Source of the DNA: Prevotella melaninogenica
Lineage (GTDB): Bacteria > Bacteroidota > Bacteroidia > Bacteroidales > Bacteroidaceae
DNA length: 64,000 nt
Direction: 5' to 3'
Assembly (NCBI RefSeq): GCF_018127965.1
Contig: NZ_CP072349.1
Coordinates: 1,678,001-1,742,000, forward strand
Both the position numbers and the translations under genes were made by a program. Under the pieces are notes generated by a model, which was not told the origin of the DNA, searched no databases, and saw only the letters and a program-made list of their open reading frames with translations. Shown piece after piece: positions 1-64,000 of the stretch; position 1 is the first letter of the stretch; every line of letters starts with the position of its first letter.

Positions 1-97
1 TATAATCTTGGGTTCTACAATTAAATATATAGATTGAAAATAGAATATTACAAGGGAGGATAAACTACAAGATAAAATGCAATTTGAGACTATGTCA

Positions 98-545
98 TTC
101 AGTCTTCTACAAGCAACCTATTAGCATATCAATGATATTTGTAAACTATTTTCGCACACTCCAAAACCAATATATGCTCTTTTGGCTTCTAAAAGATGCC
201 TAATTGGCTTGCAAAAGACGCCCTTTAAGACCCTTACTAACGCCCTTTTGAAGTCCAATTAAGCACCTTTTCCGATACAACTTTATAACTAATTGAATTA
301 CTGATGGTTACAACCTTGCTTTTTACATGTATTTTTGTACTTATTTATAGATCGTTTACTCGAATTTATGTAATGATTTTTCAAAGCGTTATCTATTATT
401 TTTCAAGTTTTAAAAAGAAAAAAGTTCCCTGTGTCGGAGGATGAGAAAAGAGTAGATAGTAGCCAGCCCTAACTATGTCTTTGTTCCGTTAACGCTATAC
501 AAAAAGCATCCACAGATTCAACGGAAGAACTTAATTCTTACTATA
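98..545 (+). repeat. Dispersed repeat family 1, copy A (core 181-271)
   Basis: This fills most of the gene-free stretch at 1-658. The core contains GCAAAAGACGCCCTTTAAG, then ACGCCCTTTTGAAG and AATTAAGCACCTTTT; the same core recurs at 10033-10131, 19675-19773 and inverted at 54397-54490. By eye, copy A and the inverted copy near 54110-54590 align well beyond the core, from the CTTCTAC motif on the left to the GGAAGAAC motif at about 525 on the right. No ORF of note lies inside. Positions 1-97 and 546-626 show nothing recognisable. The outer limits are approximate because they come from a manual alignment. Confidence 0.7.
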
Positions 546-626
546 GTATGGCTTCCAATTTGGGTTTAAAACAAAGGAAATAAGTATTATTCTTGGGTAA
601 CATTCGTCATTATCATACATTATGAT

Positions 627-634
627 TATCTTTA
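627..634 (+). promoter_or_regulatory. Possible -7 box for the DUF2339 gene
   Basis: TATCTTTA differs by one base from the Bacteroidetes consensus TAnnTTTG and sits 24 nt upstream of the ATG at 659. It is the best candidate in the upstream stretch, but the mismatch makes it weak. Confidence 0.4.
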
Positions 635-658
635 CACCCAAAACTAAATACTTAGAAT

Positions 659-3190
659 ATGGAATATGACCTTCTATCCTTTTTTAGTATCATCTTATTT
701 TCAATAGCATTATTGGGCTTCTTCTATCTTATCTCCAAACTTAACCAAATAAGTAATACGCTAAACAACGTCAGTTTTGAGATTTCCACACTGAAACTTA
801 TCATTGAAAAGATGCAGCATGAGAAACAGAAACAAACTGAAACTGCAACAGAAACAAAGCCAAAAGAGTCTCTTGAACAACCTAAGGAGCAGGTCGTAGA
901 AACTCCGAAGGAAGTTCAGAATGAGTCCGTTAGCCCTAATCCTAACTGGTGGCAACAACCTATAACGGACGAAACACCAATAACCGAAAAGGCTGAAGAA
1001 ACAGAGACTATGGCTGAAAGCGAACAGCCAGAGCTACAGGAAACACCAGAAACTATAGAAGTTCCTATTGTACACAATGAGGATATCAGACCTTCTACTG
1101 TAGAAATTCCTATTCAAGAAACGGAGGATAAGACTCCAGAAGTTGAGGAAGAAACCCCTGAAACCATTGAAGAACCTGTAGAAGAAGAGCAGGAAGAGCC
1201 TGCAATGGCTATGGAGGAAGAGGAGGAAATAGAAGAATATGCCACTTCTGAGACCAACTTTGAGAAATATATTGGTGAGAATCTCTTTGGAAAGATTGGT
1301 ATTCTCATCTTTATCATTGGTATCGGTTTCTTCGTAAAATATGCTATCGACCAGAACTGGATCAATGAGACTGCACGTACATTGATGGGCTATGCGGTCG
1401 GAGCTGGTATGTTAGTACTGGCTGAGCGATTGCACAAACGCTACCATACTTTCAGTTCACTGTTAGCAGGTGGTGCCTTTGGTATCTACTATTTGATTAC
1501 AGCCATCGCCTTCCATTACTATGGTTTGTTCTCTCATCCAATGGCATTCGTGATCTTATGCGTCACAACTATCCTCATGTCGGCAGTCTCCGTCCTATAT
1601 GATAGGAAGGAATTGGCAGTCACAGCACTCGTTGGCGGCTTTATTGCACCGTTCATTATTAGTACGGATTCAAGTAGTATCATTAGCCTACAGATTTATA
1701 TTACCATATTGAACATTGGTATGTTCTGCCTTGCTATGTATAAGAAATGGGCAATACTACCTATGGTTTCCTTCGGTTTCACCTATATAATATTATGGGG
1801 AACAACTGCATTAGGATCATTCTCTGATAGTGAAGCTGTCACAACTTATCCTACCCTATTTGCTTTTGCAACACTATTCTACGTCATCTTCCTATTGCCT
1901 GTTGTCTTTATTCTGCGCACACAGTATAGTGAAAATACCAGACTTGGACTATTGGGTATCATCACAGCTAATAGCTTCATGTATCTTATTTATGGCGATT
2001 TCCTCTTACAACACTTCGAGGCATCATCTGATACGACAGCTTACTTAGCTTTCTTCATTGCTGCTGTCAACCTGGCAATACACCTTTATTTGCGATTCCG
2101 CGTCGAAGGACAAGACACACTGCGCAACCTTATGTTAGGACTTGCGGTCACATTCGCCTCTATGGGTATTCCAATTCTGTTCAGCACAGCCAATGTTCTT
2201 ATGGTATGGGCAGCTGAGTCAGTACTTCTTTTATGGCTCTTCACAAAGGAGAAAAACAGAATCTACGAGTTGGCTTCAGCAGTATTATTACTCTTAACAT
2301 TGGGAGCATTGGCATACTACAGAACAACTGACACCTTCATCCATGATACAGGAGATAGTTTATTCTTCAATGGTGCCTTCTTTGTGACAACGTTTGTTAG
2401 TATTGCCTACTATGTTGTAGCTGTCATTATGCAATTAAATAAGGAGTTGTTCAGTGATACGAAGCGTTTAATCGCATACACCCCATGCAATGCTATAGCC
2501 TATGCGTTGGGCTTCAGCATCCTGTTCCTTGCTTTCAGAGACAACTTCCACTTCCATCTTGAGCAACCAATATCAGAGTATGCGTCTCTACTTACAGCAA
2601 ACATAATACTCTTAGGAGGAGTACTTATCCTGCGCAACCGCTTCGAAATAAGTGAAAACAAGTTAGCATACGAGATTAGCCTCTACCTTGCAGGAATCTT
2701 ATTTGCTATAACTGTATGGAATTACACTGATCCTGAAGGACTCTTACTGAGATGGTTAATGGCACTTGTAACAATCGCTTATATGGCATATTGTATGCGT
2801 GGTCAACTCCTTGTAACCTCTAATCAGCGAAACTTACATACAGAATACTCTATCATATCAACACTGATGTGGCTTACTTTGACGCGTTTATTGCTGATTA
2901 CTTTCAATGAAGAAAACTTCAGTACCGCCTTCTCTTTGTCGTTAGGTATTGCAGCCTTCATCTTGATGTGTATCGGTATGCGTTACCACAGTAAGGAGAT
3001 TCGTATTGTTAGCTTGGCAGAATTCGGTATTGTCATTGGTAAACTCATTCTCAATGACGTATGGGCAATGCCTGCTCTCGGTAAGATTATTGTCTTCATC
3101 AGCCTTGGAGCCCTTCTCCTTATCCTCTCATTCCTCTATCAAAAACTTAAAGATGCTCTCTTCAATGAGAAGGAACAAGAACAGGAGTAA
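659..3190 (+). CDS. DUF2339 family polytopic membrane protein
   Basis: The 843-residue protein starts with one hydrophobic segment (about residues 8-25), then a short coiled-coil-like stretch, then a long Glu/Pro/Thr-rich acidic linker (about 55-200). The rest is almost wholly hydrophobic, with some twenty or more predicted membrane segments from about residue 212. The segment beginning ENLFGKIGILIFIIGIGFFV followed by YAVGAGMLVLAERLH is characteristic of DUF2339 (PF10101). Family members have no established biochemical role; an envelope or transport-related function is only a guess. The gene stands alone and converges on the ATPase gene downstream. The start ATG is preceded by a near-consensus -7 box. 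Confidence 0.85.
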   Translation: MEYDLLSFFSIILFSIALLGFFYLISKLNQISNTLNNVSFEISTLKLIIEKMQHEKQKQTETATETKPKESLEQPKEQVVETPKEVQNESVSPNPNWWQQPITDETPITEKAEETETMAESEQPELQETPETIEVPIVHNEDIRPSTVEIPIQETEDKTPEVEEETPETIEEPVEEEQEEPAMAMEEEEEIEEYATSETNFEKYIGENLFGKIGILIFIIGIGFFVKYAIDQNWINETARTLMGYAVGAGMLVLAERLHKRYHTFSSLLAGGAFGIYYLITAIAFHYYGLFSHPMAFVILCVTTILMSAVSVLYDRKELAVTALVGGFIAPFIISTDSSSIISLQIYITILNIGMFCLAMYKKWAILPMVSFGFTYIILWGTTALGSFSDSEAVTTYPTLFAFATLFYVIFLLPVVFILRTQYSENTRLGLLGIITANSFMYLIYGDFLLQHFEASSDTTAYLAFFIAAVNLAIHLYLRFRVEGQDTLRNLMLGLAVTFASMGIPILFSTANVLMVWAAESVLLLWLFTKEKNRIYELASAVLLLLTLGALAYYRTTDTFIHDTGDSLFFNGAFFVTTFVSIAYYVVAVIMQLNKELFSDTKRLIAYTPCNAIAYALGFSILFLAFRDNFHFHLEQPISEYASLLTANIILLGGVLILRNRFEISENKLAYEISLYLAGILFAITVWNYTDPEGLLLRWLMALVTIAYMAYCMRGQLLVTSNQRNLHTEYSIISTLMWLTLTRLLLITFNEENFSTAFSLSLGIAAFILMCIGMRYHSKEIRIVSLAEFGIVIGKLILNDVWAMPALGKIIVFISLGALLLILSFLYQKLKDALFNEKEQEQE

Positions 3191-3220
3191 GCCTCAACAT
3201 CAGACATTAACATAACAACA

Positions 3221-3272
3221 ATCGCCCTCATCTGTTCAAGCTTCATTTCTATCTTGGACTGATGAGGGCAAT
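3221..3272. terminator. Imperfect 20-bp hairpin between convergent genes
   Basis: The left arm is at 3221-3240 and the right arm at 3253-3272, with a 12-nt loop; only two positions mismatch and one is a G-U type pair. It lies 30 nt after the DUF2339 stop and 55 nt after the ATPase stop on the other strand, so it may terminate both. Neither side has a strong T run, so intrinsic activity is uncertain. Confidence 0.5.
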
Positions 3273-3326
3273 TGCTTTGGTATAGTATTCGTGTTTCTTA
3301 CCTATTATATTAGGAGAGATAACTTC

Positions 3327-4502
3327 TTAATAATTCAATCCAAACATCCAAAGAGGTATGATATTACCTGTACCAATCTCGATATCATCTTTTACTACAT
3401 ATCCCTTCTTAGCTTCAGCGATCTGTTTCTGCCCCTTACTCTTTCCTCCGACTTCAAAGGTTACACCATTAATCTCAAAGTCTGAGATACGAGAAACTAT
3501 AATATCATTATGTACTCTCAACTGATTATAGAAGAAGGTTTCTCTTATATTCCCAATATTAGCTTCACTACCTGCTAAGATATAAGCTAAATTAGGATTA
3601 TCGAGATAAACCTTATCGACCTTACCTAATCCTCTTATGCCACCAGTAGCATCTCGTAATTGACTAATAATCCCAGCCTTTTCCATATACAAGAAGTAAT
3701 CAGGAAGTACATTCCTGCTCACTCCCACCATTGTTGCCAACGAATCCATGACTGGCTTAAAAGGTACGCTACGTGAAATTATAGCAAGCAACTTCTTTAG
3801 CTTACGACTTGTTGAAAGCGTCATATTTGCAAACTGTGGTATATCAACCTCCATCGTAAGATTGACACTTTGGTTTAATAACATTATAAACTCAACGTCA
3901 TCTCCAAATGGATAATACCCATGACGCAAATACTCTTTAAACAAAGGTAGTGGATGTTCCAGTCCTTTGGGGAGTTCTACACGATGTTGAAGAATATCTT
4001 CTAAACTATAAGCTGGAACAACAATGCCCTTAAACATCTCCAGATACTCTCTGAAAGAAAGCCCCTGTAAATGATAAACAGGAGCGCGACGGCTAAGGTC
4101 TGCCTCTCCTTGTATTATATCAAGGACCGACGAACCAGTAAAAGCAACTTTCAAATCAACGTGGGTATCATATATCTGCTTTAGTTCTTGTGCCCAACCT
4201 ATGTACTTGTGAATCTCATCAATAAAGAGATATTCTCCTCCTTCTCTGCAGAATTCATCTGCCAAATCAACAAGTGTATGAGATGAAAAATAGACATAAT
4301 CAGCTGAAACATAAAGCATATTCTGCTCTGACTGATACTCCTTTATATATTGTAGAAACATCGTTGTCTTACCGACACCACGTGGACCAACCAGCCCTAA
4401 CATCTGTCTTCCCCAGTCTAAACGATTATATAGATAACGATGAAAAGTGGTAGAGGTGTACTCTATCCTTTCCCGCATAAATTGTATTAAACTAATATCC
4501 AT
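3327..4502 (-). CDS. AAA_14/DUF4143-type ATPase
   Basis: The protein has 391 residues. Residues 39-47 form a Walker A motif (GPRGVGKTT), about 90-99 a Walker B motif (YLFIDEIHKY), and VAFTGSS a sensor-like strand. A winged-helix-like segment lies near residues 230-275 (containing MVGVSRNVLPDYFLYMEKAG). The C-terminal part has the FEVGGKSKG motif and ends IPLWMFGLNY, as in many Bacteroidetes AAA_14 plus DUF4143 proteins; the DUF4143 part may derive from a PD-(D/E)XK nuclease fold. The exact role of these ATPases is unknown, and defence, mobile-element or toxin-like roles have only been guessed. The gene is alone, with a -7 box 18 nt upstream of its ATG and four phased palindromes directly upstream of that box. 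Confidence 0.85.
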   Translation of the reverse strand: MDISLIQFMRERIEYTSTTFHRYLYNRLDWGRQMLGLVGPRGVGKTTMFLQYIKEYQSEQNMLYVSADYVYFSSHTLVDLADEFCREGGEYLFIDEIHKYIGWAQELKQIYDTHVDLKVAFTGSSVLDIIQGEADLSRRAPVYHLQGLSFREYLEMFKGIVVPAYSLEDILQHRVELPKGLEHPLPLFKEYLRHGYYPFGDDVEFIMLLNQSVNLTMEVDIPQFANMTLSTSRKLKKLLAIISRSVPFKPVMDSLATMVGVSRNVLPDYFLYMEKAGIISQLRDATGGIRGLGKVDKVYLDNPNLAYILAGSEANIGNIRETFFYNQLRVHNDIIVSRISDFEINGVTFEVGGKSKGQKQIAEAKKGYVVKDDIEIGTGNIIPLWMFGLNY

Positions 4503-4519
4503 AGCTCTTCTTTTTGCTA

Positions 4520-4527
4520 CAAAGATA
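4520..4527 (-). promoter_or_regulatory. -7 box of the ATPase gene
   Basis: Read on the minus strand this is TATCTTTG, a full match to TAnnTTTG, with 17 nt between it and the start codon at 4502. The -33 region, about 20 nt further upstream, falls inside the first palindrome at 4535-4552, so a protein bound there would block polymerase. Confidence 0.75.
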
Positions 4528-4534
4528 CGAAAAA

Positions 4535-4651
4535 TGCACTAACCACAGTGCAAAATCAGCAATAAATTGCACTATGCGCAGTGCAATTTGTGTTAAACAA
4601 TGCACTATCTACAGTGCATATCACAACGATTCCTGCACTATCCGTAGTGCA
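4535..4651. promoter_or_regulatory. Four phased palindromic operators, 33-bp period
   Basis: Four 18-bp sites of the form TGCACT-N6-AGTGCA lie at 4535-4552, 4568-4585, 4601-4618 and 4634-4651. The start-to-start distance is exactly 33 bp each time, leaving three 15-bp spacers of unlike sequence. The six central bases differ between sites (AACCAC, ATGCGC, ATCTAC, ATCCGT) while the arms are invariant. Strictly conserved arms with drifting centres argue for selection on a dimeric protein site. Site 1 overlaps the -33 region of the ATPase promoter. The binding protein is unknown; the ATPase itself, which has a winged-helix-like segment, is a candidate. Confidence 0.85.
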
Positions 4652-4795
4652 ATTGAAATAATACATAGCATAAAAGAATGCTTATGAGTACTGCGCTCTG
4701 GTGAGTCTTTCCCATATATTGATTAGTTATTAGGCTCTGATTATCATCATTATAATAACCTTGATGCTCCTTTCTTCCCATCTTCAACCTATGTG

Positions 4796-4861
4796 CGAGT
4801 ACTCCGCACATGCCGTGCTAATGGTTCGCACCAATGGTGTTCGGCGTCCGCACCAGTGGTG
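4796..4861 (-). repeat. Three 22-bp units of repeat family 2
   Basis: Read on the minus strand, three consecutive 22-bp units start with CAC and follow the pattern CACCAnnnGTGCGGAnCnTTAG. The same unit is found at 14731-14840 (five units), 27148-27213, 37793-37858 and 57955-57998. Several units are nearly self-complementary around CACCA/TGGTG. Confidence 0.75.
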
Positions 4862-5147
4862 CGGAGCACTAAACACATTGCAATAACTTATCAAAATGGG
4901 GGCAACTTATTGACAGAAGCAAGCTATACTACCAAAACTAACTAACCGATATACGGTTAAAAAAAATCACATACAAGAGAATACAATTACAGTAACAGAT
5001 AGTCACAACATACAAAGCTGTTCTTTTAGAAGTTTAAAGACATAGAAAATTACCGACGAAGCATGTTAAAAGAATAAAAAAACACATCGCTAATGTAGTT
5101 CTTCAGTAAAAAAAACGACTAATAGAATAACATTGGTCTTTTTTATT

Positions 5148-5155
5148 TACCTTTG
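5148..5155 (+). promoter_or_regulatory. -7 box of the M13 peptidase gene
   Basis: TACCTTTG matches the consensus. It would give a 5' leader of about 100 nt before the ATG at 5266. No clear -33 box is present at the standard spacing. Confidence 0.6.
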
Positions 5156-5265
5156 TAATAAGATAATATCTAAGATAAGTAACGTCTTAATAACACCTTT
5201 AAGGTGAGAAGAAGTAACATTAAATGGCAGAAAAGTATATATTTAACACATAAAACAATAAGCAC

Positions 5266-7293
5266 ATGAAAGCAAAAATCTTACTTTTTGCAGCCTCATT
5301 CATAGCTACATCAGCTATGGCACAGGGACTGAAGTCGGGTGTAGACCGCAACAACATGGACTTTAACGTGAAGCCCGGTGAGAACTTCTATGAGTATGCT
5401 GCAGGTAACTGGTTGAAGAGCCATCCGCTTGACAAGGAGCATCCAATGAACGGTGCCTTTGTTGATTTGGAAGAATTGAACAAGAAACGCATCCGTGAAA
5501 TGGTTGAGGATTATGCGAAGAAGCCACAAACGAAAGGTACTGTAGCACAGAAGATTGCTTCTATCTACAACCTTTACATGGATAGTGTACGCCGTAATCG
5601 TGAGGGATATACACCTATTAAGCCTGTATTGGCAAAGATTCGTGCTGCGAAGAATCGTAAGGACCTTATCAAACTGATGTATGACCTCGATGTGAAAGGC
5701 TATGGCACCTTCCCTGTTGGCTTTGGTATGACAGTAGATGCTATGAACTCAGATCGTTATATCATTGGTATCTCACAAGGTGGTATTGGTCTTGATCCAG
5801 AATATTATACAAAGCCTAACGATCAACAGAAGGCTGTTATAGCAGCATATAAGAGTCTGAACAACGATTTGTTCAAGATGACTGGCAACGATGCTGCAAC
5901 TGCTAAGAAGAAGATGGAGGAAGCTTTCTCAATTGAGAACCAAATTGCAAAGGTTAGCTATGACCAAGTAAAGTCACGTGATCCACAAGCTAACTATCAC
6001 CCAATGACTTGGGAACAACTCTTGAAAAACTATCCTGGTGTCGATTGGAACTATCTTTTGAAAGCTTCCGGCTATCCTAATAACGGTGGAAAGGTTGATG
6101 TTGGACAGCCAGAGCCTGTACATGAAGTTGAGAAGATACTTGCTACGGCTCCGTTAGACGCATTGAAAGCCTACATGGAGCTTGCTGTTATCTCAAGTTC
6201 TGCAGGTATGTTGTCTGATAACTTCTCTGATCGTAACTTTGAATATACCAAGGTTGCATACGGTGTTCAGCAGCAACAGCCACGTTGGAAGCGTGCTTTG
6301 TCTTTCGTACAGGGTATCATGGGTGAGGCTGTAGGTAAGCTCTACGTACAGAAGTACTTCCCTGAGAGCAGTAAGCAACGTATGATTACATTGGTAAAGA
6401 ACCTCCAAGATGCTTTTGCACAGCGTATTGAAGAGAACACATGGATGACTGCTGCAACAAAGAAAAAAGCCATAGAGAAGTTGCAGGCATTTGATATTAA
6501 GATCGGTTATCCTGATAAATGGCAGAATATGGATAGCGTTTTCGTGATTGATGATAATAAGTCATTGATTGAAAACGTGAAGGCTGTACAGGAAGCAGCT
6601 ATGAAGTATCGTATTGCTAAACGCTGGGGTAAGCCTGTTGATAAGAAGGAATGGCACATGACTCCACAGACGGTTAATGCTTACTATGACCCAACAACCA
6701 ACAGTATTAACTTCCCTGCAGCTATTCTCCAGCCTCCATTCTTCGATCCAACAGTGGATGATGCAGCTAATTATGGTGCTATCGGTGCTGTCATTGGTCA
6801 TGAGATGAGCCACGGATTTGACGACCAAGGTTGTCAATTTGATAAGGATGGTAACATGAAGAACTGGTGGACAGAAGAGGATAAGAAGAACTATGACGCT
6901 CGTACAAAGGTCCTTGTAGACTGGTTCAACAAGCAGGAAGTAATCCCTGGCTTATATGTCAACGGTGAGAAGACACTCGGTGAAAACATCGGTGATAACG
7001 GAGGTTTGAACATTGCCTTCCGTGCACTTGAGAACAGTATGAAGGCAAAACCACTGAGCGATATGGACGGTTTCACACCTGCACAGCGTTTCTTCCTCGC
7101 TTGGGGACGTGTCTGGGCAAGCAACGTTGCTCCTCAGTTTGTTGCTTATATTGTCAATTCTGATGTTCACTCACCAAGTATCAGCCGTGTGAATGCAGCC
7201 CTTCCAATGATTGATAATTGGTATAAGGCTTTCGACATCAAAGAAGGTGACAAACTCTTCGTGCCACAACAGAATCGTGCACACATCTGGTAA
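5266..7293 (+). CDS. pepO: Secreted M13 (neprilysin-like) zinc metallopeptidase
   Basis: The protein has 675 residues, with a signal peptide at about 1-19 ending SAMAQ. The zinc site HEMSH is at residues 512-516, followed by GFDDQG; the third ligand and associated Asp lie in GENIGDNGGL, and the upstream NAYY motif that binds substrate backbone is present. The length is normal for a soluble M13 enzyme (endopeptidase O / PepO group). It should hydrolyse oligopeptides in the periplasm or outside the cell. No neighbour points to a dedicated substrate; the gene has its own promoter and a hairpin about 100 nt after the stop. Start: the first ATG before the signal peptide. Confidence 0.95.
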   Translation: MKAKILLFAASFIATSAMAQGLKSGVDRNNMDFNVKPGENFYEYAAGNWLKSHPLDKEHPMNGAFVDLEELNKKRIREMVEDYAKKPQTKGTVAQKIASIYNLYMDSVRRNREGYTPIKPVLAKIRAAKNRKDLIKLMYDLDVKGYGTFPVGFGMTVDAMNSDRYIIGISQGGIGLDPEYYTKPNDQQKAVIAAYKSLNNDLFKMTGNDAATAKKKMEEAFSIENQIAKVSYDQVKSRDPQANYHPMTWEQLLKNYPGVDWNYLLKASGYPNNGGKVDVGQPEPVHEVEKILATAPLDALKAYMELAVISSSAGMLSDNFSDRNFEYTKVAYGVQQQQPRWKRALSFVQGIMGEAVGKLYVQKYFPESSKQRMITLVKNLQDAFAQRIEENTWMTAATKKKAIEKLQAFDIKIGYPDKWQNMDSVFVIDDNKSLIENVKAVQEAAMKYRIAKRWGKPVDKKEWHMTPQTVNAYYDPTTNSINFPAAILQPPFFDPTVDDAANYGAIGAVIGHEMSHGFDDQGCQFDKDGNMKNWWTEEDKKNYDARTKVLVDWFNKQEVIPGLYVNGEKTLGENIGDNGGLNIAFRALENSMKAKPLSDMDGFTPAQRFFLAWGRVWASNVAPQFVAYIVNSDVHSPSISRVNAALPMIDNWYKAFDIKEGDKLFVPQQNRAHIW

Positions 7294-7393
7294 GAGAATA
7301 TTTTGATAATGTACATATCATTTGATATGCTTTATAAGCTCTGTAGTGTCACTATCTATTAAGCAATGACCACAGAGTTTTATACCTAATATA

Positions 7394-7429
7394 AAGGGAG
7401 TGTGTCCAACAAAAAGGATCCACTCCCTT
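7394..7429. terminator. Hairpin downstream of the M13 peptidase gene
   Basis: The arms AAGGGAGTG (7394-7402) and CACTCCCTT (7421-7429) pair perfectly, with further partial pairing towards an A-rich loop. The T run after it is broken (CTTACTTTTGG), so terminator function is likely but not certain. Confidence 0.5.
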
Positions 7430-7857
7430 CTTACTTTTGGACGTTTCTTTTTTAAACTTCTACCTTCTCGTATCAAAGTAGTTTTTGTTAAACAAAAATC
7501 AAAAGTCTTCCTATCGACAAAACTAAAACCAAAATACAAAGAATAAATAATCACAAGCAACCTTTTGAGCACAGAGAAGGATGAAAAAGAGAAAAACAAG
7601 AATGATATTTCATAGTCATTCTTTTATCAGATTAAGCATAAAAAACGCTGATTTCACCGTAAATTAGAACTAAATATTTTACGAATAGAATAATCTTTAA
7701 GCCCTAAAAATCAGACATATTAGCCTCTATTATAGGTGTAACAACAAAGTATTTTGTCATAATTTAACAAGTACAACGAGAAACATGATACTTTCCTTAA
7801 TTCTCATATTATTGATAAGAAATAGTATTATTTATCTATTAATTCAATAAAATATTG

Positions 7858-7865
7858 TATATTTG
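7858..7865 (+). promoter_or_regulatory. -7 box of a candidate small RNA gene
   Basis: TATATTTG matches TAnnTTTG and is followed by GCACCC. No protein-coding ORF follows for over 500 nt, but an intrinsic terminator does. Confidence 0.55.
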
Positions 7866-7871
7866 CACCCA

Positions 7872-8267
7872 ACAATAATTTTAATTGTAGATAAAATAGT
7901 AAAAAGTTTTTGCATAACAGCGCAATTTATATGCATTACTGAGCATAAAGAGCATCACAGGAACATAATAAACAGATTAAGATTCAAGATTTCAAGCAGC
8001 AGTAGGTAAGCTTACAAAACAACATTCTTTCATTAAAGACGGTATAAGAAACAAAGACATCGTTCTGCAAGAAACAAATAGATGTACAGACAAACATCAT
8101 AAGTCTTGCCTAAATTCACCTGCTAAAATATAATAAAAAAGGAAACATACATACTGAATCTTTTCAGATTAGCATAAATAAAAATAACTACCAAAATCCT
8201 ATTTTCAATGGGATATTTTTAGTTACCAGTGGGATTTCATCGTGAGATGAGATCCCACACCTTTTTT
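7872..8267 (+). ncRNA. Candidate ~395-nt non-coding RNA
   Basis: A consensus promoter at 7858-7865 is followed by about 395 nt without a convincing ORF, ending in two successive hairpins. The first spans 8185-8225, with outer arms TAACTA/TAGTTA. The second (arms 8229-8235 and 8252-8258, GTGGGAT/ATCCCAC) is followed by a T run at 8262-8267 and looks like an intrinsic terminator. I looked for tmRNA, RNase P and SRP RNA signatures and found none. Start and end are inferred from the promoter and terminator; function unknown. Confidence 0.45.
8229..8267 (+). terminator. Intrinsic terminator of the candidate RNA at 7872
   Basis: A seven-bp GC-rich stem (GTGGGAT at 8229-8235 with ATCCCAC at 8252-8258), extended by an inner CAT/ATG pairing, is followed by ACCTTTTTTA. 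Confidence 0.7.
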
Positions 8268-8392
8268 ATAGAAGTACAAGATGATTCCTCTATTGTGCAA
8301 AATTCATCCTGTTCCACACCCAACTAATATCTGAAAAGCAGTTTTATAGAATCTTTATCTCCTATAACTGTAATCATTTCATTTCTTTTCAG

Positions 8393-8400
8393 TATCTTTG
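8393..8400 (+). promoter_or_regulatory. -7 box of bcp
   Basis: TATCTTTG matches the consensus and sits 36 nt upstream of the ATG at 8437. It covers the TTG codon that would otherwise open a longer reading frame, so translation cannot start there. Confidence 0.8.
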
Positions 8401-8436
8401 CATTCGGATAAATCATCAATTAAAAACAGAAAGAAT

Positions 8437-8892
8437 ATGAATGTAGGAGATAAAGTACCAGAGATTCTGGGAACTGACCAGGATGGAAAAGAAATTAAGT
8501 TGAGCGATTATAAAGGACAAAAGATTGTTCTTTATTTCTACCCTAAGGATTCAACATCAGGCTGCACAGCGCAGGCATGCAACCTTCGTGATAACTACAA
8601 GGAGTTAAGAGATAAGGGATATGTGATTATCGGAGCAAGTATACAGGACGAGAAGTCACACAAGAAGTTTATTGAGAAGAACGAACTTCCCTTCCCACTC
8701 ATTGCCGATACCGACTTAAAGCTCGTTGAGACATTCGGTGTTTATGGTGAAAAGAAGATGTATGGTCGCACCTACATGGGTACATTCCGCACTACTTTCA
8801 TCATCAACGAGGATGGTATCATTGAGCGCATCCTCGGTCCAAAGCAAATTAAGACTAAGGATCACGCTGCTCAAATCCTTGCTGAAGACTAA
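8437..8892 (+). CDS. bcp: Thioredoxin-dependent thiol peroxidase (BCP/PrxQ type)
   Basis: This 151-residue peroxiredoxin starts MNVGDKVPEI. The active-site segment STSGCTAQAC has the peroxidatic Cys and, five residues on, the resolving Cys of atypical two-Cys BCP/PrxQ enzymes. The conserved PKDSTSGC and RTTFIINEDG segments are present and the length is normal. It reduces hydrogen peroxide and organic hydroperoxides in the cytoplasm using thioredoxin. The ATG at 8437 is preferred over the upstream in-frame TTG because the promoter -7 box occupies that TTG. It is followed by the TIGR02757 gene on the same strand after a gap of about 130 nt. Confidence 0.95.
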   Translation: MNVGDKVPEILGTDQDGKEIKLSDYKGQKIVLYFYPKDSTSGCTAQACNLRDNYKELRDKGYVIIGASIQDEKSHKKFIEKNELPFPLIADTDLKLVETFGVYGEKKMYGRTYMGTFRTTFIINEDGIIERILGPKQIKTKDHAAQILAED

Positions 8893-9021
8893 GTCTTGCA
8901 ATGGAAGACATAGTAACAGAAAGCCGATAACACGCTCATAATAATAAGAGAACGCCGATAATAAAAGATTCAAAAAACGCTCTCTACTAAAAGAGATGTG
9001 ATAAAAAGAAACGAAACAACT

Positions 9022-9933
9022 ATGTCTAAAGCTCAAGACACAAGCAGTAAGAAAACGAAGACGATAAGCAAAGATAGCAAAAGTCTAAGGAATAAAAAGC
9101 AACCTCACCATTCACTTCCCTCTTCACTTGGAGAGGGAGGGATGGTGAGGTCTTTTTGTAAGGGTATAGAAACAAACTCATTACGAAAAAGACTCCTTAC
9201 CCTTGCTAACAAATATGAAACCTCATCTTTTCTCAATGGCGATCCATCATGGTTTATGCACCAAGTGATTGGCAAAAGGAATCAAGAAACCATCGCTTTT
9301 ATTGCTGCGTGCCTAAGTTATGGTTCACGACAGGTTTTCCTGCCTCGCATACAATATCTGCTCGATTGCTCACGTAGCGAACCCTACGAATGGATTAAAA
9401 CAGGAAAGTACACACTCGACATTCCTAATGACAATCAATGCTTCTATCGTTTGTATACCAATGCTATGATGTGCAACCTCTTCCATGCACTACGAAAGAT
9501 GTATGAGGAGTATGGAGACATGGAGAATTACATTCGCAGCTATGCAAACCTCCAAAAGGGAAGTAAAAAGACAGATACAATTACCGCTATTGAAGCCATT
9601 TGTGACCATTTTTTTAAACATGAAGCCGTAGGAATCGTACCAAAAAACACGAGTTCAAGCTGTAAACGTGTATGTATGTTCCTACGCTGGATGGTTCGAA
9701 CCAACTCTCCAGTAGACCTTGGACTATGGTCTGAACTCATCGACCAACGTTCGCTCATCATCCCTCTTGACACCCATGTTATACAGCAGTCTCTGCAATT
9801 AGGACTCATCACAAGCAAGACTGCTTCTATGTCGGTTGCTCGAAAACTAACCGATAAACTATTAGAGATCTTTCCTGATGACCCTCTAAAAGCTGATTTT
9901 GCACTCTTTGGATATGGAGTAAACCAGAAATAG
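9022..9933 (+). CDS. TIGR02757 (DUF2400) family protein with an N-terminal insertion
   Basis: From about LRKRLLTLANKYETSSFLNG onward the sequence follows the TIGR02757/DUF2400 family, which is related to helix-hairpin-helix base excision glycosylases but has no proven function. The usual family start lies near that point; here it is preceded by about 50 residues rich in Lys, Ser and Thr. Within those, residues SLPSSLGEGG are encoded by an inverted repeat at 9102-9151 that looks like an inserted palindromic element. Start alternatives: GTG at 8998, ATG at 9022 (chosen) or ATG at 9142 inside the palindrome. The C-terminal segment DDPLKADFALFGYGVNQK is typical of the family. Confidence 0.85.
   Translation: MSKAQDTSSKKTKTISKDSKSLRNKKQPHHSLPSSLGEGGMVRSFCKGIETNSLRKRLLTLANKYETSSFLNGDPSWFMHQVIGKRNQETIAFIAACLSYGSRQVFLPRIQYLLDCSRSEPYEWIKTGKYTLDIPNDNQCFYRLYTNAMMCNLFHALRKMYEEYGDMENYIRSYANLQKGSKKTDTITAIEAICDHFFKHEAVGIVPKNTSSSCKRVCMFLRWMVRTNSPVDLGLWSELIDQRSLIIPLDTHVIQQSLQLGLITSKTASMSVARKLTDKLLEIFPDDPLKADFALFGYGVNQK
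9102..9151 (+). repeat. Palindromic element inside the TIGR02757 coding region
   Basis: The arms ACCTCACCAT (9102-9111) and ATGGTGAGGT (9142-9151) pair perfectly, and inner arms TCCCTCT (9117-9123) and AGAGGGA (9132-9138) extend the structure to an 8-nt loop. TCTTTTTG follows, so it also looks like an intrinsic terminator. CCTCACC/GGTGAGG palindromes of this type recur as mobile or REP-like elements in many bacteria and can be translated in frame. Confidence 0.65.
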
Positions 9934-10032
9934 AACAATCATCCCTGTTTGATAACAGACTCAAAGGATAAAGTAAGAACTCGTATTCTTTATTACCTTT
10001 GTAATAAAAATTCAAAGACTCAAAAACTAAAG

Positions 10033-10131
10033 AGGCTTAATTGGACGCTAACTAAGGCTTAATTGGCTTGCAAAAGGTGCCCTTTTGAGGTCTAACTAAC
10101 GCCCTTTTGAAGTCTTATTAAGCACCTTTTA
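10033..10131 (+). repeat. Dispersed repeat family 1, copy B
   Basis: The core includes GCAAAAGGTGCCCTTTTG, ACGCCCTTTTGAAG and ATTAAGCACCTTTT, matching copies at 181-271, 19675-19773 and 54397-54490 (inverted). CAAAAGGTGCCCTTTTG is itself nearly palindromic, and AAAAGGTGC near the left end is repeated inverted as GCACCTTTT at the right end. Weaker similarity to copy C extends about 120 bp further to the right. Confidence 0.75.
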
Positions 10132-10336
10132 AAATGCACTTTCATACAACCCTGATTATAAGATAGTTACAAAAGCAGAACAAAAGGGTGCTTTTTTCTT
10201 AAATATCTGACTTCCTTTACTCTTTTTTTGTAAAGTTATTTCAAACTCACTAAATACTAAAACCAGTTTTCGAAATGGAAAGAAAGGGAGTATGAACAAG
10301 CGAAAATCGGTACTTGAAAACAAATAAAAACAAAAA

Positions 10337-10365
10337 TCCCGACTACGTTATAAACGCAGTCGGGA
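10337..10365 (-). terminator. Intrinsic terminator of the 41-residue peptide gene
   Basis: TCCCGACT (10337-10344) pairs perfectly with AGTCGGGA (10358-10365), with inner CGTT/AACG pairing. On the minus strand the hairpin is followed by ATTTTTGTTTTTATTTG, a strong U tract. It lies about 40 nt after the stop codon of the small gene. Confidence 0.8.
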
Positions 10366-10403
10366 CCTTGTAACTACTCTCAAATTTCTAAATTACTTTT
10401 AAA

Positions 10404-10529
10404 TTAGGCAGAGACGTGATTATTCAAATTAACTGCCTTTGCTACTAATGCTGCAACTACTACAGCTGATAATACTACTGAAATCATAATCTTTTTACCT
10501 TTAATGGGGAACCTTTTTCCCCTGTTCAT
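10404..10529 (-). CDS. Small 41-residue single-span membrane peptide
   Basis: A complete small gene on the minus strand. The ORF begins MNRGKRFPIKGKKIM and continues with about 17 hydrophobic residues (ISVVLSAVVVAALVA), ending in a polar tail NLNNHVSA. The basic N-terminus followed by one membrane span suggests an inner-membrane peptide with its N-terminus in the cytoplasm. It has all the parts of a gene: a -7 box TAACTTTG at 10557-10564, an AGGA ribosome site 10 nt before the ATG, and an intrinsic terminator 40 nt after the stop. The internal Met15 is an alternative start. I do not recognise a family; a toxin-like or regulatory peptide is possible but unproven. Confidence 0.65.
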   Translation of the reverse strand: MNRGKRFPIKGKKIMISVVLSAVVVAALVAKAVNLNNHVSA

Positions 10530-10556
10530 TAATATGTTATCCTTTAATTACGAGTG

Positions 10557-10564
10557 CAAAGTTA
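10557..10564 (-). promoter_or_regulatory. -7 box of the small peptide gene
   Basis: On the minus strand this reads TAACTTTG, a full consensus match, giving a leader of about 20 nt. It is back to back with the helicase promoter at 10692-10699. Confidence 0.7.
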
Positions 10565-10691
10565 GACAAAAACAAAACATCCAACAAAAGATACAAACAA
10601 TAAAGTTAGGAATCTATCTTTTAATTAGCCTGCATCAAGCCGATTGACGTAAATCAAAGAAATATCACTTGCTTTTCTCAAATATTTAAAC

Positions 10692-10699
10692 TAACTTTG
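10692..10699 (+). promoter_or_regulatory. -7 box of the helicase gene
   Basis: TAACTTTG is a full consensus match located 29 nt before the ATG at 10729. Confidence 0.7.
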
Positions 10700-10728
10700 C
10701 CAGCCACAAGCAAAAACGCACAAAAAGA

Positions 10729-12885
10729 ATGGAGAAAAACCAAGAATTACGCAATGCGTGGGACTTTGTTGAACACACTGGGATAAGTATTTTCCTCACA
10801 GGAAAGGCTGGAACTGGTAAAACAACCTTCCTTCGTACACTCAAAGAGCGCAGCAATAAACGAAACATTATTGTTGCTCCTACTGGTGTGGCTGCTATCA
10901 ATGCGGGCGGTATGACGATTCATTCTTTCTTCCAGTTGCCCCTCTCGCCCTTCGTACCTAATACTAACATCAAGAATCGATTTGATTATAGCAAAGAGAA
11001 ACGCAAGATTATGCGTACACTCGATTTGCTTATCATTGACGAGATTAGTATGGTACGGGCTGATGTTCTTGATGCAATTGACTCCGTTTTACGTCGTTTT
11101 CGTGAGCCAGACAAGCCCTTTGGTGGTGTACAACTCCTGATGATAGGCGACTTACAACAGCTTACTCCCGTTGTAACTCCTGAAGAAGAGGAACTATTAC
11201 GACAGTACTATGACACTCCTTATTTCTTTGGTTCAAAGGCATTACGCAGCATTAGCTATGTAACTATTGAGTTAACCCACGTCTATCGACAGCAAGATGA
11301 AACCTTCATCACCTTACTTAATAATATAAGAGAGGGGAAAGTGTCTGCAGATGACCTCCAACGCCTCAACGAAAGATATGACCCAACGTTCCAACCACAG
11401 GAAGGTAGTGATTATATTCGATTGACAACACATAACAGAATGGCGGAAAGCTATAACGAAGACCAACTTCGTAAACTTCCCGCAAAAGCCTATACCTTCA
11501 GCGCAGAAACCGATGGTAACTTCCCTGAATACAACTATCCAACAGACTTCAACCTTACGCTAAAGACGGGTGCGCAGGTGATGTTCATACGTAATGACAA
11601 CAATGGACGTTACTATAATGGACGTATCGGACACATTACTCATGTTGATAATGAGAAGATATACGTTCTATGCCCTGGAGAGAATGAGGAATTTGAGGTT
11701 GAAGTTGAGACGTGGGAGAACACTAAATACACCTTAAACGAGAAAACAAAACAAATAGAAGCAGAGGTGCAGGGTACTTTTAGGCAGTATCCACTGCATC
11801 TGGCATGGGCTATTACCATACATAAAAGCCAGGGACTTACCTTTGAACATGCTATCATAGATGCGCAAGCATCCTTTGCTTCGGGACAGGTATATGTTGC
11901 ACTAAGTCGATGTAAGACCTTAGAAGGTTTGGTTTTGGCATCGCCGATTGGTAATACTGCGATTATAAATGATAATCGTGTAAGTGAGTATATCTCTCAT
12001 CAAACAGAAGAAGCAGAAAAGAGTATCTCCGCTTTACCTGCCTTGAAAGAAGAATACCACCGCCAATTACTTATCGAGTTATTCAACTTCAACGAGATTA
12101 AAACCTATGAAACGACTCTCTTTAGGGTATTAACAGAGTTCTTCTTCAAGTTTACAAAGATAAATGCACTGCATAAGATGGCGCTTACTGACTTAGAGTC
12201 ACGCATCATCCAAGTATCGATGAAATGGGAGAATCTTATCAGAAAGATGACCACCGAGCAACTTCACGAAGAGGATTTCAAGGAGAGAATAAAGAAAGGA
12301 GCGCTCTACTTCCATAGTGAGTTGACCGAAATCTTCAGTAGAATGATAGAGTTGACCAAGGAAGTACAGACAAATAATAAAATAGGTGCTAAACGTTTTG
12401 ACAACGCTTACACTGAACTTAAACAGACTTACCTGGCAAAGCATGATCTGTTAGAAAGCATAATAGAAGATGGTTTCTCGATTACTACCTACCTCACAGC
12501 AAAGCAAGAGGCTATTCTCAACAGTATTTCCGATGGAAACGAGAGAAAAAGAAGAAAGAGAAAGGAAGAGAAAGACAAGCCTAAAGAAAAGAAGATCAGC
12601 ACTTCTGAACAGACATATAACCTCTTCAAAACTGGAAAAAGCGTTGAAGAGATTGCCAAAGAGCGAGGATTGACACAAGGTACAATCCAAGGACATCTCG
12701 TATCTTACATCCTAAATGGAGACATAAAGCTTGAAGAAGTGATTGATGAAAAGAAAATAAATATCATCAAACGGATAATTAAAGCTGTTGGAACAGAGAA
12801 CGGAATGAACCCTATTAAGGAGTTGTGCCCTTCAGATATAACCTATAATGACATACGATTAATTATGAAAACAATGGTAACTTAA
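10729..12885 (+). CDS. PIF1/RecD-like superfamily 1B helicase with C-terminal HTH
   Basis: The protein has 718 residues. Walker A GKAGTGKTT is at 25-33 and the Walker B region reads LLIIDEISMV. The family GDLQQLTPV motif is present, and a UvrD_C_2-type motif HKSQGLTF with VYVALSRC lies near 360-400. The C-terminal part (about 600-715) is rich in Lys/Glu and then contains a helix-turn-helix segment, EEIAKERGLTQGTIQGHLVSY, of the kind found after Bacteroidetes PIF1-like helicases. It is expected to unwind DNA (5'-3' by analogy) in repair or recombination. It is a single-gene unit with its own promoter, opposite the small peptide gene. Confidence 0.9.
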   Translation: MEKNQELRNAWDFVEHTGISIFLTGKAGTGKTTFLRTLKERSNKRNIIVAPTGVAAINAGGMTIHSFFQLPLSPFVPNTNIKNRFDYSKEKRKIMRTLDLLIIDEISMVRADVLDAIDSVLRRFREPDKPFGGVQLLMIGDLQQLTPVVTPEEEELLRQYYDTPYFFGSKALRSISYVTIELTHVYRQQDETFITLLNNIREGKVSADDLQRLNERYDPTFQPQEGSDYIRLTTHNRMAESYNEDQLRKLPAKAYTFSAETDGNFPEYNYPTDFNLTLKTGAQVMFIRNDNNGRYYNGRIGHITHVDNEKIYVLCPGENEEFEVEVETWENTKYTLNEKTKQIEAEVQGTFRQYPLHLAWAITIHKSQGLTFEHAIIDAQASFASGQVYVALSRCKTLEGLVLASPIGNTAIINDNRVSEYISHQTEEAEKSISALPALKEEYHRQLLIELFNFNEIKTYETTLFRVLTEFFFKFTKINALHKMALTDLESRIIQVSMKWENLIRKMTTEQLHEEDFKERIKKGALYFHSELTEIFSRMIELTKEVQTNNKIGAKRFDNAYTELKQTYLAKHDLLESIIEDGFSITTYLTAKQEAILNSISDGNERKRRKRKEEKDKPKEKKISTSEQTYNLFKTGKSVEEIAKERGLTQGTIQGHLVSYILNGDIKLEEVIDEKKINIIKRIIKAVGTENGMNPIKELCPSDITYNDIRLIMKTMVT

Positions 12886-13079
12886 AGACTAAACAACACC
12901 TTTACAATCTTATAAAAAGAGGGATTACCATGCTTTTCAAGATAATCAAACTATCAAAAAACGTCAAAAAAGAAGACCTAATAAAATAAAACAACCTCTG
13001 AGACGTTGTCATACAACATAAAATCCCAGCATAAACCGTACTAAAAAGGAAAGAGTGAGGTTTTCTGAGATTATTTTAT

Positions 13080-13087
13080 TATCTTTG
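13080..13087 (+). promoter_or_regulatory. -7 box of the membrane AraC regulator
   Basis: TATCTTTG, a full consensus match, 25 nt upstream of the ATG at 13113. Confidence 0.7.
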
Positions 13088-13112
13088 TATTAGACAACAA
13101 CACAAATATATC

Positions 13113-14243
13113 ATGATACTAAGTTATGCAACCTCATTGGCGGCTATAATTGCTTCGGCTATATGCTTTGCCATCATTGCATTGATGTATAGGAAGTCCC
13201 CAAGTGGTCCACTCACTTTTAAGCGTAGAATAATTATATTGGACTATGGGCTTCTTCTTCTATATCTTTGCTGCCATTTTTCACGTAGTATAAACGATGA
13301 AACGGAGATTTTATGCGTTCCGTCGATATTATCATTATACCTTCTTTGGGAGTCTTTCCTTATCACATGCACGACATTCAGCAATGGAAAGATTTACAAA
13401 AATAAGTATGCTCTGTTATTCTATAACCTCTTACCGCTATCACTACTTGTCCCACAGATGATATATGCAGCGAATGGAGACATTCATCATTACCAGAATT
13501 ATAGTCAGCTATTAGCTGATCTCCAGCAAACGATGCCAATACAAGCATTAATGCGTATTATCTTTTCAGCAGGTATCCTCTTCTGCAAGCTATTGATGAT
13601 TATAGAGATTGTGACACAACTGATTAAATATAAGCATCAAATTATCGATGAAAACGGAGATCTTAGAGGTATAGCACAACGCAACAAGTTCTATTTAGGG
13701 ACGGGAATACTCCTCATAATGATAACGTTAGGACAGCTTGTTCCGTCTACAATTTACCATGCCTTATTAAAGATTTGCATCATCTTTACTGTCATAGCAA
13801 TCACACGTTCCTACGTGAATCTACATAAACACATTATGATTTTGGAATCAAACAACTATAACAAAGGTAATTCTATCAAAGAAAAAATAGATAAGTGGCT
13901 TCATCAGGACCCATTCCCATTGGCTGATACAGAGCTTACAATGGAGAAGACGGCAGCATCTATAGGAATACAGACCGTAGCTCTCTCCTACTATATCTAT
14001 GAGTTTGCAGGTAAGACATTCCTATCTTGGCAAAGCGAATGTCGTATGATTCATTGCCGTGAGTTACTCAAAAACGATGACAAAAACATCTCAGAAATCG
14101 CATACGAATGTGGTTATAGCGACCTTGCGGCTATGAGTAAAGCCTTCAAAAAGAGGTTCGGAGTAGCTCCGACCATTTATAGGAAGAGGCTTAGCGACAC
14201 TAAAAGACCTCAAAACACAGAATCGCTTGAAGATAAAGTTTAA
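13113..14243 (+). CDS. Membrane-anchored AraC-family transcription regulator
   Basis: This 376-residue protein has about six hydrophobic segments in its first 245 residues and a C-terminal AraC DNA-binding domain (about 265-360). The second helix-turn-helix is clear: ISEIAYECGYSDLAAMSKAF followed by KRFGVAPTIYRKR. Such seven-segment-like membrane AraC proteins are common in Bacteroidetes and are thought to sense an envelope or external signal. The cognate signal and target are unknown. The gene is alone; the nearest downstream gene is glnN after an 860-nt gap. Confidence 0.85.
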   Translation: MILSYATSLAAIIASAICFAIIALMYRKSPSGPLTFKRRIIILDYGLLLLYLCCHFSRSINDETEILCVPSILSLYLLWESFLITCTTFSNGKIYKNKYALLFYNLLPLSLLVPQMIYAANGDIHHYQNYSQLLADLQQTMPIQALMRIIFSAGILFCKLLMIIEIVTQLIKYKHQIIDENGDLRGIAQRNKFYLGTGILLIMITLGQLVPSTIYHALLKICIIFTVIAITRSYVNLHKHIMILESNNYNKGNSIKEKIDKWLHQDPFPLADTELTMEKTAASIGIQTVALSYYIYEFAGKTFLSWQSECRMIHCRELLKNDDKNISEIAYECGYSDLAAMSKAFKKRFGVAPTIYRKRLSDTKRPQNTESLEDKV

Positions 14244-14361
14244 TCGATGAAATGGGCGAAAAATGATGTTTAAAAAGGGTATAAAAGGTAGTTATAATAA
14301 AAAATAAGTCTTATAACAAATATAATTTATTTGCACAGACATCTTTTTCCCACAAAATAAC

Positions 14362-14369
14362 TATCTTTG
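14362..14369 (+). promoter_or_regulatory. -7 box of a candidate small RNA gene
   Basis: TATCTTTG, a full consensus match, with no credible ORF downstream but a strong terminator at 14533-14566. Confidence 0.65.
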
Positions 14370-14375
14370 TATGTC

Positions 14376-14566
14376 AATTAAAGATATTTCTTGAGTAGCA
14401 ATCAAATTACGTTTAAATAGTTATTAGTAAGTTAATAGTCAAATTAAACTAATTAGGATGGTCCTCGTGAGAAGATTGCCTAATGATTTTTTGAGTCAAA
14501 TAATTTTTTGAGTTATTTAGTTAAGTGGCTGAGTGTATGTCTGCGTGAGCAGATATACACTTTTTT
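14376..14566 (+). ncRNA. Candidate ~190-nt small RNA
   Basis: A consensus promoter at 14362-14369 and a strong intrinsic terminator at 14533-14566 delimit a transcript of about 190 nt. Inside, 14452-14484 can form a hairpin with ATTAGG/CCTAAT at its base and CGTG at its tip. Only trivial ORFs exist (7 and 17 codons, without good ribosome sites). Length and architecture would suit a housekeeping RNA such as 6S, but I could not draw a convincing 6S-like closing stem, so the class is left open. Confidence 0.5.
14533..14566 (+). terminator. Intrinsic terminator of the candidate small RNA
   Basis: Twelve base pairs (14533-14544 with 14549-14560, one G-U pair) enclose a GTGA tetraloop and are followed directly by TTTTTTC. 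Confidence 0.85.
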
Positions 14567-14730
14567 CTTTTCTATAGTTTGAGTCGACAAACCGCGTGGT
14601 TTCATAAGAACTTCACGCATAAACAATTCTTTAGCAGCCTACCTTATAATTCACAATGAGGCAAATACAGTTCCCCCTACCACCTTTATTCATTGTATTA
14701 TAGTTCGTCCCATGTCGCGTTCTTGGTAAA

Positions 14731-14840
14731 CACCAACTGTGCGGAGCATGAGCACCAACAGTGCGGAGCATGAGCACCAACAGTGCGGAGCATGAGCACC
14801 AACCGTGCGAAGCACTAACACCATTCGTGCGGAGGGTTAA
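14731..14840 (+). repeat. Five tandem 22-bp units of repeat family 2
   Basis: Five head-to-tail units of exactly 22 bp, each starting CACCA; units 2 and 3 are identical and unit 1 differs by one base (CACCAACAGTGCGGAGCATG is the typical first 20 bases). Units 4 and 5 have drifted. The same unit occurs at 4796-4861, 27148-27213, 37793-37858 and 57955-57998. Confidence 0.85.
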
Positions 14841-15068
14841 ACACCTTATAATATACAACTAAGATGAAAGGCATTTGTTGTTAACAAAGAGTTGTATAGC
14901 CCAAAACAAAATGGCATTATTGGATTAAGAGGCACCCTTTATCAAAGACAATAGGAATGAAAAGAGCACAACTATCAGCTTTAAAGTACAATTTTGATTA
15001 AAAATTATTAGGCTGTAATAATAGAGAATAATATCCTTAAATACTTTGCCAGATAATCTGAAAATAAC

Positions 15069-15076
15069 TAATTTTG
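15069..15076 (+). promoter_or_regulatory. -7 box of glnN
   Basis: TAATTTTG, a full consensus match, 31 nt upstream of the ATG at 15108. Confidence 0.65.
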
Positions 15077-15107
15077 CAGATAGAACTTTCATTATAAGAC
15101 AAAAGAT

Positions 15108-17297
15108 ATGGCAAATTTAAGATTTGGAGCTGTTGAAGAAGCATTCAAAAAACGCCCCTTAGAAGTCAAGACACCTACAGAACGTCCAGAACAGTTCTAC
15201 GGTAAGTACGTCTTTAATCGTGCAAGAATGTACAAGTATCTCCCTGTTGATGTGTACCAAAAGCTGATAGACGTCATTGACAATGGTTCACGATTAGACC
15301 GTTCCATCGCAGATGCAGTAGCGCAAGGCATGAAGAAATGGGCAGAGGAACATGGAGCAACTCACTACACCCACTGGTTCCAACCGCTAACAGAAGGTAC
15401 AGCAGAGAAACACGATGCCTTTGTCGAGCATGATGGCAAAGGAGGAATGATTGAAGAATTCTCAGGAAAACTACTCGTTCAACAGGAACCTGACGCCAGT
15501 TCTTTCCCTAATGGAGGAATCCGCAATACCTTTGAAGCACGTGGCTATTCAGCCTGGGACCCAACCAGTCCTGTATTCATCATCGAAGACACACTTTGTA
15601 TTCCTACAATATTTATATCTTATACTGGAGAAGCACTCGACTACAAAGCACCATTATTAAAATCACTCCATGCTGTTAATGTTGCAGCAACTAAGGTTTG
15701 CCAATACTTTTATCAAGACGTAAAGCAGGTTCACACTAACCTTGGATGGGAACAAGAATACTTCCTTGTAGATGAAGACTTGTACTTTGCTCGCCCTGAC
15801 CTTATGCTTACAGGCCGTACGCTGATGGGGCATGACTCTGCAAAGAACCAGCAAATGGACGACCATTACTTCGGTACAATCCCTGAGCGTGTACAAGCTT
15901 TCATGAAGGATCTTGAGATACAAGCACTCGAATTGGGTATTCCTTGCAAGACACGTCACAATGAGGTTGCCCCTGGTCAGTTTGAGTTGGCTCCTATCTT
16001 TGAGGAATGTAACCTTGCAGTAGACCATAACATGCTATTGATGTCACTCATGAAGAAGGTTGCACACAAGCATAGTTTCCGCGTTCTTCTACATGAGAAG
16101 CCTTTCGATGGAGTCAATGGTTCTGGTAAGCATAACAATTGGAGCCTAAACACTGACACTGGTATTCTCCTCCATGCAGCAGGTAAGACACTTAACGATA
16201 ACCTTCGTTTTGTAGTCTTCATCGTAGAAACCTTGATGGCTGTCTATAAGCACAATGGTCTTCTGAAAGCATCAGTAATGAGTGCAACCAACGATCATCG
16301 TCTTGGAGCTAACGAAGCACCACCTGCTATTATCTCCTCATTCCTCGGAAAACAGATTAGTGATCTCCTTGAGCATATAGAAAAGGCTGACAAGGAGAAC
16401 ATCTTTAGCCTTACAGGAAAGACTGGTTTACAGATGGACATTCCAGAGATTCCAGAGTTGCTTATTGATAACACCGACCGTAACCGCACATCTCCTTTTG
16501 CCTTTACAGGTAACCGCTTTGAGTTCCGTGCTGTAGGTTCTGAGGCTAACTGTGCATCTGCAATGATTGTACTGAACACTGCTGTAGCAGAAGCTTTAGA
16601 GCGTTTCAGTGAGCGTGTTGACGCCTTGGTTGAAAAAGGTGAAGACCTAACATCGGCAATCATCGATATCATTCGTGAAGATATCAAGACCTGTAAGCCT
16701 ATTCACTTCGATGGAAACGGATATTCTGATAGCTGGAAGGAAGAAGCCAAGAAGCGTGGACTCGATTGCGAATCAAGTTGTCCTAAGTGCTTCGACCGCT
16801 ACCTTGACGAAGATTCCATCAAGATGTTCGAGTCGATGAACGTGATGAAGCGTAATGAGTTGGAGGCACGTAACGAGGTAAAATGGGAGACATACACCAA
16901 GAAGATACAAATCGAAGCACGTGTAATGGGCGATTTGGCGATGAACCATATTATCCCTGTGGCAACACATTACCAGAGTCAGTTAGCGAAGAATGTGCAG
17001 AATATGGTCAATATCTTCGGAGATGTAGAGGGAAAACAGCTCAGTGAGCGTAATATAAAGATTATACGTGAGATTGCTGAACGCACTAATATCATCGAGA
17101 CGGGTGTTGAAGAACTTGTCAATGCACGTAAACAAGCCAACAAAATAGAAAGTCAACGCGAAAAAGCAATCGCTTATCATGATACTATCGCACCAAAGAT
17201 GGAAGCCATCCGATATCAGATTGATAAATTAGAGTTAGTGGTCAGCGATGAACTTTGGACACTTCCAAAGTATCGCGAACTACTCTTTATTAGATAA
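15108..17297 (+). CDS. glnN: Type III glutamine synthetase
   Basis: The 729-residue length and motifs mark the GSIII group, which is much longer than GSI or GSII. Recognisable segments are GWEQEYFLVD, the HNEVAPGQFELAP signature, the ATP-site-like KPFDGVNGSGKHNNWS and NRTSPFAFTGNRFEFRAVGS. The enzyme joins ammonium to glutamate with ATP in the cytoplasm and is the usual ammonia-assimilating glutamine synthetase of Bacteroidetes. It is a single-gene unit with its own promoter. A perfect 20-bp hairpin follows about 75 nt after the stop. Confidence 0.95.
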   Translation: MANLRFGAVEEAFKKRPLEVKTPTERPEQFYGKYVFNRARMYKYLPVDVYQKLIDVIDNGSRLDRSIADAVAQGMKKWAEEHGATHYTHWFQPLTEGTAEKHDAFVEHDGKGGMIEEFSGKLLVQQEPDASSFPNGGIRNTFEARGYSAWDPTSPVFIIEDTLCIPTIFISYTGEALDYKAPLLKSLHAVNVAATKVCQYFYQDVKQVHTNLGWEQEYFLVDEDLYFARPDLMLTGRTLMGHDSAKNQQMDDHYFGTIPERVQAFMKDLEIQALELGIPCKTRHNEVAPGQFELAPIFEECNLAVDHNMLLMSLMKKVAHKHSFRVLLHEKPFDGVNGSGKHNNWSLNTDTGILLHAAGKTLNDNLRFVVFIVETLMAVYKHNGLLKASVMSATNDHRLGANEAPPAIISSFLGKQISDLLEHIEKADKENIFSLTGKTGLQMDIPEIPELLIDNTDRNRTSPFAFTGNRFEFRAVGSEANCASAMIVLNTAVAEALERFSERVDALVEKGEDLTSAIIDIIREDIKTCKPIHFDGNGYSDSWKEEAKKRGLDCESSCPKCFDRYLDEDSIKMFESMNVMKRNELEARNEVKWETYTKKIQIEARVMGDLAMNHIIPVATHYQSQLAKNVQNMVNIFGDVEGKQLSERNIKIIREIAERTNIIETGVEELVNARKQANKIESQREKAIAYHDTIAPKMEAIRYQIDKLELVVSDELWTLPKYRELLFIR

Positions 17298-17372
17298 AAG
17301 ATTGCGATTTCATCGACAGAAAACACTTTCTTCGCATCTTTACTTAACACAGTAAGGGGCGAAGAAAGTACC

Positions 17373-17422
17373 AAAAGAAAGGCAGGTAATCCAAACATCA
17401 ACGGATTACCTGCCTTTCTTTT
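17373..17422. terminator. Bidirectional terminator between glnN and glsB
   Basis: A perfect 20-bp inverted repeat (17373-17392 with 17403-17422, core GGCAGGTAATCC) has a 10-nt loop and A/T-rich outer ends, so it has a U tract in both directions. It sits 19 nt after the glsB stop. A second hairpin (arms ACTTTCTTCGC at 17325-17335 and 17359-17369) lies closer to glnN. Confidence 0.9.
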
Positions 17423-17440
17423 ATCGTTCTAATAAACGTA

Positions 17441-18439
17441 TTACTGTTGTTCTTTCTCCTTATAGATAACGTTATTAGCACCACTTGTGAACTTCAGTGC
17501 CTCTGGATGCTCATCTACAAAGCTCTCAATATGACGAACACGCTTCTCTTCGAAGATCTCATCAACCGCAATAAGGATGCCAGTTTCCTCTACATCGCCA
17601 AAGCCATAGTTGATAGCTGTACCGAAGAGTTTCATCGTTGGGGAAAGATTCATATATGCATTCACTAAAGGAGGGATGTTATATCCCAACTCACGTATCT
17701 CTCTATTTAATATTCTATAGTCTTCCTTAAAACCATTTCCTTGGAAAAGCGCATCCAACTCAGTGGTTGGAGTGTCAATTTTCAACGGTTTAATCGGTAT
17801 AATAAGGTCGTCCTTATCATCAAAATACTTCTTCAAAAAGTAAAGAATCATATCCCTACCACGACGGATATAAGAAGGATACATGGTCATCTTTCCGAAG
17901 AAATACTTACATTCAGGGTACAACACCGTCAACGCTCCAAGTCCATCCCAGAGATTATCTAACGCAAAGATGCTCTTAGAATTCTTACGAACATTCTGGT
18001 AATCCAATGAAACAAAAGAACGTCCAAGCTCAACTGTATAAGGAGCATACTCCTTCATGAACTTATCAGAGAAATGGAACATATGACTTGTTGCAACCTT
18101 TGGCTGTCCGTTTTTATCTATTTCCCACTCGCTACCAAAGATATAACGATATCCACCGATAATCTCTTCCGCTTCAGGATTCCAAACAATCAACTGTCTA
18201 CAACAATTCTCCATCGTGTCGAACTCATCGACATCCATCGATTTGCCCGTACCACCCCCAGCCGAACGGAAAGCAATTTCGCGCAGACGTCCAATTTCCT
18301 TCATCACGTTTGGAGCTGTCTTAGCCGTCACAATATAAATTTCATTGTGACTTTTGTTCGTCGAACGAAGCATCCGTTCAGGAGTCAACTCGCTCTTGAG
18401 TAACTCCTTGCTAATGGGTTGGATGATTTCTTCTTCCAT
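17441..18439 (-). CDS. glsB: GNAT-type N-acyltransferase, glycine lipid synthesis (GlsB-like)
   Basis: This 332-residue protein has features of the acyl-ACP-using GNAT group related to ornithine-lipid OlsB: VELGRSFVSLDYQ, a GLGALTVLYPECKYFFGK segment and MYPSYI. It lies directly downstream of a PlsC-like acyltransferase gene on the same strand, the arrangement of glsB-glsA in Bacteroides, where the pair makes N-acylated, then O-acylated glycine lipids. By that analogy GlsB transfers a 3-hydroxyacyl chain to glycine at the inner membrane. The assignment rests on family and context, not on a similarity search. Confidence 0.8.
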   Translation of the reverse strand: MEEEIIQPISKELLKSELTPERMLRSTNKSHNEIYIVTAKTAPNVMKEIGRLREIAFRSAGGGTGKSMDVDEFDTMENCCRQLIVWNPEAEEIIGGYRYIFGSEWEIDKNGQPKVATSHMFHFSDKFMKEYAPYTVELGRSFVSLDYQNVRKNSKSIFALDNLWDGLGALTVLYPECKYFFGKMTMYPSYIRRGRDMILYFLKKYFDDKDDLIIPIKPLKIDTPTTELDALFQGNGFKEDYRILNREIRELGYNIPPLVNAYMNLSPTMKLFGTAINYGFGDVEETGILIAVDEIFEEKRVRHIESFVDEHPEALKFTSGANNVIYKEKEQQ

Positions 18440-18519
18440 ATATTCTATCTATCTTTTTCTTTCTCTATATCTAATCGCGTGATTGAACCCCTTATTCTAT
18501 CATTTAATAAGACCAAATT

Positions 18520-19347
18520 TTAGAGTTTATAAACCATATCTTCAACATATTTCGCCCATTCCATCGATGTGCGACTCTTATCAAACGTCTGCCAAGGGAT
18601 TGGCTTTCCTATTGCAACACGGAACGTTTTACCAACGTTTCTGTACATCTCATCGACAAGGAATAGCATCGCTATATTCACCTTCTTAACGTATTTATCA
18701 CTGAAATGTGCTATACGATAGAATCGATCAGAATTACGTCCGCCAAAGAAGATGGGAACTACATCACGCTGATACTCCACACTCTTGGTAATAAACGTCT
18801 TCTTCCACTCTAAGTCATGAATCTTCCCGTTAATCTTACGACTATTCAGTCCAGCAGGGAACATCAAAATATGATTATCACTTTTAAAGCCAGCCTCAAC
18901 CATGCGAGGGAAATCACGACTCTGCTTTCCAGTTTTGTTGATGCCAATACTTACTGGTTTTAAGCCCGGAAGATTGAGTAATAAGTCATTAACCAAATAG
19001 CGAAATCTGCCATCATAGTGCTTACCGATAATAGATCCCAATGCTACACCATCCTGACCACCAAGAGGGTGATTTGACACAAAGGTATAAAGCTTACCAT
19101 CATCTTTATCAGGAAGATTCTCTAAACCTTCGATTTGCAGCGTCATGTCAAGATATCTAACACATTCCGTGAGCCATTCTGTCCCTGATAAATCACGACT
19201 ATCCCATAGAAACTGATTAACCTCATCTTCATGAAGGATTCTTTTTAGCCAATTGACGGCAAAAGAAGGAACGAATTTAGCCTTCGCCCCCATCTTATCT
19301 CTTAGAATCTTGTCTATGTCTATCGTCTTCTCTATTTCTGCACCCAT
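18520..19347 (-). CDS. glsA: PlsC-like O-acyltransferase, glycine lipid synthesis (GlsA-like)
   Basis: This 275-residue protein carries the acyltransferase motif as SNHPLGGQDG, in which His and Asp are separated by five residues rather than the usual four. FPAGLNSR is the third acyltransferase block and VVPIFFGGRNSDRFYRIA the fourth. In the GlsB/GlsA scheme it adds the second acyl chain to the hydroxyl of N-acyl glycine. It is the upstream gene of the pair with glsB, 80 nt apart, and has a minus-strand -7 box at 19374-19381. Confidence 0.8.
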   Translation of the reverse strand: MGAEIEKTIDIDKILRDKMGAKAKFVPSFAVNWLKRILHEDEVNQFLWDSRDLSGTEWLTECVRYLDMTLQIEGLENLPDKDDGKLYTFVSNHPLGGQDGVALGSIIGKHYDGRFRYLVNDLLLNLPGLKPVSIGINKTGKQSRDFPRMVEAGFKSDNHILMFPAGLNSRKINGKIHDLEWKKTFITKSVEYQRDVVPIFFGGRNSDRFYRIAHFSDKYVKKVNIAMLFLVDEMYRNVGKTFRVAIGKPIPWQTFDKSRTSMEWAKYVEDMVYKL

Positions 19348-19373
19348 GTACTCAAATCTCTCCTAACAAAATG

Positions 19374-19381
19374 CAAAAATA
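19374..19381 (-). promoter_or_regulatory. -7 box of the glsA-glsB unit
   Basis: On the minus strand it reads TATTTTTG, a consensus match, 26 nt upstream of the glsA start. Confidence 0.65.
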
Positions 19382-19674
19382 ACGAAACCATTTGGAATAG
19401 CTTGCGTTTTTTGCGAAAAATATATGTTTAAACAGAAAAAAATCATGTCAATAACAGCGTTGATTACTCTCATTAAAAACCAAATACTCCATTTTACCCC
19501 ACTATTTTTAGCGTCCTCCACTTCACGTAATGAGTTCTTAAACCAACTTTGATACTCCAAAAACACAGAAAGAAAGACAACTCAAAAAGAAGGAAATAAA
19601 AGCAAAAAGTGAACAACAAAACTCGTACTTAAAAACCTATTTTGTAATAATATTTCACAACATCAGTTTCAATC

Positions 19675-19773
19675 AAGGCTTAATAGCGGTTCAATTAAGG
19701 CTCTTTTGACTTGCAAAAGGTGCCCTTTAAGACCCTAACTAACGCCCTTTTGAAGTCTAATTAAGCACCTTTT
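19675..19773 (+). repeat. Dispersed repeat family 1, copy C
   Basis: The core reads GCAAAAGGTGCCCTTTAAG, then ACGCCCTTTTGAAG and AATTAAGCACCTTTT. Similarity to copy B continues for roughly 120 bp to the right, with conserved landmarks such as TTACAAA and GTAAAnnTATTTCAA. Confidence 0.75.
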
Positions 19774-20021
19774 GAAAACCACTTTTATAACCCTTTGATC
19801 CTCTGACATTTACAAAGGCATCCCAAATAGTACTTTTTAGACCTAAATTAGCATTTTAAGCCCTCATAATTGTAAATATATTTCAAGCCACCACACAACT
19901 CACTCAACCCTCTTAACACATAGCAAAAATCAAGTACACCACGATGCGCAATTGACAAGAGGACAGAAACGTCGGTCAAAGTGTTAATATTCTAAAAATA
20001 GAAGTCGTTAACAAAATATTG

Positions 20022-20063
20022 TGGAGCATAGTGGGGATATGTGGGGAAAAATGTGTAACTTTG
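20022..20063 (+). promoter_or_regulatory. mraZ promoter with phased MraZ boxes
   Basis: TGGAG (20022), TGGGG (20032), TGGGG (20042) and a degenerate TGTGT (20052) are spaced exactly 10 bp apart. This matches the known MraZ site, TGGGN repeats separated by 5 nt. The -7 box TAACTTTG at 20056-20063 overlaps the last box, so bound MraZ would cover the polymerase site between -33 and -7. That fits autorepression of the whole division cluster. Confidence 0.8.
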
Positions 20064-20093
20064 AAGCCAAATACAGCTTTATAAAAAATAGAC

Positions 20094-20579
20094 ATGAGAT
20101 TCTTAGGCAATATCGAAGCAAAAACAGACGCAAAAGGAAGAGCTTTCCTGCCTGCAGTCTTCCGCAAGGTGCTCAACGCATCGGGCGAAGAATCGTTGGT
20201 ATTGCGCAAAGATATCTTCGAGCCATGCTTAGTACTCTACCCCGAGTCTGTATGGAACGAACGAATGGACGCACTCCGCAAGCGTTTGAGTCGCTGGAGC
20301 CGTCGCGACCAGATGATTTATCGTCAATATGTCACAGACGTTGAGATGATTACATTGGACGGAAACGGCCGTTTCCTCATTCCAAAACGATATCTGAAAA
20401 TGGCGAATATCGACCAGCAGATTAGATTTACAGGAATGGACGATTGCATTGAGATCTGGGCAAACGGTGAGAACAACGAGCCATTCATGTCGGCTGAAGA
20501 ATTCAGCAAGGCCATGGAAGAAACCATGGGCATGGAGGGAGCCATCTCACTTGACACCCCTTCACAAAACAACGATTAG
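20094..20579 (+). CDS. mraZ: Transcriptional regulator MraZ
   Basis: The 161-residue protein has the two MraZ/AbrB-like repeats: MRFLGNIEAKTDAKGRAFLP at the start and ITLDGNGRFLIPKRYLKMA in the second half. It is the first gene of the division and cell wall cluster. In other bacteria MraZ forms a ring-like oligomer that binds repeats upstream of its own gene and represses the cluster; the phased boxes at 20022-20056 suit that. The leader is about 25 nt. Confidence 0.95.
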   Translation: MRFLGNIEAKTDAKGRAFLPAVFRKVLNASGEESLVLRKDIFEPCLVLYPESVWNERMDALRKRLSRWSRRDQMIYRQYVTDVEMITLDGNGRFLIPKRYLKMANIDQQIRFTGMDDCIEIWANGENNEPFMSAEEFSKAMEETMGMEGAISLDTPSQNND

Positions 20580-20602
20580 TCAACCACAAAAGAATCAACA
20601 GC

Positions 20603-21547
20603 ATGATTAAGACTGCAGAATGTTATCATATCCCTGTACTCCTCAACGAAAGCATTGAAGGATTAAACCTACATGCCAATGGAGTCTACGTGGATGTAAC
20701 TTTCGGAGGCGGAGGTCATAGCCGAGAGATTCTTTCTCGCTTAGCAGAAGACAGCCATCTTTACAGCTTCGACCAAGATGCTGATGCCGAGCAGAATATT
20801 GACAACATGGGCTTAAGCGAGGAACAGGTAGATCGTTTCACCTTTGTTCGTTCTAACTTCAGATACCTGAAGAACTGGATGCAGTATTATGGCGTAGAGT
20901 ACATAGACGGACTACTTGCCGACCTTGGTGTTAGCAGCCATCACTTTGATGATGAGACACGCGGATTCTCATTCCGCTTCGAAGCTCCACTTGATATGAG
21001 AATGAACAAACGAGCAGGAATAACAGCTGCCGACATTCTCAACGACTACTATGAAGAACGATTGGCAGACATACTCTATCTCTACGGAGAACTGAAGCAG
21101 TCGCGCCGCATCGCCTCAGCCATTGTCAAGGCAAGAGGACAGAAAACATATAAAACAACGAACGACTTACTGACAACCATCGAGCCTTTCTTTCAGCGGG
21201 CACGCGAAAAGAAAGACATGGCAAAAATGTTTCAAGCCCTTCGCATCGAAGTAAACCACGAGATGGATGCCTTGAAGGAAATGCTTATGGCAGCAACCGA
21301 ACTGCTTCGCCCTGGCGGTAGACTATCGGTTATTACCTACCACTCCTTAGAGGACAGAATGGTAAAGAACATCATGAAGTCAGGAAATATAGAGGGTAAA
21401 GTGAAACAAGACTTCTTCGGACGAATAGAAACGCCATTCCGATTAGTCAATAACAAAGTTATCACTGCAAGTAACGACGAACAAGAACGCAACCCACGAA
21501 GCCGAAGTGCAAAACTAAGAATAGCAGAAAAGAAAGCAAATGAATGA
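20603..21547 (+). CDS. rsmH: 16S rRNA (cytosine-1402-N4)-methyltransferase RsmH
   Basis: The 314-residue protein begins HIPVLLNESIEGL, with a SAM-binding segment VDVTFGGGGHSREIL, DLGVSSHHFD, and the C-terminal ITYHSLEDRMVKN motif. It methylates N4 of C1402 in 16S rRNA at the ribosomal P site. It is second in the cluster, 23 nt after mraZ, and overlaps the start of the next gene by 8 nt, which indicates translational coupling. Confidence 0.97.
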   Translation: MIKTAECYHIPVLLNESIEGLNLHANGVYVDVTFGGGGHSREILSRLAEDSHLYSFDQDADAEQNIDNMGLSEEQVDRFTFVRSNFRYLKNWMQYYGVEYIDGLLADLGVSSHHFDDETRGFSFRFEAPLDMRMNKRAGITAADILNDYYEERLADILYLYGELKQSRRIASAIVKARGQKTYKTTNDLLTTIEPFFQRAREKKDMAKMFQALRIEVNHEMDALKEMLMAATELLRPGGRLSVITYHSLEDRMVKNIMKSGNIEGKVKQDFFGRIETPFRLVNNKVITASNDEQERNPRSRSAKLRIAEKKANE

Positions 21548-22133
21548 CGAGAACGACAAGAAGAATCCAACGCTGACGGAGCATCCTCTCACAGAAGATC
21601 AGACTGCTTTCACTGAAGAGAGCATAAACGTCACAGAGCCACTCGTAAAGGCAGAGACTATAGAAAATAAACAAGAAGCTACTGCGAATAACGAGGTAGC
21701 AACACCACTAACGGAGGAGGAAGAAAAAAGAATAGAAGAAGAGGTCGAAGTAGAAAAGATTAAAGCTGCCATTGAGGAGCAAGCACGAGAAGATGAGCAA
21801 CCACAATCATCAAACTTCACACTAAGAAAGATTCTTGGAGGTGACATCCTCTCTGCACGACTCCTACGTAATAACATCTGGTTGATTATCACCGCTGTGA
21901 TTTTCACTATCGTTTACATATCAAATCGATACAGTGTGCAGAAGTACCTTATTGAGATTGATAAGTTGCAAAAAGAGTTTGAGGACGCTAAGTATCGTGC
22001 GCTTTCAAGTAGTAGTCAACTCACAGAGAAGACACGTGAGAGCCATATACTTGAAATATTGAAAACGAGAAAGGACAGTGTACTGAAGATGTCTGACCGT
22101 CCACCTTATATTATAGATGTACCCGAGAAATAG
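21540..22133 (+). CDS. ftsL: FtsL-like division protein
   Basis: The 197-residue protein has a long Glu/Thr-rich cytoplasmic N-terminus (about 1-105), one membrane span near 113-131 (IWLIITAVIFTIVYI), and a short periplasmic coiled coil (KYLIEIDKLQKEFEDAKYRA). The sequence is poorly conserved, as is usual for FtsL; the call rests on topology, position between rsmH and ftsI, and overlap with rsmH. Its expected job is to bridge the FtsQ/FtsB part of the divisome and FtsWI. The very acidic N-terminal extension is longer than in proteobacterial FtsL. Confidence 0.8.
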   Translation: MNDENDKKNPTLTEHPLTEDQTAFTEESINVTEPLVKAETIENKQEATANNEVATPLTEEEEKRIEEEVEVEKIKAAIEEQAREDEQPQSSNFTLRKILGGDILSARLLRNNIWLIITAVIFTIVYISNRYSVQKYLIEIDKLQKEFEDAKYRALSSSSQLTEKTRESHILEILKTRKDSVLKMSDRPPYIIDVPEK

Positions 22134-22136
22134 GAT

Positions 22137-24296
22137 ATGAGTAAGTTTGATAATAGCAAAGTAATGCCCCGCTACAGTGTTATAGCGATCATCATGTCGC
22201 TTGTAGCTGTAGCTGTTATTGGTAAGACTATCTACACCATGACTGCAGGTAGAACCTACTGGCTGGAAGTTGCTGCTTCTCAAAAGAAAGACAGCGTCAC
22301 AGTAAAGCCTACCAGAGGTAATATCCTAAGCTGTAATGGGCAACTTATGGCAAGTTCATTACCTGAATTTAAGGTTTACATGGACTTCAACGCACTCAAA
22401 GCAGCAGGAAACGACACAGCGTTCGTCGATAGCATCAACTATATCAGCAAGGGATTGAATAACATCTTCCCTGAGAAATCAGCAGCCTACTTCAAAAAGT
22501 ACCTCATGGAAGGCTACCACAAGGAGAGTAAGCATTGGGCAATATGGAACGAGCGCATAGACTATAACACATTTAAAGAGATACAGAGCCTCCCTATTTT
22601 CCACCTTTCTAAATATAAGAGTGGATTCCACTGGGATGAGTTCAATGCACGTCGTCGTCCGTTTGGCTCACTTGCTCAACGTACGATAGGTGATATGTTC
22701 GGTGCAAAGGATACTGCACGCTGTGGATTAGAGCTTTCATACGATTCTATTTTGCGTGGAACAAATGGTATCATCCACCGTCGTAAGGTTCGTAACAAGT
22801 TCCTTGATATCACAGACACACCACCTATTGATGGTGCCGACATCATAACTACCATTGACGTCAGCATGCAAGACTTAGCAGAGCGTGCCTTGTTGGACGA
22901 GCTGAAAGACCCTAACGTAAATGGTAACGTAGGTGTTGCTATTGTGATGGAAGTCGCAACTGGTGACGTGAAGGCTATTGTCAACTTAGATAAATGTAGT
23001 GATGGCGAATATAGAGAGGTTAAGAATCATGCCGTAAGTGACTTGCTTGAGCCTGGTTCTGTCTTTAAGACAGCCTCTATTATGACCATCCTTGACGATG
23101 GACTTGTTGATACTATGTACACCGTTCAGACTGGACCAGGCGTATGGAATATGTACGGACGAGACATGAAGGACCACAACTGGACACGTGGAGGATATGG
23201 AACGCTGACGCTGCCATGGACTTTGAAATACAGTTCAAACATCGGTGTCAGTCGTATCATTGACATGCACTACCACAAGAACCCAGAAAAATTCGTTCAA
23301 GGTATCTACGACTTAGGACTTGCAACTGATTTCCATGTCCCTATCGTAGGCTATTCACCAGCACGAATCCGCATGCCACATAAGAATAGTCGTGGTCAGT
23401 ATGACAACTGGAGTGCCACTGCTCTGCCATGGATGAGTATTGGTTACGAGACACAGATACCACCAATATCGACTCTTGCCTTCTATAATGCGATTGCCAA
23501 TGGTGGTAAGTTAATGCAGCCACGATTTGTAAAACAGATTGTAAAAAATGGTGAGGTCATCTATAACAATCCGCCAAAGGTATTAAAGGAGCGCATTGCA
23601 AAGGAAAGTACCATCAAGAATATTACGCGTATTCTGACAGAAGTTGTCTCTGAAGGTTTGGGTAAGAAGGCTGGCTCTGACAAATTCCTCGTTGCAGGTA
23701 AGACTGGTACTGCCCAGATGTCAAAGGGAGCCTTGGGTTATAAAACTGGTGGAACAAACTATCTCCTCAGCTTTGCAGGTTTCTTCCCTGCCGACAAACC
23801 TCGTTATAGTTGTATTGTCTGCATACAGAAGACTGGTCTCCCAGCATCCGGAGGTGGTATGAGTGGCGTTGTATTCCACCACATAGCAGAAGGCATTATG
23901 GCACAGAGTCTGAAGTTGAATGTTACTGATGCACACGATGCTTCATCTGTAACAATCCCTACAGCAAAGACAGGTAACCTGCTTGCAACAGACTATGTGC
24001 TGAATTCTCTCGGCTTCCAAATAACGAATGGTTGGAACGGTGCTTATCCATTCGGTAATCCTATATGGGGAACAACCAGCATAAAAGGAAAGTCATTGAC
24101 CTTCCAAAAGGAGCAAACACCTAAAGTCGACATAGTCCCTGACGTCCATGGCATGGGTGCTCGCGACGCTGTTTACTTGATGGAGAAACATGGTATTAAA
24201 GTAATACTTACTGGTAGAGGTCGTGTTATTAAACAAAGCGTAGCACCAGGCGAAAAAGTTAAGAAGGGCATGAAATGTGAATTAAGAATGGGATAA
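22137..24296 (+). CDS. ftsI: Penicillin-binding protein FtsI (PBP3) with PASTA domain
   Basis: The protein has 719 residues. One membrane anchor lies near 14-34, followed by the PBP dimerisation domain and a transpeptidase domain. Active-site motifs are SVFK (in EPGSVFKTAS), SSN (KYSSNIG) and KTGTA. The last 65 residues form a PASTA domain (VPDVHGMGARDAVYLMEKHG). The enzyme cross-links septal peptidoglycan with its partner FtsW. The start is 4 nt after the ftsL stop, so the genes are coupled. Confidence 0.96.
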   Translation: MSKFDNSKVMPRYSVIAIIMSLVAVAVIGKTIYTMTAGRTYWLEVAASQKKDSVTVKPTRGNILSCNGQLMASSLPEFKVYMDFNALKAAGNDTAFVDSINYISKGLNNIFPEKSAAYFKKYLMEGYHKESKHWAIWNERIDYNTFKEIQSLPIFHLSKYKSGFHWDEFNARRRPFGSLAQRTIGDMFGAKDTARCGLELSYDSILRGTNGIIHRRKVRNKFLDITDTPPIDGADIITTIDVSMQDLAERALLDELKDPNVNGNVGVAIVMEVATGDVKAIVNLDKCSDGEYREVKNHAVSDLLEPGSVFKTASIMTILDDGLVDTMYTVQTGPGVWNMYGRDMKDHNWTRGGYGTLTLPWTLKYSSNIGVSRIIDMHYHKNPEKFVQGIYDLGLATDFHVPIVGYSPARIRMPHKNSRGQYDNWSATALPWMSIGYETQIPPISTLAFYNAIANGGKLMQPRFVKQIVKNGEVIYNNPPKVLKERIAKESTIKNITRILTEVVSEGLGKKAGSDKFLVAGKTGTAQMSKGALGYKTGGTNYLLSFAGFFPADKPRYSCIVCIQKTGLPASGGGMSGVVFHHIAEGIMAQSLKLNVTDAHDASSVTIPTAKTGNLLATDYVLNSLGFQITNGWNGAYPFGNPIWGTTSIKGKSLTFQKEQTPKVDIVPDVHGMGARDAVYLMEKHGIKVILTGRGRVIKQSVAPGEKVKKGMKCELRMG

Positions 24297-24361
24297 ACAT
24301 TCACTTCACAAAGGCAGAACACTTCGATTACAATAATCAAGATTAAGAAAAGAAGAAAGAT

Positions 24362-25819
24362 ATGAAGTTAAGCGAATTACTCAAAAACGTTAAGGTTATT
24401 GCCAGCCAAGGCAATATTGACGTTGAGATTAAGGGAGTGAACATTGACAGTCGTAAGATAGAGAACGGCCATTTGTTCATCGCAATGAAAGGAACACAGG
24501 TAGACGGACATAAATTCATTAGCAAAGCTATTGAGTTAGGAGCCGTAGCAATCCTACTTGAAGATATGCCTGAGGAACTGAATGAAAAGGTAACATACGT
24601 TCAAGTAGCATCAACAGAAGAAGAAGCAGGAAAGGTTGCCACAATGTTCTATGGAGAACCATCACGCAAACTAAAGTTGGTTGGTGTGACTGGAACAAAT
24701 GGTAAGACCACCATTGCAACCTTATTATATAGAATGTTCCGTGAGTTCGGACATAAGGTTGGCTTACTCTCTACAGTATGTAACTATATTAATGATGAGG
24801 AAGTTCCTGCAAGTCACACTACTCCAGACCCAATAGAACTTAACTCTCTACTTGCCAAGATGGTTGAGGCAGGCTGCGAACATGCCTTCATGGAGTGTTC
24901 CAGCCATGCTATTCATCAGCATCGTATAGGTGGTTTAGAGTTTGTAGGAGGCATCTTTACCAACCTTACACGTGACCACCTCGACTACCATAAGACTTTC
25001 GAGAACTATCGCAATGCCAAGAAAATGTTCTTCGACGGATTACCTAAGACCGCTTTTGCCATCACCAATGCCGATGACAAGAACGGTATGATTATGGTTC
25101 AGAACACAAAGGCAACAGTCAAGACCTATTCTATCAAACGAATGGCAGACTTCCGTGCAAAGATTCTTGAATGTCACTTTGAAGGTATGTACCTTGAAGT
25201 TGACGGCAAAGAGGTTGGCGTACAGTTCATTGGCAAGTTCAATGTGAGCAATCTGCTTGCAGTATATGGTGCTGCCATCATGTTAGGCAAGAAGCCAGAG
25301 GATGTCCTAATAGCTATGAGCACACTCAAGAGTGTTAACGGACGATTAGAACCTATTCAATCACCAGAAGGCTACACAGCTGTTGTTGACTATGCACATA
25401 CACCAGACGCACTGGAGAATGTCCTCTCTGCAATCCACGATGTACTTGATGGTAAGGGCGGACATGTCATTACTGTCTGCGGTGCAGGTGGACATCGTGA
25501 CAAGGGTAAACGTCCATTAATGGCGCAAGAGGCTGTTAAACAAAGTGACACGGTCATCCTTACAAGTGACAATCCACGCGACGAAGAGCCACAGGCTATT
25601 ATCGATGATATGCTTGCAGGACTTGACGCCACACAGCGCAAGAAGGTTCTCACGATTACTGATCGTAAGGAAGCGATTCGCACTGCAGCCATGATGGCAC
25701 AGAAAGGCGACGTTATTCTTGTGGCAGGAAAGGGACATGAGAACTACCAAGAGATAAATGGTGTAAAGCATCATTTCGATGACCACGAGGTTATCCGTGA
25801 AATCTTCGGTATCAAGTAA
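24362..25819 (+). CDS. murE: UDP-MurNAc-tripeptide synthetase MurE, meso-DAP type
   Basis: The 485-residue Mur ligase has P-loop [17 protein letters not shown] in the UMAG-binding region, and the DNPR motif (in SDNPRDEEP, near residue 403) that is diagnostic for adding meso-diaminopimelate rather than lysine. It acts in the cytoplasm on UDP-MurNAc-L-Ala-D-Glu. It lies 65 nt downstream of ftsI in the same direction. Confidence 0.97.
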
Positions 25820-25874
25820 TTCTAAAATAGAGACCCTATCGTCTATCGTAAGAACAACATAAAAGAGAAATAAA

Positions 25875-27146
25875 ATGTTATACTATATCTTCCGTTGGCT
25901 TGACCAGTTCGGTATCAGTGGTTCCCACCTTTGGGGCTACATCAGTTTCCGTTCTATCTTGGCAATGATATTAGCACTGATTATCTCTGCATGGTTCGGA
26001 GAACGCTTCATTAAATACCTCAAGAAGAAGCAGATTACAGAGGTACAACGAGATGCACAGATTGACCCATTTGGTGTCAAAAAGATTGGTGTACCATCAA
26101 TGGGTGGTATTATCATCATCGTTGCACTCTTGATTCCTGTCGTCTTGTTAGGTAGATTACGTAATATCTATCTGCTCCTGATGATTGTCACAACCATTTG
26201 GTTGGGTTTCCTCGGTGGTATGGATGATTTCATTAAGATATTCAAGCACGACAAGGAAGGACTGAAGGGTAAATATAAGATTATCGGACAAGTAACCATC
26301 GGACTCATCGTTGGCTTAACACTTTGGGCTTCTCCTGACGTTAAAGCTAACATGAACCTTGAGGTTGCAAATCAAAATGGTAAGGAAGTCGTCATCAAAC
26401 ATGAAACAAAAGCTGAAAAGACATTGAAGACGACCATTCCATTTGTCAAGCTACATAATCTTGATTACTCAGAGATTGTAGGTTTCTTAGGCAAGTACAA
26501 GACTGCAGGTGGCTGGATTCTCTTCGTGCTTATGACTATCTTTGTTGTCACTGCCGTTTCTAACGGTGCAAACCTTAACGACGGAATGGATGGTATGTGC
26601 GCAGGAAACTCCGCCATCATAGGTGTCGTATTGGGTATATTAGCTTACGTAAGTAGTCATATACAATACGCAGCCTACCTCAATATCATGTACATTCCAG
26701 GCTCGGAAGAATTAGTTGTGTTCTTCATGGCATTCATTGGAGCATTGATAGGCTTCCTCTGGTACAATGCTTATCCTGCACAAGTGTTCATGGGTGACAC
26801 GGGAAGTCTTACCATCGGAGGAATCATTGCAGTAGGTGCTATCATCATTCACAAGGAGTTGATGCTTCCGATTCTCTGTGGTATCTTCTTTGTTGAGAGC
26901 TTAAGTGTTATCGTACAGGTTTGGTACTACAAGTTAGGAAAGCGTAAAGGTGTTAAACAGCGTATCTTTAAGCGTACACCAATACATGACAACTTCCGTA
27001 CACAAGATAGCCAACTCGATCCAGAGTGTAAGTATCTCTTGAAGAAACCGCATAGTGCAGTGCATGAGAGTAAGATTACACTACGCTTCATCATCGTGAC
27101 TATCATCCTCGCTGCAATGACTATCATCACACTGAAGATAAGATAA
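25875..27146 (+). CDS. mraY: Phospho-MurNAc-pentapeptide transferase MraY
   Basis: The 423-residue integral membrane enzyme makes lipid I. Conserved catalytic segments are FLGGMDDFIKI, NLNDGMDGMCAG and FMGDTGSLTIGG. It is about 60 residues longer than the E. coli enzyme because of an extra segment near residues 155-205 (around MNLEVANQNGKEVVIKHETK), as in other Bacteroidetes. It follows murE by 55 nt. The 178-nt gap to murD holds a family 2 repeat array. Confidence 0.97.
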   Translation: MLYYIFRWLDQFGISGSHLWGYISFRSILAMILALIISAWFGERFIKYLKKKQITEVQRDAQIDPFGVKKIGVPSMGGIIIIVALLIPVVLLGRLRNIYLLLMIVTTIWLGFLGGMDDFIKIFKHDKEGLKGKYKIIGQVTIGLIVGLTLWASPDVKANMNLEVANQNGKEVVIKHETKAEKTLKTTIPFVKLHNLDYSEIVGFLGKYKTAGGWILFVLMTIFVVTAVSNGANLNDGMDGMCAGNSAIIGVVLGILAYVSSHIQYAAYLNIMYIPGSEELVVFFMAFIGALIGFLWYNAYPAQVFMGDTGSLTIGGIIAVGAIIIHKELMLPILCGIFFVESLSVIVQVWYYKLGKRKGVKQRIFKRTPIHDNFRTQDSQLDPECKYLLKKPHSAVHESKITLRFIIVTIILAAMTIITLKIR

Positions 27147-27147
27147 A

Positions 27148-27213
27148 CACGAGGCGTGCGAAGCCTTAGCACGATATGTGCGGGGCGTTCGCACCATTGG
27201 TGTTCATACGATA
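27148..27213 (+). repeat. Three 22-bp units of repeat family 2 inside the dcw cluster
   Basis: Units start at 27148, 27170 and 27192, the first directly after the mraY stop. The sequences follow CACnAnnnGTGCGnnGCnTTnG. The array sits within an operon, between mraY and murD, so it must be transcribed and could fold or act as a boundary or stability element. Confidence 0.7.
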
Positions 27214-27324
27214 CACCACACAGCTGACCACTACCCAAAAGGCGGGTAACCGTTTACTCGAAGAAAGGTAAGCAGCCAGCAAACAAAAACATTACATAAG
27301 CAAGAGTAAGGAAAGGAAAGATAT

Positions 27325-28656
27325 ATGAAAAGAATAGTAATACTTGGTGCCGGTGAGAGTGGTGCCGGCGCAGCCGTATTGGCAAAGAAAGAAGGCTTCG
27401 ATGTCTTTGTTTCTGACATGTCAGCCATTAAGGACAAGTATAAGAAGATGCTTGATGACCGTGGTATAGAATGGGAAGAGGGACAACACACAGAAGAGAA
27501 GATTCTCAATACTGATGAAATCATCAAGAGCCCTGGTATTCCTAAAGAAGCTCCTATTGTTCAGAAACTTATCGCACAGGGTACACATATCATTAGTGAA
27601 ATAGAATTTGCTGGTCGATATACAAACTCTAAGATGATATGTATTACTGGAAGTAATGGAAAGACCACAACGACGAGCCTCATCTATCATATCTTCAAAG
27701 ATGCTGGTTACGATGCTGGTTTGGCTGGTAACATTGGTAACAGTCTTGCACTGCAGGTGGCAGAAGACCCACATGAGTATTATATCATTGAGTTGAGCAG
27801 CTTCCAGTTGGACAATATGTATGACTTCCGTGCCAATATTGCCATCCTTCTCAATATCACCCCTGACCACTTGGATCGCTATGACTACAAGTTTGAAAAC
27901 TACGCAGACGCTAAGATGCGTATCATTCAGAACCAAACCAAGGAGGATAGCTTTATCTATTGGAACGATGACCCTGTCATCAAGAAGGAACTTGAGAAGT
28001 TTGATGTACATGCTGTATGCTATCCTTTCTCTGAATTAAAGGAGAATGGCAGTATCGGTTACATTGAAGAGGGACAGTATACGATTGAGCAGCCTGAGCC
28101 ATTCAACATGGAACAGGAAGACCTTTCACTTACTGGACGTCACAACATCTACAACTCTTTGGCAGCAGGTATTGCCTCAAACATTAGCGGTATCAAGAAA
28201 GAAAACATCCGCAAGAGTCTGAGCGACTTCCCTGGTGTTGAACATAGACTGGAGAAGGTATGCAAGGTTGCTGGTGTACAATACATCAACGACTCAAAGG
28301 CTACCAATGTTGATGCTTGCTGGTATGCACTCGAAAGTATGCGCACACCAACAATCTTGATTATTGGTGGCAAGGATAAGGGAAATGACTATAACAGCAT
28401 TAAGGACTTAGTTAAGCAGAAGTGTGCTGGTATCGTCTACCTTGGCGCTGACAATAAGAAGCTACATGACAACTTCGACGACCTCGGGCTTCCTATCCGT
28501 GACACCCACTCCATGAAGGATTGTGTTGCAGCTTGTGCCGAGTTAGCAAAGCCTGGTGACACAGTTCTCCTAAGCCCATGCTGTGCAAGCTTCGATCTTT
28601 TTAAGAATATGGAAGACCGTGGCGAGCAGTTCAAGAGTTATGTAAGAGCATTATAG
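27325..28656 (+). CDS. murD: UDP-MurNAc-L-Ala:D-Glu ligase MurD
   Basis: The 443-residue Mur ligase begins with a Rossmann-like segment (IVILGAGESGAGAAVLAKKE), has P-loop GSNGKTTTTSL, YIIELSSFQLD, HRLEKV and NDSKATN. It adds D-glutamate to UDP-MurNAc-L-Ala in the cytoplasm. It is preceded by the 22-bp repeat array and followed by a 9-bp repeat tract before ftsW. Confidence 0.97.
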   Translation: MKRIVILGAGESGAGAAVLAKKEGFDVFVSDMSAIKDKYKKMLDDRGIEWEEGQHTEEKILNTDEIIKSPGIPKEAPIVQKLIAQGTHIISEIEFAGRYTNSKMICITGSNGKTTTTSLIYHIFKDAGYDAGLAGNIGNSLALQVAEDPHEYYIIELSSFQLDNMYDFRANIAILLNITPDHLDRYDYKFENYADAKMRIIQNQTKEDSFIYWNDDPVIKKELEKFDVHAVCYPFSELKENGSIGYIEEGQYTIEQPEPFNMEQEDLSLTGRHNIYNSLAAGIASNISGIKKENIRKSLSDFPGVEHRLEKVCKVAGVQYINDSKATNVDACWYALESMRTPTILIIGGKDKGNDYNSIKDLVKQKCAGIVYLGADNKKLHDNFDDLGLPIRDTHSMKDCVAACAELAKPGDTVLLSPCCASFDLFKNMEDRGEQFKSYVRAL

Positions 28657-28661
28657 GGAAA

Positions 28662-28733
28662 GGCTAATTGAGCTTATCAGGCTAATTGGACTAATAAGGC
28701 TAATTGGGCTAATTGGGCTAATTGGGCTAATAA
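28662..28733 (+). repeat. Eight 9-bp units (GGCTAATTG type) between murD and ftsW
   Basis: Eight contiguous 9-bp units run from just after the murD stop to 22 nt before the ftsW ATG: five are GGCTAATTG exactly and three are variants (AGCTTATCA, GACTAATAA, GGCTAATAA). A related sequence with GGCTAATAA and the inverted repeat ATTAGTCCAAT/ATTGGACTAAT occurs at 51068-51112 after the AraC gene. Unit number could change by slippage. Confidence 0.8.
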
Positions 28734-28755
28734 ATCCCATAAGGAACAAAAAACA

Positions 28756-30042
28756 ATGAAGAATAAATCTCTCAGTAACATATTCAAAGGAGACAAGGTT
28801 ATTTGGATGGTCTTCTTCTTCCTATGTATCATCAGTATCATTGAGGTATATTCAGCCTCAAGTTCACTGTCGTACACAGGAGGTAACTACTGGAGTCCTA
28901 TCATCTACCATTGTAGCATCCTCATTGTAGGAATTGCTCTGATGGTAGTTGTATTAAATATTAAATGTCGTTACTTCAAACTCATCACACCTATCGTACT
29001 GGGCATGTCCATACTATTGCTGGCATGGGTACTCGCAGCAGGACAAAGTACGAATGGAGCAAGCCGTTGGATTAGCTTTGCAGGTATTCAATTCCAACCT
29101 TCCGAATTAGCTAAGGGAGCCTTGGTATTAGCTATTGCACAGATTCTTAGCGCAATGCAAACCGAACATGGAGCTGACCGAAAAGCCTTTAAATATATCA
29201 TGTGGCTATCGGGTGGTATTATTCTCCTGATTCTCGGTGAGAATCTTTCCACAGCGATGCTCATTGGTTTGACCGTAATATTGATGATGTTTGTGGGAAG
29301 AGTTCCTTTCAATCAGTTAGGTCGTTTGATAGGTTTCATCGTCTTACTTGGAGTTTTCGTCCTGTCTATGGTGATGCTCGTGGGTGATGATAAGAAGGCT
29401 GAGGACGAATTGTCTGCTAAACAAAACCTTACAGAACAAACGGTAGCTGTGCAGCAAGAGGAATCACCCGGCTTCTTTGGTAAAATACTTCACCGTGCTG
29501 ACACTTGGAAAGCACGTGTAAAGAAATTCTTTAGTAACGAATACGTTGCGCCAAAAGATTATGACTTAGATAAAGATGCGCAGGTGGCACATGCAAACAT
29601 AGCCATCGCTTCATCAGATGTCGTTGGTAAAGGACCAGGAAACTCTAATGAAAGAGACTTCCTTTCACAAGCCTTCTCCGACTTTATCTATGCTATTATC
29701 ATTGAGGAGATGGGTATCGGTGGAGCTATCTTCGTAGCCTTCCTTTACATTATCCTTCTTTTCAGAACGGGTATTATAGCCAATAGATGCGAAAACTCTT
29801 TCCCTGCTTTTCTCGCTATGGGTATCGCTTTCCTCTTGGTTACACAGGCCTTGTTCAACATGTTAGTAGCTGTAGGATTGGCACCAGTTACTGGACAGCC
29901 ACTCCCTCTTATCAGTAAGGGTGGTACTTCAACTATCATTAATTGCGTCTACATAGGCGTAATACTCAGTGTAAGCCGTTCGGCAAAGAAAAAGAAAGAA
30001 GAAAAGAAACCTTCTGAGAAAGTTTCACATGCAATAGTCTAA
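28756..30042 (+). CDS. ftsW: Peptidoglycan glycosyltransferase FtsW
   Basis: This 428-residue SEDS-family membrane protein has about ten predicted spans. It polymerises lipid II at the septum with FtsI. Recognisable segments are GASRWISFAGIQFQPSELAK, VGKGPGNS, DFIYAIIIEEMG and LPLISKGGTS. A polar loop of about 85 residues (from DDKKAEDELSAKQ to KDAQVAHANIA) is longer than in E. coli FtsW and is probably the large extracytoplasmic loop. Confidence 0.95.
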   Translation: MKNKSLSNIFKGDKVIWMVFFFLCIISIIEVYSASSSLSYTGGNYWSPIIYHCSILIVGIALMVVVLNIKCRYFKLITPIVLGMSILLLAWVLAAGQSTNGASRWISFAGIQFQPSELAKGALVLAIAQILSAMQTEHGADRKAFKYIMWLSGGIILLILGENLSTAMLIGLTVILMMFVGRVPFNQLGRLIGFIVLLGVFVLSMVMLVGDDKKAEDELSAKQNLTEQTVAVQQEESPGFFGKILHRADTWKARVKKFFSNEYVAPKDYDLDKDAQVAHANIAIASSDVVGKGPGNSNERDFLSQAFSDFIYAIIIEEMGIGGAIFVAFLYIILLFRTGIIANRCENSFPAFLAMGIAFLLVTQALFNMLVAVGLAPVTGQPLPLISKGGTSTIINCVYIGVILSVSRSAKKKKEEKKPSEKVSHAIV

Positions 30043-30097
30043 TCTGTAGAGAAGACTAAAAAGAATGTGAAAGTTGAAAGAAGATAAAAAAAATGAT

Positions 30098-30105
30098 TAC
30101 CTTTG
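30098..30105 (+). promoter_or_regulatory. Internal promoter before murG
   Basis: TACCTTTG is a full consensus match, with TTG about 22 nt upstream, in the 78-nt ftsW-murG gap. It would give a leader of 10-15 nt and allow murG-murC-ftsQ-ftsA-ftsZ to be transcribed independently of MraZ control. Confidence 0.55.
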
Positions 30106-30126
30106 TAGGTTATAAAGAAGATGCAA

Positions 30127-31233
30127 ATGGACGAAGAATTAAGAATTATCATCAGCGGTGGTGGCACGGGAGGACATATCTTCCCTGCAGTATCAATTGC
30201 TAATGCCATCAAGGCAAAACACCCAGAGGCGAAGATTCTCTTTGTGGGTGCTGATGGACGTATGGAGATGCAACGTGTTCCTGCTGCTGGTTATGAGATA
30301 AAAGGACTACCTATCAAAGGTTTCGACCGTGCTAATAAGCTAAAGAACTTTGAAGTACTTTGCAAACTTTGGAAGAGTCTTCGTATGGCTCGCCAGATTA
30401 TAAAAGACTTCAAACCACAGGTTGCTGTGGGTGTTGGTGGTTATGCCAGTGGTGCCACGCTCTATGAGTGTGCAAAGATGGGCATCCCATGTCTTATCCA
30501 GGAGCAGAATTCTTATGCTGGTGTGACCAACAAGCTATTGTCAAAGCGTGTGAAGAAGATTTGTGTTGCTTACGAAGGTATGGACCGCTTCTTCCCTGCT
30601 GATAAGATTATCATGACGGGTAACCCTGTTCGTCAGAACGTACTCTCTACCCCACTCTCTGTTGAAGAGGCACGTGAGAGCTTTGGCCTTGACCCTAACA
30701 AGAAGACGATCCTCCTCGTTGGTGGTAGTCTTGGAGCAAGAACTATCAATCGCTCAGTCATTGAACACCTTGATCTCATTAAACAATCAGACGTTCAATT
30801 CATATGGCAAACGGGTAAGTTCTATCATCAACAGATATTGGATTCTATGAAGGGTAAGGAACTTCCGAACCTGAAGATAATGGACTTTATCAGTGATATG
30901 GGTGCTGCATATAAGGCTGCTGACCTTGTTATCAGTCGTGCTGGCGCAAGTTCTATCAGTGAATTCCAGCTTATCGGAAAGCCTGTTATCTTGGTACCAA
31001 GTCCAAATGTGGCAGAAGATCATCAGACAAAGAATGCAATGGCATTGGTCAATAAAGATGCTGCACTTTGCGTAAAGGATGTTGATGCACCTGACTCTTT
31101 GATAAAACTTGCACTCGATACCATTACAAATGATGAGAAGTTGGCAAGTCTTAGTGAGAATGCTAAGAAGATGGGGCTGAAGAACTCCGCAGATATTATT
31201 GCTGACGAGGTTATCAAACTCATTAAGGGATAA
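30127..31233 (+). CDS. murG: Lipid II synthase MurG
   Basis: This glycosyltransferase (about 368 residues) adds GlcNAc to lipid I at the cytoplasmic face of the membrane. The N-terminal motif GGGTGGHIFPAVSIA, VGVGGYASG, LIQEQNSYAGVTN, and the C-terminal donor site SRAGASSISEF are all present. ATG at 30121 (giving MQM) is an alternative start; 30127 gives the more usual N-terminus. The gene has its own likely promoter. Confidence 0.97.
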   Translation: MDEELRIIISGGGTGGHIFPAVSIANAIKAKHPEAKILFVGADGRMEMQRVPAAGYEIKGLPIKGFDRANKLKNFEVLCKLWKSLRMARQIIKDFKPQVAVGVGGYASGATLYECAKMGIPCLIQEQNSYAGVTNKLLSKRVKKICVAYEGMDRFFPADKIIMTGNPVRQNVLSTPLSVEEARESFGLDPNKKTILLVGGSLGARTINRSVIEHLDLIKQSDVQFIWQTGKFYHQQILDSMKGKELPNLKIMDFISDMGAAYKAADLVISRAGASSISEFQLIGKPVILVPSPNVAEDHQTKNAMALVNKDAALCVKDVDAPDSLIKLALDTITNDEKLASLSENAKKMGLKNSADIIADEVIKLIKG

Positions 31234-31322
31234 AGCTATCTTCTGATAGATAGGGTTTAAAGAAACCATCGTAGAACGCTGTTCTATCCCCAAACAAAAG
31301 AAAGAAAAAGAATATATAACAC

Positions 31323-32699
31323 ATGGAACTCAAAGATATTAAATCAGTTTACTTCGTAGGTGCAGGTGGCATCGGTATGAGTGCTATTGCTCGTTATTTC
31401 CTTCATAAAGGATTGATAGTAGCGGGTTACGATAAAACTCCATCTGAACTTACCCACACTTTGGAGAAAGAAGGAATGGACATTCACTATGAGGAGAATG
31501 TTCAACTCATCCCTGCAGCGTGTAAAGAACCAGCGTCAACATTGGTAATCTACACACCTGCCATCCCTTCTAAACACGCTGAGCTGGTTTACTTCCGTGA
31601 GAATGGCTTTGAGATTCAGAAACGTGCACAGGTTCTCGGCACGCTCACCCGAACACATAAGGGTCTTTGCTTTGCTGGAACACATGGAAAGACAACGACT
31701 TCCAGTATGTGTGCACACCTTATGCACCAAAGTCATTTGGACTGTAATGCCTTCCTTGGTGGTATTTCCAAGAACTATGGCACTAATTATATCCTCTCTG
31801 ACCACAGCGACTTTGTTGTGATTGAGGCAGACGAGTTCGACCGCTCGTTTCATTGGCTGCGTCCTTGGATGAGCGTTATCACCTCAACAGACCCTGATCA
31901 CTTGGACATTTATGGTACAAAAGAGGCTTACCTTGAGAGTTTCCGTCACTATACAGAACTCATCCAAAAGGGAGGTGCACTCATCATCCACAAAGAATTA
32001 GAGATGAAACCAAACGTACAAGAAGGTGTTAGAATCTATGAATACAGCCGTGATGAAGGCGACTTCCACGCTGAGAACATACGAATTGCAAACGGAACAA
32101 TCACCTTTGACTTCGTTTCTCCTATCGAGAACATAAAGGATATTGAGCTTGGACAACCCATACCTATCAACATTGAAAACGGTATCTCTGCAATGGCTAT
32201 GGCTCAACTCAATGGCTGTACGGCAGAAGAATTGCGCAATGGAATGAAGACATATGGTGGTGTTGATCGTCGTTTCGACTTCAAGATAAAGGATAGTCGC
32301 CACGTCTTCCTCTCAGACTATGCGCATCATCCAAAGGAGATTCTGCAGAGTGCAAAGAGTCTTAAGGAACTTTATGCTGACAAGAAGGTTACTGCAATCT
32401 TCCAGCCACACCTCTACACACGAACACGTGACTTCTATAAGGAGTTTGCAGAGGCACTCAGTCATTTCGATGAAGTGGTATTGACGGAGATTTATCCTGC
32501 TCGTGAAGAACCTATTCCAGGTGTAACAAGCGAGCTCATCTATGACAACCTTAGTCCTAATGTTAAGAAACAGATGATTAAAAAGGACGATGTTCTCGAC
32601 TTTGTAAAGTCAAGAGACTTTGACGTTTTGGTTGTTTTGGGTGCAGGAAATCTCGACAATTATGTCCCAGAGATTGCAAAGATACTCAACGAGAAATAA
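31323..32699 (+). CDS. murC: UDP-MurNAc:L-Ala ligase MurC
   Basis: The 458-residue Mur ligase has the N-terminal Rossmann segment VYFVGAGGIGMSAIARYF, P-loop GTHGKTTTSSM, EADEFDRSF and HHPKEI. It attaches L-alanine to UDP-MurNAc, the first peptide-stem step. It is 89 nt downstream of murG and 42 nt upstream of ftsQ. Confidence 0.97.
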   Translation: MELKDIKSVYFVGAGGIGMSAIARYFLHKGLIVAGYDKTPSELTHTLEKEGMDIHYEENVQLIPAACKEPASTLVIYTPAIPSKHAELVYFRENGFEIQKRAQVLGTLTRTHKGLCFAGTHGKTTTSSMCAHLMHQSHLDCNAFLGGISKNYGTNYILSDHSDFVVIEADEFDRSFHWLRPWMSVITSTDPDHLDIYGTKEAYLESFRHYTELIQKGGALIIHKELEMKPNVQEGVRIYEYSRDEGDFHAENIRIANGTITFDFVSPIENIKDIELGQPIPINIENGISAMAMAQLNGCTAEELRNGMKTYGGVDRRFDFKIKDSRHVFLSDYAHHPKEILQSAKSLKELYADKKVTAIFQPHLYTRTRDFYKEFAEALSHFDEVVLTEIYPAREEPIPGVTSELIYDNLSPNVKKQMIKKDDVLDFVKSRDFDVLVVLGAGNLDNYVPEIAKILNEK

Positions 32700-32741
32700 G
32701 AAGAAAGAAAGCAAAAACTCTTAAAGTAAAAGAGAGAAGAT

Positions 32742-33680
32742 ATGCACATTAAGTGGAAAAAGATAATTATCACTGCGCTGGACATTGTACTGGCTATTTA
32801 TCTCATCATGGCAGTTACCTCATGGAACAAGCCTGATGAGAGCAAACAGCTATGCACCAAAGTGAATATCAACATATCTGACTCTAACAATGCAGGCTTT
32901 CTTACCGCTACAGAAATCAAACAAATATTAGAGAAGGTACACCTCTATCCCCTCAATAAGAAGATAACTGACATCAATCCACGCAACATTGAGGAGGCAT
33001 TAAAAGTGGGACCATTCATCAATACAGCCCAGTGTTACAAGACTAAAGACGGACACGTCAACATCTATATTACTCAACGTATGCCGATTATCCGCATTAA
33101 GAGTAGCAATGGAGCTGATTACTATCTTGATGATAATGGAGGAATACTCCCGAACTCTAAGTACACCAGTGACTTGATCATTGCAACTGGCAATATAGAC
33201 AATAACTTTGCACGCCTTTATATTGCTCCCCTTGCCAAGGCTATCAGTGCTGAACCACTATGGCTGAACCAAATAGAGCAGATTAATGTCCTACCAGACA
33301 GAGGCATCGAGTTAGTTCCACGTGTCGGCAATCATATCATCTTCATGGGTTACTTGCCTAAGAACAATGGGCCCTGGAAGCGCAAACATGATATAAACAT
33401 CTTCGTTAAAAAGAAGTTGTCACGCTTAGAGAAGTTCTATCGATATGGTCTTTCACAGGCTGGTTGGAACAAATACTCTTACATCGACATAGAATTCGAC
33501 AACCAAATCATCTGTAAGAAACGTGATGAGAAAGCCGAAAAAGAAGAAGAGGACGCATTGCTAAAGAAGGCTCAGTCTGAACAAGTAGAAGGCGTACAAC
33601 GTACAGAAGAGGAGGAAAGAGATAAAGCCCGCAAGGAAGTGAAACGGCAAGAAGATGCCTCAGCAGGACTTACGGAATAA
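32742..33680 (+). CDS. ftsQ: Division protein FtsQ/DivIB
   Basis: The 312-residue protein has an N-terminal membrane anchor (about 8-26) and a periplasmic POTRA-like region (about 45-115), followed by a beta domain. The last 45 residues are a highly charged Lys/Glu/Arg/Gln extension not found in E. coli FtsQ. Sequence conservation is low; the position between murC and ftsA and the topology support the call. It is expected to recruit FtsL and the synthase complex to the septum. Confidence 0.88.
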   Translation: MHIKWKKIIITALDIVLAIYLIMAVTSWNKPDESKQLCTKVNINISDSNNAGFLTATEIKQILEKVHLYPLNKKITDINPRNIEEALKVGPFINTAQCYKTKDGHVNIYITQRMPIIRIKSSNGADYYLDDNGGILPNSKYTSDLIIATGNIDNNFARLYIAPLAKAISAEPLWLNQIEQINVLPDRGIELVPRVGNHIIFMGYLPKNNGPWKRKHDINIFVKKKLSRLEKFYRYGLSQAGWNKYSYIDIEFDNQIICKKRDEKAEKEEEDALLKKAQSEQVEGVQRTEEEERDKARKEVKRQEDASAGLTE

Positions 33681-33731
33681 AAAGCTATCAATTTAGAGAA
33701 TATAAAATAAGGAACATAATACTTAACGAAT

Positions 33732-35192
33732 ATGGCAGAGTTCATAGTAGCCATTGAATTAGGCTCATCAAAGATTACGGGAATCGCTGGCAAAAAGAAT
33801 CTTGACGGCAGTATCTCCGTGCTTGCTGTTGTAAAGGAAGACGCTACACAGTGTATTCGCAAGGGTGTCGTTTACAACATCGACAAGACCGGACAGTGCC
33901 TCACTGGCATCATCAACAAACTAAGAAAACAACTGAAGTATGAGATTTCTCAGGTCTATGTAGGCGTGGGAGGACAGTCTATACGAAGCGTTCGTAACGT
34001 TATCGTAAAGGATCTGCCTACTGATACCATCATTACCTCAGATATGATTAATGAGTTAATGGATGCCAACCGCAATATGACTTATCCTGACCAGGAGATT
34101 CTCGATGCTGCCACACAGGAGTATAAGGTTGACAACCAGTTTGTTCTTGACCCAGTCGGTATCAAAGCCACTCGCCTTGAGGGTAACTTCCTTAATATCC
34201 TTTGGCGCAAGGCTTTCTATGATAACCTCAACAACTGCTTTGAGAAGTCTGGTATCTCTATTGCCGAGATGTACCTTGCACCTTTGGCTCTGGCTGATGC
34301 CGTTTTGAGCGAGGCTGAGAAACGTGGAGGTTGTGTATTGGTTGACTTCGGTGCTGACACAACAACAGTTTCAGTATACTACAAGAACATTCTCCGTCAC
34401 TTGGCAGTTATTCCATTGGGTGGTAACAATATTACAAAGGACATTGCCAGCCTACAGATGGAAGAAAAGGATGCTGAGGCGATGAAGCTTAAATATGGTT
34501 CTGCTTTCACTGAGAATAACGATATTGACAATACATTAAAATACTCTATCGACTCAGAACGTACCGTAGAGAGCCGTAAGTTCATTGAAATCGTTGAGGC
34601 ACGTATTGGCGAAATCGTTGAGAATGTATGGTGTCAGGTACCATCTGACTATGCCGACAAACTCCTTGGCGGTATCATTCTCACTGGTGGCGGTATGAAC
34701 TTGAAGAACATTGAACGCTGTATTCGTAATACCACACATATCGACAAGATTCGCAAAGCAAACTTCGTCACACATACCATCGCTTCAAGCAATGCTAATA
34801 TCACAGCTAAGAATGGTGACATGAACACAATTCTCGGTTTGCTTATCAAGGGTGAGATGAACTGTGCTGGACCAGAATACAACCCTGCACAGAGCAATCT
34901 CTTCAACAACGAAGACATTGCAGTAGCAACTCCTATCGATCAACAGCAGCAACCTTATACGCCATCATCTACAACCAGACAGGGACAAGGTATTGTTCCA
35001 ACACCTGAAGAGAAGAAGAAGGCTGAAGCTGAGCGTCGCAAACGTGAAGAGGAAGAGCGCAAACTACGTGAGGAAGAGGAAGCAAGAGAGCGCGAACTCG
35101 AAGAGGAGAAGCGTCGCAATAGCTTCTGGAACAAATTCTCACGTAAGGTGAAAGAGTTCGGAAAAACCATTATGAGTGAGGATGAAGAATAA
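33732..35192 (+). CDS. ftsA: Divisome actin-like protein FtsA
   Basis: This 486-residue actin-fold ATPase tethers FtsZ to the membrane. Nucleotide-site segments are ELGSSKITGIAGK, VDFGADTTTVSVYY and GGIILTGGGMNLKNIE. The C-terminus is extended: a Pro/Gln linker, a run of Glu/Arg/Lys predicted as helix or coiled coil (about 430-470), and a terminal amphipathic segment (SFWNKFSRKVKEFGKT) that should bind the membrane. Confidence 0.95.
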   Translation: MAEFIVAIELGSSKITGIAGKKNLDGSISVLAVVKEDATQCIRKGVVYNIDKTGQCLTGIINKLRKQLKYEISQVYVGVGGQSIRSVRNVIVKDLPTDTIITSDMINELMDANRNMTYPDQEILDAATQEYKVDNQFVLDPVGIKATRLEGNFLNILWRKAFYDNLNNCFEKSGISIAEMYLAPLALADAVLSEAEKRGGCVLVDFGADTTTVSVYYKNILRHLAVIPLGGNNITKDIASLQMEEKDAEAMKLKYGSAFTENNDIDNTLKYSIDSERTVESRKFIEIVEARIGEIVENVWCQVPSDYADKLLGGIILTGGGMNLKNIERCIRNTTHIDKIRKANFVTHTIASSNANITAKNGDMNTILGLLIKGEMNCAGPEYNPAQSNLFNNEDIAVATPIDQQQQPYTPSSTTRQGQGIVPTPEEKKKAEAERRKREEEERKLREEEEARERELEEEKRRNSFWNKFSRKVKEFGKTIMSEDEE

Positions 35193-35248
35193 TCCAACAG
35201 CTCACACAGAAAAAGAACATAGGAAATAAACATAGACAACATACTGTT

Positions 35249-36577
35249 ATGGCAGACAACAATAATAAAATGGATATATTAGACTTCGGTGACGGCGATG
35301 TAGCTGATAGCATCATCAAGGTCATTGGTGTCGGTGGTGGTGGTGGTAACGCCGTAAACCACATGTACAGAGAAGGTATCCACGATGTGACCTTCGTACT
35401 CTGCAACACGGATGCGCAAGCACTCAACGACTCTCCTGTTCCTGTTCATCTGCAATTGGGTAAGGAAGGATTAGGTGCTGGAAACCGTCCTGAGCGTGCA
35501 CGTCAGGCAGCTGAAGAGACCAGCGAGGATATCAAGCGTATGCTCAACGATGGTACGAAGATGGCATTTATCACCGCTGGTATGGGTGGTGGTACGGGTA
35601 CTGGTGCAGCACCAGTCATCGCACGTGTCAGCAAGGAATTGGGTATTCTCACCGTGGGTATCGTTACCATTCCATTCCGTTTCGAGGGAGCTAAGAAGAT
35701 AGATCAGGCGTTGGATGGCGTTGAAGAGATGGCAAAGCACGTCGATGCGCTGCTCGTTATCAACAACGAACGTCTCCGCGAGATTTATCCAGAGCTGAGC
35801 TTGCTCAATGGTTTCCGTAAGGCTGACGACACCCTGAGCGTCGCTGCTAAGAGTATTGCAGAGATTATCACCGTTCATGGTATTATGAACCTCGACTTCA
35901 ACGATGTTAAGACAGTCCTCAAAGATGGCGGTGTAGCTATCATGTCAACCGGTTATGGTGAGGGTGAAGGTCGTGTGAAGCAGGCAATTGAGGATGCACT
36001 CAACTCACCATTGCTCAACGATAATGATGTCTATAAGTCTAAGAAGATCCTGCTCTCTATCAACTTCAACACTGACGACAAGGACAACCCTGGTCTGACA
36101 ATGGAGGAAATGGGCGATGTGACAGAGTTCATGAACCACTTCAGCGCTGACTTCGAGTTGAAATGGGGACTTGCTATTGACCCTGAGCTCGACAAGAAGG
36201 TTAAGGTTACTATCCTTGCAACGGGCTTCGGTATCGAGGATGTTGACGGTATGGGTAGCCATATCAAGAAGCAGACACAAGAGGATGCAGCACGCCAGGC
36301 AGAGGAAGAGGAGAAGGCTGCAGAGCGTCGTGACCGTCGTGATCGTTTCTATAAGGACAACAACAGTTCACAATACAAGCATCGTCCACACATCTATCGC
36401 TTTACAGCGGATGAGCTCGACAACGAGGATGTTATCCTTGCTGTAGAGAACACACCAACCTATAAGCGTACAAAACAGATGATTAAGGACATCAAGCGCA
36501 TCAGCAATCCTGAGCAAGATAATGAAGATAACGAAAACAAAGAAGGCGCTGTTGAAGGCGTTATTAGCTTCGTATAA
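35249..36577 (+). CDS. ftsZ: Cell division GTPase FtsZ
   Basis: The 442-residue tubulin homologue has the G-box GVGGGGGNAVNHM, tubulin signature GMGGGTGTGAAP (near residues 108-119) and synergy loop NLDFNDVKT. It polymerises at midcell to form the Z-ring. The C-terminal part is a charged linker, a TPTYKRTK segment and a further acidic tail. It is the last gene of the cluster, with a terminator 25 nt after the stop. Confidence 0.98.
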   Translation: MADNNNKMDILDFGDGDVADSIIKVIGVGGGGGNAVNHMYREGIHDVTFVLCNTDAQALNDSPVPVHLQLGKEGLGAGNRPERARQAAEETSEDIKRMLNDGTKMAFITAGMGGGTGTGAAPVIARVSKELGILTVGIVTIPFRFEGAKKIDQALDGVEEMAKHVDALLVINNERLREIYPELSLLNGFRKADDTLSVAAKSIAEIITVHGIMNLDFNDVKTVLKDGGVAIMSTGYGEGEGRVKQAIEDALNSPLLNDNDVYKSKKILLSINFNTDDKDNPGLTMEEMGDVTEFMNHFSADFELKWGLAIDPELDKKVKVTILATGFGIEDVDGMGSHIKKQTQEDAARQAEEEEKAAERRDRRDRFYKDNNSSQYKHRPHIYRFTADELDNEDVILAVENTPTYKRTKQMIKDIKRISNPEQDNEDNENKEGAVEGVISFV

Positions 36578-36601
36578 TAGTTATATCAAAAATAAGAAAA
36601 G

Positions 36602-36633
36602 GCTGGACTCCGAAAGAAGTTCAGCTTTTTTTT
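36602..36633 (+). terminator. Intrinsic terminator after ftsZ
   Basis: GCTGGACT (36602-36609) pairs with AGTTCAGC (36618-36625) using one G-U, and is followed by eight or nine T. It ends the dcw operon. Confidence 0.9.
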
Positions 36634-36848
36634 GCTCTTGCCGTAAGTTTCACTATTATATAAATTCGTATTAAGCCCCCATACCTAAACAAACATATTC
36701 CCTCAGATACGCACTTCATCAACACCAAACAATAAACACCAAACATTCAACGCAAAACAAATCACAATGTGCTAAATGAGTAGAAATCTCTTTCATAAAC
36801 ATATAAAAACGGATTTTTATCTAAATTACTCAAAAAGAATAATACATA

Positions 36849-36880
36849 TTTGTTATTTTAAGGAATCTTTACTACTTTTG
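36849..36880 (+). promoter_or_regulatory. Promoter of the Bor-like lipoprotein gene
   Basis: TTTG at 36849-36852 and TACTTTTG at 36873-36880 are separated by exactly 20 nt, a textbook Bacteroidetes promoter. The start of transcription near 36887 leaves an unusually long leader of about 255 nt. Confidence 0.75.
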
Positions 36881-37031
36881 CAACATATTCTTTCAAGAAC
36901 ATAAAACTCATTTGAGAAAAGAAGCGTTATACTCATTTCAAAGTCAGAAACATAAGAAATACTAATTTAGCATATAGAAACAACTTTGTGATTCTTATTA
37001 TATGGAATTACCAATTTAAACTCTATTAAAT

Positions 37032-37121
37032 ATGGCATTTTCTCTAAAACTTCAACTTAGACTTGAGCATAGTCAGTTCCACGCTTCTCACACTCTAAAA
37101 AAATAAGCTGAGAAGGGACTG
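37032..37121 (+). promoter_or_regulatory. Leader ORF and hairpin before the Bor-like gene
   Basis: A 24-codon ORF (37032-37106, beginning MAFSLKLQLRLEHSQ) overlaps the left arm of a hairpin formed by CTTCTCA (37084-37090) and TGAGAAG (37109-37115), extended by CAGTTCC (37074-37080) with GGACTG (37116-37121). The stem ends 20 nt before the ATG at 37142. This layout would let ribosomes on the leader ORF open the stem, but the ORF has no clear ribosome site. Confidence 0.4.
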
Positions 37122-37141
37122 AGGAAGCAAAAGAAAATATT

Positions 37142-37474
37142 ATGAAAATTGTAAAAATCAAGAATCTGATTCTTGCAGGTTTGGTAGTATCAACTATGTC
37201 TTCTTGCTACAGTGTAACAACTTGCGTTGGTAATGTTAAGGTTGACGATCCTGCAGTAAAGGTAAACACTGTAAAAAATCACCATTTCATTTATGGTTTA
37301 GTTAATGGTGGAAACACGAAGCTTGAAGATACAAAGTATGTAGGAACTCGCAAGAACTACAAAGTGAAGAAAAGCACTACTTTCGTAGATGGTCTGCTTG
37401 AAGCTATCACTTTTGGTCTATATACTCCTACAACAACGACATATTACTTGCCAGTTGACCAACTCTGTAAATAA
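37142..37474 (+). CDS. Bor/Iss-like small lipoprotein
   Basis: The 110-residue protein has a lipoprotein signal with the modified Cys at residue 22 (STMSSC). The mature part matches the layout of the lambda Bor / E. coli Iss family as I remember it: HHFIYGLVNGG corresponds to HHFFVSGIGQ, and STTFVDGLLEAITFGLYTP to TFVNGLLGFITLGIYTP. Bor is an outer-membrane lipoprotein linked to serum survival in E. coli; the role in Bacteroidetes is unknown. The gene is monocistronic, with its own promoter, long leader and terminator. Confidence 0.75.
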   Translation: MKIVKIKNLILAGLVVSTMSSCYSVTTCVGNVKVDDPAVKVNTVKNHHFIYGLVNGGNTKLEDTKYVGTRKNYKVKKSTTFVDGLLEAITFGLYTPTTTTYYLPVDQLCK

Positions 37475-37630
37475 AACTGAAATAATATAAATCTAAAGGA
37501 GTTTGCATAGGGTTTCCCTAAAAACCTACAAAAGTTAATACAATATCAAGGATTTCAACTATTAAGAGGGTATATTAAAATGCATATATCATTTTGATAA
37601 TCTTACAGTTTGAAACAATTCACTAAAGAT

Positions 37631-37675
37631 GACCATTTCTGTACTCGAGTTTGAGTAAAGAAATGGTCTTTTCTT
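37631..37675 (+). terminator. Intrinsic terminator after the Bor-like gene
   Basis: GACCATTTCT (37631-37640) pairs perfectly with AGAAATGGTC (37659-37668); inner arms TACTC/GAGTA extend the stem. TTTTCTTT follows. Confidence 0.85.
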
Positions 37676-37792
37676 TGCTTTTAGGAAAAAGCTGCTTATA
37701 GTTTAAAAGTTGTCAAGTTACTAATGTACATTTTGACACACTCTCAGCCTTTCTATCTATAAGCCTCTTTACCCCTATATCCATTTATTATT

Positions 37793-37858
37793 AAGCCTCC
37801 GCACCACATGTGTTAAGCGTCCGCACATAACGTGCTAAGGCTTCGCACACTCGTAGAA
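37793..37858 (-). repeat. Three 22-bp units of repeat family 2
   Basis: Read on the minus strand, units of 22 bp contain GTGCGAAGCCTTAG, CACGTTATGTGCGGACGC and CACATGTGGTGCGGAGGC. They match the arrays at 4796, 14731, 27148 and 57955. Confidence 0.7.
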
Positions 37859-37874
37859 GAAGGCAAGACTTCTC

Positions 37875-38366
37875 CTATTTTGTAGTATTTTCTTTCTTAC
37901 AAAGGCTCATTCCAGAAATATAATAGACCGCTGGGAGTGGCTCTTTTAGATACAGTTCCACATCATATTGCTTACAACTATCAGAAAGATCATAGTCTGA
38001 AAGTGAGAAAGAACGCTTAAAAGATCTCCCCTTAAAGCTAAAATAAATATGATCTACTCTAAAAGTTGAAAAGCCATCTAATGGTACCTTGTAAATCTTT
38101 TCTGGCAGATAATACGACCTTAACATCAGAGTGAGCCCAACTACTGTCCAACAAATACATGCGTTATTAACTATAGCATCAAAGCCCTTCGATGCTATCA
38201 ACTTATCATATAGGACTGCCACAACCGTAACAACAATAAAGAGTCCAATATCATAATATGCCACCACCAGAAATCTCTGATAGATAACATAACATCCCAT
38301 TATCAATAGCAACGAAAGGAAATTACGTAACTTACCCAACTTCGCCTTACTAAATAGTTCCTTCAT
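37875..38366 (-). CDS. Hypothetical membrane protein
   Basis: The 163-residue protein has three or four hydrophobic segments in its first 110 residues and a polar C-terminal domain (about 110-163) ending in Lys/Asn/Thr. I do not recognise the family. The layout resembles small Bacteroidetes membrane proteins with an extracytoplasmic tail. It is alone, on the minus strand, flanked by repeat families 2 and 4 on its two sides. Confidence 0.6.
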   Translation of the reverse strand: MKELFSKAKLGKLRNFLSLLLIMGCYVIYQRFLVVAYYDIGLFIVVTVVAVLYDKLIASKGFDAIVNNACICWTVVGLTLMLRSYYLPEKIYKVPLDGFSTFRVDHIYFSFKGRSFKRSFSLSDYDLSDSCKQYDVELYLKEPLPAVYYISGMSLCKKENTTK

Positions 38367-38472
38367 TCTGCCTTATTTACAATGTTATATCCATGGCTTG
38401 TATCATAGACTCACCATAAATACGCTCCTCACATAGTCCTAAATATTAATCAATCCAAAACAAACATCTAAG

Positions 38473-38676
38473 ACAAACATGTTCCCTCGAATGCACACTT
38501 CATCATCACCTAACATTCAACACCCAACACCTAAACACAAACATGTTCCCCCAGATGCGCACTTCATCATCACCCAACATTCAACATCCAACACCCAAGC
38601 CAACATTTACACTTCATCATCACTCAACATTCAACACCTAACACCCATATTTAACACCCAACACCTAACATAGGCA
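38473..38676 (+). repeat. Repeat family 4 array (CAACACCCAACACC / GTTCCCTC)
   Basis: Two 64-bp units start at 38473 and 38537 (landmarks ACATGTTCCC, GCACTTCATCATCACC, ACATTCAACA, CCAACACCTAA), then a shorter third unit near 38600-38645 and further CAACACC copies to 38676. Single divergent units or fragments lie at 36689-36760, inverted at 54648-54682, and as GTTCCCTC at 58869 and 62450. The array overlaps the 3' end of the yeiH-like gene. Confidence 0.75.
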
Positions 38677-39697
38677 CCAAATACTTTGCCAAGCAATAAC
38701 CTCCACCGATCAGCCAGCACCATAGAATTGCTGCCAAGAGGAAAGGTTTAAAGCCTGCTTTCTTAAACTTATCAATACTCGTTTCAGCACCGAGCGCAGA
38801 CATAGCCATGGTAAGAAGGAAGGTGTCGAGGGTATTGATAAAGTCGACAAGCTCTTTTGGAAGTAAGTTCAATGAGTTAAAACCGATGACCACAAGAAAG
38901 AGGATAGCAAACCAAGGGATGTTTATCTTACGACTACCGCCAACCTCATCGTCTCGCTCTGCAACATTCTTTGCAACAAAGAAAGCTATAACCAACAACA
39001 CAGGTACCAACATCATCACACGAATCATCTTGACGATAATCGCAGAATTGCTCACTGCAGCACCCATCGCATTACCTGCACCGACGACATGAGCCACCTC
39101 ATGAATCGTTGAACCCGCAAAGATTCCCATTGCATCGGGTGATAAATCAAAAACACCTGCACGATAAAGAATAGGATAAAGGAACATTGAAAGTGTACCG
39201 AAGATTACCACCGTCGCTACCGCTACAGCTGTCTTATAAGGCTTCGGACGAATAGCTCCGTCGACACCTAACACCGCTGCGGCTCCACAGATACCACTTC
39301 CACAAGCTGCCAAAAGAGCTATACTGCGGTCCATTTTCAAGAGTCTACCTACCAAAACACCCAAAAGAATCGTTCCACATACGATAATTACATCCACGAT
39401 TATAGCAGGGAAACCCACAGCTACCACGTCTTGAAAGGTCAAACGGAAACCATAAAGGATAATTCCAAAGCGCAAAACACGTTTTCCACAGAAGGCAATA
39501 CCAGGCACCCAAGTATCTGGAAGATTATTGCGCAGACTGTTGGCGTAAAGCATACCCAAGATAATACCAACAACCATCGGACTCAATGAAAGTGCTTTCA
39601 CCCATCCCATATCACCGATATAGAACGCTGCACAGGCAAACAAAGTAATCAGCAGTACACCATGAAGCATACTACTACGCTGTTCTGTTAACTTCAT
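38651..39697 (-). CDS. YeiH family putative sulfate exporter
   Basis: This 348-residue protein has about ten hydrophobic segments and the family motifs LAACGSGICGAAAVLGVDGA and FAGSTIHEVAHVVGAG. The family (UPF0324) is annotated as putative sulfate or sulfonate exporter, with little direct proof. The last six residues (MLGVGC) are encoded by repeat family 4 sequence, so the array may have replaced the original 3' end. The gene is alone on the minus strand. Confidence 0.85.
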   Translation of the reverse strand: MKLTEQRSSMLHGVLLITLFACAAFYIGDMGWVKALSLSPMVVGIILGMLYANSLRNNLPDTWVPGIAFCGKRVLRFGIILYGFRLTFQDVVAVGFPAIIVDVIIVCGTILLGVLVGRLLKMDRSIALLAACGSGICGAAAVLGVDGAIRPKPYKTAVAVATVVIFGTLSMFLYPILYRAGVFDLSPDAMGIFAGSTIHEVAHVVGAGNAMGAAVSNSAIIVKMIRVMMLVPVLLVIAFFVAKNVAERDDEVGGSRKINIPWFAILFLVVIGFNSLNLLPKELVDFINTLDTFLLTMAMSALGAETSIDKFKKAGFKPFLLAAILWCWLIGGGYCLAKYLVPMLGVGC

Positions 39698-39807
39698 AGA
39701 CTTATTTTATATATAGACAAAGTTTGAATTTTCATGCTTCAAGACCACAAAAGTAATAAAAAAACGAACCATATAAAAAGGGTATCGCAATTTTTATCAC
39801 GAACAAA

Positions 39808-39876
39808 AGAATTTATTTTCATGAACGAAAATATTTCTTTTCATGAAGATAAATATTTTTTTCATGAAAAAAATTT
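39808..39876 (+). repeat. Repeat family 3: three TTCATGAA/AAATATTT units
   Basis: Three units of about 22 bp, each with TTTCATGAA followed by a short A-rich spacer and AAATATTT or AAATTT, lie at about 39808-39830, 39834-39860 and 39862-39876. TTCATGAA and AAATATTT are each palindromic. The same type of array, with four units, is at 51824-51905. Both arrays lie between two minus-strand genes. Confidence 0.75.
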
Positions 39877-39953
39877 GATAAAGACAATCTATAAGTATAA
39901 TATACGGTTACTTTAGGAGCAGTATTAACGCCTAACAAACAGCTTAAAGCACA

Positions 39954-40679
39954 TTAACTAAACAGCTCGCGCATCACCTGAAAACTCTTTAGCTCAGGCA
40001 TATCAGGCACATGGATTCGATAGTAATGCAATACTATATCAGAAATACGATTACGATCGTGACGAGAAAGACGGAAAAGGTGCATATTCTCGTAGTCCAT
40101 ACGAATCAACTGATTAATACCTGCGGCATCTGCAGGGAGTAAATAATCTGAATGAAGAGGTGCTGTAGCAGTGAAGGTTGCATTGCGAAGATCAAAACAA
40201 GCACCCGACTGATAGGCATCAAGATTAGGAAAGAAACCTATGAAACGACTCAAACGCATCATAAAGACAAGGTGGAAGTTGGCATAATCATGTTCAGCCT
40301 CATCCAACCATTCCATACTCGCACATATATAATTATAGAGGTGGGCGTTCTGTTGCTCACCACGCGTGACATAATAAAGGAATTCAGAAAGGAAGAGAAG
40401 TATAGCCGACTTCACAGGGTCAAAAGGTATAGAGCCGTAAGGACGAAGGATACGCACTTCCTTTATACGCTGCAAAGAAGTTCGTGGACGGTAATCAAAT
40501 TCAAGGTCGAGTAAGGTCAGCGGTTGAAAATACTGCTTCTTAATCTTCCCTTTTGCCGTCTTAGGAATGCGCGTTATAAAAGAAATACGCCCCTCTAACT
40601 CGGTAAACATATCAATTATTAGCGATGAGTCACCGAACTTCAGAGAACGTAAAACAATAGCCTTTGACTTCAAAATCAT
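39954..40679 (-). CDS. recO: DNA repair protein RecO
   Basis: The 241-residue protein starts MILKSKAIVLRSLKFGDSSL, typical of RecO, with an N-terminal OB-fold region and a helical C-terminal domain. RecO loads RecA on SSB-coated DNA with RecR. The ATG at 40679 is chosen over the one at 40703 because two overlapping -7 boxes (TATTTTTG) lie at 40693-40708, upstream of 40679 but covering the longer start. It is divergent from tRNA-Glu/rpsT. Confidence 0.92.
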   Translation of the reverse strand: MILKSKAIVLRSLKFGDSSLIIDMFTELEGRISFITRIPKTAKGKIKKQYFQPLTLLDLEFDYRPRTSLQRIKEVRILRPYGSIPFDPVKSAILLFLSEFLYYVTRGEQQNAHLYNYICASMEWLDEAEHDYANFHLVFMMRLSRFIGFFPNLDAYQSGACFDLRNATFTATAPLHSDYLLPADAAGINQLIRMDYENMHLFRLSRHDRNRISDIVLHYYRIHVPDMPELKSFQVMRELFS

Positions 40680-40692
40680 ATAAAAAACGATG

Positions 40693-40708
40693 CAAAAATA
40701 CAAAAATA
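40693..40708 (-). promoter_or_regulatory. Two tandem -7 boxes of recO
   Basis: On the minus strand the sequence reads TATTTTTGTATTTTTG, two consecutive consensus matches, giving a very short leader before the ATG at 40679. Confidence 0.65.
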
Positions 40709-40739
40709 CAGCCTCTTACGAAAATTTATTAGCAAAAAG

Positions 40740-40771
40740 TTTGGTTGATTGAAATAAATGGGCTACCTTTG
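40740..40771 (+). promoter_or_regulatory. Promoter of tRNA-Glu and rpsT
   Basis: TTTG at 40740-40743 and TACCTTTG at 40764-40771 are separated by exactly 20 nt. The tRNA begins 20 nt after the -7 box. Confidence 0.85.
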
Positions 40772-40790
40772 CACCCGCAAAATCAGCTAT

Positions 40791-40862
40791 GGTCCCTTCG
40801 TCTATCGGTTAGGACGAGAGATTTTCATTCTCTAAAGAGCAGTTCGACTCTGCTAGGGACTA
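40791..40862 (+). tRNA. tRNA-Glu (anticodon TTC)
   Basis: The 72-nt sequence folds as a standard tRNA. The acceptor arm is GGTCCCT paired with AGGGACT (first pair G-U), the D arm has GTCT/AGGAC, the anticodon arm AGAGA/TCTCT holds the loop TTTTCAT with anticodon TTC, and the T arm has TTCGACTC. The discriminator base is A and CCA is not encoded. It is just upstream of, and probably co-transcribed with, rpsT. Confidence 0.95.
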
Positions 40863-40889
40863 CAAGTAAAATAAAAGAAGAAAACAAAG

Positions 40890-41144
40890 ATGGCAAATCA
40901 CAAATCATCATTGAAGAGAATCCGTCAGGACAAGGTTAAGACCTTGCACAACAGATATTATGCAAAGACTATGCGTAACGCTGTTCGCAAGTTGCGTAGC
41001 ATGACGGATAAGGAAGAGGCTGTTAAGCTCTACCCTGTTGTACAGAAGATGTTGGACAAGTTAGCAAAGACTAACGTTATCCACCAGAACAAGGCAGCTA
41101 ATTTGAAGTCTGCTCTCTGCAAGCACGTAGCTGCATTGGGATAA
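40890..41144 (+). CDS. rpsT: 30S ribosomal protein S20
   Basis: The 84-residue basic protein begins [20 protein letters not shown] and ends with [15 protein letters not shown], typical of S20, which binds 16S rRNA in the small subunit body. It lies 27 nt after tRNA-Glu and has its own terminator. Confidence 0.97.
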
Positions 41145-41180
41145 AAAATACTTTCAGTCATAGCTGAAAAGAACAATAAG

Positions 41181-41211
41181 AGCCGTAATCCTATTGGGAT
41201 TATGGCTTTTT
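41181..41211 (+). terminator. Intrinsic terminator after rpsT
   Basis: AGCCGTAATCC (41181-41191) pairs with GGATTATGGCT (41197-41207) using one G-U, with a 5-nt loop and a TTTT tract. Confidence 0.88.
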
Positions 41212-41267
41212 GCATATTATACACTTGTTAGACTTATAGAAAGTGCTTGTACAAATGGGGGCATTTC

Positions 41268-41356
41268 AATTTGCTGTCACTGCTGTCATCCACTATAAGC
41301 ACTTAACTTATTCATTTACAGAGTAGTAAAAGAAGTGTTAAAAGTGACAGCAAATT
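41268..41356. repeat. 89-bp element with 13-bp inverted ends
   Basis: AATTTGCTGTCAC (41268-41280) and GTGACAGCAAATT (41344-41356) are perfect inverted copies 63 nt apart; the left end also has a partial direct repeat TGCTGTCA. It lies between convergent rpsT and hemG. It has the form of a small inverted-repeat element, but could also serve as a terminator for hemG. No ORF lies inside. Confidence 0.55.
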
Positions 41357-41390
41357 AAAATAAAGAAAAACACGTGTAAGACAGCTGTAT

Positions 41391-42755
41391 TTACGATAAA
41401 GCTAAATTAATCTTCTCAGCCATATCCACAGCTTGCTTGATTCTATCCCCCATACCGATACCATCTTTCAGATTACCAATAATATGTAAACTTGGATAAG
41501 CACTTTCTACGGCATCAATAGTACGAAGGCGAGCATCCGTTTCGGGCATATATTGTGGAATAGCATGACTGTGCCTATAAATACGAATAACATCGGCTCG
41601 GGTACCTTTGGGATATCCCAACATCGTATGAAGGGACGTATTAACCAATTCTGTCAGTTCTTCATCCGTCTTATTGAGATATTCAGAATGACAAGCACCA
41701 CCAATGAAGAACGCAAAATTAGCTCCATCCTTAGGCGAACGCCCCTGAAAACAAGCGGAAGGCATAAGAATTCCCAACACATTCTGTTTTTCTTTAGACG
41801 GTACTAATCCGCCAAAGGCATTCCAATGTACATCCCCTGTATTCTTCATTCCTACTCCAACCTCAATCACCGGAGCATAATAAAGATTGCTTAAATCGTC
41901 AAGCTGAGCCTTAGGTAAGAAGCTCAACAACTTAGGTAAGGCATAAGCAGGACAAGTTGTAATAACCTGCTCAGCTATTATAGTATTCTTACCCCAAGAT
42001 AGTTTCCACTTATCTCCTAACGGCTCTATACTTAGTTCTTTGCAATTCGTTAGGATTCTCTCATCACCTATAACTCTGCCTAACGCAGAAACAAGATTAC
42101 GGAAACCTCCACGAGTAGAGAAGACAGCCTTTGTTGCACGCTTTTCCCTGTCCGTTTTCGGTTGTTTTGCAAGTGCTATAGCTCCTTTGATAAAACTCCC
42201 ATAACGCTGTTCTAAGTCGTAGAGTTTAGGCAAAGCAAGGCGAGTTGGTAATTGATAAGGATTACCAGCATACACGCCAGAAAGGAAAGGGTCGACGGCA
42301 TAATCCACAAAAGACCGTCCCAAGCGTCGTTCTGCGAGGTTTCCCACACTCTCATTAGGGTCTGTCCCCTTCTTACGCCATGGCTCACCAAGAATGCGGA
42401 ACTTATCTTTCAGCTCAAAGAGAGGAGTCGTTATAGCAGACCAAAATCCAGAAGGTAGAGCATGAAAGCGTCCATCTTTCCATATCAAACGGCACTTAGC
42501 AGAACTCTGTGCCACCTCCAGCGTACAATCATCGCCTAACATATCGAAGAGTTCAGCCACTTCAGGGTATTTAATAGTACCCGTACTCGGTCCTTGTTCC
42601 ATCACAAAGCCGTCAACCTCCTCCGTCTGCATAAGTCCACCGATACGGTCGGTAGCCTCCAAGACCACAACATCTTGACCTTTACGACGCAAATAAGCAG
42701 CACAAGTAAGACCAGTAAGACCTGCACCAACGACAACTATCTTTCTTTCTTCCAT
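41391..42755 (-). CDS. hemG: Protoporphyrinogen oxidase (HemY/HemG type)
   Basis: The 454-residue FAD enzyme starts MEERKIVVVGAGLTGLTCAA, with the dinucleotide-binding Gly motif and DRIGGLMQTEEVDGFVMEQG. It converts protoporphyrinogen IX (or coproporphyrinogen III in the alternative pathway) to the porphyrin. The ATG at 42755 is preferred over 42800, since it directly precedes the FAD fold. It is downstream of hemN on the same strand (66 nt gap) and probably co-transcribed. This enzyme class normally uses oxygen, which is notable in a largely anaerobic lineage. Confidence 0.88.
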   Translation of the reverse strand: MEERKIVVVGAGLTGLTCAAYLRRKGQDVVVLEATDRIGGLMQTEEVDGFVMEQGPSTGTIKYPEVAELFDMLGDDCTLEVAQSSAKCRLIWKDGRFHALPSGFWSAITTPLFELKDKFRILGEPWRKKGTDPNESVGNLAERRLGRSFVDYAVDPFLSGVYAGNPYQLPTRLALPKLYDLEQRYGSFIKGAIALAKQPKTDREKRATKAVFSTRGGFRNLVSALGRVIGDERILTNCKELSIEPLGDKWKLSWGKNTIIAEQVITTCPAYALPKLLSFLPKAQLDDLSNLYYAPVIEVGVGMKNTGDVHWNAFGGLVPSKEKQNVLGILMPSACFQGRSPKDGANFAFFIGGACHSEYLNKTDEELTELVNTSLHTMLGYPKGTRADVIRIYRHSHAIPQYMPETDARLRTIDAVESAYPSLHIIGNLKDGIGMGDRIKQAVDMAEKINLALS

Positions 42756-42821
42756 AATATTAATGCTATATAGATTCCTCTCCAAAGTTTCTCTCCCCAA
42801 CGTAAAGGGAGCGTAAAACTT

Positions 42822-44186
42822 TTAGATTGGCTTTGAAAACTTCTTATCCGTAGCTACCATCATCGGATCAAGTACAGCAGCCACAGTACGAACAAAGGGA
42901 TTCCCCTCCCCTGTCATCTCCAAGGTATTCTCTGTCAAACAAAGAATACCATCTCTTTCCATCTCTTGCAGACGTTCAACATCATAATTGATAGCCCCTT
43001 TCACGTCAGCTACTGACACAGCAAGATCCTCCGCAATATGTGTCCAATCAATATGATAGTTACACATCAAACGTTCAATAACCTCACGTACTATACGCTC
43101 TTTGGGTGCTAATTGGTAGCCTTTTCGGATAGGCAACGTACCCGCAGAGACTTCTGCTATATATTCGTCTATCGACTTTGTATTCTGTGCATAGGCAGTC
43201 TCTAATTGGCTGATACCCGTCACACCAAAGGCATACACCTGTCCTGTTGTGCGACGTGTGCAATAACCTTGGAAGTTTCGATGTAATCTATGAGATTGCA
43301 AAGCCTCAGATAGTTCATCATTAGGAAGTACAAAATGATCCAAACCAACACTAAGATAACCCGCCTCATGCAGCACATCTTTAGCTTTTTGGAACATCAA
43401 AGCCTTCTCCTCCGTATCAGGAAGACCAGCCTTTTCAAGTATCATCTGACGTTTAAATATCCATGGGCAGTGTCCATAACTGAATGTTGTAACACGGTCG
43501 GGGCGCATTGCTACAGCACGCTCTATCGTCTTCTTAAAGCTATCCGATGTCTGAAGCGGTAAGCCAAAGAGGAAATCCATATTAATATTGACACTCGCAC
43601 TACGAAGAATTGATACTATCTCCTCTGTTGGCAATTCAGAAGGCGTACGATTAACAAGCCTCAACACCTCTTCATTGAAGTCCTGTACGCCTAAACTAAA
43701 ACGATTAAAACGTGCATCCAACAGTCCTTGCCAGTCCTCAGCTGTTAGATAACCAGGATGACATTCTATGGCTATTTCAGGCTGTTCTATCGTAGAAAAG
43801 AGTGACAGCAGATTCTCATTCAGTTCTTTAAGAACGCTTACAGGCATAGCCGTTGGACTACCACCGCCATAATGAATCTGCGATATACGCCTACTATTAT
43901 CCAGATGCTTTGCTACAAGATCTATCTCCTTATGCAATGCTTGTACATAGGCTTCGACATGCTCTTCCTTTGCCATAGGGTAAGAGTTGCAGCCACAATA
44001 ATGACACAGACGCCGACAAAAAGGCATATGAAAATAAAAGGAAAGATTCTTCTCACGCACCTCATTGCTATAATCAACCTCCCTCAGAAACTCTTCCCCA
44101 GTAAAAAGTCGGAAGAAGTTAGCTGGTGGATAACTCGTATAACGAGGTACAGATACATTGTATTTATCAATCAGTTCTTGCTTCAT
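42822..44186 (-). CDS. hemN: Oxygen-independent coproporphyrinogen III dehydrogenase
   Basis: This 454-residue radical SAM enzyme has the motif CRRLCHYCGC (CX3CX2CXC), preceded by YFHMPF, and the N-terminal YNVSVPRYTSYPPANFF typical of true HemN rather than of HemW. It oxidatively decarboxylates coproporphyrinogen III to protoporphyrinogen IX under anoxic conditions. The ATG at 44186 is used because the longer start at 44210 falls inside the -7 box (44208-44215). The promoter carries the operator shared with the TonB receptor gene. Confidence 0.92.
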   Translation of the reverse strand: MKQELIDKYNVSVPRYTSYPPANFFRLFTGEEFLREVDYSNEVREKNLSFYFHMPFCRRLCHYCGCNSYPMAKEEHVEAYVQALHKEIDLVAKHLDNSRRISQIHYGGGSPTAMPVSVLKELNENLLSLFSTIEQPEIAIECHPGYLTAEDWQGLLDARFNRFSLGVQDFNEEVLRLVNRTPSELPTEEIVSILRSASVNINMDFLFGLPLQTSDSFKKTIERAVAMRPDRVTTFSYGHCPWIFKRQMILEKAGLPDTEEKALMFQKAKDVLHEAGYLSVGLDHFVLPNDELSEALQSHRLHRNFQGYCTRRTTGQVYAFGVTGISQLETAYAQNTKSIDEYIAEVSAGTLPIRKGYQLAPKERIVREVIERLMCNYHIDWTHIAEDLAVSVADVKGAINYDVERLQEMERDGILCLTENTLEMTGEGNPFVRTVAAVLDPMMVATDKKFSKPI

Positions 44187-44207
44187 TCGTCGAAATAAAT
44201 TATATGC

Positions 44208-44256
44208 CAAAGGTACGAATACCTCCTAACATAAACAATCCTCATTTATAAGGAAA
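44208..44256 (-). promoter_or_regulatory. hemN promoter with operator shared with the TonB receptor gene
   Basis: On the minus strand the -7 box is TACCTTTG (44208-44215). A 23-bp sequence at 44234-44256, with plus-strand core CCTCATTTATAAGG, is identical to 47801-47823 and stands at the same 18-nt distance from the -7 box. It overlaps the -33 region. The core is a near-palindrome, CCTnATnnATnAGG. Confidence 0.8.
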
Positions 44257-44370
44257 GCACTATACGCTTCCAAACCTTACTGTACTATGCTTTTACTCGA
44301 ATAGATCATTAGGCTACAATATGTGACTGGTCTGGTTTAAAGCTATGTGCTTCAGTAAAGGAACTATGGC

Positions 44371-45573
44371 TTATTCTTCCTTTTTAAAGGCTGATAGAAC
44401 ATAAATAAGGCTAACGATAGCCACCACTGTTTCAGCTATATAAAGGCCACGATAGTCGAAGATATGCGCCACCGTTCCCGCTAATACCGCCACGAGCAGA
44501 CCGCTTACATGACTAATAACAATTTGTATGGTGAAGTCAGTCCCTTCTCTACCAGGACGTACGCATCGCATGGCTGTAGTGTAAAGAACCACAGTAGCCA
44601 ATCCGTAACAAGCTTGGATATAAATGATTCCAATGACAAATGCAGTCTTGTTAAAGTCGGCAAAAGTCATTGCAAGGAAGTAGATAGGTGCCAGTATAAT
44701 AAGTCCTGCAATGATAATACGAGCCTTATAAATTCCGATTCGCCGTATGAGAACTCCAGAAAACCACGCCATAACGAAGGAAGCGGCAGTTCCAACGATA
44801 CCAGTAAGGAATCCTATCTCCTTCATATCGTATCCCTTATCAACGAGGTAAGGACGCAACATGGAAAGAATACCGATAATTCCCATATAATACAGCAGCA
44901 AGAAACCTATCTGTCGCCATATCTCCTTACGTCCAAAGAAGCTAAAGATGTCAGTCCACTTGGCACGCTCTCTTGGTTTCTCATTCTCTATCTTGATATG
45001 AGGATTAAACATTAAAGGAATAATCATCATACAAACAAACAAGGCTAAGCAGGGTACTACTACATTCCAACCATAGCTTTTCAGTAAGATAAGCAAGACA
45101 CCTCCACCAATGACAGCACCTCCGAAGGCTCCCATAGACTGCATACTATTGAGCATACTATGGTCGTGCTTTTTAAAAGAAAGGATGGCAAGTGCGTCTG
45201 TAGCAATGTCTTGTGTAGCCGAAGCAAGCATAGAGATAAACGCCAAAATAACCACAAGCATGATTTCTGAACGTACATTAATCAGCCCTGTGGCTAAGAG
45301 GGCAACGGCATATATCAACTCTGTAGCGATAATCGTACGTTTATAGTCACGCACTGTTACGCAATGCCGGTCAACAAAAGGTGACCATAGGAACTTGATC
45401 GTCCATGGAACACGGACAAGGTTTAGCAACCCAATGGTTGCAAGACTATATTGTCCTTCCCTCATGATAACCTGTAAGGCTGTCATAAGAAAGGATGACG
45501 GTACCATCTGTGCAATATATAGACAGAAGAACGTACCAAAACTTAGTTTCTTTGATGAAATGCTGTTGAACAT
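44371..45573 (-). CDS. AmpG/RhtX-like MFS permease
   Basis: This 400-residue protein has about twelve predicted spans. Segments RVPWTIKFLWSPFVDRHCV and ATQDIATDALAI match the AmpG/PAT subgroup of MFS transporters, which includes muropeptide permease AmpG and the siderophore permeases RhtX and FptX. It is immediately downstream of a TonB-dependent receptor gene and next to hem genes, so import of a siderophore, porphyrin or heme-like compound is more likely than muropeptide import. The substrate is an inference. Confidence 0.8.
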   Translation of the reverse strand: MFNSISSKKLSFGTFFCLYIAQMVPSSFLMTALQVIMREGQYSLATIGLLNLVRVPWTIKFLWSPFVDRHCVTVRDYKRTIIATELIYAVALLATGLINVRSEIMLVVILAFISMLASATQDIATDALAILSFKKHDHSMLNSMQSMGAFGGAVIGGGVLLILLKSYGWNVVVPCLALFVCMMIIPLMFNPHIKIENEKPRERAKWTDIFSFFGRKEIWRQIGFLLLYYMGIIGILSMLRPYLVDKGYDMKEIGFLTGIVGTAASFVMAWFSGVLIRRIGIYKARIIIAGLIILAPIYFLAMTFADFNKTAFVIGIIYIQACYGLATVVLYTTAMRCVRPGREGTDFTIQIVISHVSGLLVAVLAGTVAHIFDYRGLYIAETVVAIVSLIYVLSAFKKEE

Positions 45574-45684
45574 GTAGTGAATTATATAAGTAGAGCAGCG
45601 TGTTACATATCATGAGAAAGGACTTTAGGAGAAGTGAGCTGAATTAGCTACAGCATCCTTTTTCTCCTACCCTTTATCCTCTCC

Positions 45685-47742
45685 TTAGAATGTCATGCTG
45701 AGGGAAGTACCAAAGGTAAGAGGCTTACCCTTCTGTGCATAGTTACCAGTTGACATCTTGAAACTGTACGCTATATAGTCAGTTCCTGTCAGATTCTTAC
45801 CCCAAAAATCCCATGTGAATATACCTTTTGTGAGACTAACCTTTGCATTAAGCGTCCCATAGAAGTTCTGGCGAACGACATTGTCATCAGCCCAATAGAT
45901 ACGACCGAGCCCTGTTAAGCCTGCATTAACGACAATCTTATCAAACCAACCCGCCTGCAAAACGGTGTAAGTCCCATCTATTGATAGCGTGTGGTTAGGC
46001 ACCATTGGAAGTCTATTACCCGAGAAATCTTCTGTAGCACTCTTCTTATATTCCAAGTAACGAGCGTGGGTGTAACCATAGTTCATACTAAAGTGTAAGC
46101 TCTTAATTGGATGATAAGTAAATGAAAGTTCGAAACCTTTACTATCCGTATGTCCTACATTCGCAATTAGATTACCCACAGCAGGAACAGTATAGGTAGT
46201 CTGCATGTGTCGCCAATCAATGTAGAAAAGATCTGCTTCAGCAGTCAGTCGTCCATTCAAGAACTTCAATCGCGCCCCAACCTCGTAATTCCAGCTGTAT
46301 TCTGGGTCGTATGCACGCTCTGCATCAGTCTTAAAGATAGTATTAAATCCACCTGGCTTATAACCACGAGTGACACTCGCATAGTAGAGATTGTCCCTGT
46401 TTGTAAGATATTGAAGCGTAAACTTAGGAGTGAACTGGCGGAAATTAGCACTACTAATAAAGTCCTTTACATGTGCATTAGCACCTGTTGTTAACGTTAC
46501 CTTATCTTGATTGTAGTCTATCTTCGCATGCTCATAATCAAAGCGTAAACCAACCGTTGCCGATAACCCCCTCCATATATTATAAGAACTCTGGTGATAG
46601 ATAGCATAACCTGCTGTAGGGTTCTTATAGGAAGTTGGAGTCGAGAAATCCTTTGTATAATAACTTGTTTCTATAAAGGGGTTAGAATGGAGTAGCATAC
46701 CAAACATACCAATAATCCACTGGTAACGACCTTTATCATTCGATTTCAAGGTTAGCTCTTGTGAAAGCATATTCTGATGATAGCTATTATCAGCATAGAA
46801 GAGGTCTTTTGGTGAGAAATCTTGGTCTATCCCTTGATGTGATTTGATGAATTGATAAGACGTCTGACTATTGAAACTAATACGACTATTCTCATATCGA
46901 GCATTAAGACCTGTTGTTGAAATCAGACGTTTGTAAGTGCTATTGCGGTTATAACTAATAGGTGATAGTGCATCTTTCGTCAGGTCGTATGGCGCATATG
47001 GATAACCATTCTGCTTACTATGAGTAAGCGTACTATTGAGATGAATAAGCCAATTTGTGGTTGGTCGCCAGTAAAGTCCGAGGCGTCCTTCAACCTCATT
47101 CACCTTATCTGCCTTATCATTCAGGAACTCATTAGTAAACATACCATCGTTATGATGATAAGAAATGGCACTTGACAAACCAAGTTTATCAGTCAGCTTA
47201 GAATAGTTAGAAGCCTGTGCTACAACATCGTTATACCTTCCATAGCCTACTTTTATACGTGTCTTCTGATAATCAAGAGGGTTATGTGTGTAGACATTGA
47301 TAACACCTGCTATAGTATTACGGCCATATAAGGTTCCTTGTGGACCTCGAAACACATCTACAGCAGCAATATCACTGAGGTCAATATTAAATGCTGACGA
47401 CTCAAAATGAGGCACACCATCTACATAGAAACCTACGGCAGAACCCTTCGTCTTTGCTCCGATACCACGAATAAAGATAGGTGTGTTAGCATATGAACCA
47501 TAGTCGGGCATGTAAAAGTTAGGCATAACTGCCGTTAACTCCTTCAAGCTCACAATTTGTTGGTTCAGTAATTGCTGACTGTTAATGGTTGAAACTGCAA
47601 TAGAAGTTAGGTTTCTCTTATTCTGTTTAAAGTCGGTTACGACTACTTCATTAAGTGATACATCTTTGTTCACTACTGAGTCTGGAGTCACTCCAGCTAC
47701 CCCACTGATAGCAAGGGATGCAAATAATAAGGTATTTAACAT
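45685..47742 (-). CDS. TonB-dependent outer membrane receptor
   Basis: The 685-residue protein has a short signal peptide and a TonB-box-like region (DVSLNEVVVTDF). The plug domain includes IFIRGIGAKTKGSAVGFYVDGVP and DVFRGPQGTLYGRNTIAGVI, and the rest is a beta-barrel ending in LTFGTSLSMTF with terminal Phe. There is no carboxypeptidase-like N-terminal domain and no SusD partner, so it belongs to the siderophore/heme-type receptors rather than the polysaccharide type. It is followed by the permease gene. Its promoter has the same operator as hemN. Confidence 0.92.
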   Translation of the reverse strand: MLNTLLFASLAISGVAGVTPDSVVNKDVSLNEVVVTDFKQNKRNLTSIAVSTINSQQLLNQQIVSLKELTAVMPNFYMPDYGSYANTPIFIRGIGAKTKGSAVGFYVDGVPHFESSAFNIDLSDIAAVDVFRGPQGTLYGRNTIAGVINVYTHNPLDYQKTRIKVGYGRYNDVVAQASNYSKLTDKLGLSSAISYHHNDGMFTNEFLNDKADKVNEVEGRLGLYWRPTTNWLIHLNSTLTHSKQNGYPYAPYDLTKDALSPISYNRNSTYKRLISTTGLNARYENSRISFNSQTSYQFIKSHQGIDQDFSPKDLFYADNSYHQNMLSQELTLKSNDKGRYQWIIGMFGMLLHSNPFIETSYYTKDFSTPTSYKNPTAGYAIYHQSSYNIWRGLSATVGLRFDYEHAKIDYNQDKVTLTTGANAHVKDFISSANFRQFTPKFTLQYLTNRDNLYYASVTRGYKPGGFNTIFKTDAERAYDPEYSWNYEVGARLKFLNGRLTAEADLFYIDWRHMQTTYTVPAVGNLIANVGHTDSKGFELSFTYHPIKSLHFSMNYGYTHARYLEYKKSATEDFSGNRLPMVPNHTLSIDGTYTVLQAGWFDKIVVNAGLTGLGRIYWADDNVVRQNFYGTLNAKVSLTKGIFTWDFWGKNLTGTDYIAYSFKMSTGNYAQKGKPLTFGTSLSMTF

Positions 47743-47774
47743 AAGGATGGCTTTTTGTTAATGTTTTTGTGTTG

Positions 47775-47823
47775 CAAAGGTACAGATAATGACTTTTCCG
47801 AACAATCCTCATTTATAAGGAAA
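47775..47823 (-). promoter_or_regulatory. TonB receptor promoter with operator shared with hemN
   Basis: On the minus strand TACCTTTG lies at 47775-47782; after 18 nt comes the 23-bp sequence 47801-47823 that is identical to 44234-44256. TTG within it stands exactly 20 nt from the -7 box, so the operator covers the -33 element. Confidence 0.8.
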
Positions 47824-47938
47824 TTAAGTATTACCACGAAAAAGAATAAAACCTAATTATCAGCACAAAACGGCAATTTGATATGCTTTCTTTTGTGTTT
47901 TTTGCAGGTTTTTATTTTCAAATATAAAGGAAAAAGTG

Positions 47939-47946
47939 TATCTTTG
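47939..47946 (+). promoter_or_regulatory. -7 box of gyrB
   Basis: TATCTTTG, a full consensus match, 26 nt upstream of the ATG at 47973. Confidence 0.75.
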
Positions 47947-47972
47947 CATACTATAAGAACAATCGAAAGAAA

Positions 47973-49946
47973 ATGGCAGAAAATCCAGAAAACGAGAATA
48001 ATTACTCCGCCAGTAACATTCAGGTCTTAGAAGGCTTGGAAGCAGTACGCAAGCGTCCTGCTATGTACATTGGTGACATCAGTGAAAAGGGACTCCACCA
48101 CTTGATTAATGAGACCGTTGATAACTCTATCGACGAAGCAATGGCTGGCTACTGTCAGAACATTGAAGTTACAATCAACGAGGATAACTCCATTACCGTT
48201 GAGGATGATGGTCGTGGTATCCCTGTTGACATGCACGAGAAGCTTCATAAGAGCGCCCTTGAGGTTGTTATGACTGTCCTCCACGCAGGTGGTAAGTTTG
48301 ATAAGGGTTCGTATAAAGTCAGCGGTGGTCTGCACGGTGTGGGTGTAAGTTGTGTAAATGCACTTTCTTCACACATGAAGTCACAGGTATTCCGTGATGG
48401 CAAAATCTACCAGCAGGAGTACGAGAAGGGTAAGCCTCTCTACCCTGTAAAGGTTGTTGGTGAGACTGAAAAGACTGGTACACGCCAGCAGTTCTGGCCA
48501 GACCCAGAGATATTTACAACTACTGTTTACCAATGGGCAATCGTAGCACGTCGTATGCGCGAGTTGGCTTATCTGAATGCTGGCATTAAGATTACGCTTT
48601 CTGACCTTCGTCCAGACCCAGAAACAGGCAAGACACGCACTGAGGTCTTCCATGCTAAAGATGGTTTGAAGGAGTTCGTTCGCTACGTTGACCGCCATCG
48701 TCAGCACCTCTTCGATGATGTTATCTACCTCAAGACTGAAAAGCAGAATATTCCTATTGAGGTTGCTGTGATGTACAACACTGATTATACAGAGAACATC
48801 CATTCATACGTTAACAATATCAACACCATCGAGGGTGGTACTCACTTGCAGGGATTCCGTGCTGCATTGACTCGTACATTGAAGACATACGCTGACAATG
48901 ACCCACAGATTTCTAAGCAGTTGGAGAAAGCTAAGATTGAGATTGCTGGTGAAGACTTCCGCGAAGGCCTGACAGCTGTTATCTCTATCAAGGTTGCAGA
49001 ACCACAGTTTGAGGGTCAGACAAAGACCAAATTAGGTAACAGTGAGGTTTCTGGTGCCGTTCAGCAGGCTGTTGGTGAGGCACTGACCGATTATCTCGAG
49101 GAGCATCCTAACGAGGCAAAGATGATCTGTAACAAGGTTATCCTTGCTGCTACAGCTCGTGTTGCAGCCCGTAAGGCACGCGAAAGCGTACAGCGTAAGA
49201 ACGTGATGAGCGGTGGTGGCTTACCTGGTAAGTTGGCTGACTGTTCTAACAAGGACCCAAAAGACTGCGAAATCTTCCTTGTCGAGGGTGATTCTGCGGG
49301 TGGTTCAGCTAAGCAGGGACGTGACCGTTATACACAGGCTATCCTCCCTCTCCGTGGTAAGATTCTGAATGTAGAGAAGGTTCAGCGTCATCGTGTATTC
49401 GAGGCAGAGTCTGTTATGAATATCATTCAGTCTATCGGTGTACGCTTTGGCGTTGAGGGAGAAGGCGACTTTGAGGCAAATACCGATAAACTTCGCTATG
49501 ATAAGATTATCATCATGACCGATGCCGACGTCGATGGTTCTCACATCGACACACTGATTATGACGCTTTTCTATCGTTATATGCCAAAGGTTATCGAGCA
49601 GGGACATCTGTATATCGCTACACCTCCACTCTATAAGTGTACTTATAAGAAGGTAAACGAATACTGCTATACCGAGCAACAGCGTCAGGCTTTCATCGAT
49701 AAGTACGCTAATGGTGCTGAAGATGCAAAGGCTATCCACACACAGCGATACAAAGGTCTTGGTGAGATGAACCCAGAGCAGCTTTGGGAGACAACTATGG
49801 ACCCAAAGACACGACTCTTGAAGCAGGTTACTATCGAGAATGCTGCTGATGCAGATGAAATCTTCTCTATGCTGATGGGCGATGATGTTGAGCCTCGTCG
49901 TGAGTTCATCGAGAAGAATGCGACCTATGCTAACATTGATGCATAA
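47973..49946 (+). CDS. gyrB: DNA gyrase subunit B
   Basis: The 657-residue type II topoisomerase ATPase subunit has ATP-site segments ETVDNSIDEAMAGYC and VEDDGRGIPV, GGLHGVGVSCVNALS, QTKTKLGNSEV, and Toprim motifs EGDSAGGSAKQGRDR and DADVDGSHI. With GyrA it introduces negative supercoils. gyrA is not adjacent. It is monocistronic, with a promoter and a terminator. Confidence 0.97.
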   Translation: MAENPENENNYSASNIQVLEGLEAVRKRPAMYIGDISEKGLHHLINETVDNSIDEAMAGYCQNIEVTINEDNSITVEDDGRGIPVDMHEKLHKSALEVVMTVLHAGGKFDKGSYKVSGGLHGVGVSCVNALSSHMKSQVFRDGKIYQQEYEKGKPLYPVKVVGETEKTGTRQQFWPDPEIFTTTVYQWAIVARRMRELAYLNAGIKITLSDLRPDPETGKTRTEVFHAKDGLKEFVRYVDRHRQHLFDDVIYLKTEKQNIPIEVAVMYNTDYTENIHSYVNNINTIEGGTHLQGFRAALTRTLKTYADNDPQISKQLEKAKIEIAGEDFREGLTAVISIKVAEPQFEGQTKTKLGNSEVSGAVQQAVGEALTDYLEEHPNEAKMICNKVILAATARVAARKARESVQRKNVMSGGGLPGKLADCSNKDPKDCEIFLVEGDSAGGSAKQGRDRYTQAILPLRGKILNVEKVQRHRVFEAESVMNIIQSIGVRFGVEGEGDFEANTDKLRYDKIIIMTDADVDGSHIDTLIMTLFYRYMPKVIEQGHLYIATPPLYKCTYKKVNEYCYTEQQRQAFIDKYANGAEDAKAIHTQRYKGLGEMNPEQLWETTMDPKTRLLKQVTIENAADADEIFSMLMGDDVEPRREFIEKNATYANIDA

Positions 49947-49996
49947 GCTTTTCTAAGCAGATTAAACACAGCTTCTAAAGCTGAAAACATAAAGAG

Positions 49997-50033
49997 ACTC
50001 CCTTTCTCACAAAACGAGAAAGGGAGTTTTTAT
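49997..50033 (+). terminator. Intrinsic terminator after gyrB
   Basis: ACTCCCTTTCTC (49997-50008) pairs perfectly with GAGAAAGGGAGT (50016-50027), with a 7-nt loop and TTTTTA after it. Confidence 0.92.
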
Positions 50034-50133
50034 TTTATTCTAATTATCACCTATAATCGCTTATTATCGCCTATATCCCTATGAACATTGTTCTTTTTCC
50101 CACATAAACTTTTCGGAAAAAGAAATAAATGAG

Positions 50134-50141
50134 TATATTTG
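50134..50141 (+). promoter_or_regulatory. -7 box of the soluble AraC regulator
   Basis: TATATTTG, a full consensus match. It overlaps the TTG that would open a longer frame, which argues for the ATG at 50163. Confidence 0.7.
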
Positions 50142-50162
50142 CAACTTCAAAACAATAGGAAA

Positions 50163-51047
50163 ATGAACAAAAAGATAAGGCTCCTCGAAGTTAATGTAGC
50201 ACAAGCAAAAGCTGTCTATCCAGAAGGTAAATTTATTGATAACGACCTTATTCTCTTCGAGGATATCACGCAAGTACCACTTCCTACCAATCCTTCTCGT
50301 ATGAAGTCTCTCTTCCTTGCCCTCTGTACCAGCGGTCATGCACAATATACTGTTGATACAAAGATGCACGAGGTGGGTGCTGGAGACGTCATTATCATCA
50401 GTGAGGAACAGGTAGTTGCCGACTACATGCTCTCACGTGATTGCAAAGGAATCGCACTCATCATGTCATACGATTTCTTTCAAAACATTGTAAGTGGAGT
50501 TCACGAACTGTCTGCCCTCTTCCTCTTTGCCCGTACGCATCCTGTTTTCCACCTTGATAACAATCAGGCAAAGGCATTAGAAAACGACATTCAACATATC
50601 AAAGAGAAGATTATTGATACTGGTCACCGCTTCCGTCGCGAGTTAGTTATGACAATGCTAAAGGCACTTATCATCGATATGAGTGATATCATCTATCGCT
50701 TCCAACAAGTTGGAGAAGCCGGACAGACACGTGCTGAAGCTATCTTCCGCGACTTCATCCAGACTGTGGAGAAGAACTATCGCACGGAAAGACGTGTCAG
50801 TTGGTATGCACAACAACTGTGTATCACATCTAAATATCTCTCTGAAACCGTGCGTACTGTCAGCAGACGTACACCAAGTGATTGGATTGACTCCTACGTC
50901 ACACGTGAGTTACGCGTGATGCTTAGAAACAGTACGATGAGTATTAAGCAGATTGCTGATGAGCTAAACTTCGCCAATCAGAGCTTTATGGGTAAATACT
51001 TTAAGGAACATGTGGGCATGAGTCCTTCGCAGTTTAGGAAGAGTTAA
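50163..51047 (+). CDS. AraC-family transcription regulator, soluble
   Basis: The 294-residue protein has an N-terminal cupin-like sensor domain (about 30-120, with HEVGAGDVIIISEEQ) and a C-terminal AraC DNA-binding domain, seen as SIKQIADELNFANQSFMGKY followed by FKEHVGMSPSQFRKS. The ligand and targets are unknown; neighbours give no clue. The start at 50163 leaves a leader of about 15 nt after the -7 box at 50134-50141. Confidence 0.85.
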   Translation: MNKKIRLLEVNVAQAKAVYPEGKFIDNDLILFEDITQVPLPTNPSRMKSLFLALCTSGHAQYTVDTKMHEVGAGDVIIISEEQVVADYMLSRDCKGIALIMSYDFFQNIVSGVHELSALFLFARTHPVFHLDNNQAKALENDIQHIKEKIIDTGHRFRRELVMTMLKALIIDMSDIIYRFQQVGEAGQTRAEAIFRDFIQTVEKNYRTERRVSWYAQQLCITSKYLSETVRTVSRRTPSDWIDSYVTRELRVMLRNSTMSIKQIADELNFANQSFMGKYFKEHVGMSPSQFRKS

Positions 51048-51072
51048 TGAGTTGTAAAGCCAAATAGGCTTT

Positions 51073-51101
51073 ATTAGTCCAATGAGGCATATTGGACTAA
51101 T
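51073..51101 (+). terminator. Hairpin after the AraC gene, in GGCTAATAA-type repeat
   Basis: ATTAGTCCAAT (51073-51083) pairs perfectly with ATTGGACTAAT (51091-51101). There is no T run. Flanking GGCTTTATT and GGCTAATAA link it to the 9-bp tract before ftsW. It may function as a terminator between the convergent AraC and DUF3109 genes. Confidence 0.5.
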
Positions 51102-51141
51102 ACGGCTAATAAAACTATTAGAATAAATAGTCCAGCATCAA

Positions 51142-51732
51142 TTAACCCAACAACTGCTCAGCTACCTCACACAATTCATCATACCACTCCTTACCAAATC
51201 TACGCGTAAGGGGTTCCTTCAAAAACTTATAAAGGGGAAGATTCAGTTCTTCTCCTTTTTTTCTTGCATCAGCACAGATACGCCAGTGATGGTAATTAAT
51301 ACCACAAGTACCATTTCCAAAGTCTTTCACTCTAACTGGATACAACGAACAAGAAATAGGTTTTACGAAGCCTGTCTTGCCATTACGGTAGGAACGTTCC
51401 AACGCACAAAGACAACAACCATTCTCATAACAAGTGAAGACACAGTCCTTACCACCAACGATACTCGTCACCAAATCGCCTTCTTCATCGGTGTAAGCGA
51501 CACCCTGTTTATCTATGACTGCCTGCCCAGAGGCTGACAAATCACCCCAAACAGTATCAAGAACATTCTCAATTTCCATTGTCTCGTCCAAGGTTACAGG
51601 TGCACCAGCATCTCCTTCAATGCAGCACTGACCATGACATTTATCAAGGTCACAGCAAAACTTCACATTGATTATATCTGGTGAGACAAGCACATCGCCC
51701 ACCATGAATATATGATCATACGTATTACCCAT
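51142..51732 (-). CDS. DUF3109 family cysteine-rich protein
   Basis: This 196-residue protein has Cys clusters CCDLDKCHGQCC, CVFTCYENGCCLCALE and ISCSLYPVR that match DUF3109, related to the YkgJ-type zinc or iron chelating group. Function is unproven; metal binding is likely from the Cys pattern. It is alone on the minus strand. No perfect -7 box was found upstream. Confidence 0.85.
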   Translation of the reverse strand: MGNTYDHIFMVGDVLVSPDIINVKFCCDLDKCHGQCCIEGDAGAPVTLDETMEIENVLDTVWGDLSASGQAVIDKQGVAYTDEEGDLVTSIVGGKDCVFTCYENGCCLCALERSYRNGKTGFVKPISCSLYPVRVKDFGNGTCGINYHHWRICADARKKGEELNLPLYKFLKEPLTRRFGKEWYDELCEVAEQLLG

Positions 51733-52041
51733 CTTTCTTAACGCTAAATTATTTCATTTTCAACTATGTTTTGCCGTTCGCTCAACAGCCTTTTCTTATT
51801 GATTAGAAGCTCTTCTCCAAATTCTTTTCATGAAGAAAAATATTTTTTCTCGTGAAAATAAATATTTCTTTTCATGAAAATAAATATTTTTCTTCACGAA
51901 GATAATTCCCTTCTAACCTTATTTTAAGGCTTTAATTAGGTAAACAAACTATCTTAGCCCTATAAGCCTTATATGGTAGATACACCTTAAAGTCTTTTAA
52001 GCAAGCAACTCGAGAACTCATAAACATATTCATTCGTCAAC
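51733..52041. other. Gap between the DUF3109 gene and ung copy 1
   Basis: It contains the family 3 repeat array at 51824-51905. The rest shows no ORF, promoter or terminator that I trust. Confidence 0.6.
51824..51905 (+). repeat. Repeat family 3: four TTCATGAA/AAATATTT units
   Basis: Four units with the pattern TTCATGAA (or CGTGAA, TTCACGAA), an A/T spacer, and AAATATTT, each about 21-24 bp long. The TTTTCATGAA and AAATATTTCTTTTC segments are shared with the array at 39808-39876. Neighbouring units can pair as hairpins, since the core words are palindromic. Confidence 0.8.
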
Positions 52042-52731
52042 TTATTCACTCACTACCGTCCAATCGACAGGTGCAATTCCATACTCATTTAAATACTTAT
52101 TGCAGCACATGAAATGTTCTTTCCCATCCCATTCTCCTTTACGGCGGACAGCCAAAGGTGAAGGATGTATCGCCTTCAATACCATGTGTCTGCCATTATC
52201 GACATGAACCAATCGTTCCTTACGCTGTGCTATACGTCCCCATAACATAAAGACAATATGCTCACGCTCAGCATCCAAAGCCTTGATTACAGCATCTGTA
52301 AAACGCCACCACTTGTATTTCCGATGGCTGTTAGGTTTATCCTTACGCACAGTCAATGTCGTATTCAACAACAACACTCCCTGTCCGACCCAATTCATAA
52401 GATTCCCCGAAGGCTTATCAGAGGTATCAAGGTTAATCTTGAGTGCCCTGTAAAGAGTCTGCAATGAAGGTGGAAGCTGTGTGCCTTCAGGCACGGAAAA
52501 ACTCAGTCCCATTGCCTGACCAGGATTAAAATACGGGTCCTGCCCCACAATGACAACCTTTACCTTATCAAAAGGACAAAGATTTAAAGCATTAAAAATC
52601 TTATCTTCTGGCGGATAGCAAACATCATTCTTATACTCCTCTTGCACCTTATCCACCAATTCCCTATAGTAGGGTTTATCCAATTCGTCTTTCAGCTTTT
52701 CACGCCACGACTCTTCTAAAATCCATTCCAT
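52042..52731 (-). CDS. ung: Uracil-DNA glycosylase paralogue, divergent (copy 1)
   Basis: The 229-residue family 1 UDG-like protein has GQDPYFNPGQAMGLSFS (catalytic Asp kept, the usual His after Tyr replaced by Phe), GVLLLNTTLTV with the uracil-binding Asn region, and HPSPLAVRRKGEWDGKEHF. In that last loop, the standard HPSPLSxxRGxFG sequence is altered and slightly longer. It is 15 nt downstream of the second ung gene on the same strand, and the two are roughly half identical by eye. Uracil excision is likely, but the changes in the pocket and intercalation loop could alter activity. Confidence 0.85.
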   Translation of the reverse strand: MEWILEESWREKLKDELDKPYYRELVDKVQEEYKNDVCYPPEDKIFNALNLCPFDKVKVVIVGQDPYFNPGQAMGLSFSVPEGTQLPPSLQTLYRALKINLDTSDKPSGNLMNWVGQGVLLLNTTLTVRKDKPNSHRKYKWWRFTDAVIKALDAEREHIVFMLWGRIAQRKERLVHVDNGRHMVLKAIHPSPLAVRRKGEWDGKEHFMCCNKYLNEYGIAPVDWTVVSE

Positions 52732-52746
52732 TGCTATTGATTATCA

Positions 52747-53412
52747 CTACCACTCAATAGGCTGAAGCCCACAAGATGTTAAATAGGCATTACAACGTGA
52801 GAACTGGTGCTGTCCAAACCAGCCTCCACGGTTAGCAGAGAGTGGCGAAGGGTGTACACTCTCTATAACACAGTGTCGCTGCTGGTCAATCAGTGCCTTC
52901 TTACTACGAGCAAAACCGCCCCAAAGCATAAAGACTAAGTTCTCTCGTCCATCACTAAGTGCCTTGATAGCTGCATCGGTAAAGGTTCCCCACCCTAACC
53001 GTTGATGACTATTGGCAACATGTGCACGAACGGTAAGTGTAGCATTCAACAGGAGAACTCCCTGCTCTGCCCAACGTGTTAAGTCGCCTGACTGACGGAT
53101 AGGTGTACCTAAATCTGCAGCAATCTCCTTATAGATATTCTGCAATGAAGGTGGAAGCTGTACCCCATCAGGCACGGAAAAGCTTAATCCCATCGCCTGA
53201 CCAGGCTCGTGATAAGGGTCTTGCCCAATAATCACAACCCTCACCTTGTCAAAAGGACAAAGATTAAAGGCATTGAATATCAAGTTTCCTGGAGGATAAC
53301 AAGGGAACTGTGCATACTCTTGTTTCACCTGCTCAACCAATTGCTGAAAGTAAGGTTTCTCAAACTCTCCACTCAGTTGCTGTGCCCACGATGGTTCTAT
53401 CTTTACACTCAT
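52747..53412 (-). CDS. ung: Uracil-DNA glycosylase (copy 2, canonical)
   Basis: The protein (about 221 residues) has the canonical family 1 motifs GQDPYHEPGQAMGLSFSV, GVLLLNATLTV and HPSPLSANRGGWFGQHQF. It removes uracil from DNA to start base excision repair. ATG at 53412 (MSVKIEPSW) is preferred to 53433, by comparison with the start of copy 1. It is the upstream gene of the tandem pair. Confidence 0.93.
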   Translation of the reverse strand: MSVKIEPSWAQQLSGEFEKPYFQQLVEQVKQEYAQFPCYPPGNLIFNAFNLCPFDKVRVVIIGQDPYHEPGQAMGLSFSVPDGVQLPPSLQNIYKEIAADLGTPIRQSGDLTRWAEQGVLLLNATLTVRAHVANSHQRLGWGTFTDAAIKALSDGRENLVFMLWGGFARSKKALIDQQRHCVIESVHPSPLSANRGGWFGQHQFSRCNAYLTSCGLQPIEW

Positions 53413-53529
53413 AGTTATGATTGTTATCAGCAAATGTGATAAGATTAAACCAAAGTTATAACTTATCGCATCTTATCACATGCAGTTTTGTTACTACAAA
53501 AGTACGATAAAGTTCTGATAACAACAAAA

Positions 53530-53553
53530 AAGTCGTGCCTTTCGACACGACTT
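53530..53553 (-). terminator. Intrinsic terminator of the Cys/Lys-rich protein gene
   Basis: AAGTCGTG (53530-53537) pairs with CACGACTT (53546-53553). On the minus strand a U tract follows (TTTTTTGTTGT). It lies 22 nt after the stop at 53576. Confidence 0.85.
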
Positions 53554-53575
53554 TCTTATTTTTAAAGTTTATCTA

Positions 53576-53899
53576 TTACTTCTTCTTTGGCTGAGCCTGC
53601 TTCTTGCAGCAGCTACCAGCCTGTGCCTTCTTGCAGTCCTTCTTTGCCTTGTCGCAAGCCTTAGCAGACTTATCGCAAGCCTTCTCCTGCTTCTTGCAGC
53701 AGCTACCAGCCTTCTTATCACAAGCCTTCTCAGCTTTCTCATCACAAGCCTTACCTGCCATATCGCACTGCTTACCCTTCTCTACCTGCGCATTTGGAGC
53801 CTTATCACACTTCTTTGAACACTGGCTCTGTGCTTGTGCACTAAGTGAACATACGCTAAATGCTACTACAAATGATAATGCTATTTTCTTAAAATCCAT
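53576..53899 (-). CDS. Secreted Cys/Lys-rich low-complexity protein
   Basis: The 107-residue protein has a signal peptide (about 1-24, ending SAQAQ). The mature part of about 83 residues contains 12 Cys and more than 20 Lys. KACDK- and KDC-type units repeat every 7-14 residues and GSCCKK occurs twice. I do not recognise a family; metal binding, for example of copper or zinc as in metallothionein-like proteins, is the most natural guess. It has its own promoter (53971-53978) and terminator. The neighbouring gene at 54839 has a similar signal peptide and Lys-rich composition. Confidence 0.75.
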   Translation of the reverse strand: MDFKKIALSFVVAFSVCSLSAQAQSQCSKKCDKAPNAQVEKGKQCDMAGKACDEKAEKACDKKAGSCCKKQEKACDKSAKACDKAKKDCKKAQAGSCCKKQAQPKKK

Positions 53900-53970
53900 A
53901 ATCTTTTACTGTTTAAAAATTATACATTAATACCTTTAAAACTCGGAAAGGATATAAATCCTTATGGGCG

Positions 53971-53978
53971 CAAAGGTA
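53971..53978 (-). promoter_or_regulatory. -7 box of the Cys/Lys-rich protein gene
   Basis: On the minus strand TACCTTTG, a full consensus match; the leader is about 65 nt. Confidence 0.7.
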
Positions 53979-54109
53979 ATGAAAAAAGAAGTTTCAACTG
54001 CAAAAAAGATTCATTCTGTTTATAAATTTTAGATTTATTAAATTCTGCTTACTTATTTAGTGAATTTATGTAAACTACAGTCTTAATCGTTCTTTTTCCT
54101 TACCAACAA

Positions 54110-54590
54110 ACAAAAAGAGGTTCTTCCATTAAATGCATAGACGCTTTTCGTATTGCTTTTAAGGAAAAACCGAAGTTACTCATTAAACAAAAACATAGCT
54201 AAGACAGTCAAGTATCTATTCTATTATCATCCTCTTTCATTGAAAACCATTTCAGTTAATACTTCGAAAATCTGCAGACAAGCGTTTGAAAAATCATTAC
54301 ATAATTTTGAATAAGACATCAATAAATAACGGTAAAATCACATACAAAAAGCAGGTTTGTAATTAACAGGAAATCAATTAGTTATAAAGTAGTAAAGTAA
54401 AAGGTGCTTAATTGGATTTCAAAAGGGCGTTAGTAAGGGGCTTAAAGGGCATCTTTTGCAAGTCAATTAGGCGTCTTTAAGAAGCCAAAAGAGCATATAT
54501 TGGTTTTGAACCGCATGAAAATAAATTACAAAGCTCAACTAATGAGGGAGTAAGTTGTTTGTAGAAGGCAGATAGACATCTGCACCTAAT
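54110..54590 (-). repeat. Dispersed repeat family 1, copy D (inverted, core 54397-54490)
   Basis: Read on the minus strand, the core has GCAAAAGATGCCCTTTAAG, ACGCCCTTTTGAAATCC and AATTAAGCACCTTTT. Outside the core it aligns with copy A over landmarks CCAATATATGCTCTTTTGGC, CTTTATAACTAATTGA, TATGTAATGATTTTTCAAA and GGAAGAAC. Limits are approximate. Confidence 0.7.
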
Positions 54591-54773
54591 TATATTTGTC
54601 ATGTAATTTATCCCCCGTTCTTAAACCATCCAATAGGGGGTAAGCATACTGGTGTTGGGTGATGGTTGTTGGGTGTTGAGCCTTTATAAAACTATATTAT
54701 TGGAGGAAATCATGCCATGTATGTGGATTTATCTCATTCTATTAACGATCTACGCATTTAACGGAAGAACACA

Positions 54774-54802
54774 AAAAGAGCCGTGAAAGAACACGACTCT
54801 TT
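54774..54802 (-). terminator. Intrinsic terminator of the Lys/Ala-rich protein gene
   Basis: On the minus strand AGAGTCGTG and CACGGCTCT pair with one G-U and a short loop, followed by TTTTTGTG. It lies 37 nt after the stop at 54839. Confidence 0.8.
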
Positions 54803-54838
54803 TATCTACAATTAAATAATTGTTTCTATTTAAGCAAA

Positions 54839-55375
54839 TTATTTATCCTTCTTAAAGAACGCTTTAACCTTTGCTTTGTCCTTGTTATAAGTGTTCTTGA
54901 TTTTCTGTCCGTCCTTAGCAAGACCTTGCTTAACCTTCTTTGCGCCAGCCTTAACCTTTGCCTTGTCCTTACGATAAGTATTCTTTACTTTCTGCTCATC
55001 TTTAGCAAGACCGTTCTCAGCTTTCTTTACATCAGCATTGAACTTTGCCTTATCATCCTGATAAACCTTATTTACCTTCTCCTTGTCCTTAGCAAGGTCT
55101 GCTTTAACTCTCTGCTTGTCTGCGTTGAGCTTTGCTTTCTCAGTAGTTTCAGCCTTCTTAACGGCAGCACCTACCTTCTGTGCATCAGCGTTTAACTTAG
55201 CTTTCTCCACACCCTCTGCATGTTTAACATCAGAACCTACCTTTTTTGCTAACGTGTCAACACGCTGCATGATAGTCTCATGAGGCTTTTCTGTATTGTT
55301 GGTCTGTGCTTGTGCGCTGAGAGAAGAGAGTCCTGCAAGGGCTACTAATGATAATACTAACTTACGATTCTTCAT
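54839..55375 (-). CDS. Secreted Lys/Ala-rich helical repeat protein
   Basis: The 178-residue protein has a signal peptide (about 1-23, ending SAQAQ). The mature part is a long, very basic Lys/Ala/Val/Asp sequence. Two ~29-residue repeats (with GLAKDEQKVKNTYRKDKAKV and GLAKDGQKIKNTYNKDKAKV) follow two EKAKLNAD repeats. The composition predicts continuous helix or coiled coil, resembling late-embryogenesis-like or histone-H1-like tails. No family is recognised and no function can be assigned. It has a promoter at 55443-55450 and its own terminator. Confidence 0.7.
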   Translation of the reverse strand: MKNRKLVLSLVALAGLSSLSAQAQTNNTEKPHETIMQRVDTLAKKVGSDVKHAEGVEKAKLNADAQKVGAAVKKAETTEKAKLNADKQRVKADLAKDKEKVNKVYQDDKAKFNADVKKAENGLAKDEQKVKNTYRKDKAKVKAGAKKVKQGLAKDGQKIKNTYNKDKAKVKAFFKKDK

Positions 55376-55442
55376 TGTCTTTAATCTTAAAAATTAATAC
55401 TAATACCTATATAATATTAGAGTCGAAATACGACTCACGGCA

Positions 55443-55450
55443 GCAAAGGT
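55443..55450 (-). promoter_or_regulatory. -7 box of the Lys/Ala-rich protein gene
   Basis: On the minus strand TACCTTTG, a full consensus match. It directly follows the gpmI terminator. Confidence 0.7.
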
Positions 55451-55494
55451 AATAAAAAACAAATCCCAAAAGCCATAAAAGACCTTTGGGATTT
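55451..55494 (-). terminator. Intrinsic terminator of gpmI
   Basis: AAATCCCAAA (55461-55470) pairs with TTTGGGATTT (55485-55494). On the minus strand TGTTTTTTATT follows. It lies 28 nt after the gpmI stop. Confidence 0.85.
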
Positions 55495-55521
55495 GCCTAA
55501 TTTGATATAATTAAACTTTGA

Positions 55522-57039
55522 TTAATCTGTAATAAGATTTTCACCTGTCATATCTGCTGGCTGTTCTAAGCCCATAATATGAAGGATTGAAGGTGCAACG
55601 TCAGCCAAACGACCATTCTTCACTGTTGCAGAATTGTTGTTTGTAACATAAATGAATGGTACAGGGTTGAGTGAGTGAGCAGTGTTTGGACTGCCATCCT
55701 CATTGATTGCGTTGTCTGCATTACCGTGGTCAGCGATGATGATTGTCTCATAATCGTTAGCCTTCGCAGCCTCAACAACCTCCTTAACACACTGGTCAAC
55801 TGCCCATACAGCCTTTGCAATGGCATTATAAACACCTGTATGACCTACCATATCACCGTTAGCAAAGTTCACTACGATGAAGTCATACTCCTGTGTATTG
55901 ATAGCACCAACAAGCTTATCCTTCACCTCAAAGGCACTCATCTCTGGCTGCAAGTCATATGTTGCTACCTTTGGAGAAGGCACCAAGATACGGTCTTCAC
56001 CCTCATAAGGCTGCTCACGACCACCATTGAAGAAGAAGGTTACGTGTGCATACTTCTCTGTCTCGGCTGTATGAAGCTGCTTCTTACCGAGCTTGCTGAG
56101 GTATTCACCTAATGTATCCATTACGTTCTCCTTAGGGAAGAGAACATTCACGTTCTTAAAGTTTGCATCGTATGGAGTCATACAGTAGAACTGCAGATTC
56201 TTTATTGTGTGCATACCTTCCTCTGGGAGGTCCTGCTGTGTGAGTACTGATGTCAACTCCTTAGCACGGTCGTTACGGAAGTTAATGAAGATAACTACGT
56301 CACCCTCCTCAATCTTACCATTCACAGAAGAGTTTGTGATAGGCTTGATAAACTCGTCTGTCACACCTTCTGCATAGCTTGCCTCAATCGCCTTAACCAT
56401 ATCAGTAGCCTGTACGCCCTTACCCTCAACGAGCAAGTCGTATGCTTCTTTCACACGATTCCAACGCTTGTCACGGTCCATTGCATAGAAACGACCAACG
56501 ACTGAAGCGATATGTGCATCATTTGCATCGCAAACCTTCTGAATCTCTGCAACGAAACCAGCACCACTCTTTGGGTCTGTATCACGTCCGTCCATAAAGC
56601 AATGAACGTAAACATCCTTGAGATTATACTCCTTACCAATCTCGATAAACTTGAAGAGGTGATCAAGTGAAGAGTGAACACCACCTGTAGAGGTCAGACC
56701 CATCAAGTGAAGTTTCTTACCATTCTTCTGTGCATAGCTATATGCATCAATAATACCTTGGTTCTTCAAGATGTCACCGCTCTGACAAGCTTTGTTAATC
56801 TTAACGAGGTCCTGATAAACAATACGACCTGCACCTATATTCAAGTGACCAACCTCAGAGTTACCCATCTGACCATCTGGCAGACCTACATCCTCACCTG
56901 ATGCCTGCAACTCAGAGTGTGCACTAACAGCATTCAAATAATCTAAGTATGGAGTTGGTGTGTTATAGATTACATCACCCTTACCATGCTTACCGTTACC
57001 CCATCCATCAAGGATCATCAATAAAGCTTTCTTTGCCAT
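55522..57039 (-). CDS. gpmI: 2,3-bisphosphoglycerate-independent phosphoglycerate mutase
   Basis: The 505-residue enzyme has the N-terminal metal site [11 protein letters not shown], the catalytic Ser loop [28 protein letters not shown], and C-terminal metal ligands in [11 protein letters not shown] and [10 protein letters not shown]. It interconverts 3- and 2-phosphoglycerate in glycolysis using two Mn ions. The length is normal. It is monocistronic, with its promoter at 57101-57108. Confidence 0.97.
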
Positions 57040-57100
57040 AATTATTCCTTTATTTTTTGTTATTATCTTCGTTTATTACCTATTATTATTTTTGTTACTG

Positions 57101-57108
57101 CAAAGGTA
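57101..57108 (-). promoter_or_regulatory. -7 box of gpmI
   Basis: On the minus strand TACCTTTG, a full consensus match; leader about 55 nt. The rest of the gap at 57109-57347 shows nothing recognisable. Confidence 0.75.
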
Positions 57109-57347
57109 CGATAAAAGAATAAGATGGGTGCAAAAAGCCATTGGAATTTTAAGGAAGAAACTTATAGGATTCTTAAGTATTGTTTCGTCCTAACCAACAC
57201 TGGATTTCTTAAAGACATAGTCTTGCTTAACAATAGACTATAAATTATGCCGATTCCATCGGTATTATCTCCTACAACATGGCTTTATCTCCTCACAAAA
57301 ACATCTATATCACAAAACAAGGCAGCCGATTAAACGATTATCAGTTC

Positions 57348-57797
57348 TTATCTCAACTGAATTTCTACAGCCTTTACCATCCACAAACATTTCTTCGAAC
57401 TATCTCTCCATTTCCATCTTGGCATTAACTTTAAAACACGTAGAACTTCCTTGTCTATCAATGGGTCTACAGAACGCACAATAGAAAAGTGATCACACTT
57501 TCCTTTGGGGTTAATACAGAACTTTACGACCACTCTTCCTTGTATACAATTTTCCTGTAAAGATGGTGGATAATGAAAGTTGGAAAAGATGAACTCATTA
57601 AAATCTTCCGGAAAGAATGGGAATTCTTTTAGGACAGACACGGTGTCTTGCCGAGCCTTTTTAGACTTATCTGACAAGGTAATAGCCTTCGTGTTACACA
57701 TATTCTCCTGTTGGAATTTCATTTGGCTACTATTCGTAGCATTAACATTACCTACAGTCATCAAGTTTAAAAAGAATATAATCAAAAACTTCTTCAT
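57348..57797 (-). CDS. Secreted TonB C-terminal-domain protein (a)
   Basis: This protein (about 149 residues from MKKFLIIFF) has a cleavable-looking signal peptide (ending NVNA) and a TonB_C domain covering its second half: YPPSLQENCIQGRVVVKFCI, SIVRSVDPLIDKEVLRVLKL, MPRWKW. Bacteroidetes have many such small TonB-like proteins. With a signal peptide in place of a membrane anchor and no ExbB/D nearby, it may not energise transport directly. It is a paralogue of the next gene, with similar spacing of motifs. Start: Met6 of the longer frame, which precedes the hydrophobic core. Confidence 0.75.
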   Translation of the reverse strand: MKKFLIIFFLNLMTVGNVNATNSSQMKFQQENMCNTKAITLSDKSKKARQDTVSVLKEFPFFPEDFNEFIFSNFHYPPSLQENCIQGRVVVKFCINPKGKCDHFSIVRSVDPLIDKEVLRVLKLMPRWKWRDSSKKCLWMVKAVEIQLR

Positions 57798-57954
57798 CCT
57801 AATCATATACATTTAAAGATTCATTTTCTTCTTCATAAGTAAAAAACACCGATGAATACGTTCTATTTTAGTGATTCATTAGCACCTTTACTATCTTCTA
57901 TAACAATAACCTTCATGCCTCATTGCTTGTTTTAACCGATGTATTGATGCTGCG

Positions 57955-57998
57955 CACATGTGGTGCTAAGCGTCAACACCAAATGTGCTAAGGGTTAA
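57955..57998 (+). repeat. Two 22-bp units of repeat family 2
   Basis: Units CACATGTGGTGCTAAGCGTC(AA) and CACCAAATGTGCTAAGGGTT(AA) are exactly 22 bp each. The inner GCTAAG replaces GCGGAG of the other arrays. They lie between the two TonB-domain genes. Confidence 0.65.
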
Positions 57999-58060
57999 TA
58001 GCGATGTTGATAATGACAAAAAGTCTTGCAAAATATGATGACAACATGAGCAATTTGGGC

Positions 58061-58540
58061 TTATAATAATCTGAAAGTAACGGGGACAAGTTGCCAAACT
58101 CCTTGCTTTGGTCTTCTTTCCCACTTCCACGCAGGCATAAGCTTGAGTACTCTGAGTGCCTCTCGGTCGAGGTATGGGTCTACAGAACGTATAACCCTAA
58201 ACAGACAGCAACAACCTGAAGGGGTCACAAAGAACTTTATTACGACTCTTCCCGAGATTGTGTTTTCTGCCAATTCAGGAGGATACTGAAGATGTGCCGC
58301 TATAAATTCGAAGATATCACCAGGGAACGAAGGTTTTAATCCCTCGACAGTTTCGAACATCTTTGCACCTAAGGTATCCACATTCAAGGTGTCATTACAA
58401 GGATCAAAAGCTGGTTCCGCACAATAAGGCTGCTCTATTTGTTCCTTTTTCTTCGGTTTCATCGTTCTTTTCAGCTTCTGTGCATTGATATTACCAACGA
58501 CTACAAAACTTAAAAACAGGACTAACAATATTCGTTTCAT
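58061..58540 (-). CDS. Secreted TonB C-terminal-domain protein (b)
   Basis: The protein (about 159 residues) has a signal peptide (MKRILLVLFLSFVVVGNINA), a Lys-rich stretch, a Cys-containing linker, and a TonB_C domain with YPPELAENTISGRVVIKFFV, VIRSVDPYLDREALRVLKLM and PAWKWE. It is paralogous to the gene at 57348. CCC in the middle of the domain and further Cys in the linker may form disulfides. The likely promoter is at 58737-58744, giving a leader of about 190 nt that holds a GC-rich hairpin. Confidence 0.78.
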   Translation of the reverse strand: MKRILLVLFLSFVVVGNINAQKLKRTMKPKKKEQIEQPYCAEPAFDPCNDTLNVDTLGAKMFETVEGLKPSFPGDIFEFIAAHLQYPPELAENTISGRVVIKFFVTPSGCCCLFRVIRSVDPYLDREALRVLKLMPAWKWERRPKQGVWQLVPVTFRLL

Positions 58541-58652
58541 CATATAAACCTTTTATTTTATTCTCCTTTTACAGCTACTAAACGTAGCCTTTCAAGAGAT
58601 TATTATAAACAAACTCCTCACTTTGAAGAGCCTTTCGAACATACTTAAATTA

Positions 58653-58714
58653 AAACCTGCGCCAACGCTTAAACGCAATCACGCCGCCGCAGGTTTATGA
58701 AATGCAAATGACAT
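58653..58714 (-). promoter_or_regulatory. Leader ORF and GC-rich hairpin before TonB-domain gene (b)
   Basis: On the minus strand an 11-codon ORF (58714 to 58679, MSFAFHKPAAA) starts some 16 nt after the predicted transcript start. It overlaps a hairpin with perfect outer arms AAACCTGCG (58688-58696 complement) and CGCAGGTTT (58653-58661 complement), followed by TTTTAATTTAAG. The GC content stands out from the surroundings. The arrangement is like an attenuator but is unproven. Confidence 0.4.
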
Positions 58715-58736
58715 ATATTGGAACTTATTGTCGATG

Positions 58737-58744
58737 CAAAGGTA
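58737..58744 (-). promoter_or_regulatory. -7 box of TonB-domain gene (b)
   Basis: On the minus strand TACCTTTG, a full consensus match, about 200 nt upstream of the start codon. Confidence 0.6.
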
Positions 58745-58958
58745 AAGAAGAATATAATGTAATGCAATAGCCACTTTAGTGTTGACACAGAAACTGTAAA
58801 ACAGCATCTGACTGTCAATAACTTACGCATAAACAGACTAATCCTTTGACACAACAAAGTATCTAAATGTTCCCTCGTTTTCGCACTTTACCGAACCTTA
58901 AGATAGTTTTTCATCCCCTTTCCTCTCACCCTAATTTGGCAATACGCAGTAGAATGTG

Positions 58959-58966
58959 TATCTTTG
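58959..58966 (+). promoter_or_regulatory. -7 box of the TPR lipoprotein gene
   Basis: TATCTTTG, a full consensus match, ends only 5 nt before the ATG at 58972, so the transcript would be leaderless or nearly so. Confidence 0.65.
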
Positions 58967-58971
58967 CAAAT

Positions 58972-60180
58972 ATGAACAAAAAACCGATTTTACTACTAAT
59001 TAGCATTTTGACTTTGCTTTCATGCAGCCAAAGAAAACTGCCTAACTATCCTGCAACAGACGATGGTATCACTCGGATGAGGCTCGATAGCGCTGCTTTC
59101 TTCATGGCTAAGCATGACACAAGGAATGCGATGTATCAACTGAAATCGGCAGAAAAGCACCTTTTCAACGTAACAGAAGACTCTTTGAAGTTTGCTACAT
59201 ACTACCGTATAGCTCTATTGAATGCCCAGAACGGTGCTTATAAATTGGCACTTGACTACTTCGACCATACTGCTCGCTATGCGAATGATAGTAAGAAAAG
59301 CCATAGGTTGACGGATATTTACCTCGGTAAAGCCTCTGTTTTCAACCAAATCGGACAACGCGACTCTGCCCTGCTGTACGTAAAGAAGGCTGAAGCCTTC
59401 AAGCCTCGTATTCGTAAAGACCAAGAGCAGAGTATTAATCAACTAAGAACACGCATTGAAAAACGTCAGATTTTATCGGTTTCACCGGAGAAAGATATTG
59501 AGATAGTACAGATACAAGACCGCTACGAAGTAGCTATCGCACAACGTAAAGCACTGCAACTTCAACTCTATATCGCTTATCTTGTTATCATCTTGATACT
59601 CCTTACAACTGGTATCGTAGTATGGTTCCGCCGTCGTATGCGCCAACAACTACATGCCTATCGCAGACAACAAGAGATGACAGAGCTGAATATTCAGCAG
59701 TTGCTCCGACGAAAAGATGCAACCATAGATGAGATGAAGGCTGAAGTTGACAGTAAAATCAACGAGTTAGAACAGTTGAAACAGAAGACTCCTACACATA
59801 ACGGAGATACAAAAACAGCCGATTCCATCGAACAAACTAAATTGGGAATAGACACACTCTACACCATTCTAAAAGGTGGGAATATCTCACAGATGGGTAA
59901 ACGTGAACAGCAGGCTCTCAACGCTATTATGCCTAACTTCGATTACGACCTTGCTTATATCCTCAATAATCCTCTATATGCGTTCACTCCTAAGGAGACA
60001 TTCTACTATATAATGGAACATAATGGGATGACCGACGAGCAGAAAGCCGACGCCTTCTGTTGTACGTCACAAGCCATTAGATCGATTAAAAGTAGAATGA
60101 AAAAGAAGATGGAAAAGTCACAAGAAGAACTTTCTGAAGCAGATATAGAACTCGAAGAAGAAGATAACACCACACAATAA
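58972..60180 (+). CDS. TPR lipoprotein with membrane span and predicted HTH
   Basis: The 402-residue protein starts MNKKPILLLISILTLLSCSQ, a lipoprotein-type signal (Cys18). TPR-like helices occupy about 35-150 (KSAEKHLFNVTED, LALDYFDHTARYANDS, SALLYVKKAEAFKP), then a membrane span near 198-216 and a coiled coil (220-275). The last 100 residues resemble a DNA-binding helix-turn-helix (TDEQKADAFCCTSQAIRSIKSRM). Similar TPR-span-HTH proteins in Bacteroidetes act as membrane-linked regulators. Longer upstream frames are excluded by the promoter. It is 60 nt upstream of the alpha-galactosidase gene, which it may control. Confidence 0.7.
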   Translation: MNKKPILLLISILTLLSCSQRKLPNYPATDDGITRMRLDSAAFFMAKHDTRNAMYQLKSAEKHLFNVTEDSLKFATYYRIALLNAQNGAYKLALDYFDHTARYANDSKKSHRLTDIYLGKASVFNQIGQRDSALLYVKKAEAFKPRIRKDQEQSINQLRTRIEKRQILSVSPEKDIEIVQIQDRYEVAIAQRKALQLQLYIAYLVIILILLTTGIVVWFRRRMRQQLHAYRRQQEMTELNIQQLLRRKDATIDEMKAEVDSKINELEQLKQKTPTHNGDTKTADSIEQTKLGIDTLYTILKGGNISQMGKREQQALNAIMPNFDYDLAYILNNPLYAFTPKETFYYIMEHNGMTDEQKADAFCCTSQAIRSIKSRMKKKMEKSQEELSEADIELEEEDNTTQ

Positions 60181-60240
60181 ACGCACAGTAACTGTAAGTA
60201 CATACAGATTGTAAAGAATAAAACAAGAACCAATACACAG

Positions 60241-62430
60241 ATGAAAAAGCTATTATTACTCTTCGTCTGCGCTATCCTAAGCCTCAACGTAGGAGCTGCC
60301 GACAAGCAATCTATCCGAATTAATACGGATAACATTGACCTTATTCTGCAGGTTTCACCTAAGAACAGACTCTATCAGGTCTACTTGGGTGAGAAACTAA
60401 ACAGTACTGCCGACTTCAATCACTTTAATTGGAACATCTACGCAGGTTCAGATGGTGGCTATAGTATGCGTGGACGTGAGGTTTATCCGGGCTCAGGTGG
60501 TGAGGATATGTTTGAACCAGTATTAGCTATTACACATGCTGACGGCAACCAGACAACCTATTTATATTACCAAAATAGTACACAGAAAGCCGTTCCGGGT
60601 GGAACAGAAACCATCATACAGTTGGCTGATGATAAGTATGCTGTGCAGGTAACGCTTCACTATGTGGCATATTCTAAGGAGAATGTCATCAAGACATGGA
60701 GCGAGATAAAGCACAATGAGAAGTCGCCTATTACCCTCTGGCGTTATGCAAGTGGTATGTTCTATTTCAATAGTTCAAAGTATTTTCTCACCAACTATCA
60801 CAGCGACTGGGCACGCGAAGGGCAGCCTGCTGTACAGCAGTTACAGTTTGGAAAGAAGATTGTGGACACAAAACTCGGTACACGTGCTGCAGAACAGAGC
60901 GAGCCTTTCTTTGAAATTGGCTTCGATCAGCCGGCTCAAGAGAATCAAGGACGTGTGATGTTAGGTACGATTGGATGGACTGGTAACTTCAGTTTTACCT
61001 TTGAGATAGATAATGTCAACTGTCTCCGTGTCATCCCAGCTATCAACTCTTACGCTTCTAATTATAAGTTGAAAGCTGGCGAAACCTTCAAGACTCCAGA
61101 GTTTATTTTCACCTTGAGCGAGAACGGAACAGGTCAGGCAAGCCGTAACCTACAGAACTGGGCACGCAAATATCAGCTTTGGAATGGTGAAGGTAGTCGC
61201 ATGACCCTTCTCAACAACTGGGAGAACACAGCCTTCGACTTCAATCAAGAGAAGCTTGCACAGCTGATGAAAGATGCCAAAGACTTAGGTGTTGATATGT
61301 TCCTCTTGGACGATGGTTGGTTTGCAAACAAATACCCACGCAAAGACGACCGTGCTGGATTAGGCGACTGGGAGCCAACTCGCTCAAAACTGCCTGGTGG
61401 TATTCCTGCCTTAACTAAAGCAGCAGAGGAAGCAGGAGTAAAGTTCGGACTATGGATTGAGCCAGAAATGGTTAATCCTAAGAGTGAACTCTACGAGAAA
61501 CATCGGAATTGGGTGATTGAATTGCCTAATCGTGAGACTTATTATTACCGCCATCAATTAGTACTCGACCTCTCTAATCCTGAGGTGCAGGACTATGTAT
61601 ACAGCGTTGTAGACCGTCTGATGACTGAGAATCCGAACATTGTCTACTTCAAATGGGACTGTAATAGCCCTATTACCAATATCTATTCTCCTTATCAGAA
61701 AGCTAATCAAGGTAACCTCTATATTGAGTATGTGCGTGGTCTTTATAAGGTTCTCGATCGTATTCAGGCAAAGTATCCGAAACTTGAAATGATGCTCTGC
61801 TCTGGTGGTGGAGGTCGTTGCGACTATCAGGCACTGAAATATTATGGCGAATTCTGGCCTTCTGACGACACAGACCCACACGAACGTCTTTATATACAAT
61901 ATAGTATATCGAAGTTCTTCCCATCAAAGGCATTGGCTGCACACGTCACAAACTGGAACAGACATACAAGTGTTAAGTTCAGAACAGACGTAGCAAGTAT
62001 GTGTAAATTAGGCTTCGACCTCGATTTGAAGACGATGAAACCGGAGGATTATAAGTTTACACAGGAGGCTGTTGCCAACTGGAACCGCCTCAAAGATGTC
62101 ATCCTTGACGGAGAGCTCTATCGTCTTGTTTCACCTTACGAGACCCATCACATGGCAGTAAACTATGTATCACAAGACAAGACTAAGGCTGTACTCTTCG
62201 CTTATGACTTACATCCACGCTACTCTGAACCACAACAGGTAGTACGCCTACAGGGACTGGATGCCTATCGTACTTACTTAGTGAAGGAAATCAACCTTAT
62301 GCCTAACACGACTTCATCATTAACTTGTAATGGACAAAGGTACACAGGTGACTATTTGATGAAGGTAGGTTTGATGGTCCTCTCTGCCAACGAGGGTTCA
62401 AGTAGAGTCCTCGAACTAACAGCGGAGTAA
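60241..62430 (+). CDS. GH36 alpha-galactosidase, secreted
   Basis: The 729-residue protein has a signal peptide (about 1-19) and an N-terminal beta-supersandwich domain. The TIM barrel carries FLLDDGWF, GDWEPTRSKLPGG, FGLWIEPEMV, the nucleophile Asp473 in FKWDCN, and the acid/base region SDDTD (541-545). It hydrolyses alpha-1,6 (and related) galactosides such as melibiose or raffinose-type sugars in the periplasm. It follows the TPR regulator closely and may be co-transcribed. No SusC/SusD genes accompany it in the window. Confidence 0.93.
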   Translation: MKKLLLLFVCAILSLNVGAADKQSIRINTDNIDLILQVSPKNRLYQVYLGEKLNSTADFNHFNWNIYAGSDGGYSMRGREVYPGSGGEDMFEPVLAITHADGNQTTYLYYQNSTQKAVPGGTETIIQLADDKYAVQVTLHYVAYSKENVIKTWSEIKHNEKSPITLWRYASGMFYFNSSKYFLTNYHSDWAREGQPAVQQLQFGKKIVDTKLGTRAAEQSEPFFEIGFDQPAQENQGRVMLGTIGWTGNFSFTFEIDNVNCLRVIPAINSYASNYKLKAGETFKTPEFIFTLSENGTGQASRNLQNWARKYQLWNGEGSRMTLLNNWENTAFDFNQEKLAQLMKDAKDLGVDMFLLDDGWFANKYPRKDDRAGLGDWEPTRSKLPGGIPALTKAAEEAGVKFGLWIEPEMVNPKSELYEKHRNWVIELPNRETYYYRHQLVLDLSNPEVQDYVYSVVDRLMTENPNIVYFKWDCNSPITNIYSPYQKANQGNLYIEYVRGLYKVLDRIQAKYPKLEMMLCSGGGGRCDYQALKYYGEFWPSDDTDPHERLYIQYSISKFFPSKALAAHVTNWNRHTSVKFRTDVASMCKLGFDLDLKTMKPEDYKFTQEAVANWNRLKDVILDGELYRLVSPYETHHMAVNYVSQDKTKAVLFAYDLHPRYSEPQQVVRLQGLDAYRTYLVKEINLMPNTTSSLTCNGQRYTGDYLMKVGLMVLSANEGSSRVLELTAE

Positions 62431-62522
62431 AGTTCCTTTGTTTTCGACAATGTTCCCTCACTTTCTCCAATACTTATCAGCAAGGAAAGTCACAAGCTTT
62501 AGGAGGGCTTAGGAACAGTTTC

Positions 62523-63710
62523 CTACATCTTCTTGGCAGCATACTCACCCATCGCCTTATAACCAGCAGGGTTAGGGTGCAACCAGTCACCAATCTGCCA
62601 CTCTTTACGCAAACGGTCGGGTGATGAAGGGTCACGCATGAGTGCATCAAAGTCGATGAAACCGTCGATTTCATGGTTTGTTCTTATCCATTCGTTCACC
62701 GTCTTACGTGCTGCATCACGTGCCTCTGTGAAGTAACCTTTGCAACCATTGAAAGGAGTTATCGTACCCATATAAACCTTCAAGCCACGTTGGCGAGCCT
62801 TCTTAATCATCACTTGGTAGGCTTCAATCAACTGGCGAGCAGTTTCATCAGGATTGGTTGACGTACCGATATCATTAATAGCCTCGAAGATGATTACGGC
62901 ACGAAGTCCTCTTTGTCCCAAGATATCACGATCGAAACGCTCCTTTCCAGGCTGTCCTAAACCCACGGAGAGAATACGATTATCTCCAATACCAAGATTC
63001 AATACACCCGTTTTCGGACTCTTCGACTCATGTTCTCCATTCAGTACGGCAGACATAAAATCGGGCCACCGGTCTTGTGCATTTGTCACACAACCCTTTC
63101 CATCAGTAATACTATTACCAAGGATAGCCACACAGGAAGCAGAAGCATCAAGGACATCAATAGCAGAAATATTAAACCAATGGTCCTCTTTGAAAGCTGT
63201 TGAGAAATCAGTATTAGCATTTGTCACACCATGTAATATATAGGATGTAGTACGTGAACCCATGTGAACAGTAGGTTCTTTTGGTGCTTTAAGATAGTTA
63301 ATCGTAATTGACAAACGCTCCAATGGTTTTAAATCGAATTTCAACGCATCTGAAAAGACAGCCTTACCAGCAGGTATCGTTACCCGACGTTTATTATTAA
63401 AACGGAGATACTTAGCTGAATTCTTCTGTATCTCTGCCCCTTCTCCAGCCTTTGCAATATAAACACTGGTAATCTCAACAGGCTCAGAAGACAGTTCATT
63501 ACTCAACTGCAAACGAATAACAGAACCACCGATACTCACCTTCACCACCTGTCGTACGGAGCGATTCGTCATCTGGTTATTATAAGGCATAAAACCCTTA
63601 TCAACTGTCTGTGGCGCACAAGCCCATGTACCTACCCAACGTTCTTGCTGTGCATAAGCGTTGAATGTGATAAAAAACAATAAAACGAATAAAATCTTAC
63701 GTGTAAACAT
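62523..63710 (-). CDS. SGNH/GDSL family hydrolase, secreted
   Basis: The 395-residue protein has a signal peptide (ending NAYAQ), an N-terminal beta domain (about 22-150) and an SGNH domain. Block I is AILGNSITDG with the catalytic Ser, block II LNLGIGDNRI, block III EAINDIG, and block V DWLHPNPAGY with catalytic Asp and His. Such proteins are esterases, often acetyl-esterases of plant polysaccharides; the substrate here is unknown. It converges on the alpha-galactosidase gene, so the two are separate units. Confidence 0.9.
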   Translation of the reverse strand: MFTRKILFVLLFFITFNAYAQQERWVGTWACAPQTVDKGFMPYNNQMTNRSVRQVVKVSIGGSVIRLQLSNELSSEPVEITSVYIAKAGEGAEIQKNSAKYLRFNNKRRVTIPAGKAVFSDALKFDLKPLERLSITINYLKAPKEPTVHMGSRTTSYILHGVTNANTDFSTAFKEDHWFNISAIDVLDASASCVAILGNSITDGKGCVTNAQDRWPDFMSAVLNGEHESKSPKTGVLNLGIGDNRILSVGLGQPGKERFDRDILGQRGLRAVIIFEAINDIGTSTNPDETARQLIEAYQVMIKKARQRGLKVYMGTITPFNGCKGYFTEARDAARKTVNEWIRTNHEIDGFIDFDALMRDPSSPDRLRKEWQIGDWLHPNPAGYKAMGEYAAKKM

Positions 63711-63839
63711 TGTCCTGAATTTTAAACCTCCTAAGTCTCTCGCACTATCTTTAACTTAAAGAGAACATATTTCTATTAATGGAAGGTTGATGATAAATAA
63801 TGATATTTTGAATGAATAATAGAATAAAGAATGAACTTC

Positions 63840-64000
63840 CTACTTCAGCAATAGTTGGTTTGACGAATCAATAAGGCTTTCTATTTCTGTTCTCAGATAT
63901 GCCTTGAAACCATCACCCTCTATGATTTCTATATCTTTATAGAGTCCAAGAACGAAACGACCTAAACCACGATAATCGCATACTTCTATATCTAAAAGCC
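63840..64000 (-). CDS. C-terminal end of a WYL-like regulator (partial)
   Basis: The last 53 codons of a minus-strand gene enter from the right edge. The visible tail reads VCDYRGLGRFVLGLYKDIEI followed by EGDGFKAYLRTEIESL and ends QLLLK. It resembles the C-terminus of Bacteroidetes WYL-domain transcription regulators (RGxGRFxLGLxDDIEV pattern). The N-terminus and HTH are outside the window, so the call is tentative. Confidence 0.5.
   Translation of the reverse strand, partial: LLDIEVCDYRGLGRFVLGLYKDIEIIEGDGFKAYLRTEIESLIDSSNQLLLK

Follow-up and report, generated by a model that had tools for sequence, protein, structure and literature searches.

Among described systems, the mechanisms nearest to the one considered here are, as far as the accessible parts of the sources go, the autoregulation of ParA and of AbiEi-type antitoxins and the DNA binding of MalT. 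ParA of type Ia plasmid partition is a winged helix-turn-helix ATPase, several dimers of which bind repeated inverted motifs in its own promoter, and it autoregulates (PMC8465637); in that account ParA needs ParB and a centromere, and its primary site consists of two hexamers 28 bp apart, with overlapping motifs. MalT, a STAND ATPase, multimerises and then binds DNA boxes cooperatively; as presented there, it has a separate DNA-binding domain and an inducer sensor and acts on target promoters (PMC4381067). The AbiEi/Rv2827c antitoxin, too, is a DNA-binding protein on several inverted repeats of its own promoter, in what the accessible text describes as a two-gene toxin-antitoxin operon with no ATPase (PMC7319586). 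PDC-S01, in which an ATPase is joined to a PD-(D/E)XK-type domain, is ranked fourth in frequency among the defence systems of prokaryotes (PMC12988326) and reported as the individual locus met most often in rumen genomes (PMC13356809). According to the accessible part of the former report, validation is pending for most candidates of the PDC-S01 type, and its description of the system contains nothing on operator arrays (PMC12988326).

The locus described here lies in a 64,000-nucleotide stretch of the Prevotella melaninogenica genome, which is called the window. It resembles the ParA system in having an ATPase with a predicted winged helix and repeated inverted motifs at the promoter of its own gene, to which the ATPase is predicted to bind; it differs in its STAND-like fold, in the lack of a partner gene beside it and in its 17-18-bp palindromes repeated every 32-33 bp. 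Unlike MalT, the window ATPase appears from sequence comparison to read DNA with the winged helix of the STAND-like core itself, not with a separate domain, and its predicted target is its own gene. The archaeal ATPases SSO1545 (2fna) and PABY2304 (2qen) are 14-17% identical to it, and the common fold shows no function; we know of no DNA target for either of them. The PADLOC models of PDC-S01 match the window ATPase (E 1.9e-22, residues 34-347), for which defence is a candidate role. A literature search for phased arrays at these genes, with subscription papers and preprints outside its scope, gave no report among the matches listed.

The Array and the ATPase Gene in the Window

Upstream of the ATPase gene the pattern TGCACT-N6-AGTGCA is found four times with 0 mismatches, at spacings of 33, 33 and 33 bp (Table 1). 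The window array is not a chance occurrence, because in the 3.2-Mb genome the pattern matches exactly at these 4 sites and nowhere else, and a reversed control pattern matches at 0. The preliminary description had reported four palindromes phased at 33 bp upstream of an AAA_14 gene, with invariant arms, variable centres and unlike spacers, and a reading of all four copies confirms this. TAnnTTTG is the -7 promoter consensus in Bacteroidetes, and on that basis we take TATCTTTG to be the -7 box of the ATPase gene. The box is 7 bp from palindrome 1, which therefore covers the upstream region of the promoter, as had been claimed. The locus has, at its own promoter, the operator-like repeats that mark autoregulating DNA-binding ATPases.

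Table 1. Coordinates of the ATPase locus and its array, numbered from the first nucleotide of the window
Feature	Position	Strand	Remarks
Palindrome 1	4535..4552		TGCACT-AACCAC-AGTGCA; 7 bp off the -7 box
Palindrome 2	4568..4585		TGCACT-ATGCGC-AGTGCA
Palindrome 3	4601..4618		TGCACT-ATCTAC-AGTGCA
Palindrome 4	4634..4651		TGCACT-ATCCGT-AGTGCA
TATCTTTG, presumed -7 promoter box of the TAnnTTTG type	4520..4527	minus	Read from the sequence; Bacteroidetes consensus
AAA_14 (STAND-like) ATPase gene	3327..4502	minus	391 aa; Walker A GPRGVGKT; Walker B FIDE
Predicted winged helix-turn-helix, codons 229-300	3603..3818	minus	AlphaFold2 model
Predicted recognition helix, codons 263-275, first residue R263	3678..3716	minus	Model and co-variation
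Stretch between conserved flanks, unmatched as a block in the sister genome G495 (L359)	3276..4633		Genome comparison

The protein had been labelled AAA_14/DUF4143. The first half of the label stands, with 97.2 bits against a cut-off of 27 for Pfam AAA_14 (PF13173), but the second does not: the DUF4143 model (PF13635) has a cut-off of 28.1 bits, of which the window protein reaches 19; L307, a sibling from a Segatella plasmid, passes with 30.3 bits. The AlphaFold2 model of the window ATPase (mean pLDDT 87.5) comprises a STAND-like core, a winged helix and a small C-terminal domain, and its closest structural neighbours are the archaeal ATPases 2qen and 2fna together with CED-4/NLR cores. As in CED-4/NLR proteins, and as is typical of STAND ATPases, the nucleotide-binding, helical and winged-helix domains of the model lie within a single core. 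A second model, of a clade II homologue (L144; clades are defined below), has a mean pLDDT of 91.7 and agrees with that of the window protein in the position of the recognition helix. A sequence search of the PDB returned weak RuvB-type matches and nothing better, and the NCBIfam models gave no match.

A more distant paralogue of about 33% identity, without an array, is present in the same genome (L087) and at loci L182-L203, and paralogues of this type occur in most of the genus sample. Many of the copies have a single element resembling TTTTTGC-tatctagag-TTTGCAAA ahead of the promoter box.

Phased Arrays Across the ATPase Family

Public genomes were scanned for homologous loci, of which the best 80 of 565 were taken, and genus, phylum and family samples and fetched regions were added. 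Phased TGCAC palindromes lie upstream in most of these best 80 of 565 loci and other palindromes in many of the remainder, so the idea that all arrays consist of TGCAC was dropped. Upstream regions were scored for pairs of palindromes that agree both internally and mutually, the period being left free from 20 to 60. The filters (a protein of at least 360 aa, at least 180 bp of upstream sequence, and profile coverage) passed 254 loci, reduced to 202 by removal of near-duplicates and to 179 without the 23 loci of clade III; the clade borders, at 300 and 500 bits against alignment A1, are our own choice.

The phased array is a real, selected feature across the ATPase family. The best upstream pair has a period of 32 or 33 bp in 151 of the 179 clade I and II loci (99/116 in clade I and 52/63 in clade II), compared with 6/179 after dinucleotide shuffling. 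Among the remaining controls, such a pair appeared in 10/127 of the 3'-regions of the same genes and upstream of 0/33 other ORFs in the window and 13/144 in the homologue loci. Clade III relatives are essentially without an array (2/23 at 32/33 bp). The 28 of 179 clade I and II loci that fail this strict test include several in which degenerate copies are visible by eye. A first version of the test, applied to 140 loci of all clades, had given 111/140 against 8/140 shuffled and 1/140 inside coding sequence. The preliminary description had made its reading depend on the presence of phased palindromes upstream of homologues in related species, and this is what these counts reveal.

Three classes, with palindrome length, period and spacer of 17/32/15, 18/33/15 and 17/33/16 bp, account for 48, 30 and 22 of the 103 strict pairs. 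As these classes cover 100/103, the quantity held constant is the spacer of 15-16 bp. Of the 151 loci, 113 have arrays of 2 copies, 32 of 3 and 6 of 4. Twelve homologue loci are on plasmids or phages, and a clear 32/33-bp pair is found at five of them (L307, L308, L310, L311 and L316, namely one Segatella, three Cytophagales and one phage record), a marginal one at L315 and none at the other six (L309, L312-L314, L317 and L318), which include both Arcobacter copies (40% identity).

The pattern of change within the array was followed in closely related genomes. Against two close species, the 117-bp window array has 0 and 0 changes in its 48 arm positions, 5 and 6 in the 24 positions of the centres, and 0 and 4 in the 45 of the spacers. 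Over 8 close pairs, which partly share loci, 1/192 arm, 17/96 centre, 7/119 spacer and 60/1030 flank positions are changed, so that the arms evolve more slowly than the flanks (1/192 versus 60/1030, p 5e-4). That constant arms with drifting centres reflect selection on the arms had been proposed from the window alone, and the comparison with the flanks bears this out.

The palindrome centres (4541-4546, 4574-4579, 4607-4612 and 4640-4645 in the window) appear to outpace the flanking DNA in change; for this difference in rate p is 0.01 with one overlapping pair removed.

Co-variation of the Array with the Predicted Recognition Helix

The sequence of the array is private to each ATPase and not shared family-wide. 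In clade I the half-site starts with TGCAC in 83/108 loci. In clade II there are 37 different half-site hexamers among 58 loci, a number whose true value is somewhat lower, the half-sites having been read in a fixed register from a weak consensus with a few shifted or mis-called (e.g. L059 and L181). Paralogues of the same genome mostly differ in their motifs, with a mean similarity of 0.41 (37 pairs) versus 0.44 for clade II pairs overall; two pairs within one genome are alike (L244/L249 and L164/L165).

Co-variation between protein and motif was analysed in the 166 of 179 loci that have a pair score of at least 28 (clade I, 108; clade II, 58). After overall identity was regressed out, identity at column 263 is the top correlate of motif similarity in all 166 loci, and the same column ranks first in each of the two disjoint clades, I alone (108) and II alone (58). 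R263 is the first residue of the recognition helix in both predicted structures, its clade II equivalent being R270 of L144. Taken over all loci, the top 20 columns are weakly concentrated in the helix (p 0.018), and the tests within clades gave no significant enrichment. When 11-residue windows are compared over pairs at 20-50% identity, residues 262-272 are best (r 0.30), with 214-228 close behind; in 200 permutations within clades, a control that does not entirely correct for shared ancestry, r reached 0.288 at most. At 50-70% identity the best predictor is instead residues 222-232, a window that lies before the winged helix and is not the recognition helix.

R263 corresponds with the outer bases of the arms, which are TG in 131/151 loci with R263 and in 0/15 without it (33/45 and 0/13, respectively, in clade II alone). 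On a tree built without residues 225-302 there are 4 changes at position 263 and 13 changes of TG, with 3 branches common to both out of 330 (p 1.9e-4); the fourth R263 change, to N, is in loci whose arms likewise lack TG. The preceding residue behaves in a similar manner, H262 being paired with TGCTG or TGCTA in 2/2 clade I loci versus 0/106 and in 2/3 clade II loci versus 0/55. That the ATPase itself would be the reader of the array is well supported by these comparisons, in which some effect of shared ancestry is left. The autoregulation by the ATPase suggested in the preliminary description fits the co-variation of the array with the ATPase's own predicted winged helix, and every ATPase is likely to recognise an address peculiar to it and to control its own gene.

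Arrays Without an Adjacent ATPase

A strict search for the TGCAC pattern gave hits in 15/247 order genomes and 7/100 genus genomes, the source genome being in both sets. The 22 distinct arrays found comprise 12 before an intact ATPase gene, 2 before a decayed one (L096 and L098), 1 that meets a contig end with the first residues of the ATPase present, and 7 with no ATPase adjoining (L099, L100, L103, L107, L123, L124 and L127). At L099 an ATPase is 1.3 kb away, and at L107 and L123 the second palindrome is incomplete. Two of the seven genomes with such solo arrays (G018 and G229) hold the cognate ATPase with its own TGCAC array, and in the other five no further TGCAC array was found. The association of arrays with ATPase genes, on which the earlier reading relied, is thus upheld by the 12/22 before intact genes but not by the 7/22 that have none adjacent.

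One further solo array occupies the window's own locus in the sister genome G495. Between flanks that are 97% and 92% identical to those of the window, G495 has about 150 bp in place of the stretch given in Table 1, with no trace of the ATPase (L359). At the position of the window array there is a two-copy TGCACT-N6-AGTGCA of period 33 with perfect arms (L359 2599-2649), and a search of the G495 genome at E 1e-85 gave no ATPase of this type. The neighbourhood of pepO in other relatives differs from that in the window, so the locus is not visible as empty there. The candidate rule that arrays occur only at ATPases was dropped in view of the G495 array and the seven solo TGCAC arrays.

Proposed Mechanism and Alternative Explanations

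The distance from the array to the promoter was counted in loci that have a strong pair and a TAnnTTTG within 110 bp. In clade I the box begins 4-8 bp past the pair in 68/96 such loci and in clade II 3-7 bp past it in 17/38. At some other loci the best pair is one period further from the box, and some clade II loci have their array on the downstream side of the -7 box; an array on either side suits a repressor.

We consider it likely that the phased operators of this STAND-type ATPase are bound by the ATPase itself, by way of its winged helix, and that, judging from their position, it represses its own promoter. We infer binding by the ATPase, its stoichiometry, repression and a nucleotide switch as follows. 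Each clade I or II ATPase would recognise its own array, with one dimer on each 17-18-bp palindrome, the two winged helices reading it and the start of the recognition helix (R263) touching the outer bases of the arm. With spacers of 15-16 bp, neighbouring palindromes are centred about three helical turns from each other, so adjacent bound dimers should lie on nearly one face of the DNA and be able to touch. The gap between the promoter-proximal site and the -7 box is usually 4-8 bp, so an occupied site should block RNA polymerase and keep the ATPase gene down, and the ATP/ADP state or some signal may switch the assembly. Autorepression is likely to follow from self-recognition. PDC-S01 is among the commonest candidate defence systems of prokaryotes and, by the validation status in the accessible part of its description, still a candidate; the arrays supply each of its members with a candidate DNA ligand that can be read from sequence. 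The natural pairs of helix and half-site yield a draft recognition code (SRN-TGCAC, HRN-TGCTG and SRPSTLK-TGTAAA), and the family may offer a natural set of mutually insulated, self-regulating switches.

Were the arrays instead the operators of another regulator encoded elsewhere, the intact arms of solo arrays that have no adjacent ATPase would be accounted for. We judge this very unlikely: the exact motif occurs in this genome only at this gene, paralogues of one genome mostly carry different arrays, so that one partner would be needed per ATPase, and the array co-varies with the recognition helix of the ATPase itself. The same co-variation with a DNA-reading helix, together with the helical period, points to duplex DNA and makes it extremely improbable that the palindromes act in the leader RNA, as hairpins or processing signals, although they can form hairpins and some clade II arrays follow the -7 box. 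In the 68/96 clade I and 17/38 clade II loci counted above, the array ends just upstream of the box and is therefore outside the main transcript, and no Rfam family is found at threshold. Near-identical copies in some arrays (e.g. L011 and L018) are what passive repeats from recent tandem duplication would look like, but the arms are conserved while the centres diverge and the same period recurs with unrelated sequences across the family, which leaves that origin with a negligible probability.

A possible, if unlikely, reading is a mobile unit of one gene for which the array mainly serves as address; array and ATPase would insert as a block, the array being an end or landing site recognised by the ATPase (or a helper) and self-repression a by-product. 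Direct repeats of at least 20 nt bracket the unit in 19/127 loci versus 4/179 control ORFs (p 3.8e-5), the 4 control hits including two (L023 and L036) from sequence repeated around an ATPase. At L145 one copy of a perfect 46-bp repeat that contains the promoter directly follows the stop codon and the other stands 12 bp ahead of the array, and at its relative L347 both neighbour genes are found, at the distance expected (770 versus about 776), with one promoter-like copy and no ATPase. At L014, L021 and L022 the direct repeat takes in the array itself. Solo arrays, among them the one at the window's own locus in G495, and the patchy distribution of the ATPase, with up to several copies per genome, would also be accommodated, as would the plasmid copies directly beside recombinase or integrase genes (L308, L310 and L317). 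The window ATPase gene is 97.8% identical to that of Prevotella jejuni (L005) and the adjoining pepO 89.2%; because the gene is nearer to P. jejuni than pepO is, comparison of window 3327-4651 with L005 suggests that the ATPase gene was exchanged between species. Against a mobile unit, the one gene that the unit contains has 16 Pfam matches up to E 10 with no transposase or integrase among them, 108/127 loci, that of the window among them, have no bracketing direct repeat, and the repeats vary in length from 21 to 148 nt. The repeated segment is away from the array junction at L230, L140 and L150, L023 and L032 look from their sequence like dispersed genomic repeats, and an empty site with a flanking repeat was found once only (L347). 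Mobility by itself also does not predict the promoter-proximal position of the array. Distinctly doubtful, in our view, is a new kind of mobile element in which a STAND-like ATPase, from a family with a C-terminal domain connected in the literature with PD-(D/E)XK nucleases, spreads with a private array that is both operator and site of joining or leaving the chromosome, and leaves behind solo arrays and long direct repeats; if it existed, one of the most abundant "defence candidates" would be so common partly through spreading itself.

Two observations concern further copies of parts of the unit. At L014, L021 and L022, 3 of the best 80 of 565 loci, a second array is found 50-150 bp behind the ATPase gene, and that of L021 is part of a stretch of 132 bp which directly repeats the upstream region (89%). 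At L098 and L036, fragments of the 3'-end of the ATPase gene recur in intergenic DNA and resemble relics of further copies.
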